Shown here in pieces: positions 1 to 64,000 of a DNA stretch of 64,000 nucleotides. The translations under genes and the position numbers were made by a program. The notes under the pieces were generated by a model, which was not told where the DNA came from, did not search any database, and saw only the letters and a list, made by a program, of their open reading frames with translations. Position 1 is the stretch's first letter. Each line of letters starts with the position of its first letter. The stretch covers positions 1-64,000 of the forward strand of contig JADHYX010000082.1 in the NCBI GenBank assembly GCA_027604685.1, written 5' to 3'. This stretch comes from Lobulomyces angularis (lineage: Eukaryota; Chytridiomycota; Chytridiomycetes; Lobulomycetales; Lobulomycetaceae).

Positions 1-109
1 CCCCTATGGCCGAAGGACACCATATTGATCGATATATATCTCTTATATTAGCATAATATATTTTTTCTCTCTATAATTATAAAAACCAGTTACAGATAAT
101 GTACAAATA

Positions 110-1370
110 ACAAAGTTTTTTATTAACAGAGACGAATGGAGATGTATATCAGTATATTGTGCTAATCCTAGACCAGTATTATTCGAAAATCCTCTGGACG
201 AAAAAATAAATAAGTTTATACATAAATACAATAGTCTTAAAAATACAGATGTCAATCCATGGTTATTAGCTGCGTGGGTTCACTATAACTTTATATTTTA
301 TAGATGATTTTTATTATAACAAAAATGCAAAATATAGATATAATTCAATGGTTAGTACTAAAGGATGGTATATTTAACTTGCCTCTATTTTTCTTTGTTC
401 CACTTATTATTAAAGAGTTCAATTTAAAAGACTCACATTTTTATCCATTAGTTCAACGATATTTTTTATTTATATCTTTCATATATATTGATTTAGCATC
501 AGTTATACTTATACAATCAGTAAAGTTATTTATTATGATAGCTATACAATATTATTATTATAGAAATCCAAAAACATTAACATATTATTTAATAATGTTT
601 TATGTAACTGTGTCTAATATTATATATGCGATACAACGATAGAAATAATTAAGAATGAATGGCTTAATATTTATGTTATTATATGTTTTAATTTATGTTA
701 TTGGAGATTGTATGAATTTTTACATTTATAATAAGGATAATAAAAAATCTGCAAAACACTATACTATATTGTCAATGTGTTTACAAATATCAATTGGAGC
801 TTTTATTGCTACTTCATATATTATATATACTGGTGAGTTTAAATTAATCTCTATATAAAATAAAGGCGGCTATGTATATTTTTCTTTGAATTTACTTCTG
901 TCTCCGTTTAAATATATAGCGTATTATAAATCATTCTCTTCTAATTATATAAATACCTATTACGTATTAAATAATGCTATACTTTGTCTAAGATTCATTA
1001 TTATTTCCTTTGTATTTACAAATATTTTTACTTATACATCCTTTATAGGTTTAATATTATGTATATGTGTTTTTTCTTACGCGGTATATGTATAAAATAA
1101 AGATAAAACAAAGCCTGAATACTTTGAGAGAGAAAGAACAGATTCTTTTGATATAAATGCTTCCCAACGATCTGAATATAGGTAAATTGAGTGTAAACAA
1201 AGAGGATAGATATAGAAGTTCAGTAATTTTAGATATTAATGAATATAGAGGCAATAGATATTATCCAGGAGTTGCATCTACTACTTATAGTCAAAATTAT
1301 TTTTGTATTATACATATTATTATTATCTTATTAAAAAAAAAAATCAGCATCAAGACATATTATTGAATAT
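110..1370 (+). pseudogene. Broken membrane-protein gene, unidentified
   Basis: A chain of protein-like segments lies in different frames. Positions 110-306 read as a soluble segment with the motif DEWRCISVYCANPRPVLFEN. Positions 304-642, 655-858 and 886-1095 are three strongly hydrophobic blocks with several predicted membrane spans. About 1100-1300 gives a charged tail with EYFERERTDSFD and, one frame over, LSVNKEDRYRSS. TAA stops and frame changes separate the pieces, so I read this as one decayed gene for a multi-span membrane protein with a charged C-terminal tail. I do not recognise the family. It faces a second decayed gene that resembles a nuclear fungal family, so a nuclear origin is possible. 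Alternative: several small unrelated ORFs. Confidence 0.4.
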
Positions 1371-2146
1371 TATATTTCTTAATGATTCATGACATTTAAG
1401 AGTTTTTACAAGATTTTCTTTATTTAACATAAATCTAACATCTTTATCTCCAATATAGAATCTTTCTATGTAGTTTAATATTTCACTACATATTTCTCCA
1501 TTATTTATTCTTGAGATCAAACTCTTTGTAATTTAAAACTTATAAAAAGTACAATAAGTACCCAACATAATTATACCATATATGATTTGTTTATGTAGTT
1601 TACCTTTTGATTTTTGTATATTTAGATAGAAAGCTTCTAACATTTACGCTACTAATTGAAGTTCTGCTTATTCATAATTATCCTCTTCATTAACTCTATA
1701 ACTTTTGTCCTCCTGAACTAATAATATTATATCATTGTTCGTCTTTATTATTATATCAGGATTAGCTTCTACGTCACAGCCATAAATTCAATACTTAATT
1801 TTTGTTGGTCCATGTACATATAATTTTTTTGTTTCTGGTAAATCCTAGTAGATTAAATATAGTTTTTCCAAGATCGTCTACAGAAGATTCCTCACTTTTG
1901 TTTAAATTTACAACAGTATTTATATTGCTTCATAAATACAACTACAATGTCTGAAGTATCTTCATTATAATTCATTTCGGCTAAATTGTAACTCAGAAGT
2001 TCATCTACATTTTTTTGACGATTAAACTTTAATGGCTCATCTTCCCCGAAGAATTCTTTATATGATATTATATCTTTAAATCCAAGTCCCAGAGAATCCA
2101 TATATAAATAGTCCCATTTTCTTCCTGATCTTGCATATACTGTCAT
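1363..2146 (-). pseudogene. PD-(D/E)XK-like fungal protein, decayed
   Basis: Reading down from 2146, an open segment begins MTVYARSGRKWDYLYMDS and ends at TGA near 1892. A neighbouring frame then gives YGCDVEANPDI, IILLVQEDKSY and, after two TAA codons, AELQLVA and MLEAFY, followed by IMLGTYCTFYKF and ITKSLISRINNGE. The order (x)NPD, LLVQEDK, (E)xQLIAEAIAAF, FYKI matches a hypothetical protein family with a nuclease-like D...(E)DK core that is abundant in fungal nuclear genomes. That match is from memory of the family. At least one frameshift, one TGA and three TAA interrupt it, two of the TAA at positions where the family has Glu or Gln. It is not a known mitochondrial gene. It is probably a captured nuclear or mobile gene. 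Confidence 0.5.
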
Positions 2147-2149
2147 AAT

Positions 2150-3155
2150 GTATATTTATTGTTAATATTTTTTAATATTTTAAGTAATAATTAAATAATA
2201 ATAATCAGTTAACGGATGCTTTTTATATATAATGTTTATATAGAACACAATTAAGATTCTACAAAATTTTGATTTTTAGGTAAATGTTGATAATGTCTTT
2301 ATAAGACATATTTGATCCTGCTGCATTATTTGGTGACTTTAATAGTTATTTCCTGAGTATGACAGTCCCTTTATATTAGCATTTTACCATTTTAATTATA
2401 ACAGATTCCTTATAGTTCTCTTTTACTATGGGTACCTTTTTATATATGTCATTTAGTTCCCTAGTGGTTTATTACCGTTTATATTGGTATTATTGCTTAC
2501 TATATATAAGTTATATTTTATGGTTATATGAAAATAATAATTGTATATTGATTAATTATTATTGAAGTCTTAAGATATAATTACCGAATAAATATTAACC
2601 TATCTATAAACTTGTCCCCTTAATATGGGATAATATAACGATCTAAAAACAATTATCTAAGTCTGGAAGATGTTTAGATAAAGAACAATAATAAAGTACC
2701 GAATTAATATAATTTTTAATGCTACGTACCTGTTCTATTTTAATAATGAAGTGAGATAATTGTAGGAATAAAATGTATTTAACGTACTTATCCTTATAAT
2801 CCTTGTTAAAGTAAAAGCAAATAGATGTAAAATGTATTGATAGAACGTACTAGTATTAATATAAAGTGGAATAAATGCTGAAGGATTTATGTAACGGACT
2901 ATTACTCTCTATCAATATCTCTATCTATTTATTAATGATTATTTAGTGGAATATATATAGAACGTATTAAGATTATTTAGTGGAATTAAATTTGTTCCGT
3001 ATAGAAATTTTTTGCATTATTTGTACCTATTTTCCACTTTATTCCCGGTGTGCAGAGGATCTATATAGTAGTAAGCGCAAATATCGCCCGTACTTGGGAC
3101 CAATAGAAAGTAATTATCCCGGTAACTAAAATTGGACAACTAAGAATAGGGAACT
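2150..3155. other. Intergenic region with short repeats, downstream of cox1
   Basis: No gene seen. The stretch 2930-3000 repeats ATTATTTAGTGGA twice, and an 18-base version recurs near 38465. It probably holds the cox1 3' untranslated region; no clear terminator hairpin was found. Confidence 0.5.
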
Positions 3156-6100
3156 TTAGCAGCAGCAGGAGGGGGCATAATAATTAGAAAACAAAGATTT
3201 GTTACTTTTTGCATTAACAATCATAGTATTTATAAATGTAAAAGTAAAGATAATAAGGGAAAAAAAAGTAAGAAAACTACCAAGAGTCATAAAAGAATTC
3301 CAATATTCATAACCATCTGGATAATCTGGAATTCTACGTGGTAATCCAGCCATACCAAGAAAATGCATAGGGAAAAAAACAAGATTAATTGCTATAGTAA
3401 AGATCCAAAAATGAATTTGTCCCCATACTTCATTATATTGATATCCAGTAATTTTTCCTATCCAATAATAAAAACCACCAAGTAAAGCATAAACAGCTCC
3501 CATGGATAATAGTGAAATAACAAACCGGTCCTTATGATTGAGAGTTTGAAGATACAACAATCACTTAGGGATCCAGAGAGTCTTTCCCGAACCGTACGTG
3601 AAACTTTCGCATCATACGGCTCTCCAAAAAGTTACTAATAAAAATGTACTGATTACTAACCTGGACCGTGATACTAACCTTTATGAATTTTTATATGACA
3701 GGGAAGACAAACTGGTATTTGTCTTCGATTCAATCTTATCATTAGTGATTTAGTGTAGTTATCTTTGTTAGAAGGACTTATGTTACTAATTTTATTGATG
3801 TGATGCATTTCGACTTGTTCATTAGATCCACATATACTACAAATTGCGTTAGTCATAGTTATAGTTCTATAGGTTTTTTTACTAAACAAATCTATGATAC
3901 TAGCAGGATCATAGTTATAATTAAGTTTAAGAATGTGTTTGGATTTAAATTCGTCGTATTTAGGAAAAGATATTTTCTTTTTATCTTTTGTCTCTACAGT
4001 CAAATCTGGTCCATATTTCTTAAACGTTTTTCTTAGTGTATTTAGTTTCATCTTTGAACAGATGGTCAATGCACATGAATATTTTAGTATATAGTACATT
4101 CTTGCTTTGAATTTAGTAAAATTATTAGTAAAGGTATAATAATTGATAATTCCTCTGAGAATAGATGTGAAATGTTGAATAATCATATGCTCATTAAGGT
4201 GAATCTATTTACCATTTCTGGTAGGGACAATAGAACCTTTACTTATTTTCGCATATTTCTTTTCTACTAGTTTGTTACATAGGTATGATATGGGAGCCAA
4301 TAGTTGAGGTCTAGGTTTGAAAGATACTAGTTTTCTTTTACCCAATTTTGTGACGTATCTTCTTTGATATTTGTCGAAAGGAGTTATTTTAACGTCAGTA
4401 CCAAGAAATCTAACCGGTTCTTTTGAGTGAGTAATTCTAGTTTTCTCCTAGTTCAAGTTCATTCCCAGATGAGTGCTAATGAAATTGGCTATATCAGTTT
4501 TTATTTTATTAGCGTCTGCTTTGCTTCCGGAAACTCCGATGAGGAAATCATCGGCATATCTTACGTAGTGCTATCTTTTAAAGTTTACATCGTTACCCAT
4601 TAGGGAATTTATTTTAGATTTATAAATAGCTACAATTCTTTTTACTTGTTCGAGTTTACTGACTTTTCTCCTAATGATTTTGGTGTACTCGGGGTTTGCT
4701 CGTCTACGTTCACCTTTATTGAAACTTGTAGTGTAATCATCAATCCATTTATCCTATTCATTAAGTACAATATTACTAATTATTGGACTAATTACAGATC
4801 CTTGAGGAGCTCCGACTTTGGTATTATGGAATATTTTATCGAAGCTTATATATCCAGCCCTCTAAGATTTCCATAGTAGATCAGTAAAAACTTGATCATC
4901 TATTCTCTTAGCGATTAGGTTCATAAAAACCTTATGATCTATAGTGTCGAAGCATTTCGAGATGTCCCCTTCAATGAACCAATGAGAACTACCAAATTTC
5001 ATCTTTATATCATTCAATGCAGAGTGACAGCTTCTTTTGGGTCTAAACCCGTGAGAAGTATGGTGAAATGTGGGTTCAAAAATGGCTTCTAGAATCATCC
5101 TCATAGCTTCCAAGACTATTTTATCTCTGGGGGAAATAATTCCCTAAGGTCTTGTCCCACCTTTAGGTTTAGGAATATCTAGTCTTCTAGCAGGTTTAAA
5201 GCTAAATCTACCAGTTCTAATATCCGATGAAGTTTTATTAAACCAGTCTTTATTAATTCCATCCAAGGTAGTGTTGTTTGTACCTTTAGTGTTAGGATTT
5301 CTACGAACTTTATCATAGGCTGCCTACTACATGGTAGTATTGGTTAGTATCTTGCTGACATTTCTGTTAACAAGTTTAAGGTTATTAATATTATCTTTTA
5401 TTAGTTGTTCAAATTCCTTTATACCCTAGGGCATATCTTCCTAAGAACTAACTTTTCTGATTCCCTTTGTATCAGTTTCTTTGGAAAATCTGGTACTACT
5501 ATGGAATCTCCGTTGTCCCATTATCTTTCGATCTTCGGACAATCCCGAGTTCTTATTTGGTCTGCCATGTACATTTAGGTCCTTCAGAATATATAGGCAT
5601 CTACCTGATGCCTGACTAGTGGATTGACTCTGTGATCTCATCATTACGTAAAATAGAGACACCATTACTAGAAGGAGGCTGCTCCCCGGAACTTCAAATC
5701 CGTCATATTCATTGTAAAGAAGTTCGTTATCCTAACCATATGTACCGTAGCTCGAAGATACTCTTTCAATCTCCTTTATCAGTATGCTATTTTCCCCTCT
5801 GAGTTGGCCCCAGATAGGTGAACTGATTGCTTTATAGTAAAATTCCATGTTTGGAAGATGAGTCAATTCTACTAGGATTTTTCCAATCCAACAGATCAAA
5901 TAATTAAACGGCGCACCATAATGAAAATGTCCGACTACGTAATAAGTGAAATGGAAGATCTGCATATTTATGCAGATCTTTACTCCCCTCACAGGGAGGA
6001 TCGGACTATCTCTTTATTATAGATTAACAATCATGACTTTAATCTTAATACATTGCGTATAGTCTCTACAGATCTTGTTTTTTTATCCTCTACTCGAGTA

Positions 6101-9100
6101 GACTCTTACTTCTTTAAACAAAACCCACGGCATAGCCTATTGTTCTGTCGGATAGAGTTGCTAAAGCTCTAAACAATAGATTCCACCGTTCAGGTCTCTA
6201 TCAGAGACAACGGATTAAAACGCTTAGCCCCCCCCACTATCTCATCAAAGGTATCGAGGGTAGAGAATAGAAGAAGGGTGTAAAATAATTTATTTCTCAA
6301 AGGTATCTAGTTTTGTGGATCTCTAATAAAGTGGGGTGAGTCCCCTAAATATATTTCACTTCACATTTTAGGAATAATAGGGATAAGTGAAATATATATT
6401 GCTTATATGGAGCGGAAGTATTAGATTCCTTTATAAATTTAGGATTATTGCCTAGATTATCTATAAAACATGAGTATAAATTATAAGAAAGTAAGAAAAC
6501 GTTTTAATAAAGCAATGTGACTGCACAACACTTAAAATTAATCAATTAAACCAAGTAATAAACGATTAATATGAAAATCTCTAAAATATTTATATTGAGA
6601 ATATTTATTACCTAGCAAAGGATATTTATCCTAATGTTCAAATAGGTATTTTCTAGAAACAGCATTATATAGATGAAGTCTGTAATAAGGTATAAAAATG
6701 CAAGATTTAAATTTATTCGATATAATAATTTTATCTTGTAGAATTTTGTTATTGCTTTTAAATTTAGTTTTTATCATGTTAATAACATGCAATTCGCCTT
6801 TTTGACCAATGGAAAAAGCAGATTTATGTAGACGTCCTTCTTTAAAGACCAAATTGAAATTACCTTCAGCTTCGATAAATCCTGACAACCAAGGATTAAA
6901 ATAAAAAGGAGGATTGTTATATATTTTATCAATTGATACACCTTTGTTAAACCCAGATATATTTTCATAAAAAATATATTTATTTTTTCGAGAACAATTA
7001 AAATCTTCTATTGTCTTTGGAGGATTGTCCAAACAATCTTGTGCAAATTTATATTGTACTTGTTTTCTAAATGTCTAAAATGGGTATTTATCAAATATTT
7101 TAAATATTTTATTTACATCTTTTTTATTAGAAGCTATCCAAGTAATATATTTATCTTTTCTTTCTATGACTACTCTTCCACCTATTACATTTTTAATAAA
7201 ATTTAGCATTTTAACATTTCCATCAATATTACTCTAAGCTATTACTAGACGAACTCTAATATAATTTGAATTTAGACTCGTTGAAATTGTACCATCTCCT
7301 TCAAACTAACCTATAAAAAATTGTTCAATATATGCTTTATCACAGGAAAAATTATCACCATAAAATTTTTTATCTGGGTCTGTATGATATATCTTATGGT
7401 GATTTTTATTTATGATATGAGTTAGTAGGGCATACCCTAGTACAAAATCAGATATTTCATAAAAAGGCGGCAATTGATTAATTATATTTTTATCGTGGAA
7501 AGCTAAATCTATTGCAGCATTAGCTAAAATTACACCGGTAAAACCACCAAATGTAAATAAAAGAATAAATGCAACTGCAAACTACATAGGAGTAGAATAC
7601 TAGTGTACAGAACCACCATACATTGTTGCCCAGGGTTCAGCCTTCTATTATTTCAAATACAGCAATTCTTCAACACATTCCTTATGCTAATAGCAAATAT
7701 GTATTTACATATATAGATTTGTGTTCATATTAATGCCAGTGGAGACATTAAAGAAGAATTCTTCTAAAAAGAAGTGGCTTATTTTCAATTTAATCTTTAC
7801 TGTTAAATTTTATAAGATTAAATTTCTTTTCTTCTCAATAAATTTAATTCTATTATTCAATTATAAAATAATATTATTTTAATAGAAGAAAAAACACCAT
7901 TACTGGGGAACTGGACCATTCCTTATTATTTCATAGGTTAAAAGAACCCTTAGAAATACTGTAGCGTCTGGCCTCTACTCTTTTACATAGAACTTTCGTA
8001 ACTATGATTTAGATCGACGATATTCCTAATTCAATTTCTTTTCTATCCTTAGGAGTTCTCTCGAGTTTGCCACACAGATAATTATAAATAATCTCTATTA
8101 AAATGTTGAATACCCTATTTATATTTCATACTTGGAACTATAAATGGTTCCAAAAAAGGAATAAGAGATTGAACAGATTTAGAAGTAATATATATTACTG
8201 GATTTCCTCTATGATAATGTAGATTACATATCTAATTCCATTTTATAATAAATATATTCATAATGAATACAACTTCTTTTATTGTAAAGGAATCAGTTTT
8301 AAGTATAATACCTGATTTATAAGTACCATCACAACAAATCCAATGAGCCTAAGATTCATAAGTCTATGAATCCCAAAGATTAACTGGTACTCTTTTCTTT
8401 CCTTGTTTATAAAAGTCCTAATACAAATTAGTTAGACAAGGTAAAGATCTGGTAGATAGTTGCATGAAATAATGAATTTTATTAGCATATTTTATTTCGA
8501 TACCTCTAATAAATTGCCCATTATAACTAGTTTTAACAAGAAAAGGAGGACTAGAACAATAATGAGATATTTTATTAAATACATATAAAAAATATTCAAT
8601 ATTTTTCATAGATTGTTTAAATCCCTATCTAGTACTACCTGTTTTATTAATTTGCTACCAGGCATCAGATATTATAATTCCTACAAATATACCTTTCATT
8701 TGAGGGGGTATAGATACCATATATTTTATAATTGAAGTATATTTAGGCAAATGATAAGTAGATGTCAGGTTAGATCCATAAATTACCTATTTATTATTTA
8801 TTTTATTTTCTGGAAGATACTAACGATTAGATCTAGGAAATATATCATATACACTTTTATCCTTCTATCTGTTTCTATTTATAACTCTGCTGGTCGAATA
8901 ATCCTTGCTGAAGGGAATTGACAACCATGAAAAAACTTTAATACCAGTAGGCTAAGCAATTATCATAGTTGCACTTGTAAAATATGCTCTAGTCAATTAA
9001 TGGACTCTATCTTCACCCTTAAATTAAGGGGTCGGCGTATTAGTCTCTGAGGATCCTCTTATTTTTATATATATAACTTATACGGTTTTTATAATTAATT

Positions 9101-12100
9101 ATTTTATTCAAACCGTTAGTAGTTAAATGTTCCTTTCTTTGCATAATTCTAAAAGTTCTACGCTAAATAAAATATTGAAGATACTTTTTAGATTGAAGAT
9201 GATACTTGTCAAGATATGTAATTATCTTAATCTAATTATTATTTCCAGTAAGTTTCCAACGAGATATTCCTTTTTTATCGAGATATATCTTCCCACCCTA
9301 TTCTTTTTTCTATATTTTCAGAATCTAATCTTCTTTTTGAGATATTTTTATTTCCTATCTCACACTTATCCCCTATTTATGAGTATTACTTTTAGCTATT
9401 AATATTCCCTAAGATCCATCAGCATCTATAAATCCAGCTAACCAATGAGTAGACAAATCTATATTATTATTTTGTGGCTAAATCTAATTAATACCTGAGT
9501 TTTGCACCCATTTACGTTTAGACTATTGATAAATTTTAAAAGGTGTTATAAATTTTCCATTACAAAGTTTAAGTACTTTTATCTAACCAGCTTCTTTTCT
9601 TATCATAAATTTAACTGAATTATTAAGTTTATTAGGATAAATCTAGCCAAAACCAAGAAGAGAACGAAGAAAATAACATAGGGATATATCTTTTTTATGC
9701 AAAACAATTTCTAGACTTTTTTCACCAAAATAACCATCACCTTCTATAAGTCCTGCCAAATAATTACCCTATTCTGAATCATTTAACAATTTTCGGTGAG
9801 GACCCTAGTGATCACTTATAAAGATCGGAATCCGAGATTCCGTATTGGAACAATAAGAGTTTCCTGCTGATTGTTTCTTAAAATAATCATAAATTATTCC
9901 TTTTTTCTAAGCCTAGGTGACAAAAAAAGGAAAATGATTTAGAAAGTTCCCAGCATATAGCACGATATTATTAATATAACTTACATTATATTTAGACACA
10001 AGAGTATCAACATCTAATCCAACACTATACATGTGGTGCAATGTATATAGTAAATGCTCCAAAATCTATTACAAATTATAGTTTACTATAGCCCTCGTCT
10101 CCGAGGGGATCGGACTATATCTTTATCTTATGTTTATTTTTATCGATCGAATATTAGCAGATCCTGTCTTTATCGTTTGACTATTATTTACATTTATTGT
10201 TTTAGTAATTTGTCTTATTTTTATAAGACCTTTTTCTACTTTCTTTATTAATAGCCATTCTATATACTTTATACCAATTTATATATGCACTTTCGTGCAC
10301 AGTTTTAAGGGGGTGGTTACTTAAATAATAATTTATATTAGTAAAGCCTATAAAAGTATTACAATAATAACGATATAGTTCATTATTATCACTTCTAAGT
10401 ATTACATTACCTGAACCAAATAGATTACAAATTTTTATTAGAATATATTTAGCATTTTTTTGATCTAGTAGAAATCGTAGTTGAACACGGTAACCGGTTA
10501 CCGTATTTTTACGTTTAGTTATATTAACATTAAAACATCCTTCTGCATCCGTAAAACCGCTTAACCAGGAACTTGAAAGACTAGGTTATACTGGTGTATT
10601 AATTAGAACTAGGTGTAAATTCTTTATACCTTGGTTTTTGTATTTTTTCATTTATATCTTTTATCCATTGTTGTAGTTGATTTATACGATGTTTCAAAAC
10701 TAGCATTTCCATTAAATATACTACTAATTATCTATATTCCTTAAAAATCTACTATTATATAGCGATAGTAATTTCCACTTTTCCTAACTATTCCAAAACC
10801 TAGTGTTGATTGGATATAATTAAGGATAGCACTTTCCTTTTGTGTTAGAATAAATCTAGGTTGTCCTTTATAACTTAGGATAGCACCATCCCCTTATGTA
10901 AAACCTATAAACCATTATAGCCATTTATCCGTAATTGGTTTTACATAACCTTGGTTTTTAGAAAGTGTTCGAAAGGGAGCAAAGCTCCCATAAGATATTT
11001 TGCGTGTAGTCTCTGAGGGACTTGTTGTTTTATGAACATAACAATTCCCTGCTGATTGAGTATTATTACTAAGATTTTTACTATAAAGAGTACTTAGCAA
11101 CGTAGAACTGTTCCAGCATATAGCGAAATTTATTGCCCCTGTCTCATAACAGGGCGGAGCCACCAGTTCTTTCCCTAGAGAAAAAAAGAAACTCCAAACC
11201 AAAAAACCTAGAAGACCAATAGACATCATTGCATAAACCATTCCAATGTACTTAAAATGGACCATATCATTTTCAACGATAATTTTCCCAATCTTCCAAA
11301 AATTTAATCCACAAACGCCCTAGTGGTGTTTTTAGATCTGCTATATGTGCTTTATTATTTCTCTATTCCCAATAAAGAGGTATAAGTCTAATACGGTTAG
11401 CTTTTTTAGATCTCTAAGGAAATTTATAAAAATAATCCTAAAAAATCTTAAGTTCATTATTTTTATACATAACCCATTTAAAATTAAATCCTTTACTATT
11501 TGTGGGATATATTTTACCACCATAAATATTAATCAAAGGATCCTATAGCAAACGATTATTATTACTAATAGATATAAAAACTTGATCGCTTCGGATATTA
11601 AAATAAACACTACCGTCAGAATCTATCATACCCGAAAGCCAACCATCATAATATTTCTAAGGAGAAGGATTAATCTAAGATATCCCATATTTATCTAGAA
11701 TTCTATAAAATTGCAATTGTCGTATAGGATTTCTAATTTGTCCGTTTATGCAATCTATCTAGGATAGTATACCCTGTTTATCATGTAGTCTATATCTAAA
11801 ATTCCCTCCTCTAGACTATGGTTTTATTGATCCTCCAAATTTAGTTTTAATACTAGTAATAGTGGCAATATCTCGGGGTGAACAAGAAATTTCCAAAGAA
11901 ACATAACCTTTTTTAGAATATGTAAAATATCCATCTCCGTCGATAAAACCCCCCTACCATTGAGAATAGTTTTTATCAGATGCCCCATTTTTAATAGAGG
12001 TTGAAAACACACGTATGGTCTCTGAGGTTCCTACTCGTATGCTATGTACTTTGGTTACCTGCGGATTGCCTCTCTATTTTGGAATTATAACTTTCAATTG

Positions 12101-15100
12101 AGGAACTATGGATCTATTTCCTGTTGATTTTATTTTAACATTTTTATATGTTTTAACTGAAGTAAAACAGGAAGTACCTAGTACATTATATATATTACAG
12201 ATGAAAGTATCCTGAAGTATCTTCATTATATTCAAGGTATTCCCGCATATAGTGTGTTTCAAGTTATTTTTTTTTATATCCAAGATATAACGGGTTACAA
12301 AATAACAGGGGCCACATTGACCAAAAACTGGTTTCTAACTAAAACGAGAGATTATATGAGAAATAATACCAAAACCTGGTAAAATTAAAATATAAACTTC
12401 TGGATGCTAACTCAGCCGGGATTATAAAACCCAGACTAAGAGGGACTATATCTTAAACTCATTCCACATTATTCCATCTTTGTACAAAATCCTACCAACT
12501 TCGTAGCTTATAATAAATACTATCAGGTCTATAAGCTTTAAGATCCCTTAATTTAAAATAATCCAAGATAAGGTGAAAGCGTTTACTTATGCGGCTTATA
12601 AATGATACAGAATTAAAATAATGCTAACATAATGCTAATAATAAGCTCTACTTTGCACAGACCATTTATAACAGCCATTTTGAGTAGAATCATAAAATAT
12701 ACAACCCCCAAATACTTGTTGATAATAAATAACATCTTGTAAAAGTTTATTAGTCACACCAATAGTAATCTAAGGATAATCATTTATATATGTAAAATTA
12801 ATTGTACCATCTGCATCTACAAAACCCAGCAAACCAAGAATTAGTAATAGAAAGATGTTGTTGTGGCATAATAGGGGTTATTTCCTATTTACTACAAACA
12901 CGATGTAATTGATGTAAACGCCCAGTATGACGTATATGGCCATTAACACAATTAATTAGTTTAATCATGCCTGGTTTATTATGTAGACGATAACGATAAG
13001 CTTTAGCACCACTACGTAAAGAAATACTTCCCTAACATATTTTGAACATATTTAAGACAAGGAAGATCCCCCATATCCATAGTAATTTAAAGACAGCCTT
13101 GTTTACTAACTTGTTAGCTACCATCACCATAAATTAAACCAGCAAGCCATTCACAAAAAGGAAGAGTTGTTGCACGTGTAGTCTCTGAGGTTCCTACTAA
13201 ACAAGAAACATTACATCTCTGTTGTTGGTTACCTGCTGATTGTGCCCAGGATATAACATTTTCACTAGAACGGGAAACTAAACCACTTATGCTCATAGTA
13301 GTTAGATCATTTAATAAGCATTCCCAGCATATAGTGCAATAATAATACTATCATTTACATGATAGAACGGCCATCCTTGACCAAAAAACCCTATAATCAA
13401 AAATAAAAGTTAATCCCTTTATTCCATCTATCTTATTATACGACAAGATATTTGTCAGAAAAGGTCAATTTCTGAGATTATCCGACTGTACATTAAGCAA
13501 ACAACAATAAAAGTGTTCACCCATCTCTGACCCAGTCTGTAGCAAAGAGGTTATATAATCATACCAACTTTGACGGTCTTAAACTTTATTACGTCTTTGA
13601 CCGTTAACAGAGATGTTGCCCTTGGGAAAATAAAAATTTCCTTTACCATTCTTATGTCTAAGACTGGCGTTGTAATGTTTTTATTGTAGATAAAAATACA
13701 ACGGGACTAGGTTAAGCTGGATGGTAATATACCGAAGTCCTTAAATAAAAGGATTTATATTTTAACCTATTATTTTATCCCCCTAGATTAAAAAATGATC
13801 TTTAAAGGAGCTTACCTTTGTTCCAGTAGCAAAGTGTCAATGTAAAGAGTATATTAAAGTGAATATTCATTATTTAGCTTTACGCAAATAATGGGGATTA
13901 ATAAGACTAGCTTGAAGAGTAAGTTCTTTACGAACATTTATGTTTAGGTGGTCTTGATTAATTATACGTTGATTCTATATTTTAAATTTTAGGTAACTTT
14001 CTTTTTTATTTCCTTGGAAAAGATCTGAATATTTATCAAAATATTTGTATAGAGCATTCATATTTTTTAGTCCTGATACTATATAAGAATAATTATCTTT
14101 TTTACTATGACCTTCTATTGTTCCAACACCAAATAGTTTAATCAATCTAGAAAAAACGGGCTAATGTTCAGCTCCCTTTTGACTTAGTATAAACCTAGTT
14201 CTAAAAGTAAAACTATTTTTAATAAAAGATATAGTGAAACAACCTTCAGCTTCTGTAAAACCAAGCAACCATGCCGAATCGAGAGATATCTAGGTTTTAT
14301 TTTGATTGTATGGTATAGAAGCTAGACCTTTTTTTAGCATTTTTTCATTATATTTATCAATAAAATTTTTAAATCTTGCTTTACGGTCACTTAGTACTAT
14401 ATTCCCATTAAACAATTTGATTATTATTTCCAATTCTTCCTATTTAGTAATAATCAACCTATAAACTCTAGGTCCTTGTTTTATTATAGTACCCTACCCC
14501 TAAAATTTTTGAATTTTTTCCTATATTTTTACATTTTTTTCTCCTTGAATCTAAATAAATGACAAATCTCCCCTATGGTTTATACAAAAACATCCATCCC
14601 CCTCCGAAAACCCTATCTACCACTCTTTAAAATCTTTTTCCCATTTACCTTCAATATTTTCATTGACCTATCCCGTGCTTATAGTTGGCTAGAACTAATG
14701 TTGATAAAGTAGAGGATCTCCACCTCCATTTGCATCATAAAAACTTGTATTTAAATTACGATCTGTTAACTACATTGTAATTGCCTTTAATGTTGATCTA
14801 AACAGGAAACCTGCTAATTTTTAGATTCTCCATTACTTACGTAACGGTTCGGACTTTATCTTGTAGATATTTATCATATTTACTGATTTCTCTAGTCTAT
14901 ATATCCTAGTTATTATACTCATAAAGTATTCGATGATTATTCATATTTTCTTTTAATTTCTATAAATATTCTCGTTTTTTAATTATACCTCCTTGAGAAT
15001 GACAATAATAATTATATCCTTTTTTAAAATCTTGATAATCATTCCATTTACATCCAAATAATGGATGTTTATCTATATATTCCAATAATATTTTAACTGA

Positions 15101-18100
15101 ATTAAAACTAGTAGTTCTTACTCTATATTGTTCTTTTTTTTCTATTTTACTCTAATTTACTTTTAAATAATTAGCTATAATTTGCTATATTTCTATATTT
15201 ATATTATGTTGTATTATTGAAAATTCAAAACTAATTCGTATTCTATGTTGTGTTTTTGTTGTTCTTATATAAAAATTACCATCAGCTTCAATAAATCCAG
15301 CTAGCCAATTATCATTTGAAATAAAAGTAGTTTTATTCTAAGGACACTATTGAGTTTCTTCAGTTAAAATATTTTTACTTTTCAAATATTTATACAAATT
15401 ACTCTATTGTTCATATTTGGTTTGAGTTCTAATATTTCCATTCTATAACTCAAATACTTTATATAGATCTTTCTATGCTGTTACATGCTATAAATAAGCT
15501 TGTTTACCAGGTAAAGCTCTAATACTATATTTACTAAAAAGAGTAGACTAAACTGATACAAAAGCAAAATCTTTTTTTGGAAAAGTGATTTGCTAAGAAG
15601 GATATAATATTTTATTATTTTGATTTATTTCTTTTTTTGGAATATATATATAACCATCTCCTTCATAAAATCCTGTAAAATATGAAGGCAAAAAGAAACT
15701 AGAGAGAATCTACTCTGACGTAAAGTCTCTGAGGATCCCTTTGTCAAAGGTTTCCCAACAAGAAGAATTTTGACTATGCTAAATTTGCATTTCTTCTTGT
15801 GCATGAAATAATATTTCATGTGCTGATTGTCCAATTATTTGGATGTCCCAGCATATAGTCAGAATTCTATTACAATATCTCAGGATATCATATTGTAATA
15901 GGGCACAATTTGCACCTGCCAATACTGGCTATGAAAGTAGTAGTAACCATGCTGTAATAAATACACTCCATACAAATAAAGGTAATTTTTCCATAGTCAT
16001 ACCAGGGGCACGCATATTAATAATAGTAGTAATTAAATTAATTGCCAAACCCTCAAGTGTAATAATAATTATTTAAACACTTCCTGTAACTTATGAACCT
16101 GAAAGGATTTACCATAGTCCTTGAGAATGTAAAGATGACATCGAGGATTCCGACTGTACATTAAGCCCGCATTTACATGCGAACCCACCAGTGAACCAGT
16201 CTGTAGCGATAGTGTATTCTACCGACGGTCTAAATTAAGTTAACCGTTTTCACTAATATTGCAATTCCCAATTACTGCTGCTGCAGTAGGAGGAAATTAC
16301 TATGGTCATTTAATTTATAATACATAGAATGATGCATATATGGTTTAACAATAGAAGATAATAATGGCATAGATCCAGCTCTAACATATAAAGAATATTG
16401 AGATTTGTTATGACAATGTAAAGATGTTTTCTAATTATATTTTTTCCACTAGATTTGGCCTAAATATTCAACCTCTAATTTAGTAAAACTATGGGTACAC
16501 TATCTCATTCCACTACTATTAAGAGTACCATCATCCATAATCCAAATAGCTAAAGCTTGAGGAGTTAAGAAATCCCCTATATTAAATGGTACAATTTTTA
16601 TACCTTGATAATAAAATAGATCATGTATCCAATTTAAACTAGAATAAGAATACGTACGTAAACGAAAATAAAATCGTATTTTACCACCTTTAACAACTCT
16701 TCTTTCTAATTTAGGTCGTTCATATTTACAGTAACCATAGTCAGATAACTATTTATGAAACCACATTAAATATTCTACATTACTATCCTCTTGTTGCATA
16801 ATAAATCGAGTACCAATTTTAAGACGTTCTCCATAACCATCACCCAATAAAGTACCAAATAAGATAGACTAAATAGGAAGATTATGAGGACCAATTCGAT
16901 CCTAAGCTTTAGTTCTAGGTAAAATAAAGGGTAAACTACTAATTAACCATGTTGGGCAACATTCATTACCCATAAGAGAAGAAAATCCAGCTATATGTAA
17001 ACTCTAAATAGAAAGATCTACAGCTGCACCCATATGATAAGGGGTATCTGACTATGGTGGATATCAATTTAATCCTTTTCTTTAAAAAAGGTTTGGACTA
17101 TACCTTCATTTAACCTTATTTTACATTATTTTTATTAATTCGAATAGAACGAATATTACGCATCAAATTACGTATTTTTTCAAGAGATTGAAAATGCTTT
17201 TTTATGTTTACTAAAAGATCGAGCCCATATTCTATATTATAGAGCTTTCATTCCTTTCATAGTATAAAAAAAATAATCAACTATAATAGATACACCATTA
17301 TTACTATAAATTACAACCGTATTATATTAAAATTATAGCAATAGCTTTTAGAACGATAATATCTAGTTTTTATGTAATTTCAAATGCATGAACTATTCGT
17401 TTAGGTCCTTTATTAACTAGATAAAAACTACCTAAAGCTTCAGTAACACCAACTAGCCAAGATTTAGACATTACAAAAAGAACTTCTGCTTTCTCCATTT
17501 TGTACTATTCTTTATCTCCTTTTTTATGAACTATGTCCCAAGCAGGTAACACGTAGTGCATAGGCAAAGAATTTTTATAAATTATCTAATTATTTTTATC
17601 AGCATTGATTATAGTAGATTCATTAAATATAATTGAAATTTAGTGTAATTGTAATGTTTACTAGTAAGTAGTGGATAATTATCAAATATAGGTAGAATAT
17701 ATTGGCATATATGTTTAATGTTACGAACTCTAAATTCAGTAGAATTATTTTTATCATCAATGGATATAGAACCAACACCCACTATATTTTTAATAAAGTA
17801 GACGTAGATTAGAATTACTTTGACCTATTTTGAAACAAAATGTCGTGCAAAATAAAAAGTACCATCTCCATTAGTAACACCAACTAGCCATTCATATTGC
17901 TTTATTTGTTGCTCTATATTTAGTATTTCCGCGGTTAAATGCACTACGTGTAGTCTCTGATGGATTATATTCCAATTTATTATTTTCCTAATTATTGTTT
18001 GATATAACCCAGGCGGATTGTCCCCGTGTTGATGACATTTTTACATCATACTTACAAGCAATATGAGTATTCATCTCCGAATTGAGGAGTTTCCCGCATC

Positions 18101-21100
18101 GAGTAGTGTTTATTTGAATAAATAGAATAGCAACAATTATACTATTTATATTGGACAACATATCACTTTTTAGTTTTATTGTCCAACCTGTACCTGCACC
18201 TCCTGCTAATAGACCAGTAGTTAATAAGATCTAAGAAGGGGGTAACAACCAAAAACTAATATTATTCTAACGTGGAAATCAATTTATATATGCACTTTCG
18301 TGCACATCTGGACTATGTCTTCATCCTTCATTCACATAAGATAGTAAAATATCGTCAAAATAGCTTTTACTATTATACCGGCTACGCATCTTATTTGTCA
18401 TTCATGAAGGAGCCTGGCGTATTTTGGCTTATTAAGCCAACTGTATTTATGTAATACAAGTCTCTGAGGATCCTACTTTATGAATTATATCCTCTTTTTT
18501 TGGGTAGAATTCATATTTGGTTTCCTGCATATTCTCCCCATGTATATATTTATTATTCATGCTCATAATTCCTATTTTATAGGATATATATTATAATAAT
18601 ACGTAGATTATAATAATACGTAGGTGAAAATAATACGTAGGTGAAAATGATTTGGGCATTCATTGAAATATTCCTATTATGAGTTTTATATATCTGTTCT
18701 TTTCGTTTATTATTTAAAGATATTATTGGTTTTCCTATTTGTTTTTACTATTGAATTTTAGGATAAATATCTAAAAAAGGCAACAAATCCTTCGAGGAAT
18801 TCCATGCATATGGCCAAGTATAATTTGTTTTGTTACCAAAACAATAGGCATTTAAAGAATAAGATTATTAAGATGATCCCAATTAAAATATGTTCTTTTA
18901 TCATTCATACAATTTTTAGATATTTTAATTATTGATTTTCCTTTATCTTTCAAATGGATTTTATCTATTATCTATTTATGTGCATTTTTCCATTCTTTAA
19001 AATCTAGATATTTGCTACTAAATAGAGGATAATTATCAAGATAATCTATCAACAATTGAACAGATTTTTGATTTTCAATTTTTATAATATAATAACTATT
19101 TTTATAATTCTATCTTGTTCTAATATTTAGTTTTATATCAAACTACTCGCATATTTTAGATATTATTGGTTTATAACTTTCTTTAGTTTTTGGATATATC
19201 ATTCGTTGTTCTAGGCTAAATTTACATTGAATTTGTTTTGGAGTATATTTAATATAAAAACCCCCATCAGCATCTATAAAACCAGCCTACCAACTATTAT
19301 CTTCTATTTTAGTAGAATCCAAAGGTAGTTTAGTAATATTAGATGAATGATTTTTATTCATCCAATCTACCAAGATATTAAATTGATCTATCTTAGGTGT
19401 TCTAAATTTACCATTTATTAGATTTATTATCCGTTTAATTGTTTTTATACTCCCAAATCTAAGTTCTATTGAATTAGTATTTCTTTTTACTATAAAACCA
19501 CTAGATTTACCACCGATTTTATTATAGAGAAATTCGGCGAGAGGTTTATCTTTAATATTAAAAGTTATACCCAAAATAATTCTATTTTTATTAGTGATGG
19601 ATATATATCCATCACCTTCTATCTAACCTGTCAAATAATAACCAAAATTATGTTCTTTTTCTTTTATTATATTATTTCTTGTTTGTTTAATTGGTACCCC
19701 CAACTGGGCGTTACATGATGTATACATATTAACGTTATACACACATGCATTAGATTCATCTTTCTTTTTATTCTCTTTAGAATATTTTGCCATCAATATT
19801 GTTATCGTATAGTATTTTATCCTATACTTCTTATGATTACTCATAAGTTCAGACTATGTCATTCATCTTCTCGTCATATTCGCTCCATAGAAGCGTAGTA
19901 AACGAAGTATTAGATGATCAGGCGTTCTTGGACTTTCTTTTATGTGTATATAAAAGAAAGAAAGTAGAGCTAATTACTTTTAGTTTATTGTTGGTAGAAC
20001 TCACTATCTAGTCGTTAAACGTTATCCTCACTTAATTGTACATATGTACAAATCTACCGTAAAGATCTTCGCTGTAAATTGTCCTATAAAGGAGATTTTT
20101 ACAATTAACCTGATTATTCATTGTTTCATTATAAAACAAGGGACATGAATAATATAGTATATTATCTTCAAATAGGGTTGTATGAACCTATTCTATGTGT
20201 TAACATAGAATACACATTAATTATATAGGCTCCATCTTAAATAGCAGAATACAAAGACATAGGACAATAGTGTGTATTTATAAATTAAGTATATCTATAA
20301 GATGTTCCCAGTTAATTTTATTATTATTATACTTAATTTGTTCTTCTTTTATATAAATTTTCTATTTATCTCTTTGTATTTTTTGATCTTTTTTATCTTC
20401 CTATTCATTTATTGATTGTATTACTTCTAGAGATTTAGACCAATAAAGATATTTCATTCTTTTACTAGTAAACTATTGATATTTTTTTAGATATGTATCT
20501 AGAAAACATAGTATAGATCTATTTTGAGAAGACAATATCCAATAACTTTTACCAGCATGAATACTTTGACCCAAATTCAATTTAAATTCTTTACTTATTT
20601 GTCGAAGTATTGGTTCATATGGAATACTAGTTTTACTATCAAACATTCTTTGTTCAAGTCTAAATCTTATTATTATACGTGAATTATCTTTAATTTTTCT
20701 AATACTAGCGTCAAAACTCCCATCAGCATCTATAAATCCTGCCAACCAATGATTATTAATCAAATCAGATACCTACATCTCGTTTGATGCACCTTCTATT
20801 TTATACCATTTTTTCTAAGCAATAAATTGATGAATTTTTGGTGTTCTTAGTTTACCATCTATCTAATTAATAATATTTATATGTGATTCCTTATTAGTTA
20901 TAACCTAAACATATGCATGTTCTTTACGTTTATGTCTAATATTACCACCAAGTATTTGTTTCAATTTAAAGACAATAGGATATTCTTTTTCATGAAATGT
21001 AATACAAAAATGAGGAGTAGATTTAGAAGTTTTTGAGATCCAAATATGTCCATCTCCTTCCCAAAGACCTGCTATATAATGACCACATAAGTGTGTATAT

Positions 21101-24100
21101 TTATGTGTATTTGACACTGAATTTGAAGTTACTATATTATGGTATTTTCCATCCGGAGCTCCAACCATAACTGGTACGAGCCAATTCATTTAATCCTTTT
21201 CTTTAAAAAAGGTTTGGACTATATCTTCTCCTTATTAAAAGGAGCACTACGTATATTTCTATAAATATTATAGAAAGCTTTTTTCCTGCGTCTCTGAGGA
21301 TCCTACAAGCTATATTATAATATATGAGATGGAACATCCCAATATACCATATGAGAGTCATACAATAAAATATTATAAAAGGCGTTGGTTTCCTGCGGGT
21401 TGTCCATTATATATAACTTTTAATATAACTAAATTTATGCATCGCAAGCAATGCTTACCCTTTAATAAAATAAAAGTTCTTTAGGAGTTTCTCGACATAC
21501 AGTAGTGTAATAATCCCTTATCTTTCGATAAAAGACGGCAATTGAATTATGTTGAAATGTTATGTGATCATTATGGAAAAAGTTCAAGATGTGACCAATT
21601 AAAGTTTTTTCGAAAAGAATTCATACCTGATTTTATAAATTTAGCTTGATTAATAATTTCTTTTTTTTTTAGAGTTGAAATATTAGTATCCGCTCCCTAG
21701 GGAGCGGAAGCTAGATCTATTATTTTACACCAATCAATATAATCCATATATTTACTAGAATACTAAGGATACATTTCAAAATAACTTCTTAGTATTTTTT
21801 TTGATCTTATAGAGGCAGCTACAAAATAGTATTGATAAGTTATAGATTGATTCTAAAAACGAGATCTAGTATATACATTTACGCTTAGATGATTTGCAAT
21901 TTTAGACTAAATATCAAAATATGAAGTACCATATCCCTCTTCTATTATAGATCTATGATAAGTTTGTCTCTATTCAATTCTAAATTGGGTTTGAATACGA
22001 ACATTATTAGTATTAGATCTAGGTGCAATGATGGTATTAAAATTACCATCAGCATCTACAAAACCTGCAAACCAGTTATTATTTTCAATAGGAGAAAAAT
22101 CCTACCCTTTTTGTACTTTCAATTTAGGATAATTTCCTCCTTTGGTATTCTAATATGTCTAACTTCTTTCATTTATCCATATTATCTATCTATTCTAAGC
22201 TTCCTATTTAGGTGTACGAAAATATCCATGTACCTATTGTATTACTCTATACAGTCCAGCATATTGAGATATTTCCTAAAGAATATATTTACCTTGTTTA
22301 GGTATACTAATACGTCCATATCCTATTCTATTAATCAATATTTTAACCAATGGCATATCTTTTTCATTAAAACAAATTCTTATCTAAGGTTGTCTATTCA
22401 TTATAGTAGGTACTATAATAGTACCATCTCCTTCTATCAACCCCGCTAGATAAGATCCCTATTTGTTTTGTGTTTTTTCTTTATTTTGTTCTTTTTCTAC
22501 TTCTTTTTTTGACACATCATACGAATTAGGGTTATTTTCCAATATTTTAGAGACATCTTTTATCTACATAATATGCTTACCAAATCCTCCAATCTAAATA
22601 GGCATTACCATAGTGAGATAAGATACCATCTCCCATAAGGATAACAATATCTCCCTCCGAGAACCGTACGTGCAGCTTTCACTGCATACGGCTCCTCATT
22701 TTATTTTTTTCTCAGTAAGAAGTTTTATTGATTTTTTATATTTTACCGTCATATATTCCCTTATGAAAATTTTCATGACAAGATCTACACACAGCGATTT
22801 GTTTTCGTTTCATTGCTTTGTCAATGTCCTTAAATCCTTTAATTTGTGCTTTTAGAGATTTAATATGATGCATTTCTATATTGTCAGTAGCACCACATAC
22901 TGTGCATGTTTTATCAATATTTGATATGCTACGTAGTTGGTAATACATTATATCAAATGGATCTTTTTGGTTAATATTGAATCTGCTAGGATAAGCAAAA
23001 GATTTCTTTATTTTCAATGATATTGTTTTCTTTCCATCTTCTGTTTTAACCTTAATCGGGTTTCCATATTTTTTAAATACAGCTGCCCTAGAATTCATAT
23101 TCATTTTTTTTGCAATGGTTTTAGCACAGCTGTGAACCAGCTAATATTGTATGAATTGAAGTCTATATTTGTCTTTAGCACATGAGTAAAAGTTGATCAG
23201 GCCTTGAATTACATAGTTATATCTTATTATAATTTCTGTAATCGGGAGGCTAATCCATGCAGCTTTTCCAGTGGGAATAATAAGTCCTTTATTATAGTCC
23301 TCAATTCTGCATATGCTTTGATTTTCTAGTTTTTCAATAATCATTTGAATAGGAATCATAAGATTTATATTATTAGCGGCAATCCTAGATTTAACTATTC
23401 TATTTGAGTATTGTTTATAAATAGTTTTTTGATTATGGTTTCGGGAGAAAGGAACATATATATTAAGTCCAAGAAAAAGACATTTATCTTGAGACTTCGT
23501 AATCTTTTCTATAGACATGGTAAGTTTAAGTTCATCTTTAAGGAAAATTTTAATTTCTTCTTTAAGTTTTTCAGACAATTGAGCACTACCATTGATTCCT
23601 ACCTAGAAATCGTCCGCGTATCTAATATAATATATTCTATTTCCAGTGGATCTAACTATAGAAGGAATTTTTCCTCTTTCCCTTTTTAGGTCTTTCTATT
23701 TATTATATCCATCTTTAACTAGTTTCAGTCCTTTATTCATTCTTCTATATATTGTATGAATTTTTGATTCAATTTGTCTATATATAGTATTTATTTCCGT
23801 TGTATTTCCAGAGGTGTAGCTTTCATCACATTTATCTTTCATGAATTTATCAAATTCATGGAGATATATATTAGACAAAATAGGACTCTATACACTTCCT
23901 TGAGGAGTTCCAACTAGTGCATCAGTTTTATTTGATTTTTTAACCTCAACGTATCCAGCTCTAATAGCTTTCCAAATCAGATCTATGAATTCCTGATCTT
24001 TCACTCTCATTTCTATAAGAGAAATAAGTTTATGGTGGTCTATAGTATCAAAGTAGCTTTTTATGTCTCCTTCTATAAACCAATTTATAGATTTCCAAGT

Positions 24101-25297
24101 GTTGATTTCTTTAAGGGCGGTATGTGTACCACGTCCTGTTCGGAAACCATGAGAATTGTTAGTAAAGATAGGTTCATATAGTGCTTCGAGAATCATGACC
24201 ATCACTTGTTGAACTATTTTATCCCTTGGGGAAGGTATTCCCAAAGGTCTCATTTTTCCATTTGGTTTAGGAACAAATTCTCTTCTTGAAGGTTTAAAGG
24301 TAAAGGAATGATCTTTAAGACTTTGTATGGTTTTTATAATGGTCATCATAGATACTCCATCCTATGTCTCAGAGTCAATTCCAGGTGTCATTGCTCCACT
24401 ATTTTTTGAAACTTTTTCATAGGCCGTTATGTGTAGATCTACATCCTACATTAGTTTGTATAGATCTTTAAAGATCTTATCTTTATTTGCTTCTTTTCTA
24501 ATAACTTCAAGTCTATCCAACCCGGAATATTTTTCAAGGCTAGATTTCTTTGTAGTGGAATAAAATCGCACCCCTTTCCCTTCCTTCTTTATTAGAGAAG
24601 CGTATTGTTTATAAAGCATCGGGTACTATGGGCCGTCCGTCACCACTCTATCATTGATAGAGACTCCCTCATTAAAGGGAATATACCCATTGCTGAGCTT
24701 AGGTGATCCCTAGGTCTATTTGATTAGCCAACCTTCTACTTTAGGCACCCACTCAATCTTATCTTTGATCCGTTTAGAATCAAGTGTGTATAGATATGTA
24801 CTCACAATCTAGGTTCTTCGGCTCTATTGTGTATCTATAAATATATCTGTGATGTGTATATACTAGGTAATGCAATCCTCACAAGATTTAAGGTTCAAGG
24901 AATTCACCTTTTGCCATGGTAGTATTAGAACACCTCTCCTTATCGTCTTTAACATCATTGACTCAAAGAGGCTCCCCATCATGCTATGGTCCCCTCGATC
25001 TTTCGATTCTAGGTAAGATGGGCTCTTTACAGAGTATAGTACAAACTCTCTTTCCAGGTTACGGAAAAAGCTAATCAAGCATACAAAGGCGCACAAAAAA
25101 ATCATAATAATACCATGTGCTGTAATAATAACATTATAATCATCATTACTACCCATCTAATAAACATTACCTCCTGCAGACTATTCCATTCTAATAATCT
25201 AAGACAAAGCACTTCCTATCAGACCTGCAAATCCTCCAAAGAGAATATACTAGGTACCGATATCCTTAGCATTTGTACTTAATAGCCATCTATTAAT
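3156..25297 (-). CDS. cox1: Cytochrome c oxidase subunit 1, 16 exons
   Basis: Catalytic subunit of complex IV in the inner mitochondrial membrane. Exons (coding order): 25297-25095, 22612-22579, 21186-21151, 19793-19789, 18279-18178, 17064-16968, 16045-15914, 14784-14691, 13390-13380, 12406-12320, 11250-11191, 10038-10006, 8993-8923, 7630-7492, 5947-5917, 3511-3156. They sum to 1491 nt, giving 496 aa. Landmarks: [89 protein letters not shown]; the heme and copper histidines are present. Sixteen TAG codons fall at Leu positions and all Trp codons are TGG. No ATG lies in frame before the first conserved residue. ATT at 25297 gives a start like the yeast MxxRWLxSTNAKDI; TTG at 25345 is the alternative. 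The C-terminus ends in three Cys and TAA. Exon 4 (5 nt) and the exon 14/15 junction are the least certain boundaries. Confidence 0.95.
3512..5916 (-). other. Group II intron cox1-I15
   Basis: Begins GTGCGCC after exon ...CATTATG (HFHY-V) and ends ...TTTCAC before TATTATCC (V-L-S-M-G), a canonical GTGCG...AY pair. Domain V is a 34-nt hairpin at 3589-3622 (GAGCCGTATGATGCGAAAG... paired to ...CACGTACGGTTC). It encodes the RT/maturase at 3674-5665. Confidence 0.92.
3674..5665 (-). CDS. Group II intron RT/maturase with HNH nuclease (I15)
   Basis: About 663 aa with TAG read as Leu. Supports splicing and target-primed retrohoming of its host intron. In order: N-terminal [15 protein letters not shown]0/RT1 around [20 protein letters not shown] (the L of RPLG is TAG); [39 protein letters not shown]; the catalytic box [12 protein letters not shown] with TAG at the Leu before HYVR; maturase region; and a C-terminal HNH/zinc module with [19 protein letters not shown] and [11 protein letters not shown]. 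No TAA interrupts the frame. The start ATG at 5665 is the first convenient one and the true start may lie upstream. Confidence 0.9.
5948..7491 (-). other. Group I intron cox1-I14
   Basis: Lies between ...TTCCACGAT (FHD) and ACTTATTAC (TYY). P7-type sequence AGATAGTCCGAT is near 6000. The 3' boundary is set by the reading frame only, because the base before ACT is C rather than the usual terminal G. A 26-nt perfect palindrome (5955-5980) sits beside it. Confidence 0.7.
6538..7491 (-). CDS. LAGLIDADG homing endonuclease (I14)
   Basis: Open frame of 318 codons in frame with exon 14, ending in TAA at 6538. It makes a double-strand break in intronless cox1 to drive homing. Two LAGLIDADG helices are visible: FFIGLFEGDGTI (its Leu is TAG) and [15 protein letters not shown]. 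Conserved spacing and a C-terminal [11 protein letters not shown] follow. The first 150 residues overlap the exon-proximal intron. Confidence 0.88.
7631..8922 (-). other. Group I intron cox1-I13
   Basis: 5' site ...TCATGGTT^GTCAATT and 3' site ...GAACCCTG^GGCAACAATG, joining FSW-L-ATMYGG. U before the intron and terminal G fit group I rules. Confidence 0.85.
8082..8921 (-). CDS. LAGLIDADG_2-type homing endonuclease (I13)
   Basis: About 280 codons, open with TAG as Leu, in frame with exon 13, ending in TAA at 8082. Motifs: [17 protein letters not shown] for the first active-site helix (Asp in SDAW) and [13 protein letters not shown] for the second. Between them is SRYNQ-like [17 protein letters not shown]. 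This is the single-chain type related to ORFs in yeast rnl and cox1 introns, distinct from the EGDG/DADG type in most other introns here. Confidence 0.82.
8994..10005 (-). other. Group I intron cox1-I12
   Basis: 5' site ...GATGTTGAT^ACTCTT; 3' site ...ATTAATTG^ACTAGAGC, joining LDVD-TRAYF. The R element TCAGAGACT is near 9045 and the S element AAGATAGAGTCC near 9010. Confidence 0.88.
9040..10005 (-). CDS. LAGLIDADG homing endonuclease (I12)
   Basis: 322 codons fused in frame to exon 12, ending in TAA at 9040. Motifs [16 protein letters not shown] and [17 protein letters not shown]. About 17 TAG codons occur, several at hydrophobic-core Leu positions such as LLGFGLIYPNKL and [10 protein letters not shown] neighbours; there is no in-frame TAA or TGA. 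This ORF is the clearest single demonstration of UAG=Leu outside cox1. The N-terminal 90 codons cover the P and Q core strands (QSAGNSYC) and the last codons cover the R strand (LRD then TAA). Confidence 0.92.
10039..11190 (-). other. Group I intron cox1-I11
   Basis: 5' site ...TTTGGAGT^TTCTTT; 3' site ...TACATTG^CACCACATG, joining LVWS-HHMYS. S element AAGATATAGTCC at about 10107-10118; R element TCAGAGACTACACG near 11010. Confidence 0.88.
10202..11190 (-). pseudogene. Decayed LAGLIDADG homing endonuclease (I11)
   Basis: Starts in frame with exon 11. The first motif reads W-L-TAA-WFIGFT-TAA-GDG near 10885-10920, so a Gln/Lys-like position and the catalytic E of EGDG have become TAA. The second motif [18 protein letters not shown] is in a different frame, so at least one frameshift lies between. 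The intron ribozyme parts look intact, so only the mobility gene is dying. A palindrome (GGTAACCGGTTACC) lies inside at about 10488. Confidence 0.8.
11251..12319 (-). other. Group I intron cox1-I10
   Basis: 5' site ...GTTTTTGGT^CAATGT; 3' site ...TTTTAAG^TACATTGG, joining [14 protein letters not shown] element TCAGAGACCATACG near 12025. Confidence 0.87.
11273..12319 (-). CDS. LAGLIDADG homing endonuclease (I10)
   Basis: 349 codons in frame with exon 10, ending in TGA at 11273. Motifs [16 protein letters not shown] (Leu is TAG) and [17 protein letters not shown], followed by LYWE and a conserved C-terminus. No TAA in frame. If TGA were Trp the ORF would extend only a few codons, so the choice of stop hardly matters. 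Confidence 0.88.
12407..13379 (-). other. Group I intron cox1-I9
   Basis: 5' site after the 11-nt exon 9 (GGTTTTTTGGT^CAAGGA); 3' site ...TGAGTTAG^CATCCAGAAG, joining FFG-HPEV. S element AAGATATAGTCC near 12440; R element TCAGAGACTACACG near 13182. Confidence 0.85.
12596..13296 (-). pseudogene. Frameshifted LAGLIDADG homing endonuclease (I9)
   Basis: First motif [14 protein letters not shown] at about 13130-13155 is in one frame. The second motif should read [14 protein letters not shown], but an extra base in the CCC run at 12825-12827 (plus strand) throws it out of frame after AGF. Unlike the intact ORFs here it is also not in frame with its exon, where TAA follows soon. An ex-endonuclease. 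Confidence 0.78.
13380..13390 (-). other. 11-nt cox1 microexon (exon 9)
   Basis: GGTTTTTTGGT completes TTC-T + GG-TTT-TTT-GGT (F-W-F-F-G) of the QHLFWFFGHPEV signature. It is flanked by a terminal-G 3' site (TATAG) and a U-ending 5' site. Confidence 0.9.
13391..14690 (-). other. Group I intron cox1-I8
   Basis: 5' site ...CATTAGTTCT^AGCCAAC; 3' site ...GATTATAG^GGTTTTTT. Core strands GCTACAGACTGGGTC (about 13540) and ACAGTCGGATAAT (about 13480) belong to the same subgroup as I6. Confidence 0.87.
13870..14690 (-). CDS. LAGLIDADG homing endonuclease (I8)
   Basis: About 273 codons in frame with exon 8, ending in TAA at 13870. Motifs [17 protein letters not shown] (the Leu of WLIG is TAG) and [18 protein letters not shown]-terminal [15 protein letters not shown] and [10 protein letters not shown]. 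No TAA or TGA in frame. Confidence 0.88.
14785..15913 (-). other. Group I intron cox1-I7
   Basis: 5' site ...TTGGCAGGT^GCAAAT; 3' site ...ATTAAAG^GCAATTACAATG, joining PVLAG-AITM. R element TCAGAGACTTTACG near 15722; S element AAGATAAAGTCC near 14855. Confidence 0.86.
14837..15913 (-). CDS. LAGLIDADG homing endonuclease (I7)
   Basis: 359 codons fused to exon 7, ending in TAA at 14837. Motifs [16 protein letters not shown] and [16 protein letters not shown]. The frame crosses the intron Q and R strands ([15 protein letters not shown]) before the nuclease domain, and many TAG codons occur at Leu positions. C-terminal [18 protein letters not shown]. Confidence 0.9.
15914..16045 (-). other. cox1 exon 7 and its upstream false lead
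   Basis: The exon is [20 protein letters not shown] to SLPVLAG, 44 codons, flanked by a terminal-G 3' site at 16046. The sequence just upstream ([11 protein letters not shown]) is intron, not exon: the true upstream exon ends [10 protein letters not shown] at 16968. Confidence 0.9.
16046..16967 (-). other. Group I intron cox1-I6
   Basis: 5' site ...CTTATGGGT^AATGAA; 3' site ...GAGGGTTTG^GCAATTAAT, joining SSLMG-AINLI. Core strands GCTACAGACTGGTTCACTGG (about 16190-16215) and ACAGTCGGAATCC (about 16145). Confidence 0.88.
16272..16967 (-). CDS. LAGLIDADG_2-type homing endonuclease (I6)
   Basis: 232 codons in frame with exon 6, ending in TAA at 16272. Motifs [15 protein letters not shown] and [16 protein letters not shown], then [15 protein letters not shown] and [13 protein letters not shown]. 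The GDG...DDG pair and a C-terminal Tyr-rich [12 protein letters not shown] mark the single-chain LAGLIDADG_2 group. It ends in three Gln codons. Confidence 0.88.
17065..18177 (-). other. Group I intron cox1-I5
   Basis: 5' site ...GGTTGGACAAT^AAAACT; 3' site ...TTAAATTG^ATATCCACC, joining GWT-I-YPPL. Core strands CATCAGAGACTACACG near 17950 and AAGGTATAGTCC near 17095. Confidence 0.86.
17290..18176 (-). pseudogene. Decayed LAGLIDADG homing endonuclease (I5)
   Basis: The exon-fused frame reaches TGA just before the nuclease. The first motif [15 protein letters not shown] is one frame over. After it a patch reads [10 protein letters not shown], whereas the neighbouring frame shows the family-like [11 protein letters not shown], so two compensating indels flank it. 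[13 protein letters not shown] then resumes. The second motif [14 protein letters not shown] has lost the catalytic acidic residue (EALG for EAEG) and TAA codons follow. Confidence 0.78.
18594..18652. repeat. Short tandem repeat in I4
   Basis: ATAATACGTAG followed by AT or GTGAAA is repeated three times. Confidence 0.7.
18852..19787 (-). CDS. LAGLIDADG homing endonuclease (I4)
   Basis: 312 codons in frame with the 5-nt exon 4, ending in TAA at 18852. Motifs [17 protein letters not shown] and [17 protein letters not shown] (first Leu of each is TAG or adjacent to TAG). C-terminal [16 protein letters not shown] and [11 protein letters not shown]. Confidence 0.9.
19789..19793 (-). other. 5-nt cox1 microexon (exon 4)
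   Basis: ATGGC supplies Met and the first two bases of Ala in GAPD-MA-FPR. Upstream intron I3 ends ...CAATATTG, after two P9-type hairpins (CTTATGA/TCATAAG and GTATAG/CTATAC). Downstream exon 5 begins A-TTT-CCA after its own terminal G. With 5 nt the total cox1 length is divisible by three and the missing residues are exactly restored. Confidence 0.78.
19794..21150 (-). other. Group I intron cox1-I3
   Basis: 5' site ...GCTCCGGAT^GGAAAA; 3' site ...AACAATATTG^ATGGC. S-like strand GACATAGTCTGAAC near 19853. Confidence 0.82.
20278..21150 (-). CDS. LAGLIDADG homing endonuclease (I3)
   Basis: 291 codons fused to exon 3 (…[10 protein letters not shown]), ending in TAA at 20278. Motifs [15 protein letters not shown] and [20 protein letters not shown] codons lie at Leu positions; no TAA in frame. 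C-terminal [12 protein letters not shown]. Confidence 0.9.
21187..22578 (-). other. Group I intron cox1-I2
   Basis: 5' site ...GGATTTGGT^AAGCAT; 3' site ...GATTAAATG^AATTGGCTC, joining GGFG-NWLVPV. R element TCAGAGACGCAGG near 21290 and S element AAGATATAGTCC near 21216. Confidence 0.88.
21571..22578 (-). CDS. LAGLIDADG homing endonuclease (I2)
   Basis: 336 codons fused to exon 2, ending in TAA at 21571. Motifs [16 protein letters not shown] and [18 protein letters not shown] Lys/Glu-rich linker ([13 protein letters not shown]) separates the exon-derived start from the nuclease domain. Many TAG=Leu codons; no TAA. Confidence 0.9.
22613..25094 (-). other. Group II intron cox1-I1
   Basis: Begins GTGCGCC after ...ATGATTTTTTT and ends ...TATCTCAC before TATGGTAATGCC, restoring IMIFFMVMP. 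Domain V hairpin at 22661-22694 is close to that of I15. Encodes an RT/maturase. Confidence 0.92.
22736..24619 (-). CDS. Group II intron RT/maturase with HNH nuclease (I1)
   Basis: 627 aa with TAG as Leu, from ATG at 24619 to TAA at 22736. In order: [82 protein letters not shown] (Leu after SV is TAG), [17 protein letters not shown] (Leu after DDF is TAG), LFLGLNIY, then a maturase X region and an HNH module [18 protein letters not shown] ... [11 protein letters not shown]. Only about 30% of the frame would be seen as ORFs under the standard code. It is related to but clearly different from the I15 protein. Confidence 0.93.
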
Positions 25298-25303
25298 CCA
25301 TAC

Positions 25304-26400
25304 AAATGCCGACCGAGGTTTTTCGGTACTTTGGGACTCGGCCAATTGGCCAAGTCAAAAATATCATATCTTTTTTTAATAATTATTATCTATTCTGCAG
25401 ATGCATAAATTTTTACATAAATTATCTTATAATCCATCGATAGATAAGTAGATAAAAACAGTCAATATTAAAGATTGTATTAAATGTTATACCACGTGGA
25501 AATACTTCTATATAGTTTAAGGTCATTGCGGACCCCTTTACGGGTCTTCCTCCTTTTCTCTCTATCCCAAATAAATTTGTGAGATAGGACAAAGACGACG
25601 TTTCGCTATTTTACATGGCCGCTTTTTGCAAATCCATGTGATCAGAATGATTAGTTTTAAGACCCTCTTCTGTGACCTCTCCTACTAATATATCCATCCA
25701 GACCATAACAACTTGTACTAACATATAGTTTACGATCGTTTTGCACCTCCTTTAATAATGTCTCTTCATAACCATGTGGAAGCAAACCCAAGGTATCCTT
25801 TGCATTTTCGACGTGCGGCAGACTACATCTATACCATCATTTAAATGATGATTTATTACTTAAAAATATTTGCCTCATTTAGGCAAAGGGGAAAGCCCTG
25901 AGCTGAACATAGCATATGAGATAAAGCTTGAGATAGACATTAACTAGAATATGTCCTATCCGAGCAAGCTGTTGTTCCTATGGTCAAAACTAAACTGTCT
26001 GAACACCAATTTCCAGGCGTCTCTTCCGTGGGACCTTGACTTGTCTAGCAAAGGGTCGAGTATTTTTGATGCGATGTATGGCATGAAGACATTGCATGGA
26101 AGTCAAAATAGCCAGGGGCGGCTTCTTAAAGAAATGAGTGGTGGGCTCTATTGATAAATTGATAAGTATTCCCGTTGTGTTCCCTCCTTCGATATACTAT
26201 CTCATCCTTCCTCTTCATAAAAAATAAGAAGACATATCCGGTACTGTTCCCTCCTTCTAATGTACCATTCTAATCCCTCCTACTCTTTTACCTTAGACTG
26301 TTGGTTGGCTGTATTGATTATTAGTTAGTTGTTTCTAGTTTAATTCATTTCATTCATTATATTGCGTAGCCGGCATTTATTTTTGTATGCACCCCCGGTA
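25304..26400. other. GC-richer block upstream of cox1
   Basis: Composition is markedly richer in G+C than the DNA beyond it. A plus-strand open frame of 67 codons at 25951-26154 has no family I recognise. Short hairpins such as GACCCC...GGGTC occur near 25530. It could be the cox1 leader, a split or decayed intron, or an RNA gene. Confidence 0.4.
26361..26374. repeat. Dispersed GCGTAGCCGG repeat
   Basis: ATTGCGTAGCCGGC recurs at 41085-41098 and, as GGCGTAGCCGG, near 51661; it recurs inverted at 37030-37043 and 18378-18390 (inside I4). Short GC islands in AT-rich DNA and in an intron suggest mobile hairpin elements. Confidence 0.7.
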
Positions 26401-27825
26401 TAGCCATACCGACCCCTCAAGGGGTGGTAATTTCAGCTGGTTCTTTTAATAAAGGTGCACCTACTGAGTGGAATGAATAAGGCTTGGTTTAATCATATCT
26501 TTTCTTTTAGGTCCATTAATACATTTAGCGACTGGCAAGGAGTTTACCTATGTAATAGGCTAAATGGGATCCTAAAAGAATAATCACCAGATCAATATAC
26601 TTGTGATTAATACTAAAGGTCTTATTATTTTAAAGATTTTACTAATAATTCATCCTTCCATTTAAAATTAATATATTGGGGGATAAAACTAAGATAACTT
26701 AATTAAATAGCCCCGAGCGCAAGCGAGGGATATTTTAATATATTAGAACCTATAATAACCCTCCTTCAGATTCATTACGTCGGGGCTCTATTTAATTAAT
26801 ATGGAAGTCTTATATTACACTTTTAATACCTTTTAAGGGTTTAAGCAGCCAATAAAGAGAAAGGTAAAAGAGAAGCTATCTAAAGACTAAAATATAATAA
26901 ATTTAGCACATATCTCCACTTTAAATAAATTATAAATGATTGGTAAAATAGGTCGATAAATTAGTAGATTAAATAAATAATTTGAGTTGAATTATTCTAC
27001 TAATAAGATTGAGTCTAATATATTATAAGATGAATAGAATTGTACTGAAAAGAATTGGTTTATTTACTTTTTATGTGAACCTTAAAACTCATTACTTATT
27101 ATTGACTTATATATTACTTATTATTTGATATTTTAATTATTATAGAAATGCTTTTTATAAGCAAGCATAACAACACATAAGACTTTTAGTAATAATATTG
27201 TAAACTTTAAGAAATTAATTAACCATCCAAGAAGTAGGGTAGTAAATAAGCAACAACAGTAAAAACAGTAACCCTGTCAAATAAAAATCTGAAATTTTCA
27301 TTAGGCTAAATAACTTACTTTAGAACTGAAACCAATTACAAATGTTAAATTACTTCTCACATGTTTATATTATTTTTCTCCCTTAATCTATATGTACAGC
27401 TCTTTTATAGACGTCTTTAAAAATGCGGGCTAATTAATATAAATTGTGAACAAGTAGAAAAAACTTAAATAATATCCTAAGACTTGGCTCAATGCCCTAC
27501 ACCTGATCCCTATTAAAGTTCAATATTTAAAGGTTAGATTTTTGTTGAGTCCGGTAATAGCTGTAGTAGAAAATATGTAACACTCTCTATCACAAGTAAA
27601 AAAGATATTTAAATTGTATGTGCTCTTATTAACAAATCTCCCTTATTAACAAGTATAAAAAGATGTCAAATAAATTTTGCATATAAATGCTTAAATAATG
27701 AAATAAAAGTTTCAGCTACATAGTAATTTATATTATTAGTAAAGCTACACAAATAAAACTACATACCAAGTAATTCTCATTAAAACTTAGCAAAAGGCAA
27801 AGGATTGATATAATGGTTTAAGTGT
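26400..27825. other. Gene-poor AT-rich stretch
   Basis: No gene seen. Holds a GC hairpin (GACCCCTCAAGGGGTGG near 26420) followed by CTTTTAATAAAGG, and one member of the CCGAGC/GCGAGG hairpin family at 26712-26729. Confidence 0.5.
26712..26729. repeat. CCGAGC...GCGAGG hairpin element
   Basis: CCCGAGCGCAAGCGAGGG. The same design recurs at 29719-29737, 32092-32107, 33071-33086 and 34212-34229 with variable loops (GCAA, AAA, AGA, ATA). Pairing CC/GG and GC/GC leaves tandem G-A mismatches and, in two copies, a GNRA-type loop. Confidence 0.75.
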
Positions 27826-28150
27826 AATAAATTTATAAGAAATAATATAACCTAAATATATAAGATAAAGAAATTATAAATCTATTTGTAAAAAGACCTG
27901 ATAATAATAAATATATAATACCAGGATATTGATCTTTAATCTATAAATTAATAAATATTAAAATAGTAAAAGATAATATTTCTATTGATACAAATAAAGA
28001 TATAATATTACTTGAAATTACAGATAAATAATTACCAATTATAAATAAAGTACCTAATAATGAAGAAGTTTTATCTTCAGAAGATTGAAATATTCAATAT
28101 AAAATAATTAAGGTAGTAAATAAAATAATAATTCTTTCATAATTAATTTA
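27826..28150 (-). pseudogene. nad2 relic (middle part)
   Basis: About 100 codons read as GTLFIIGNYLSVISSN, ISLFVSIEILSFTILIF and YPGIIYLLLSGLF. This follows the ND2 pattern (LMSSxDLVSIFLSIELQSY...YFLLGGLSS). One TGA falls at a likely Trp position (LILY-TGA-IFQ) and TAG at a Leu position. Upstream to about 28320 further hydrophobic segments, including LFHNSFNEY, are in other frames, separated by TAA. NADH dehydrogenase subunit 2 is normally about 500 aa, so this is a fragment. Identification is by eye. Confidence 0.45.
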
Positions 28151-28399
28151 TTTTATACTCATTAAAAGAATTATGAAATAAAATATTCCATATAAAAATT
28201 TCTTATTCATATACTATATATATTAATAAAGAGATGATTAATGGTAATAAATATATCATTATTAAAAAAAATAAAATATTTCTAATATTAGAAATAATAA
28301 TATCCTCATCATATTTTTAATGTATTTATAGATTCTTTTTATATTGTTAATATATTCTCAAGAAAAATACTATAAAAAGTAATTTAACCTCTATTATTA

Positions 28400-31300
28400 A
28401 AACCAAAATTTAATGTGTTACCTTTTACACTATTAGTAGTACTTTTATATTATTATTTTATATTTTCTTCATGGGGGTGGGCTTTAATACTAATTAAAAT
28501 TTAAGTATGAATCCTTCCATTGTTAAATCTTATCCTTTCATATAAGTCATAGTAAATTTACTAATAATTAGATAAACTTAAAGTACACCAACCTACATTG
28601 AAAGTAAGAGTTTGAGGTTTTAATTTGAGTGTATATCTCCCTTTATAAACAAAGAGATTAATACCATAGATATAAATTACAATCTCTATAAAATAAACTA
28701 AACTGGTAAGATGTTTAGTTTTTATAGATTAATTATCCTTTATAATAAAATTAATAGATATTATAATTATAATTATATTTACAGGTACTATTTGATTATT
28801 AAGATCCATATTTGCTATTTTTTTTATAGATTTAAAATATTAAAACCATAGTTCATTCAATCATATTATTAAAATATTCTTTCATTTCCAGATTATGGTA
28901 TTTAAGTTTTAGTACATATTTTAGTATTTCCGTGTTGGCTTAATGGTTAATTAAATATTTTAGTAGTTAGATTCAATATAGTTCAATTATATATGAAGAC
29001 TATCACTTGTTAGTAGATAGTTTAGTTAATGAGGGTCAATTAATTAAATAAATTATCTTTCTACCTAACCTTAAATTATTCTGTCTGAAGTAGAAAGATG
29101 GATATATTTTAGACTGATCTAAATTTATCTATCTGCTGTAAACCTTACATTGAATAAAATGTAATCACCAATAGAATGTTTATTAAGGAAGATTAATTAT
29201 CATTCTATCGTAACAAACAATAAGGTTGAGAATATAATTGTTATTTCTTTTCCTATATTATTACAAAATATTAATACTGTATTGAAGTATTATCTAGTAA
29301 TATTAAAAAATGAGATTATAAATTATGAACATGCAATATGTAATGCAGTAATAATCCATTTATCTTTCTCCAAAGAATAAAGTGCAATAATATAAAAAAA
29401 GTGTAAGGTGAAATCTATTTATGGCTTTATATTTAATACTAGTATAACAATAACTTTTTAGAACTTATATCAATTATAAGGAAGTAGATTAAAAAGAAAT
29501 GTTATAATTAAAATAGCTTTTAAAGATGTAGCATTATACCAATGAGAAGTTTAATTAAATTTAAAAAAGAATTATACCTATAAAAATAACTAAACCTACT
29601 GGTACTTTAAGTAAATATTTAACCAAGGGAATGAAGGATGAAAAAAGTATTATAATATTATGGAGATGTCATCTCTAAGCGAATCCACTTATTTGTGTCT
29701 ATATTATAAAGCTAGGTTACCGAGCATAGCAAGGGTTATTCTAAATGTATGGTGATAAGATCTTAAACAATTAGTAGTCATTAAAGAGAGATTTATAGGA
29801 TAATTAACCTTAGCTTATAAAAGTTATAAGGGAATATTAATTTATAGTATAAGTGTGAATGGAGGATTAAATCAAAAAGTAGAATAAAGGAATAGTATAT
29901 CTTAGTATATAAGATTGAGCTATATGGTTTGCTGCTTGTTTAGATCTACACTCCTGGTATTTTAAGGTACAATTTAGGCTTGGGACTATAGCTACAATAA
30001 CTTGAACAAACAACGAGATTGTTTAACCTTGTATAAGACCGATATAACCTTTTTTACTTTCCTACAAAGTTAGGCATTCCTATTCTATTTTATTTGTAGG
30101 TTTTATTGTGAATTTATTTTAATAACTGCTGCCAACCACCTACATATTTTTTACCAATCTTAAAGAAATAATTTCACCTGACGGTGCAATTTAAAAATAA
30201 GATCCTCAAGAAAGACGTTTAATTGATTCAACTTGTTGTGTCTTATTTTTTATTATCTTTGTTTATTATATTGACTACTTACTTTATATCCATATTTTAC
30301 AAATAAGCACCCTCACATTAGAAGTTTTAGCAATTGTTTCAGGTACACATCCAAACTAGGGTCTAGTCTTATTTTAAGTTGTGGCTATTTGTTTATATCA
30401 GCTTACATTTAAACATATCTTTAAACATAGTAAAACCTTAAAGGTGAAATCTACCAAGATCATTGTTAAATTTTTGTAATTAGCAGATATTCTTTTTCTA
30501 TATTTAGCCCAAAACCCTTTCTTTATTTCACTTTATAGTTTTAGTACCACCTTGCTTCTTTTTTAATTTTCCTAATAATGTAATATTAATTTAAGCTACG
30601 ATATAATCTAATTACTTACTTATAGTTAAAATTATGGTTGGCAAGTAACTCTAATTTTAGTTTAATAACTCCTGATGAGTTAAATATTAATTCTTAACTC
30701 CTTATTAGCTTAATTTAAGTAGTTGAGGGTTTATATAGTCTTAAATAATCATATCTAATATAAAATAAACTTAATTATAAGACCGAAATTAAATTTATTT
30801 AGGTATATGAGTAGGTCTTATTCGTAAAGTATATAAGTTAATTAAAATATTATCATAAAACGTGCTATAAGCTAATACCTTAAGATATACTTTCTAAAGA
30901 TTAAAATAACTAACAAACAATTAATATCAATAATTATAACAGTATCATAAAAATAAGATTAATAAATATTATGAAAGGGGAATTCTAAACAAAAATGTAA
31001 TTATTGATAAAAATACAGAAGTTGTAATTTTATTAAAGACAAATATAAAGGAAAATGATAAACTATGTCATCAGATTCCATCAACTTTAAACAAAAATAC
31101 ATACATGTAGGTAGGTAGGTATAAACTAGCTAGCAATAAACAAGTAAGGCCTCAAGTAATAGTAGATGTTGCTAATTCAGTTTGTTACTTAGATATTTAA
31201 CTGTTATAGAGTTAAAAAGATAGATCATAGATGCCTCTTGGGTAAATATAAGCTTTGGTCTTAAGCACTGTAAAGGGAAAAATTCTATAATTGATATTTT

Positions 31301-32760
31301 TAAACTAAATTAATTTAATAATTATAGTATATTTAAACACAATTGAAGAGTTAAAGTATATTTAAACCCTCCCTCTTAATTTAATAGTTCTAGAATTGAT
31401 ATTTAAAGGCTATTACTTACTAATAATTAAGATTCTATTACTTACTAATTATTAAATTAAGATTTTAAATAAGAAAAAGGGCTGTGAGATTCTCTATTAA
31501 TTTTATGATTCTGAGCCTTTCTTTAAATTACCTCTTATCTCGGTTTATAAAAACTTTACAATAAAACTAAATGCTAACTGGATGTGCCTTACAATGAAAT
31601 AATTTTGGGAGAAGATAAGTCACTAGATCTAAGATTAATAGATCACCTTTTGGTTTAAATACATCTAAATGAAGGAGGTGGTTTATGAAATATCTTATAT
31701 AAATTTTAAGATTAATATTTTCTGTTTTTTGTAGGAGTGAATCAAGATTAAGGGATCTATGATATGAAAAAAATACTGGTAATTAATTTCTTAAATAAAC
31801 ATCTATAACTATAATAATTGTAAATTTAGATATTGGTAGTTAGAGGATGTTAGCCAATTTATTTTGTTAGGAAACTTTAGGATAAATATAGAAAATTAAG
31901 CTTTTTCTGTTTAAGCATATTATTGTTATCCTATGTTAAGATTATAAAAGTAAGATAAGATTAGTAGTATAAAAGTTGAAATTAATTTTATTTAAATTAC
32001 GCAACTCATATATAAAGTAGTACAAAAATATACAAGACTCAGAGTAACATAAAAGTTAAATAAGTATAGAAAACTATATAACGACTTATCACCGAGCAAA
32101 GCGAGGGTTATTATAGGCTTATAGATGGGACTTTAAAAGCTTTTAAATAGACATTGGACTTACTAAAGTAATCTCACCGACTAACAGGAGGTAATGGTTA
32201 TATATGTGGGAAGATATCCAATAACCTCTATAGAGTGACATTAATTAGATTCTTTTGATTACCTTTTGAATATTTAGAATATTTATTTAAGTCTTAAGAT
32301 ACGTTTTAATAATTTTAATTCATCCAAGATAAAAGTTGGAAATTGATAAACAGTAATATAAGTATTAAGAAACAATTAGGTTAAATAGATCTATTAAAGC
32401 TAAATTACAAAAATAATGGGTGCGATACAAAGAAGAATAGGGCCTAATAAAGTGGGTTAGAGGGGGGTTTATACAAGCATTAACAGATAACTAAGATAAG
32501 TTCCACTCCTATCCTATATTTTTATAATTATCATGGTTATGTTTTCATTTGGCGGCTACTATAATACAGACCTATAAATTTACTTTCATCCATATTGAGC
32601 TATTAAAACTAATAATAATGCACACCATATTATCGGCTGAAAACATTATATTTATAAGAATATCTGAGTATAAATTAACCCTTACTATTGAATCAATATA
32701 CCTTTAAATGATTACCTAAAAATAATTCCTTACACCTGAGACTTATAATTAGTTTAATGG
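28400..32760. other. Gene-poor AT-rich stretch with possible relics
   Basis: Apart from the nad5-like segment there is no intact gene. Faint cox2-like (30.2 kb) and cob-like (31.6 kb) protein patterns were seen but are too weak to annotate. Two hairpin-family members and a small GTAGGTAGGTAG microsatellite near 31109 are present. Confidence 0.4.
29300..29570 (-). pseudogene. nad5-like relic
   Basis: WYNATSLKAILIITF followed about 65 codons later by WIITALHIACS resembles the ND5 order NAAxKAxLxNRxGD ... SALIHAATM in the same orientation and with similar spacing. TAA and frame changes interrupt it. Weak by-eye assignment. Confidence 0.25.
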
Positions 32761-32769
32761 TACTTATTA

Positions 32770-32935
32770 GTGATTTTTAATTTTATAGATAGGTATACCT
32801 CCATTAACAGGATTTATAATTAAATGTATTAAATCTTTTAATTATAAATCATCTATATTTATTCTTTTTTATTACTATTTTATATATTTTAATTATTACT
32901 TATATACGTGTATTCTTAACTATGATTGGGGGTAA
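32770..32935 (+). pseudogene. nad2 relic (C-terminal part)
   Basis: Reads LIGIPPLTGFIIKCIKSF, matching the ND2 signature GIPPLxGFxxK. A frame change follows, after which ITILYILIITYIRVF resembles the next ND2 membrane segment (SAFYYLRI). It is on the opposite strand from the other nad2 fragment, 4.6 kb away, so the old gene has been broken and rearranged. Confidence 0.45.
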
Positions 32936-32939
32936 TAAT

Positions 32940-34970
32940 CAATCTTTAATTTAGAATAAAAATAATAAGGGTTAAATATATTATTGTTTTTGTCCGTCCT
33001 ATTTAGTAACAAGGTTTATAATTAGTTTAAAAAGTATTAAATTTAACTACTAAAGTTCTAAAGTTGTTACCCCGAGCAGAGCGAGGTGGTGAACTGGGGG
33101 TTTAAAGATTATAATGGTAGAATAGTCTCCCTTACCCAACGGGAGTCGTGGATATCTTTAAATCATGGGAAGTGGACCTACTTAAAACTAAATTAAGCGG
33201 TTAAACAATAGATTAAGTATCAACTCTTTTTTGTAATTAAACCTTTAAATAGTAAAACTAGCTTTATATCCTAATAAAAGTACCTATGCAAAGTAATGGT
33301 AAATTATTGGTTTGAATGTTAAATATTTAAGTAAATTACACTCTATACTTCATTGGGGGGTGTTGTAGTTCTTTTTAAGCTCGATTTTTTATCTTTAATC
33401 TACATTATTTAAATTTTGATCTCCACTGTTTAAATTTTGATCCCCATTCTCCATAATTCTAGATTTTATAGGATTTTTTATTAAATTAATTGGATCTTCA
33501 TTATAAAATTTTTAATCTTTTAGATACTTTTATATTTTAGATTATTTAATAGTGTTTAAATGTGAAATACTCAATGTATAATTTGTATAGAGTTTTTTTT
33601 TATATTCTTACGATATTACAACCTTATAAAGGAGTAAGTATAGAGAATGGGAAAATTTTATATTATTTAAGATATATATGCGCAATTATTGAAATAAATG
33701 GTTAAAAACTTCATAGGTATTTATAAGTAAGTACCTATGTTTATTGGTTCCATATACTTTAATTGAGACTGGTTTACCTGTTTAATCTTTCTCAGTACAT
33801 TATTTTATAGATAAATATAGTTGTCAAATTAAATTAGCTGCTATAGCAGCTAAATATATTCTTAATATTATGAAAAATATAAGGAGTTTCTATAACTATT
33901 TTAATATTATTAAATAAGCCACCTCCTTCTTTTCAATCTGTCGGAGGTACTTTTAATAAAGGGTTAGTATTTTTTTTTTGATACTAATATTAATATCTTA
34001 GAACAGTTAAATATATTGTAACTGGAAGTATTATTATAGTAGATTTATTCTAACAGCTCTAAAGTATCTATTTTTCTCACCTAAGCTTCTAATATTAAAA
34101 AAAGTACTGCAGTGCACTACAATTATAATGAAACAATAAGTTTTCTATTTAAAAGAATTAAACCCCATCTACCTCCTTTCAGTCGGTGCACATTACTAAG
34201 AGTTTAATTTTCCCGAGCGCAAGCGAGGGTAATTATAGGTTCCAACTACTGAATAGAATTATTGGCATTGTAATTATCTGAGCGGAAGTGTGTTATTTTA
34301 GAAACAACTCATTTTCTTAAAATTAATCCTACACAATATTGGTTTTCTACTAAGTTAAATACAGTATAAATTAAAGGTAAATACATAGTATCTTTAATAC
34401 CAATCTAATTAGGTTAAATATTTCTAAATACTAATTAACTAATCTCATATTTTAATGAAGTTTCTTATGTTCTGTCTAATGAACTAATTATCTTTAAAAT
34501 GATAAATTAATTAGAAACTATTTCATTAAAATGAAATAATTTAAAAGAGTTAATTAAATTAAAAGAGGGGGGAGACCACCACCTCCTTTCAGTCGGTGGT
34601 ACTTTTAATAAGATGAATACTACATAAATTATAGCTATTAATATCCATACTTTTAAAGATAACCTCTTAAGCTAGCTAGTTATAGGTGTTATTAAGACGT
34701 TACATATATTGCATAGATTACACTTATATAATTATGTTTCACGACTCCATTTACTTGATTATATTTACGGTACTATTACCTCCATCTATCTATTAATTAA
34801 TAAAATATTTAATATTAACCTATAACTATATAGTATTAGTATTATCAGGAATTAAATTAATATCATTATATATATCAATAATATTAATTAATTGTCTTTT
34901 TAATATTTGCTATTTCCAATCATTTATAATATTAGGATTAATTCTTAATTGTTTTTCTGATATTTTAATA
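32940..34970. other. Gene-poor stretch rich in hairpins
   Basis: No gene seen. Contains two CCGAGC/GCGAGG elements, three copies of ACCTCCTTTCAGTCGGTGG-like hairpins followed by CTTTTAATAA (near 33907, 34169, 34577), a palindrome AGCTGCTATAGCAGCT at about 33837, and a 21-bp tandem repeat near 33405-33446. Confidence 0.5.
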
Positions 34971-34979
34971 TTTAAATAG

Positions 34980-36724
34980 GATTTATAATTATATTCAGAC
35001 TAAAGAATCAAATCATATGGAGTAATATAATAAAAATGAGAATAAATTTCAATAAGGTTTAATAGAATTAACATATTTTGTTAATTTTTTACCTCAACAA
35101 TATAGATATCAAATTTATTCTCATAATTTTGCTGGTTATGATAGTGTATTTCTTATTAAATATTAGTTGAAGGTTGATGATACTATTAATTTGATACCTC
35201 TTTATAATTCTGATGGTAAACTTATTTCACTAGAGATTAAACTAAATAAACGTAAATATCTTATATATGATTCTCTACATTAGTTGAAAGGATCTTAGTC
35301 TAAATTGGCTACTTCATTTGGATTGGAATCTAAAGGTTCTTTCCCTCATAAATTTGCATCAATTAATAATTTACAATATATTGGATCTTGGCCTTCAACT
35401 GAATATTATTATGATATTCCTTCTATTCTGCCTACAGGTCTCTTTGATTTTAGACAACAATGTTTGAAATATATTAAATTGGATAGTCTATTGTTGTTGC
35501 AAATGCTAGGATAAATTTAAAACTAAATTTCAAGATGTATTTGAAATAGATCCATATAAATCACCTACACTAGCTTCACTTGCTATGACAGTATTTAGAT
35601 CTAAATTTTATGATAGTAATATACAAATTCCTATTGTTAAACGATCTTTTAATGTTGATATTAAACAAGCTTATTATGGTGGTCATGTTGATGTTTATAA
35701 ACCTTTTAGTTTTACTGGTAAAGCTTATTATTATGATATTAATAGTCTATATCCAACAGCTATGTTGAAAGATATGCCAGTAGGATAGCCTAAGAAAGTA
35801 GATAAGGAATATAAATCATTCTTTGGTTTTGGACAATATAATATTATTGCACCTAAACATCTTAAAATTCCATTCCTACCATATAGACATATTAATAATA
35901 ATATTAATTCTAATTTTATATTTCCTATTGGACAATGGACTGGTTGGTATTTTAGTGAAGAAATTCAATAACGTACATTAGGTTATCAATGTGAATTTAT
36001 TACAGGATATCTATATAAACGTGAACCCAATTAGTTTAAAGATTATATAGAGAAATTGTATGAGCTAAAAGCTACAGCTATTAATGAAATAGATCGTATG
36101 ATAGCTAAATAGCTTTAGAATAGTTTATATGGCCGATTTGGACTAAATTAGAATCCAGTAAGTGATATAATAACTACAGATCTTACTAAAATAACTAAAA
36201 TTAGATCTGAACATCCTATTATTAATGATGAAATTATTGTTGATACTAATTATCTTCATTTAGTTTATGCTAATGAACCTCTTGTATGAGCTAGCTGGAG
36301 ACTAACAACACCCACGCTATCGTTCATTTATGGCACCGAATGAAAATATAATAATTGCGTCCGTAATAGATTGATCGCACTGGGACTTAAGTGTCCGGTT
36401 ACTCCTTAGAACATAAGCTATGGAGGGGGTGATATGAAAATTAGACGTACCTCTAGTTTTCGTACTTATATTATTTTAGGTATGATACATTATCCTATGC
36501 TTTTGACTAAACTTATTCTAAAAATTCGGATTTGAAAATTGAACCTCTTAATAATATTCCAATTGACTTCATTAATAAAAATTTTACTCTTAATTCTTTA
36601 TTTAATAAACCTAAAAGAAAATTAAGTCAAACTCAAATTGATTCTATTAATGTTGCTTTGTCTAAACATATTGCTACTGATATTTCTGAATTGATTAAGA
36701 AACAATTCCCATTTATTTATTAAT
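34980..36724 (+). pseudogene. Plasmid-type family B DNA polymerase, broken
   Basis: Protein-primed polymerases of this type come from linear mitochondrial plasmids. Visible in order: exonuclease motif II YSHNFAGYDSVFLIK; exonuclease motif III CLKYIKLDSLLLLQ; frameshift at about 35500-35520 into LDKFKTKFQDVFEID; YGGHVDVYKPF; polymerase motif A KAYYYDINSLYPTAM; TAA at about 35971; motif B AKLLLNSLYGRFGLN (two Leu are TAG). The motif C region (xDTDS) is replaced by an unrelated GC-richer insert of about 150 bases (36290-36440). A C-terminal open segment EPLNNIPIDFINKNFTLNSL follows. TAG is read as Leu in at least six places, so it was coded in this code before breaking. Confidence 0.82.
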
Positions 36725-37468
36725 ATAATGTTTATTAAATGGATTGAGTAAAGAAGATAAATGTAATAGGAATAAGGCCCGTATACTTATAAAATGTATA
36801 TCATCTGAGGAGATAAGTAATATATGATAGTGAGACGCGCATTCGGTATATATAGTCCATGTCAGATGAGAGAGAGATCTAATAATAATAGTGGTAATAG
36901 ATTACTTGATTGCACATTTAATATGTTGTCAATTATATTGTTGTAGAGACTTATATAATATTGCTCAGTCCATTAATTATATACTTTTATAATAAATTAT
37001 ACACAAGTGTCAATGTTTGAGATGGATTACCCGGCTACGCAATATGTAAATGGTCGCAAGGTTTAGAATGGAAGTACATGATTGTATGGATACTAAATAT
37101 GATAAGGATATAAAGCATATTTTATAATAATGTTAAAAATGTCATATAGAATTATTGTTTTGTCAACCGGTTTATAAAATATATTGCTATATAGTTACAT
37201 TAGTTTTTATAGCCTATTATACTATGGCGCTCAAGGAGAATAACGCAATATATTAAATGAATATATAATTATGGGTGCCAATAGTGATATTAGTATGATA
37301 TAGCCATATAAGGCGTACATTGATATTTATATATGACATTTGTATTGGATAAATTATACAAAAAACCATTAATTACTTGATGATAATGAGGTTATATATA
37401 GTAAATTCCTTTTATAATCATTTTTAAATGCGTTATAAAGTGTTATGTCATCAATATTTTTATACTTA
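36725..37468. other. AT-rich stretch downstream of the polymerase relic
   Basis: Nothing identified apart from an inverted copy of the GCGTAGCCGG repeat at 37030-37043. Confidence 0.5.
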
Positions 37469-37687
37469 TTAGAAAGCGTATAGAATTAGGAAAGCCATCA
37501 TTAGAGCAAATAGTCCAAGTGCTTCGGTCAAAGCAAATCCAAGTATAGCAGAAGAGAATAGTTCTTGTTTCTATGAAGGGTTTCTAGAAGTACCTGTAAC
37601 TAGAGCAGCAAAGATTAAACCGACACCTACTGCTGCACCTCCCAATGCAATTGTAGCTAAACCTGCTCCTATTAATTTAGCAGCCAT
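37469..37687 (-). CDS. atp9: ATP synthase subunit c
   Basis: 72 aa, ATG at 37687 to TAA at 37469; the usual length is 73-76. Forms the rotor ring of F0. Two membrane helices flank the polar loop. [19 protein letters not shown] is helix 1, [17 protein letters not shown] contains the conserved RNP loop, and [17 protein letters not shown] carries the proton-binding Glu in helix 2. One codon (PS-Leu-K) is TAG. No intron. It stands alone with AT-rich flanks. Clearly functional. Confidence 0.97.
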
Positions 37688-37689
37688 CT

Positions 37690-38290
37690 ACATATTTATC
37701 AGTTATCTATTGTCGATACCTAATTTATCAATGATAAATCCTTATAAATGTACTCTCATATTTTTTTATCTAAAGTGGTTTATACCAAAAAAACTTTTTC
37801 TCTCTATGCTTTTATACTTAAGCATTTATCCTGTCTCTTTGTTAATTAAATGATCTGCATTTTCCTTTATTAAGTTTTTGTATATCGACATTTTAATATA
37901 GAATAACTGGCACTACCAGTGAAGAGTCTGGGGAGTTTGATCCAATTGAAGAATAATATCTTTTTCCGCTGATGTAAACTCGCTCGAAAAATATATATGC
38001 CATTTTTACCCAAGGGATAAATGCTTCGCGAAAGGAATTATATAATTGTAATGAACAACTTTTTGATGTTTGCGTACCTCTGGAAGTTCTCAACACCGCA
38101 TTCACTATCTGCTTTAAGTTTTGCCAAGTTATTGGCGCTGGCAGACCCGCACAAGATAAACATAATGTAATACTCCTATGTTTAGATCTTTACACCTTAA
38201 TCAATATCGAGCAAATAATAAAACTCGCAGGGCGCACACTTAAATCTACTTATTATTAAGGATTACTAATCACAATTTAGTAGGTTTCAT
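37690..38290. other. Region between atp9 and cox2 relic
   Basis: A minus-strand patch at 37893-38165 is richer in G+C and holds two overlapping open frames (70 and about 41 codons). Neither matches a family I recognise. It may be the atp9 leader or a decayed mobile sequence. Confidence 0.35.
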
Positions 38291-38298
38291 AATAAAAA

Positions 38299-38532
38299 TG
38301 TTAATTTATACTAACAGCAATCTAACTATTTATAAATGCTTTATTATTTTCATATGGTTATATTATTATTAAACTATATATTTTGATGCGCCAGAAGCTT
38401 GAGATTGCTACTCCACAAATGGAAGGTTTAGTGGAATTACATGATAATATTATGTATTATCTAGTATTAAGATTATTTAGTGTAGGATGAGTATTATTTA
38501 GTGTAGGATGAAATATATTTATTAAACAATAA
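38299..38532 (+). pseudogene. cox2: cox2 5' fragment using TGA at Trp
   Basis: Reads IYFDAPEA-TGA then, after loss of about 17 bases that removes QxxFQDS, ATPQMEGLVELHDNIMYYLV and LFSVG-TGA-VLFSVG-TGA-NIFIKQ before TAA. This is the unmistakable start of mature cytochrome oxidase subunit 2 (DAPxxW...ATPxxEGxxELHDNIM). Upstream MLIYTNSNLTIYK is in the same frame but ends in TAA. The frameshift deletion, absence of the copper-binding half and premature end make it a pseudogene. All three TGA codons are at Trp-like positions, unlike the live cox1. Confidence 0.75.
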
Positions 38533-38679
38533 AATAGTAATAAATTATGTTTGAATTTTATAATTTATTTATTAATATTCCTTATAAAACTCATATAATT
38601 TAACGTTACAAAATAAATTATAATGGGAATAGAAGTGAAATCCTATAAAGTATTATAACAGGAATTTTTAATAAAAGGT

Positions 38680-39000
38680 TCTTATCCGGTATAAAAGTAG
38701 ATTTTTATGTCTCCTATAATTGGTTAGGTTGGTAGCTAGTAAAAAAATGCTTTTTATGTTGTTGATTGGTTCACTCCTTATTTATACTTTTATCATTTAT
38801 CCTTTTTGTTAAGTAGTATACAATTTATCTCCCAGCTATTATTATTACAATTTTTATTAAAGGGTTTATTTCCTCATGTTGTTACAGTCTTTTTCTATAT
38901 TATATTTCTAAATTAACAGTTATACAGAGGGTTCAATTAATCCAACATTATATTGATTCAAAATTAAGCTTTTATATTCTCATCTTTATAGGTGTTAACA
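38680..39000 (+). other. Open hydrophobic frame, unidentified
   Basis: About 100 codons without TAA when TAG and TGA are read through; very hydrophobic (YVSYNWLGW, SFILFVKLYTIYLPAIIIT). No family recognised. It may be another relic or chance. Confidence 0.2.
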
Positions 39001-39164
39001 GTTAAAAGTTACAATACTTTTCAACCGTTAATGAATATGAAAGTACAGATCGTTAAAAAGGAGTACAAATTTGCTTTTACATTTACCAGTAAGACTAAGA
39101 AAGATTACCTTAAGTATTTATCTTAAATGTAAACAATAATATGAATTATAATAACCATAAGTTT

Positions 39165-39530
39165 ATGTTAAGTTGCATTAGTACTTATATTATGTTATTA
39201 AATTACATTCATTACATTTATATACTTTAATTATCAAACAAATTGAATGAGGAAGCAACATACCCTGGAATCCATGCAAAAAGATTTGCGCATAAAAATT
39301 TTCGATGTAAATAAAAAATATTGGAGATACACCTACAATCGGAGGGTTGATATATTTTAAGAGGCCCAAACAAAGTATCAAAATATACTAATATCAAGTA
39401 TAAACAGAAACAGCTAGTCATAAATGATCTAAATGAGTTAACTTCCTCATATGAGATACAATTATAAAGCACGAACCCAAACACTTCCATTTGTTACCAA
39501 GTAATTTATATAGATCATTACAATTGTTAA
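39165..39530 (-). pseudogene. cob relic, copy A
   Basis: Reads VMIYINYLVTNGS, then ISYEEVNSFRSF and LILVYFDTLFGPL, then after a frame change KYINPPIVGVSPIFF and ENFYAQIF. The order follows cytochrome b HLIALHExGSNNP, YFSYKDLVxF, FFxPxLLGHxDNYIPANPLV and PEWYFLPFYAIL, but heme and quinol-site residues are lost. One frameshift near 39360. Assigned by eye from co-linear partial matches. Confidence 0.38.
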
Positions 39531-39539
39531 AATAAACTT

Positions 39540-41572
39540 ATCAACTGCATATAAGATAGTAGTTACTAATTTATATTTTGGCATAGGTTTTATAAAAAGG
39601 TAGTTCTAATTGTTATTTAAAATGCACCTTTCGATAATTTACCCCTCTCATTATATATTTATTAATGGAATAATAAATGCTAGGATAAATTTTTAATATA
39701 TAATTCAGAGTTAGTATTATTCATTATTAATTAGGTTATATATGGAATACATTTAATATTATAAATACTAACTCATATTTATAAATATGATCTCCCAAAT
39801 CCCTATTGAATGTAGATATTTGTAATGCGCGATAATAAAAATGATAACTCACATAGGATTTAACCTTTTAAACCTACTTATAAAATAGTCATTACAAATA
39901 TAAGTATTAAATAAATAAATACTATTTTATTATATGACTTATAAAGTGGTTATGTTGATTCAATACGATACAATTTACATAGATATAAAAAAGTAAAAAC
40001 GCAGTGAAAAACAATATAAAGTTTAACGAGGACGGCGGAGTGGAAAAATATATATCCTAATTATTTTAGGATACCTATACTTTAATTACTTGTGGCACAG
40101 CAAGTGATGATATTCAATATCAATTAGTGACAGTATAATAATAGATAGCTAAATAGTTCAATATTGTGATCCTTATATAGTCATTATAGGATCAATAATC
40201 AATAGTAGTATTAAGACATATTTACGAAAATGCTACGTGTTATATTTCGTAGTTCATCAGCATCTATTAATACAAAACTGGGTTATAAATAGGTGTAATA
40301 TATGAAATCTCTATGCTTCCAGATACCAAAACCTAATAAGAGTCCGTAAAAACCCATTAAGTTAACGGGTCAATGTATTTTATCACCCCGAAATATAATC
40401 AATTAATATAGGTCGTGAAATTTTCCAACCATGTAAATTATTACCGCCGTTATGAACCCGTAGGGTTCGATCAAGCATAAATAATACGATTTATTAGAAG
40501 AGACATTAGTAAATATACCAATTAAGGATAGGTTAAAAATTAAAGCACCAGGTTTTTACATTGATACAAACTTATTTACCCCCTATATGAAGTAATACTG
40601 AAATTTTAATTAAGTAATTAAATTTTGTGGTTCCATAACATGGTGATGAATTCAGACAATTAATAATTTGCATTTTATTAGGTAATATAATTGTCTAATT
40701 ATATATAGTTATCTAACAAATTAAAACATGACACTATTTTATAACGAGTTATATCTACACACAAATTGCTATACTCTAGTAAGTTATAAACCCCTATTGG
40801 TAGTATATTTAAATATGTACTTACATAACCTATGTTGTCCATTAGATATATTAATTTTATAGACAAATATATAAAACTAGGAAATAATGTATAATATATC
40901 TCAATTATGATCTAAATAAATTACTAAATATACTATTTAAACACATATGAACTAACAAATAAAAAAAAAAACTATAATAAAATTTAAAATTTATAGAAAT
41001 ACATTTTTTAATACTTTTAATATGTCTAGTCTGGTACTACCATAATGAGGAATGTACAAACCATAGCCTATAACAGTTATTGTGATTGCGTAGCCGGCTT
41101 TAGTTAGTTTTTTTATTAAATAATGGTTTAGATATCTAGTTCAGGAATTTTTTCTCGATAAAAATTCACTAATTACTTGCATATATTTCCTATTTATTAT
41201 AATAAGCTAATAAAGGGAGTTACACAATTTGTAAGGATTGAATTAGTATATTTAAAATAGTATATAGCCGTTATCTTTGATCCTACATAAATTTAGTTAT
41301 ATTAGATATTATACAATTAACTAATTCACCTGTAGATAAGAATAGGAAATATATAATGACATATCTTAATTTTAACGTTATATAATAAGTTAATATGATG
41401 GTCATATTCTCTTAAATAAATGTTCCTTATAGTCGCTCATAAGGGATGATCCGAATATCCCAACGTCCATTATAGCCTAAATACAAAATAACTTAATATT
41501 TAATACGTTTTAATAAGAGAGAAGAATAATAATATGTAATTAACATGTTAGCTTTAAATTGAGTATCTGTTA
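39540..41572. other. Gene-poor AT-rich stretch
   Basis: No gene seen. GC hairpin GAACCCGTAGGGTTC at about 40455-40469 and one GCGTAGCCGG repeat at 41085-41098. Confidence 0.5.
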
Positions 41573-41653
41573 GTGGAGGTGACCGATTGGTTAGGTAGCT
41601 GACTGTAAATCAGTGGTATAATGCCAAGGTAGGTTCGATTCCTACTCTCCACA
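41573..41653 (+). tRNA. trnY: tRNA-Tyr (GTA)
   Basis: Acceptor GTGGAGG pairs perfectly with TCTCCAC. The anticodon stem GCTGA/TCAGT holds loop CTGTAAA with anticodon GTA. T arm GTAGG-TTCGATT-CCTAC. A long variable arm (GGTATAATGCC) is typical of fungal mitochondrial tRNA-Tyr. Confidence 0.95.
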
Positions 41654-42154
41654 TATCTCTTTTGGAAACTCTAAATTGCTGACTGATGATTAAAAAATAC
41701 CAATGTACTAACACGGTAAACTTTTAGAGATTAAAAAATTAAAAAATAGCTTTTAGTATTATATCTCATGATTATTGTCATAAAGTATTTAATTATATAT
41801 AGCATTATCATAATAGCATTTATTTATAACAACAACCAAATTATAAGTGTATTTTCATCCTTTTTTGTTATTATGTTTTTCCTTTTTTTGATTAATTACG
41901 TTTATATTTATTTGTATTGTTTAATATTATTTATTTTATTCTAGTTTTAAGAGTATGGATACCAGGTTTAATTGATTATTTTATGATTAGCCCGTTAGCA
42001 AAGGAATTGTAAGGTTATAAAATCATAAAGTAGTTATTTTATTCTTCATCACTATTTAAGTCCTTTTAATTATAAAATTAGAGACTAGTTTAAAAATAAA
42101 TTAATTAGATTAAAATAAAGAGATATCTATTTACATGAAAATAAATATTAGGTA
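41654..42154. other. Spacer between trnY and trnL
   Basis: AT-rich. A T-rich open stretch near 41840-41950 would encode a hydrophobic segment, but no family is recognised. Confidence 0.4.
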
Positions 42155-42242
42155 TATCTAAGGGAGGACTTGAACCTCCAAAGCGTTAGCCAATAAAGCT
42201 TAAGTTTATCTTGTTTACCAATTTAAACACTCGGACTTATAT
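42155..42242 (-). tRNA. trnL: tRNA-Leu (TAA)
   Basis: Anticodon stem ATAAA/TTTAT with loop CTTAAGC, anticodon TAA. T arm GGAGG-TTCAAGT-CCTCC. Acceptor 5' ATATAAG against 3' CTTAGAT leaves an A-G mismatch at the third pair; the other six pair. Chytrid mitochondria repair such mismatches in the first three positions by 5' tRNA editing. This tRNA reads UUA/UUG; the tRNA that reads UAG as Leu was not found here. Confidence 0.92.
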
Positions 42243-42773
42243 CTGGATAAAATTACCTACCTATTTAGAATATAAGATAAATAAGGAATTCTTATATCAA
42301 TTTATATTCATTAATAAAGTAACTAAATAGTTTCTACAATAAATATAAATTAAATTAAAATATAAAAAAGTCAGCAGTATTACTTATATATAAATTGATA
42401 ATGAGAAAATGGTAAATAAGAACTACCTTGAATTGAATATTTAGAAGAATAATAGATCAATATTCATATTATTATCCATGTACATGTTAAAATAATATAT
42501 CCTTTTTATATTTATGTTACAAAGGATATATACTTATAACGTATTACAGATCGGATACTAGTAGTAGTTTTAGTAATAAAGTTATGATTGAGTTTAAGTT
42601 ATTTAGATGAAAAAACATAAATAAATAGGTATTAGTAATGGTTTACTATATTAGATTATAGAGTCAATTTGGGGGTTATCTAATATGTTTAATAAGTAAG
42701 GTTATAATTAATAAAGTAATTTAATAGTAAAATAGTTAAGTATTTATGGTAATTAAAGATTAAGTTTATAGCA

Positions 42774-42848
42774 TTCTTAATTCATCTATTACTCTATTAT
42801 ATTTTATATCCTTCTTAATTCATCTATTACTCTATTATATTTTATATC
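42774..42848. repeat. Tandem duplication, 38-bp unit
   Basis: TTCTTAATTCATCTATTACT... repeated twice head to tail with almost no difference, so recent. Confidence 0.9.
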
Positions 42849-45800
42849 ATTAATTAAAATATTTATGGATGTCTACCATATATACCTATTATATAAGTTA
42901 TTAACCCTGTTACTATTAATATATATATACTTAACTTAATAAAATAGATTTATCTAATATAGAGAATCCATTCAGTATGGTTAGAGAAGAAGTCCATAAT
43001 TAAATAGATTGAAAAATAAATAACTATTATGTTCATATAACTAATAGAGTTACTCTACTTATAAATTTATATTTTAATTCAGATTATACACTATTTAAAG
43101 AACAAGGTTCAATAAAAAAACAATATTAATACCTCATAAATAAACCTATGATTAAAATCATCTCTTTATTCTATTTTCTGATAACACCATTTGTTATCTT
43201 ATTATTTGCTAATAACCTTTATTAACTTTGACTATTTAGCCCTTAGCTATATATTATCCATGATACCTTTCTATCTTAAAGCTTGAGGCTTTAAGCAAAA
43301 TTTAACTTAAAATTTAACTTAAAGATCTAGACATAAGGATTAATATGTACAATTTTAAGACTTAAGTCACTGTTCCCGAGATATAATTAATTGTCCCTTG
43401 TAAATTATTAACTTATGCTTGGTATTTAATTGTTCTTTAGATTTATAAGTATTAATCTTGTTATGTGAGTACATATTTAAATATACTAAAACTATGGATC
43501 TATTTAACTGTATCTCTAAAATTAAAACTTATCTTTTAATAATGAAATGATAATACTTTTAATGTTTTTTAAATAACTGGCGAGCTATATTTATTTTAGG
43601 GGGTACACCTCAGTCCTATGCTAACATATTAATACAATAAAAAATAAACATGGATTAGATGTAGGTATATAAGGTAAAAATATTTACTTGACTTTATTAA
43701 TATACTTATTGACCTATTGTTTTATTTATCTAGAAATCTTAGTTTAGTCTCATCTCATATAATATTATAAATTGTAATATCTTATTTTAGGGACTGATAT
43801 TATCTTACTTAAATTTTAATCTAACCTACTTTTATGTCTTATAACACTTGTGTTGCATTTTGTATCACAACTTATTAGAGTACTTTATTCATGCTATTTA
43901 CTGATCTGAGATTACAATCATTTAGACATTTGGAGAAGTAATAAATACCAAAAATAATAATGGAATGGATAGATCAACTATAAGTCTTTTATAATCAATA
44001 AAATATAGGAAACATTTTAATACGCATTTATATGCATAATATTAATTGAGTTATAAGGGTTTTAGGTTATAGTTGTGCATCTTTATTAAATTTATTATAT
44101 TCCACTTTCATTAACCCCCTAAGCTTTCTTACACAATTTGGGAGTGGTAACGACTAGTCTCATTTTAATGGGACGTACCCGTAGGGCACAATTGAGGAAT
44201 TAGGGGGGGGGTGGTTAATTAATTCATGATTTACCTACTAATCCTCCGTGTATTTATAATTTCATTTAATAATACTTACTATTTTAATAGAACATTGCCA
44301 TAATCATTAGAATGTTCTCATTACTCAGTATTATATAATTAATAATATGATAACTATTATGTGCATTCTACATTATAATATAATTACAAATCTATTATTA
44401 GTCTATGGTTAATTATTATAAATCATGTCGTATATTTGTAAGGAGATTAGTTTAATAATATTAGATATTTACCTTAAACTCATTAGAGATATAATTAAAA
44501 CTATTAAATGATTATATTTTCATATTCCATTACTTCTTATTTTATATGGATACCTCTATAAATAGCATATAAATTTTATTTGAGTTAAAAGGTACCCCCT
44601 CAAGGGGGTTATTATAACTCTACCTACTTCTGTACTCGTTTAATATTCCTCCTTATCGTATATAGTACATCTATTATGGAATTATTAGTCTTAAATAGTA
44701 GTTAAGAGTATAAATTATTCTTATTCCTTCTAAAAATATAAAAAATGGTAATATCCATCATAATTTATTATTGAGTCTTATCCTAATAAAGGTATCACTT
44801 TATTAGGAGTCTTAAAGATAATTAGCTATTATAGATGGGATAGCAGTCTTGGTGCATTTATTCATATAATTGGTATTATCATCAATATTTCGATATAATT
44901 ACCTACAGGTATAAAAGTATTAAAATAATTAAGGTATTTACGTAACTATCAGTTGGAAGATAATTAATTATTTTAATACACAATTTAACTATCTTAACTA
45001 TGCAGAGAACCTATTTTAGGACTATATACCTTACTTACTTACTTGATTATCTTCTTAATTATACAGACTTATTGAGCAAATTATACATATATTTTGTTAT
45101 AAATAGCAATTATATCTATGATTAATAAAAATAATTAATTACTAGGTTAAAAAGAATGAAAGAAACTATACTATAATTTTAAAGAGGATAATAAAAAGCT
45201 GTAATACTAGAACCTTTCTATTTGAATTCTTATTACTTTAAGTGTGATCTATTATGAAGTAAGCTAAGGGTTTTAAATATTTTTATTAAAGGTATCTTTA
45301 ATCTCTTTAAAAATGTCCACTTAAATATCTTCCACATTAAGAGAATTATTAGTACAAGATATATGGTATACCTGAGAGAGCTAAAGATGTAGACATTTAT
45401 TCTTAAAGGGTTAATTTAGAGTTAATTTAGGATCCTTTATTTTATAATTAAAATAGGAATAAGATATAACTGGTTATACACATTATCATTTTTAGAATAA
45501 GTTTAATCTCAATCAACTTAAAATAGGATTTTCTTGTCCTATTATATAATTATTATTAGATTTTCATATAATTTAGATCTTACTTGCTATCCTCTTATCT
45601 TACAGCTCTTTTCTTATAATCTACAAAAATATATCTTTATATTTAAAGGTAATTTATATCCCTTTTTACTGATTAAATTATAAATATGATACCAATCTAT
45701 TAGAACTATCTTTAATTTTTAATTTAGTACTTGTAATATTCTTATTTTAATATAACCCTTTAATTATCTTAGCTACTAACTATTTAAAAACAGAAATTAT

Positions 45801-46040
45801 ATCCTTTTTATATTAAATTATTGTACTCTTTTATCTTTAAATTAAATGCCTAAATATGTTATATTTTATGAGATTATGTAATATTTTAATAGGTTTATTT
45901 AATTTATAGTGTATTAAAGTATTATGATGCTTAAATTTTAAGAGATCTTTATTAAGGATATTACTGTTTATAGCATTCCTTAAGTATTTACATAATAATG
46001 CTAAAGCATTGTAATGCCGATCAGCTAGATTTATATTAAT

Positions 46041-46064
46041 TGCGCAGCGCGCAGCGCGCAGCTG
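46041..46064. repeat. GCGCAGC tandem repeat
   Basis: TGCGCAGCGCGCAGCGCGCAGCTGG built from a GCGCAGC-type unit. It shares the end AGCTGG with the 47.6-kb repeat. Confidence 0.8.
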
Positions 46065-47553
46065 GATGTTATAATATTATTGGTAGCACATCATCGGATA
46101 TTTGCATTTTATCTGTGAAGGTTTAATATTAAGATATGTTTATCTGTATCACTAAGGTTAGCTTCATTACAATTGCCAACATAAGGACCAATCAAACAAT
46201 CAAAGTCAACCAATATTACCCGTTGCTGCAACTATTTTATGTCTTATTATTCGACAAAGTTAAGTAGTGAACAGGATTTAAAATAATCAGAACCATTAAA
46301 GGTTTATATGCTAGAGTTATCGAGAAACGTTTTCTCTAATGGACACATATTTAGCTGTACCTGCTCTTAGGGTGAGTATTCATTGGTACTGATCGTAATT
46401 GCTTTCATGGCTCTATTTTAAATACGGAATTTTATGATAATTTGTATGATATATTAAAACCAAAAACTAATATTATAAATAAATAGATAATAATGTAAAA
46501 AATGCTGGTGGTTAATTGTATAATAGTGTAATAATCTCCCCGTTAGGGGGATACAGTAATACGAATTTATTTAATTCGACATGCCTCGTAGTTATATAAT
46601 ACTGCTCCTGTACTGGTAATATGGATAATTTCCCTACCCCCGTAAGGGGTTATTGTAAATAGTCCATCCGGTCTGTTTATAGCATCCTTCACCTAACACT
46701 TCAATAGGTAAATATATTGAGAGACAAAAAATTATAAGGTGGTATTTTACAGCAGCAACGATGATAATACCGACATCAATAAAAGTATTTTCTTGAATAA
46801 GGACAATAAATGGAGGTGTAATAAGTAATATAGTATTGATATAGTATAGGATTTATATTATTATTTACAATATGTGGTTGTAGTGAGGTTATCAAATTTA
46901 GACATTTATAGATATGTCATAGCTCTATTTATATATGTATTAAGTATGGGAGCAGTATTTGGGATAATAAACAGTTATTATTATTCAATAATAGAGGGAA
47001 AGAGTATAAAGGAGTATGAAGTAATGTCCATGTAGGTCACAATTAATAGACCACTTACAACACCTACTGGTTAGGGATGGTCTCTCTATAATTACGGTCC
47101 TTCCTAGCATTAACCTATAAAGTATTTATAAAGAATCGTTAACTAAATCCCAACATACAACTGCAACCTATTACTCCAGCCTTGAATTAATATCCTAAAG
47201 GAATATGGAGGCTAGACCCAATGATACATATGAGTTAAAATGCAAAGGATTATGCAATTAGGTCAGTAGGAAACTGGAAGCATTTAATACTTCGAACATG
47301 ACGATGGTTAACCTCATTCTTATCCTTAGGTTTTAGGTTAACTACTTCCTATTATATGTCCTTCAAGGACCAAGTAAACCGCTAACTCTTTTAGTATAAC
47401 CACTTTAGTGAGGCTACAAAAACTAATAATATATCCCTCTGGGATAGTTACAACTTAATAGGTAGGACTTAAGCCTTATGTGAATTAATTTTAACTTACA
47501 ATCATAGCTATATATCTCTTATAGATAGATACCAAGAGAACTATAATTAATTA

Positions 47554-47600
47554 TAGCGCGCAAGCGCGTAAGCGCGTAAGCGCGTAAGCGCGTAAGCTGG
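47554..47600. repeat. GCGCGTAA tandem repeat
   Basis: An 8-base unit GCGCGTAA in about five copies, first copy GCGCGCAA, ending AGCTGG. Extreme GC in very AT-rich DNA; can fold into slipped hairpins. Confidence 0.85.
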
Positions 47601-47894
47601 TACCAAAGGTGAACTGAACTAATAATTACTGTAAATAAAGATTTAAGTAAGTTATACTACAGCATAACACTAATTGTGATAGGAATAGATGCTGTAATGA
47701 ACCCATCTAAATAAATTTATAATATAAAGGTTCACCATAGCCAACGCAGGTTATGCTTATTTTAAAGCAATATATGTTATAAGGTATAGATAGGTTAGTA
47801 TTAATATGTATATATAAGCATTTTAATTACCACTAACTTGTATCCATATTTTACTGTATAATAACCAAATAAAACAATAACGACAGCATCTAAT

Positions 47895-47920
47895 TGATAA
47901 TGCGCAAGCTTGATGCTCAT
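47895..47920. repeat. GCGCAAGCTTGATG element
   Basis: GCGCAAGCTTGATGCT also occurs at 55722-55738 (inside the rnl expansion) and 59740-59754, the latter two as CGCGCAAGCTTGATG. At 47886 an upstream AGCATC pairs with GATGCT. Confidence 0.75.
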
Positions 47921-48332
47921 TTACACTCCATAAAGGCGCCACATATAAATTGTATTATGGTAGTGATGAATGTACACCTCTAAATGTAAGTATATTTCAA
48001 CTATTTAACATGTAATAGTATTACTTTATAAGCCGCTATAAAAATCCTAGCCACCCTAATAGCATATTAGGACACTTAGCACTTTATCTATAGGCCCGGC
48101 TTATCTAAGGGTTAAACTATATGGAAGGATTAGTGAAAAAGAGATCATTACCATATAAATTGAGAGCATCCTTACCCTATATAACTTAATTAATAAGATC
48201 GTACCTAAAATGACCGACATCCTAAATATATCTCTTCTGTGAATGCCATAAGATTCACTAAATGCTTTATAGTATTAATAATTATAGAGTAAATGGGGAA
48301 GCATAGAGAGAAAAATTAATTGGGAATTAAAA

Positions 48333-48403
48333 TCCCGGATGGTGTAATGGTAGCATGATGGGCTCATGATCCATTGGTATAGGTTCGAATCCTAATCTGG
48401 GAA
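48333..48403 (+). tRNA. trnM: tRNA-Met (CAT)
   Basis: Acceptor TCCCGGA pairs with TCTGGGA. Anticodon stem ATGGG/TCCAT holds loop CTCATGA with anticodon CAT. T arm ...AGG-TTCGAAT-CCT.... Initiator or elongator not decided; a modified Ile tRNA is also possible. Confidence 0.93.
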
Positions 48404-48529
48404 TCCTATAGAAGCCTTATTTATTAGGTTAACATTAAAAATAGATCTTAATTGAAAGTATCAGGCATGTGAATTTATAATATATTAACTCGTAATATTA
48501 TAAATTAAATAAATTAAATAAAATTTTTA

Positions 48530-48720
48530 ATTCTAACTGGTAATAGAGTTAAATATGTTAGATATGCAGATGATTTAATTATAGGAATAATTGGGACCTA
48601 ATACATTTGCTAAATATATTTAAACAATACTTAGGAGTTTAAATTAGAGCTAAGTGTGATTGTCTAACAATAAAAGTATAAAGTAAATTTAGCTTCATTT
48701 AGTGGTTAGCCATTTAAGTC
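48530..48720 (+). pseudogene. Group II intron reverse transcriptase relic
   Basis: RVKYVRYADDLIIGIIG is the catalytic YADD box, followed after TAA codons by EFKLELS and SFIxWLA, which match the downstream RT pattern LKLELSxxKT...FLGW. The rest of the protein is gone. A dead group II intron in intergenic DNA. Confidence 0.75.
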
Positions 48721-48729
48721 GAGCCCTAT

Positions 48730-51700
48730 TAATAGAGTGCTATAACCTACAACCATGTATATTAGAACATTATTCTCTATATAAGTTACTTTTATTATCG
48801 GTAATAAATATGTTAGGTCTAAGATTAGTATTGAGAGTTTGCTGCATTAGTAAATGCTAAGAAGATCAAAGCAGAATAAGCGCAATAAATGCTAATAAAT
48901 ATTATGTATAACATAGAAATCATTAACTGCATCGTTCCAGCAAATGAGCGAGCATTTTATAATTATAACCTACTTTATCAGTTTATCAACATTTACCTAA
49001 ACTTACATCTAAACCTATATGAACGGATGCGGTGGCCTTCCTAAAATAAATGCTTACTTATATTCGATCTATAGTAAGCAAGAATCAAGCCAAATTACTC
49101 AATTTTTAATCAATACCAGTTCATTTATACTTAATCTATACCCATCGATGTTAAAAATGCTTACCCTATTTCGTATCTATGTTGTTCAATTTATAAATGT
49201 ATGAAGCTTGCTAAGATATATAAAACCCTGTATGCGGGCCTCCCAAATGCTGCGCTGCATGTGGTGATAAATATGTCATCCTTATTAACTAAAAGGCATG
49301 GATGAAATTAGGATAATGAGAATTAAATAGATCATAGGTATAATACTAAGTCCTATGATAAGAGGATTAATTTTTATTCATATATATACAATTAAATCTT
49401 AAGGTTAATATTTAAGATGCTGATCTACATTAAGATAAATCTTCACGACTAGGATCTAATTATCCTATAAAATATACTAATTAATACTGAGGGTAAAATA
49501 GGAAAAAAAGTAAGTGAAATAACTAACCACTCATTTATTGCTACTCTACTAATCACACTTTCAAGGACTTACCGATCATCCCAAACAACGCAGCAGCAAA
49601 TTAAGAACTTAATTTTTTGTGTGAAAAATACTTTATCTCAATTAACTCAGGATTATAGTTATTTCTGTGATAGATTATGTTATATATAAAGGTAAATAAC
49701 CATAAATATGTGAAATACTATTATGGATTAGAGTAGGTAATAGATAAGCCTGTTATAAATGACTTACTAATATTAAGGTAGGTAAGGAATACTCTAATTA
49801 CATTTATACCGTGATACCTATCCAGCTAACTTATAATGATTATGTAAACTTATATTTATACTAAGCATATTTGACAATAATGCTTTACTACTGAGTAATA
49901 GTTGACAATAATATGTTAACTTAGTAATACCCTCCTATAGTTAGATATTTTGGTTATAATCCATCCTATTAGTAATTACCTTTACATTTAACTTAGCATA
50001 ATTATGATGTAGTGATATTTTATTGGTAGTAATTCTTAAATTAGTTATTTTAAAATTAGCTAAACATGTGGTAGGTAGCATATGGTTATTTATTATTTAG
50101 TAGACCACATGCGGTCCAATTGCTTATTTTAATATTATTTATTAGCATTTATTGCGCGGTCGAGCCCTAATGATAAGGGTCGAGTTTTTATTGTTTTAAT
50201 TCGCATAATTCGATTATTTAGCTGTAATAAATTTACTTATACTGTTTTAGTACAAGCATTATTATAGTAGATAGTCCAATTATTTATGTTCCCATTCTTC
50301 CCTCCAATAATATTAAAAGCACCAAGGGATTATTATTGACTCGGATAAACCATAATACGTACGATACGAATTAGGTAAATATCAACTTATCGATTTATCA
50401 GATGTCAACTTTATATTTAATGTTGACTGAAACAATTAACCATCATTATAAATTCCCCCCAATTAATGGATATCTGATTTAACGCCTCATGCTTTAATTA
50501 CTAATAAAATAACGCTTTAATTTCAATTAATACTTTATTACTATAAGTATAAAACAATAGGATTCTTTTAAAGTCACTGCATGCTCTTAAAAATATCTGC
50601 TCCATTTTGTTTATCTTGTTGAATTTAATTTTGGATCACGAAAATCAATAACCATTCGAACAATGACTCATCTGTCTCCATGTTATGTTTTTGATACAAT
50701 CAAGATGCTTTTTGTTTCTTATCACCCTCATTACTACAACCTTCCCAATTTTTAAGTATGCAAAAGTAAAAAATTTTGTCTCTCATTCTCCTTAAAATAG
50801 ATATAATTATTAATACATTATTGTCATACGAATATGGGATATCATCAATAGGGAATAACGTAAAATATAATAGCAAGATTGCTATACATAAAGATATATC
50901 CTATTAAATTACTCTGTGTATATAAATTGAAGAATAATATTAGTAATATTAACAATATATAAATTAAGTCTTTATGCTAATTTAAGTTATTTCTCTTGAA
51001 TTTCATAAGGTATAATTAATATCTAGTTTAAATTTCTAATGCCCAAGTCATAGACATTGAAATACAGGTATAATTATGCAATAAATGCTAAATATTATAT
51101 CATAAATAAAGATGAAATTAAGATAATAAATTTTTATATCAGTATTAAGAAGTTAAATTATTCAACCTTTATAAATTCCTGATACTAGATATTTTGCCTT
51201 ATGAATTTGATCCTTACCCATATTTAATCACACCATGTACTATAGGTCATATAATATTAGTAATATCATATGGAGATGTACGCATGTTATAAAACCAGCT
51301 AAACACAATCCTTTAATAGTAAAAATCCTTATGAGGAACCTCCTTGAGGATGACTATGATATCAGACGGGTAGGACAAAAGAACCCGCCATTTATCGCTC
51401 TCCCTTTTAATCTATGGCATAAGACATACTAAAGATAAATAAATCATATGAAGCAGCTAGGTAGCAATGTTATCATGATGATATATTTTAATGATATTAC
51501 CAGACCTGTACCTTCGATTTATTATATATTAAAATATAATTCATAAAAATGTAAATATAATAAGGATATAATGGATCTCAAGAATTGGTCATTGGCATTA
51601 TTATTGGATATTCACATAATATTGCACCCGTCGAACAGGCAACCAGCTAAAAATACACGTGGCGTAGCCGGTAAAATAAAGCTTTATTTTAAAGTATATA

Positions 51701-53900
51701 TTTTATTATATTTGTGAATATATTGAAAATTCCATATTCCTACTGAGTTATATATAAAACTTATAAATTATCCTTTAAATAACTTAAAAATAAAATATAT
51801 ACATATATGTATTATGGGCACAAAATATATAAACAGAATATATCTTCCACAACATATAAAGAGTGTAATATATCTACTGATTAAAATTAGGGTCTCAAAC
51901 TATATTATTATTTAATCCCCAATTACACTCTATATATAATTAAGTAAAAATAAATAGTAATTATTAATACTTCATATGTAATTAAAGTAAACCCTGATGA
52001 TGGAAATCTTTAGAGGTCGACTTCATAAAAAGTATTATGGAAAGTTATATACAGGATCAGTAGCATTTAATATAAAAGTCTGGGCAACAGGAACTAATGT
52101 AAAAAGTGGATATAGCAAAATAATTTTTATTTTCTCCTTATAAAATTTCCCGTACCTTGAATAATGAATGTAAATTAACCGTGTTACGCCAAACCAAGAT
52201 GCCAACTCGCTCGGGAAAATAAATAATGTAGCCCATGCACAAGTCTTAATAACAAGACATAAAATTTTAAGTTGTTGCAAATAAAGCTTCATATGAACTA
52301 TTGAGATTAACTAACATAAGGATCTCCAAAATGTATTACTGTTACAACCTTATTATTACTACTGAGAATGATGATCCTAAAACTTAGGAATCAGTTAATC
52401 TAGATTATTCTTTGTATAATAATTATTATACCTAAAAAGGTTTACTATTAACTTACGCTAATAAAAAAGCACCTCCCCTTGGACTGCAATACTACCTCTT
52501 TACTTGAGCTATAATTTAAGTCCTCTAATTATTAAATATTTAATACTATAAACAGCACTATTAGCAAGCCGCTGATCAATGTTTCTAAAACTTTACTTAT
52601 CGCATATACCGGGCATAAATTTCCAATACATTACGGGTCTATCATATGACGTATTCCCTAAAAATGCTAGTTGACTTATCACTATGATAAACTACCTAAG
52701 CTTATCTGTCCTATTATTTTTTTAATAAGAGTATAAAATGTTCTTGGAGAAGTTGTTAACTCAAGGTAGTTCCGTTTCGTATTGTGTTAGATGCTTTCAA
52801 TGATTGTTCTTGTAAATCCTTTTGATAATTCTCCTTTGATATCCAATAAATGATCTAACTTTAAATACATTGAAAGTTTAATACATAAAAAGAGCATTGA
52901 AATTATGAAGGTTTTAATAAAGTCGATTAAAGCTATAATAAAGGTGAGCACTTTTTCCTAAAATAGTACCAGTTTTAAGGCGACTCAAATAATACCTGAT
53001 CCTAACTGAGTCTCTGGATTTGGTAGCATATAAAATTATCTAGTTCAAAATGCTAGTAAGTTTTAGATTATTAATAATGTGGTTACTATTTACAAAGATC
53101 TAATAGTACTAACCATGGTAATTATTTTGTCACTTTTTAATGTATTGTTAATGCCGTTCATTAAGGGCTAAATATCAAGTATAGCGTTATGATGCAGACA
53201 TATTCATTAAGTTTTATTCCGTTCATATTAAAAGGTTTCATTCAATATTATAGTTATTTCCTAAAAACTTCGTAATTATCTTTAATGTTTTATATATATC
53301 AATAAATGATATATATATCCCTTTATAATTACATTATGCTGTCCTTATATGGAGATGCTTGGATAATAGAGACTTATATCTTACTCAATACAAGTTAAAG
53401 TTATTATTGATTTAAGTAAATAGGAATATTTAATAGCTAAAGTAATTTTAAGTACTTAAATATAGAATAATACAGTACTTAAGATAGATTACAATTTATG
53501 TTATTATTTCAATTTAACAAAATATAAAATGGTTATTATATTGAGTCTAAACCCTATTAGCTGAACAAGTCCAAGGATATGACATCTATTAAATTTTATT
53601 CATAGTTTATTGCATTTTAATAGACACTTTATCCTTAAAGTAGATACAATAATGAAGTTTATCTGACATTTATATTCTTAGTTTCACTAATGGTTCATAT
53701 TTGTTCCAAAGTAATCACTTAAATTTTTCTTACACAAGTCTTGATTAAAGAGCTACAGTATGCTCACGATTAAGAGCTATCCTAAGTGTTGAACCCTCTG
53801 TTGTTTTAATGGTGTATAAAATATTTCTCTCTAATTTATATGCCCGATGGGCTAAGTTGACTCCCATATTGAAATTTATACCGATATAAATTCCGATCCA
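48730..53900. other. Gene-poor AT-rich stretch with unassigned ORFs
   Basis: No gene identified. Open frames of 61 (49019-49204, +), 65 (51235-51432, +) and 85 codons (52035-52292, -, with ATLFIFPSELASWFGVTRLI) are not recognised. On the minus strand at 50610-50790 a 57-codon frame with one TGA contains GDKKQKAS and METDESLFEWL. A hairpin GCCCTAATGATAAGGGT is near 50165. Confidence 0.4.
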
Positions 53901-53921
53901 CTACTTAATTTTCTCAACAAT

Positions 53922-54239
53922 TTATCTAATAGGATTATCTGGTAATCTTATTTGTCCTTCTCCCTAAGGAGTTCTTGGAGGAGTAGGTAATTGTCCTACT
54001 GGAGGTCTATAAATACCCATAGCCCTATCCCAAATTTCAGGGTCAGGTCTAGGTCTAATAGGACGAGGTTCCGGAACAAAATTTTTTTTATGTATAATCA
54101 TTAATATTATCAATATTATAATCGACAATATTCCCATAAAAATCTAAAATTCTATATTATCGATTATCTAAATTGAACAAAAACTATCTACACTATTCAC
54201 TTCATGTAGATATCTATTAATATTTATATTTTCTATCAT
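53922..54239 (-). CDS. orf105, membrane-anchored proline-rich protein
   Basis: 105 aa, ATG at 54239 to TAA at 53922, with three TAG codons read as Leu and no other interruption. Residues 1-30 are polar. About 34-50 form one hydrophobic helix (FMGILSIIILIILMII). The rest is a basic proline-rich tail (NFVPEPRPIRPRPDPEIWD, RPPVGQLPTPPRTP). Codon use is AT-rich like atp9. No family recognised. A single-pass protein with its tail in matrix or intermembrane space is an inference. It lies about 380 bp from the 3' end of rnl on the same strand, so it could be on the same transcript. Intact reading frame in a region of broken genes argues that it is real. Confidence 0.6.
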
Positions 54240-54610
54240 ATTTCTATATAGATATATACTAAGTTAATTGAAAAGGTTAAAGCACCCTATCATACCAATG
54301 GTATGACAAGGGAGAATATTAGGTTTGCATTGGGAGATTTTTTAAAGACCTTTATTCTCTGGGGATTTTTTCCAAAATCCTTATGGGTGGATTTAGTTTT
54401 CTCTCTAACTTTATAATAATAATAGGACTAATAAACAGATAGTGTTATTTACGATACTTCCTTGTTTTAATGTAGTTATAAATGCGCGTCATACCATAAG
54501 AACTATCCCCCTCTATTTATACCTATTTATACCCATTGGTTGGTGTTGCTAAATAGAGCGTTACATAAATATTCCTAAATATTTATTGCACTATTGTTCT
54601 AAGGGTCCTT
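54240..54610. other. Spacer between rnl and orf105
   Basis: Contains a perfect inverted repeat GTCATACCAATGGTATGAC at about 54294-54312. Possible transcript-processing site; nothing else seen. Confidence 0.4.
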
Positions 54611-55170
54611 TAGTGAGTGCTTAATCAATCTCAGCTCGTCAGTACTAGTTCTTAAATGTAATTATGTAACATACTCTTACTAGATATATTTATAAGAGTG
54701 TAAAGATAGATATGTAACATTATATGCTACTAGTAGAACAGATATTACTAAAGTGTTTACTAATAAATTGCTTAATCTTTATATAGACTTTTAATATCCA
54801 TTTTATCGAATATATATTGTATTACTCCTGATATTATTGTTATTAAATACTAATAAATCAAACATAATTTCCTTATAAATGTATCAAGGTTAACTCATAG
54901 TTGCTTTGTGAAATAGTAAAAAATGGAGTTACTACTAGATAATGGAGCTACTACTAGATTAGTACACAGCCATAAGATATCCCAATAATAGGGAGAAGGA
55001 AGAATCAAAAAGATACTAGACCGGGATTATAGCCGGCCTATTAATGAGTTACCGGACGATCTTACCTCCTTAGATTGGATTCAGGAGTTCTGATTACTGT
55101 ACTTAGCTTGCCTTACAACTTATCAACCCTATAGAAAAGCCCCTATAATGAACCATCTTAATTATGATAA

Positions 55171-55228
55171 GAGATTCTAAGAGAATAATAATTTATAATT
55201 ATTATATGAGATTCTAAGAGAATAATAA
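55171..55228. repeat. Duplicated segment in rnl 3' domain
   Basis: GAGATTCTAAGAGAATAAT occurs twice, 37 bases apart, with an AT spacer between. It enlarges a variable region after the sarcin-ricin loop. Confidence 0.8.
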
Positions 55229-55559
55229 GAGGTAAGGGATACCATAGGTACTCCAAATAAAGTCCTCTCGTACTAAAACCTTATGTCCTATACTCATATT
55301 CCCTAAGTAGATAGGATCCCACCTGTATCACTACGGTGTAAACCCAGCTCACGTATCCCCTTAGGCAGAGAACAGCTGCACCCTTGGAACCTTGTACAGT
55401 TCCAGGTTGGGATGAGCCGACATCGAGGTGCCGAAACCTGAATAAAATATGGACTTTAATTCAGGACTAGCCTGTTATCCCTTGAGTAGCTTTGTTCCTT
55501 AAACGGTTATCCTAAAATAACCGGATCACTATGACCGACTCCCACTATTTAGGTGTCTA

Positions 55560-55855
55560 GTATGGATATCATGTGGTGATAAGCCCTAGACACTGAAACA
55601 AATTAGATTTATTGTTCGTAAGAACCGTATGTGCGGGTCAATATAAAACATAGCTGCTGCTAATGCATATGGTGGGTATATAAGAAAATGCTCACCATAA
55701 ATGTTTTAAGTTAATTATGAACGCGCAAGCTTGATGCTGGAACAGCAATAAATGCTAACTATTAAACTATATGCATTATGAACGAGGCATACAATTTGTA
55801 TCTTGAATTGTCGTTATAGTATTACAGCATAAAATTAGGGAATCCCTTCCCGACT
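55560..55855 (-). other. Expansion or intron remnant inside rnl domain V
   Basis: About 290 nt separates GCTTGACTTCGCCGACC (rRNA, about 55870) from the GTCATAGTGATCC block. It holds an 8-bp hairpin GTGTCTAG/CTAGACAC, a CGCGCAAGCTTGATG repeat and a domain-V-like GCACATACGGTTC. No complete intron core seen. Confidence 0.45.
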
Positions 55856-58599
55856 AGTGGGTCGGCGAAGTCAAGCATTCATTGATTATTTATTTCATTG
55901 CAATATATGTTATCTAGACAAATACTTCATATAAACTAAGTACATATGGAGAAGCAAGTCGTGTATGCCTTTGTAGTCCTCCGTTACCTTTTAGGAGGAT
56001 CCCTCCCCAGGAAAACTAGCTTCTCCGGCATGTATTGGCCGAAGTACCAGTAAAGCTTCAAAGGGTCTTCCCGTCCCACTTAGGGTTGCCAGTATCTGCA
56101 CTGACAATATAATTTCGCATGGTCCAGAGAAGAGACAGTGGGGGTGTCGTAGCACCATTCATGCAGGACACCATTTAAGTGACGAGGAGCTTCGCTACCT
56201 TAGAACCGTTAGAGTTACAGCTGCCGTTTACTAGAATAATCTAAATAATAGACTCAAAAATACTCCTTTAATGGGAGGGCATTGAGTGCCATTCATTTTA
56301 AAATTACTTACCAGCACCGGGCAGGTGTCAGACTTAATACATCCTCATGGAGTTAAGCTAAGCCCTGTATTTGAAGTAAATAGTCGCACCCCCTTTTGCC
56401 GAGTTCCTTTTCTCTGGTTCTCCATTAGGCCCATATTTTTTTAATGATGAGGCATAGTTGGCCCTTATACAAATGTATAAGGAATGAAGTATTATTAATA
56501 CTTCTATACGCACTAGCTACTCAAATTTATAAGCAATAAAAGCATTCTTCTCATGTAATGCCAAAAATTGAATAATGTTCACCTGTGTTGGTTTATAGTA
56601 TGGTTATCTATTTTCCGGTTTTCCCCAGAATGTCACTTATACTGCCAACAAAAGCATTATGTATTGTAACATTGTTCCATCGTAACTATAGCTACTTAGG
56701 TACCATCTAACTCTATTTATAAAGAAAACCTTGAACTTTAGGCCCTATGTTTTAATATAGATATTTTACAGCCTGCTTAAACGTTAAAATATCTATCATA
56801 GATATTGCTACTCATGTCAGCATTATCATTCTGGTTATATACCAGAAAGTACCACTACCCTCTGATAAAAATTGAATTTTTATCATGCCTATATTTAGGT
56901 AATTGACTTAGATCCGTTTATTAATGACACTCAGATTACTTCCATTCATTGAGTTGTTACACACTCCCTTAAAGTTGGCCACTGCTGAGCCTACATTATG
57001 AAGGTTTCTATACTTAATGTATATAGACTGGCATCTTATAATCACTTAGTGCTATTCCCCTTACCTTAATAAAACCCTTAATAGGATAATATGATAAAAT
57101 CAAAAATATTAAGTGTAAATGCTTCCCCTTAATACTAGTGGAAGTACGGGGGGATAAAAAATATTATATTTAGGAACCTAAATATTAAGATAGAGGTGTT
57201 TCTCTTGTGCTGATAGATCTTATCACCTATCAACTGACCTATTTATAATACAATTCTAAAGGTATAATTAAGATCGCTCGATAGGACAAAATGTTGCTCG
57301 CGTTTATAAATGTACCTAATATGAACTATCATTATTATTAATTGTACGAATAAATATCCTACGCATATAATATGAATAAATATACCTTTTTCACTTCAGG
57401 AAAATTCCGAGGTCGTCATTTCTACCTCCTTTATTATAGTAGATAGTATTGAATTATGCATTCAATAGCGTTTGACCTTTCTGTACTTCTTGATGTAATT
57501 GACTTAAATCCTTAAAATTTTATCTGGTCCTTGACGTGGGGGGCGGACATCGCCCTTTTTCCGGTGGAGATAAAATTTTATAGTTAAGTTTATTAAATAG
57601 GACTACTAAGATAGTTTTCGTGGTAAACCAGCTATATCCAGGTTCGATAGGGATGTCACCTCTAACCACCACTCATCTGAGAATATTGCCACATTCACCA
57701 GTTATGCCTATATAGCAGGGTGATGGCTGGTTCACCTGGTTTCGGGTCTAATAGGATGAACTATATGTTAATTTGCATACTATAAAGCATTAATTACTCA
57801 TATAGGAGGATACTAAGAATAAAGCCTAGCATCATCTTAGCGAAAATACATTGCTCACCTGCTATTAACTTACTGACCCATTATGCAATAGGTACTGTAT
57901 AACCCCCTATGGGGCGTTACATATATAGAACTAGATGTTTCAGAAACTTTTTCACTACCGCTCGGTTACTTTTCAACTTTCCCTTCCGGTACTCTTCACT
58001 ATCACCATATAGTCATACTCAGCCTTGGCCTTTGCCAGAACATTGCTTTTTATAATAAACCTCGCCTCTTTATGCTGCGGATGGCCTATTTCCGTTCGCT
58101 CTTAACTACTTGGAGAGTTAGGAATTCTCTTATGTCTACTACTTAGATATTTCTTTTCATAGATCTGATCTATTTGCGCTTTCGCGTATGGATATAGGTA
58201 TTATTTTATTTTTTCGGGTTTTAGTCATTAACTCCCCATCTTTTTTTGATGTTCCCAATTTTATCCTATTACGGATCCATATACTATATGATAAGCCATT
58301 CACATATACTAATTCTTGTTTTTGTGTTATTCATATACTACAGCTTATTTCCCTTCCTTTTTCTTCTTGCTTCTTCATTAGCATAATTGATATTTTCTCT
58401 CTATCCCACCCTAAAATAAATTATCTAGCACCATTATAAACAGGATATTCCCAAAGTAAAAACTTATCGTCAAAATGGACCATACATAGCCATTTAACTG
58501 CCGGTTAACAATCACACCGCTTATGCAGTTGATAAAGCAAAATGCCGGATTACTTTTAATTATATTTCGTATAAAGATTACATTTATTGTTTAAATTAC

Positions 58600-60715
58600 A
58601 ACCTATCCTTTATCTTTTTAAGAATCATAAATAACCTATTAATACTTTTATTTTTATCCTTTAAATTCAATTATTCAAAGCTAGTATAAAATTGTGGAGT
58701 AAGCATTGCTTTAACTATAACCTCTTATATAATTATTAGAAGCTAATGGTATCTAGATTTAAATAACTCAGTTATAAAATATTCATTACAATTATATATA
58801 AGCTAAGAGCTTCGGTAGAGTAATAAGGGTAGTAAAATTTTAACTGTAATGATTAATTACTACTGAATCTTTTTTGTTTAATCCTAAATAAAAGCTTTTT
58901 TAGCTGTAATTTGTAGTATAATACACAACGTATGCATAGTTGATATTTGTATTAATTATAATGGTCTTGTTGTGTAAGAATTATAATCATGAAATAGGAA
59001 ATAAAAAATACATGCCCAGGTTATGCTACTCCTGTGTACGGTTTACTATCCTCAAAATTTAAATGCGTAATAAAAAACTAAGAGCACAAAAGAAGTAGTA
59101 AGAGAGCAGTAAGAATATATAAGTATAATAATAGCCAAAACTCAAAATATTAAAATAAGATCATATAGAATATGCATAATTAAGAACATAAGTTTAAACC
59201 TCTATAGCAAGTAATTATAAATCCAATTCTAACGAACCCTCTAATTTTTAGTAGTTCTATTTAATTAAGAACCATATATATAGAGTTATTAGCAATTTAT
59301 ATTACTAATAGACATCATTATGGGCAGGTTTATCTATTAGTAATTTATATAATCCTATAAAGAAGAGATATGATATGGTCATCTCAAAATGGACTCAGGT
59401 TCTTATGCCATAGGAGTATTAACTAGTACCAAAGTTAGTCTACTTAAGGCTTAAGTCTACTCGCAACACATCTACATTTACACCCTATTGTATTTATGCT
59501 AGTATGTAGTACATAAAATTTGTTTGACCTTAAACATTTAGTGGAATTACTAATTATATTCGCTAATCCAATCCTTTTATATTAGGTTTACAAAAAATAT
59601 TAATACTGATTAATGGGGGGGGGTAAATAATTACAACATTAATTTGATATTTAATACTTTATCGATTATCATACCAACAATTTAATATGGCATAATTTTA
59701 TAATATTAAACGATAGCATTCGCGGCTAATTTTTATTAACGCGCAAGCTTGATGAATTATGAAGTGTTTTATACCATTTTAGGTGTTTTATATGCATATT
59801 TATATATACTTTATTTATTAGGATATTTGCTTTTATTAGTTATTATTAATATATATAATAAATAGTAAGCACTAGACATTCGATCTTTTAAACATCGTCC
59901 TCATAATTATTAAGGTCCTCTATTAAAATACCTTCATGAGAGCATTATTTTAATTCCAATGTCGTTATAGATTCCTCCTATCATAATCTCGAAGAAACTG
60001 TGCTCATTAATTATAAGTCTCTTTCGATCCTTAAGATGTCCCTCACTTTTTATTTAATACCTTTAATATAATTAAGGCTCAGATTTCGCTTTATTGAGAT
60101 TATATCCTTATGCTGATATAAGCATACTTCGCTGTATACGGATCTTTATCTATTTTCAACAATACGCTTCATAGTCATTATGCTCTTAATTATATTGATT
60201 ATTTGTATCTCTTTTTATACAATGTAACTATCATTACATTCCTCCTAAATACAATCGATACTGTACCCTCCTAAACTATTTAATAGCCTTCCCAATATGA
60301 CGATAATCCGGTATCCGTCTATATTATTTTGTTTACAAAATAGGTATACCGTTATCTTTTTTAAGATACGTTTCATTATGCTAAAGAATAGGATCTCCAT
60401 TTTGTATTAATTATATTGGAATCCTTGTATGGAACTATATATAATGAGTTATTAATACACAATACATTATGTACTTTTTATATCTTATTTGTTCACCTGC
60501 CCCTTAATTAATTGAAATCTATTTATTTAAAACAACTAATACTGAATTTTACTTCCAAACTTATCTTTTTATTGTCGGCTTAAATATGAATACTTATTTT
60601 TTTTTATATCCCTATTAATCCTGGTACATCAACTATTTAAAGATTAGTTAATACCTGGCGTACTAGGATAGTAGAGAAAAAATGAAAAATGAGATTTATC
60701 CAAAGTGCTAGTTGG
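58600..60715. other. Gene-poor AT-rich stretch
   Basis: No gene identified. A run of nine G near 59620 and the CGCGCAAGCTTGATG element at about 59740 are the only distinct features. Confidence 0.5.
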
Positions 60716-60719
60716 TGAA

Positions 60720-61218
60720 GCCTCATCTGAAGTATATATAGCACATTCCATGAGCAAATATTATTTGAGGATACGTTGGTACTATCTGTGAATCACAAAC
60801 AGTTTAAGGTTATTGTGGTACTATGTCTGTTACTGGTATCCTCTTATTAAAGTACTATATATAGTACTTATTACCGGAAATACAATGTAATCACTTAATA
60901 GCAGAGTTAGAGGAGAACAACATACCAAGTATATTACATAATCAGCTGCTCATTGTAATGATGTTTAACTGTTATTATGAAGATGCTCTGTATTTTCCGG
61001 GAGACGTAATTGCATTTGAGCAGTTTGTAGTACTCTTAATGTCACGTCCATACTCGAGCTTATGTAACCACTATCATAAAAGGCTTATTGTAGTTCCTAT
61101 TGCTAAACTTAGGGATTTATTTCATGTAATTGTGATTAATTATTATGGTCTAGCTAAATTAAACATATTTATTAATAGACAATGGTTTAACAATATAATA
61201 ATTCCTAAACCCTTATAA
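60720..61218 (+). pseudogene. cob relic, copy B
   Basis: From about 60780: GYVGTICESQTV, KYYILYLLPEI, NHLIAELEENNIPSI, then PYSSLCNHYHKRLIVVPIAK and NYYGLAKLNIF. These are co-linear with cytochrome b [54 protein letters not shown] and FYAILRSIPNK. The last 98 codons are open (60925-61218, TAA), but the heme histidines and PEWY are not preserved. Assigned by eye. Confidence 0.38.
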
Positions 61219-61219
61219 C

Positions 61220-61920
61220 TATTATGAAGATGCTGATATCTAACTCAATGCAAAAATACCCAAGGTAGATGGTGTACATTATTAAATACCTAAAATGCTT
61301 TTTTATGAGATCCAAAGGATTAGAGGAAATAGGTAAAAGTAGGATAATTATTCTAATCGATATGCTAATTTATGTAGGACTTTTTAGTAGTTTATAAGCT
61401 AAAATGTATTTACAAATTTTAATTCACCAGTTGGAACTTAAACATAAGCATAATAGGATTCTCACTTTATTTATCAATGTAACATAAATTTGGTTGTGTT
61501 GATAAGATAATTCCATAATAATTGTAACAGGATAAGCTTAGAGAAAAAGAGACTACTGTAATACAACATGATCAATAAGGATAATAAGTATTCTCTTACT
61601 TATCACTATTGCACTACTACCACAAAATGATAATACTTATATTTAGAGAGGGAGACAAGCTACAGACATAGATGCTTTTAACCAGGCTAATAATTATTAT
61701 CAATAAATAGCAATATCATTATTAGGGAAAATTAAATTGAGAAGGCGAATCCTATAAATAAATGCGGTATTCAGTAAAGAGCAAAAGGGTATTGTTAATT
61801 TTAATTAAGGGAGCCAAAATATACTCGGGCACCCATTTTGTAGCCTGGTATCTTAGGGTTATTTAACGTAGTTAACAATATAAAACCATTCTTGGTATAA
61901 TAATTAAGACTAATATTTTA
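61220..61920. other. Gene-poor AT-rich stretch
   Basis: Nothing identified. Confidence 0.5.
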
Positions 61921-61924
61921 CTCT

Positions 61925-62260
61925 TATGTTACGTACTACATTTAGATGGCTAAATACATTACAATTTTTAGTTTTACAATATTTAATATATGGTAGTGAT
62001 ACTCGTTTTAGTGTAGTCACTTATATGGTTTTGTCAGTTTAAATGTTGATTCTCGTATCTAAATTACTAAATTAGAGTATTATTATTGGCAAAGAGATTG
62101 TCCATGAAAGCTCATCCTTTAATTTTAAGGATATTTATACCAGGAATGGTTTATACCATTATGTCCATTTGAGTACTTAATTACTTTTTACCTATTTGCT
62201 TTCAGCCGCCTATTTTTATATACAATTTAATCCATATCTTACTGCTATATATAAACTCAC
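61925..62260 (+). pseudogene. cox3-like relic, copy A
   Basis: MLRTTFRWLNTLQFLVL, a TAA, then GKEIVHESSSFNFKDIYTRN with GLYHY resembles cytochrome oxidase 3 WRDIVRESTYQGxHT...GLRYG. After a further TAA, LITFYLFAFSRLFLYT resembles MFFFAFFWAFFHSSL. By-eye assignment. Confidence 0.33.
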
Positions 62261-62264
62261 TCAG

Positions 62265-63690
62265 TAAATTCAGCGTTCGAAGAACAACTTAAGTCCTCTT
62301 TTTAATTATTATGTAATTAAAACATATCTAGCTTAAGACTAGCATTAATACCAGAATGTTCAGTTATAAATTAGGGGTTATGTAAGATAGGTATGCTGTT
62401 AAAGCAGCAAATATAATAATATGGAACGGGGATTAATAATAATTACCTGTGTGTCTGAGCTCGTTGAACGCAGTCCCACTTGGTGGGTAACATAGTAAAA
62501 AAAAATAAATACAATTTGTAATTAATATTCTAACCTATTATATCTAGTTTATTAATGTATATTTTATATGAAGCATCTTACGAGTTAATATTGTGGATTA
62601 CATGTTCGTATGTTTATATAATTACCATAAAAAACACCGGAATTGAGATGATTTATCACGACTAAAAATTATACCATAATTACATTAGGATAAAAACAGT
62701 ATTTATATAAACAATTAATGTACATTGCAATAAAAAATACATTTCATAAATAATATAACTGACCTAATCATAACCATTTGTCATAATGAACCATAAACCT
62801 ATAAATATATTATAGATAGTTTATCAAAAAACATCTATTATAACCTTTTATTCCTTTATACGGAGGTAAAGTGGATATTTATAATGGAAGCATATGAATC
62901 ATTAAAATGGTATATGACTAAACAACAGGATATATAAAATTTCATATTTTCAACTTTATCGCTGGTTAAAAAAAATCGAGCTCATTTAATACCAAAATCG
63001 TAATATAGAATACATTCTAAACCATAATTTATAATAGATATTTAATTATTTTTTATGTAATAATTTCTATACAGTAAGGTATATTACTAATAACACTGCT
63101 ATGTATAATACTATAAACATAAATACATTTTATATTGAATTAATAATTTATACATTGTAATCATTATTAGTTAATCAATTATGAGAGGTACTTTTATATA
63201 AGGGGGCTGGGAATCGTATATTATACACTATAAAGCATATTAGTTACATAGTAATGTATCTAAAATAATACTAGGGGGGGGTATATACCTAATATTATTA
63301 TTAAACCAGCTAATATATATGTAGGTACCTATTATTAATATCAAGTATACCTTGTTCTAGATATCTAGTAAATGAACCTTATAAAAATATACGAGATATA
63401 AATGGAATAAGCAGATAATACAATAGATATATTAGCTAAGAATCCCATTAATGGTAATATTTTAGTGGATTTCCAACAAAACCTGACGCAACCAATGCTT
63501 TTACATCTCCCAAAGCAATTCTTACCAGTCAATATATCTTCCTGTTAAAAATTATAAGCACTATTGAACACCTTTATGAAAGTAAATAATGTTTGGATAT
63601 TGGGAGTTGGATATTAGCTCTAACAGAGTAAAATAACCCTCATTCCTGGTGCAAGGTCTTCCATATTAATTTTTTATATCTAATATTTAA
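62265..63690. other. Gene-poor AT-rich stretch
   Basis: No gene seen. Eight-G run near 63273. A tRNA-Met-like TAATGGTAGCATGATGG string near 63707 is not a full tRNA. Confidence 0.5.
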
Positions 63691-63870
63691 ACTGATTGTA
63701 GACTTTAATGGTAGCATGATGGAATTTATCCAAACTATATTTGCAATTCGTCAATACTTCAGAAATAACAAAAGCAATTACCAAGATAATCAGTTGCTAT
63801 TTGGGTTGTCCTCGTTCCTTGTGGATCTGAAATGATAACATCAGCATTTTCCAGAAGCTTAAAATTCAAA
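63690..63870 (-). pseudogene. cox3-like relic, copy B
   Basis: HKERGQPKLQLIILVIAF then VISEVLTNCKYSLDKFHHAT follows the subunit 3 pattern GHHTxxVQxGLxxGMILFIVSEVMFFFAFFWAFFHSS. Leu after PK is TAG. By-eye assignment. Confidence 0.33.
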
Positions 63871-64000
63871 ACTAGCTAACAATCTGATGGGATAATGCTA
63901 GTCTACTTCCTTATAGGGAAAATAAATGTAATGTCTTTTAATCATCAACATATATATTGTCATAAAACCCCTTTTATTATGGGACCTTCTCTTATTTTAT

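Follow-up and report, generated by a model that had tools for sequence, protein, structure and literature searches.

The cox1 gene of Lobulomyces angularis (Chytridiomycetes, Lobulomycetales) raises the question of where the methionine and the first two bases of the alanine codon that stand between GAPD and FPRLNN are encoded. The gene lies in mitochondrial DNA, on the minus strand of the window, by which the whole stretch of 64,000 nucleotides analyzed here is meant. An earlier note on this DNA had proposed that these bases occur solely as ATGGC, an exon of five nucleotides between two complete group I introns. All cox1 and endonuclease frames were read with UAG as leucine (table 16), which was taken instead of table 4 because the latter gave short frames only in the window. 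The coordinates of the features are collected in Table 1.

A five-nucleotide stretch between exons 3 and 5

As proposed, ATGGC has a single copy in the 2,871 nt separating exon 3 from exon 5 (19793-19789, minus strand). It directly follows ATATTG, the end of intron 3, and intron 4 ends in AAATTG, so that both flanking 3' sites end in G, as the note had also described. The join GAT-ATGGC-ATTTCC, in which ATTTCC are the first bases of exon 5 at 18279, yields GAPDMAFPRLNN in frame, and the joined cox1 product is gap-free through GAPDMAFPRLNN in the two COX1 alignments inspected. When exon 4 was left out of the join, the frame ran into stops; the exon is needed both for the frame and for conserved residues. 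In composition shuffles of 2,865 of these bases, the mean number of copies was 0.95 for ATGGC, 0.13 for G+ATGGC and 0.02 for TTG+ATGGC. A bare ATGGC is expected about once by chance, and the 5-mer alone is therefore no evidence; what makes it convincing as an exon is its place, the preceding G and its conservation in relatives. Judged on the DNA evidence, the microexon can be regarded as confirmed.

The joined exons 1 to 8 form an open frame of 744 nt. This total depends on an arbitrary in-frame point, 25345, at which exon 1 was begun because the cox1 start codon was not found, and exon 8 gains 7 bases on a later reading. The claim that the exon length is divisible by three therefore holds in the sense of a frame kept through exons 2 to 8, and it does not hold for the full gene length, the start of exon 1 being arbitrary. 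No in-frame ATG was found upstream in exon 1 within the stretch read (25345-25095, minus strand); another start codon, or a further small exon, is conceivable there.

A separate group I core lies on each side of ATGGC, both matching positions 1-253 of RF00028 with scores below the gathering score of 50: 37.1 bits (E = 6e-8, 541-base search) for intron 3 and 29.2 bits (E = 1.7e-5, 661-base search) for intron 4. Both cores appear in short stretches only, and no group I match was obtained with Rfam over the wider region. Each intron also contains a separate LAGLIDADG gene, whose frame continues that of the preceding exon. The two endonucleases are 34% identical, and the open frame of the intron-4 endonuclease spans the microexon and extends back to 19862.

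Table 1. Features of the cox1 region of the window that bear on the five-nucleotide exon
Feature	Position	Strand	Remarks
cox1 exon 3	21151..21186	minus	begins AATTGG, ends GCTCCGGAT; 12 residues; relatives fused through GAPD
Intron 3, group I, site 276	19794..21150	minus	1,357 nt; starts GGAAAA, ends ATATTG
LAGLIDADG homing endonuclease gene, intron 3	20278..21150	minus	in frame with exon 3; PF00961 E 6.3e-25
Tentative internal guide, intron 3	20262..20270	minus	CTAT-T-GTCC
Second candidate guide, intron 3	20149-20141	minus	sequence scan
Group I core, intron 3	19830..20160	minus	P7-like halves GACTA at 20013, TAGTC at 19856
cox1 exon 4, microexon ATGGC	19789..19793	minus	Met and two bases of Ala
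Intron 4, group I, site 281	18280..19788	minus	1,509 nt; starts AAAATA, ends AAATTG
LAGLIDADG homing endonuclease gene, intron 4	18852..19793	minus	PF00961 E 1.3e-23
Proposed internal guide, intron 4	18847..18853	minus	AAAUGCC, complementary to GGC/AUUU (stroke, splice site); overlaps ORF stop
P2-like hairpin after intron-4 guide	18825..18844	minus	fold
Group I core, intron 4	18289..18496	minus	P7-like halves GACTT at 18462, TAGTC at 18315
cox1 exon 5	18178..18279	minus	begins ATTTCCACG; completes Ala codon, then FPRLNN
Candidate guide, intron 2, same layout	21544-21536	minus	CAAUUGCCG
Second mini-exon of cox1, 11 nt	13390-13380	minus	GGTTTTTTGGT; once in 2,284 nt between neighbours

Insertion points of the two introns in relatives

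The intron-4 endonuclease has 1,991 homologues, of which the best 120 were examined; the entries are clusters at 90% identity and not species. In 66 of these 120, a cox1 sequence ending in DMA runs straight into the endonuclease, i.e. the insertion follows the second base of the alanine codon in DMAFPR, as it also does in the DNA of an environmental contig (L006, below). The others start at MA, which is ambiguous (37), have a non-cox1 lead ending in LMA (7) or belong to none of these classes (10). Intron 4 shares with this class a homologous endonuclease and conserved core blocks. For the intron-3 endonuclease, the best 120 of 384 homologues were examined, and GAPD (GCPD in one) leads straight into a homologous endonuclease in 62 of them, which places the insertion after the aspartate codon. 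Among the remaining entries, 47 correspond to neither site and 11 are fused at DMA, so that this list mixes sites 276 and 281. The numbers 276 and 281 agree with a residue count on the yeast protein, with offsets from the COX1 alignments. The two sites correspond to the published cox1P276 (PMC13254553) and cox1P281 (PMC7325650, PMC10327131), and cox1P281 of Cordyceps blackwelliae has been assigned to subgroup IB (PMC10327131).

With relatives fused to cox1 at GAPD or at DMA, introns 3 and 4 are best read as independent elements whose insertions are 5 bases apart. The relatives mark both ends of the exon independently, and the best reading is that of the earlier note, two complete group I introns separated by an exon of 5 nt. 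To two homing group I introns sitting side by side at sites 276 and 281 and stranding ATGGC as an exon, we assign a probability of a little over nine in ten. The sequence, the frame, the two cores, the two endonuclease families and the insertion points are all on the side of this reading, and from them we infer that both introns would be spliced exactly at these borders.

Everything between exon 3 and exon 5 could also be a single composite intron (twintron) spliced as a whole, with ATGGC as an intronic sequence or pseudoexon. Tandem group I modules do appear to splice as one unit in Ophiostoma cox3-640 (PMC12308204). Here, however, whole removal would delete the conserved Met-Ala and shift the frame into stops, and the relatives carry each intron fused to cox1 exactly after GAPD or after DMA. 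Instead of an inner intron within an outer one and nothing coding between, two cores were found in series with a coding 5-mer between them. We consider whole removal very unlikely.

The pair itself is probably not unique to the window, judging from one intron-4 homologue, P0002. Over its first 25 residues, which were compared with the window, 22 of 23 residues match the translated end of intron 3, and MA and then an intron-4 endonuclease (79% identity) follow. P0122 is a homologue of the intron-3 endonuclease (84% identical), and for both proteins the longest contig listed has 16,670 bases, which is consistent with one contig. The lead ending in LMA recurs in six further proteins (P0011, P0036, P0046, P0047, P0089 and P0115), a hint that they too might have an upstream intron ending in TTG before ATGGC.

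Two more readings are opposed by P0002. The missing residues could come from RNA editing or translational bypass with no exon at all, and an editing origin had been suggested for placozoan cox1 until a 1-nt exon was discovered there (PMC5436844). However, precisely these five bases lie between the two intron cores, in the right order and frame, and MA is kept at this place in a second organism, that of P0002, which makes such a reading all but negligible. The other is an assembly artefact or a non-functional cox1 copy, conceivable for a draft genome in 533 contigs (20.8 Mb). Against it, all cox1 matches in the assembly lie within this one contig, the exons are open, an exact-pattern search of the assembly, with TAG leucine allowed for, revealed no copy of an already joined exon 3-4-5 junction, and the second organism has the same intron order. 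An artefact is hardly credible.

The intron-3 homologues also include one protein under the name Lobulomyces angularis (77% identity) and one under Clydaea vesicula (72%), each covering 78% of the query; both are identical to the intron-3 endonuclease over long stretches, with pieces missing. These gene models, P0127 and P0128, cut the endonuclease short, probably because UAG was read as a termination codon or assigned to an intron.

More DNA was sought by scans of environmental viral contigs, one of which gave L006 and L007 and the other five no relative, and by a scan of genome contigs, which gave L008; a further scan gave two plasmids of Peribacillus (31-35% identity). Of the three contigs L006, L007 and L008, all searched for cox1 motifs, L006 alone was used for comparison. 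L008 (NZ_BMQF01000050.1, filed as Streptomyces fumigatiscleroticus) shows an apparent cox1 exon of 41 residues and LAGLIDADG-like sequence; it is possibly eukaryotic contamination.

The donor after C and the candidate guides

The earlier note had observed that the 5' site of intron 4 follows C rather than U, as it does in the window, and had seen in this a difficulty. A C before the donor is, however, ordinary at site 281. In Cordyceps blackwelliae, cox1P281 is described as an exception among group I introns in that C is the last base of the exon before it, and transcripts lacking all four cox1 introns are reported (PMC10327131). In L006, an IMG/VR contig and the only other site-281 intron read as DNA, the intron lies between GATATGGC and ATTCCC, i.e. 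the donor again follows C. The L006 endonuclease shares 42% identity with its intron-4 counterpart and 36% with the one in intron 3. The tails of the L006 intron and of intron 4 share ATATGCATGGAATT, GCAGGAAACCAAA, GTAGGATCCTCAGAGACT and GAAGACATAGTCC in a local alignment, which was used after MAFFT had misaligned them. L006 looks like fungal mitochondrial DNA and not like a virus, and its site-281 intron (5835-7624) runs for about 400 nt beyond the point where the window intron ends.

These data bear on whether the exon is real with its edges off by a base or two, for instance by an extra base taken from an adjoining intron. The edges were set here by codon fit together with the rule that the last base of a group I intron is G, which is stated for Cordyceps as well (PMC10327131). 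For the codons of GAT-ATGGC-A to fit, the total has to be 2 modulo 3, and TTG is then the end of both introns; L precedes MA in seven relatives, as a TTG end would give; and L006 shows the same edges, GC before the intron and ATT after it. Shifted edges thus appear highly improbable, and ATGGC with the borders given in Table 1 is retained below.

Just past the endonuclease stop of L006, GGGAAUGCC (6834-6842) is a perfect 9-base complement of GGC/AUUCCC, a match contained in 4 of 5,000 shuffles. A hairpin follows it, and two more pairs extend the duplex to 11 bp. At the homologous position of intron 4 lies AAAUGCC, with 3 pairs in P1 and 4 in P10. At the fourth base past the site, both members of the pair formed with the guide differ, U-A in the window and C-G in L006. 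In intron 2 of cox1, CAAUUGCCG (21544-21536) shows this same layout. The match of AAAUGCC is nevertheless short and weak: the 7-mer is present in 327 of 5,000 shuffles of intron 4, and in a whole-intron scan it scores 17, joint third to fifth of the five candidates listed and listed fifth. Taken together with the layout in L006, it is likely to be the guide of intron 4. P1 of the site-281 class then looks like GGC with GCC, with up to five pairs in L006, which would fit a 5-nt exon. The objection that such an exon leaves almost no room for P1 loses its force, in that the class appears to need the last 3-5 bases, which exon 4 supplies.

Two other candidates of intron 4 were set aside. At intron nt 94 (19695), ACCA with GGGGGU tops the scan with a score of 22, which 19 of 100 shuffles also reached, and 34 of 100 with intron 3 unspliced. 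It was put aside because in L006 the 9-base guide directly follows the endonuclease gene, a place taken in the window by AAAUGCC. The other candidate, GCCAUAU (18814), could form seven pairs with exons 3 and 4 once these are joined, and its counterpart in L006, within the same conserved block, is GCUAUAU. It may still be a guide; the absence of a P10, and its location in a sequence block shared with L006, led to its being set aside. This block, GCYATATGCATGGAATTYCTCGA (18814-18792, minus strand; L006:6876-6898), is conserved in both site-281 introns and resembles the exon junction ATATGGCATTTCC.

Whole-intron scans that take no account of position were not decisive for introns 2, 3 and 4 and clear for intron 5. 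The best score was reached in 68 of 100 shuffles for intron 2 and in 0 of 100 for intron 5; for intron 3 it was matched in 18 of 100, or in 11 of 100 with the neighbour unspliced. Site 276 was represented at the DNA level by intron 3 alone, and its two guide candidates in Table 1 are both tentative. The four guide regions fold into hairpins, with an intron 2 z-score of -2.32 and unremarkable values for the others (-0.71, -0.71 and -0.18).

A proposed splicing mechanism, and other mini-exons

In the proposed mechanism, intron 3 would have been inserted after GAT and intron 4 after ATGGC, each with its own LAGLIDADG endonuclease, and each would be spliced by its own group I core. ATGGC would serve as the 3' exon of intron 3 and as the 5' exon, and whole P1 partner, of intron 4. 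AAAUGCC would pair with GGC/AUUU, with C-G at the donor in place of the usual U-G wobble. The pairings proposed for introns 3 and 4 would, if right, overlap on GG, so both introns probably act in turn. If intron 3 is out first, a ribosome could read on from cox1 across MA and into the endonuclease of intron 4; otherwise the ATG of the microexon could be the start codon of that endonuclease gene.

It is conceivable, and in our opinion rather doubtful, that the 276/281 pair is a recurrent double intron in fungi, jointly inherited, spreading as a block and forcing a splicing order. In such a double intron the five shared bases would act in turn as P10 partner and then as whole P1 partner. On this reading the two endonucleases should recognise overlapping DNA, and therefore either intron alone would block the homing of the other. 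The side-by-side insertion would put two homing introns into a stretch that is presumably a single recognition site, and a natural group I intron may use as little as three to five exon bases before its site.

Each intron has published counterparts. cox1P281 resembles intron 4 in its insertion point, its LAGLIDADG gene and its donor after C (PMC7325650, PMC10327131); the cox1 introns of Cordyceps blackwelliae begin with it, and therefore no site-276 intron precedes it. cox1P276 of Ganoderma lingzhi resembles intron 3 in its insertion point, by name, and its LAGLIDADG gene (PMC13254553). cox1P281 is absent from the ten cox1 introns listed for that species, so no 5-nt exon is expected there (PMC13254553).

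Mini-exons of 1, 3 and 11 nt have already been described, and the microexon of the window is a neat new case and not a new phenomenon. Exon 2 of Agaricus bisporus cox1 has 3 nt, its borders having been set with the help of cDNA (PMC2987802). As in the window, a cox1 exon of a few bases is isolated by two adjacent introns, but it has 3 nt, lies in another place and is followed by a group II intron, iAbi2. In placozoan cox1, a single-base exon, C, lies between two group I introns and was overlooked initially (PMC5436844). It is likewise a tiny exon needed for a conserved residue, and the next donor follows C here too, because the exon is C. In contrast to exon 4, it has 1 nt, belongs to animal mitochondria and has RNA-seq support. 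Mini-exons down to three nucleotides or one are mentioned in an introduction (PMC8971849), and exons under about four codons are described as regular in mitochondrial genes in the MFannot paper (PMC10352661). A 5-nt cox1 exon at 276-281 was not found in the open-licence papers searched, which does not prove its absence elsewhere. Knowledge of mitochondrial splicing is unchanged by exon 4; annotators should note that standard gene-finding programs can overlook such exons and report cox1 as broken.

A mini-exon of 11 nt between cox1 sites 720 and 731 is tabulated in PMC10327131. Like exon 4, it lies between adjacent cox1 introns, but its 11 nt leave more room for P1. The second mini-exon of the window cox1 is of a size that fits these known sites 720 and 731. 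Its neighbours are an exon ending in CAACATTAGTTCT (14691) and an exon starting with CATCCAGAAG (12406), and the three joined read QHLFWFFGHPEVY.
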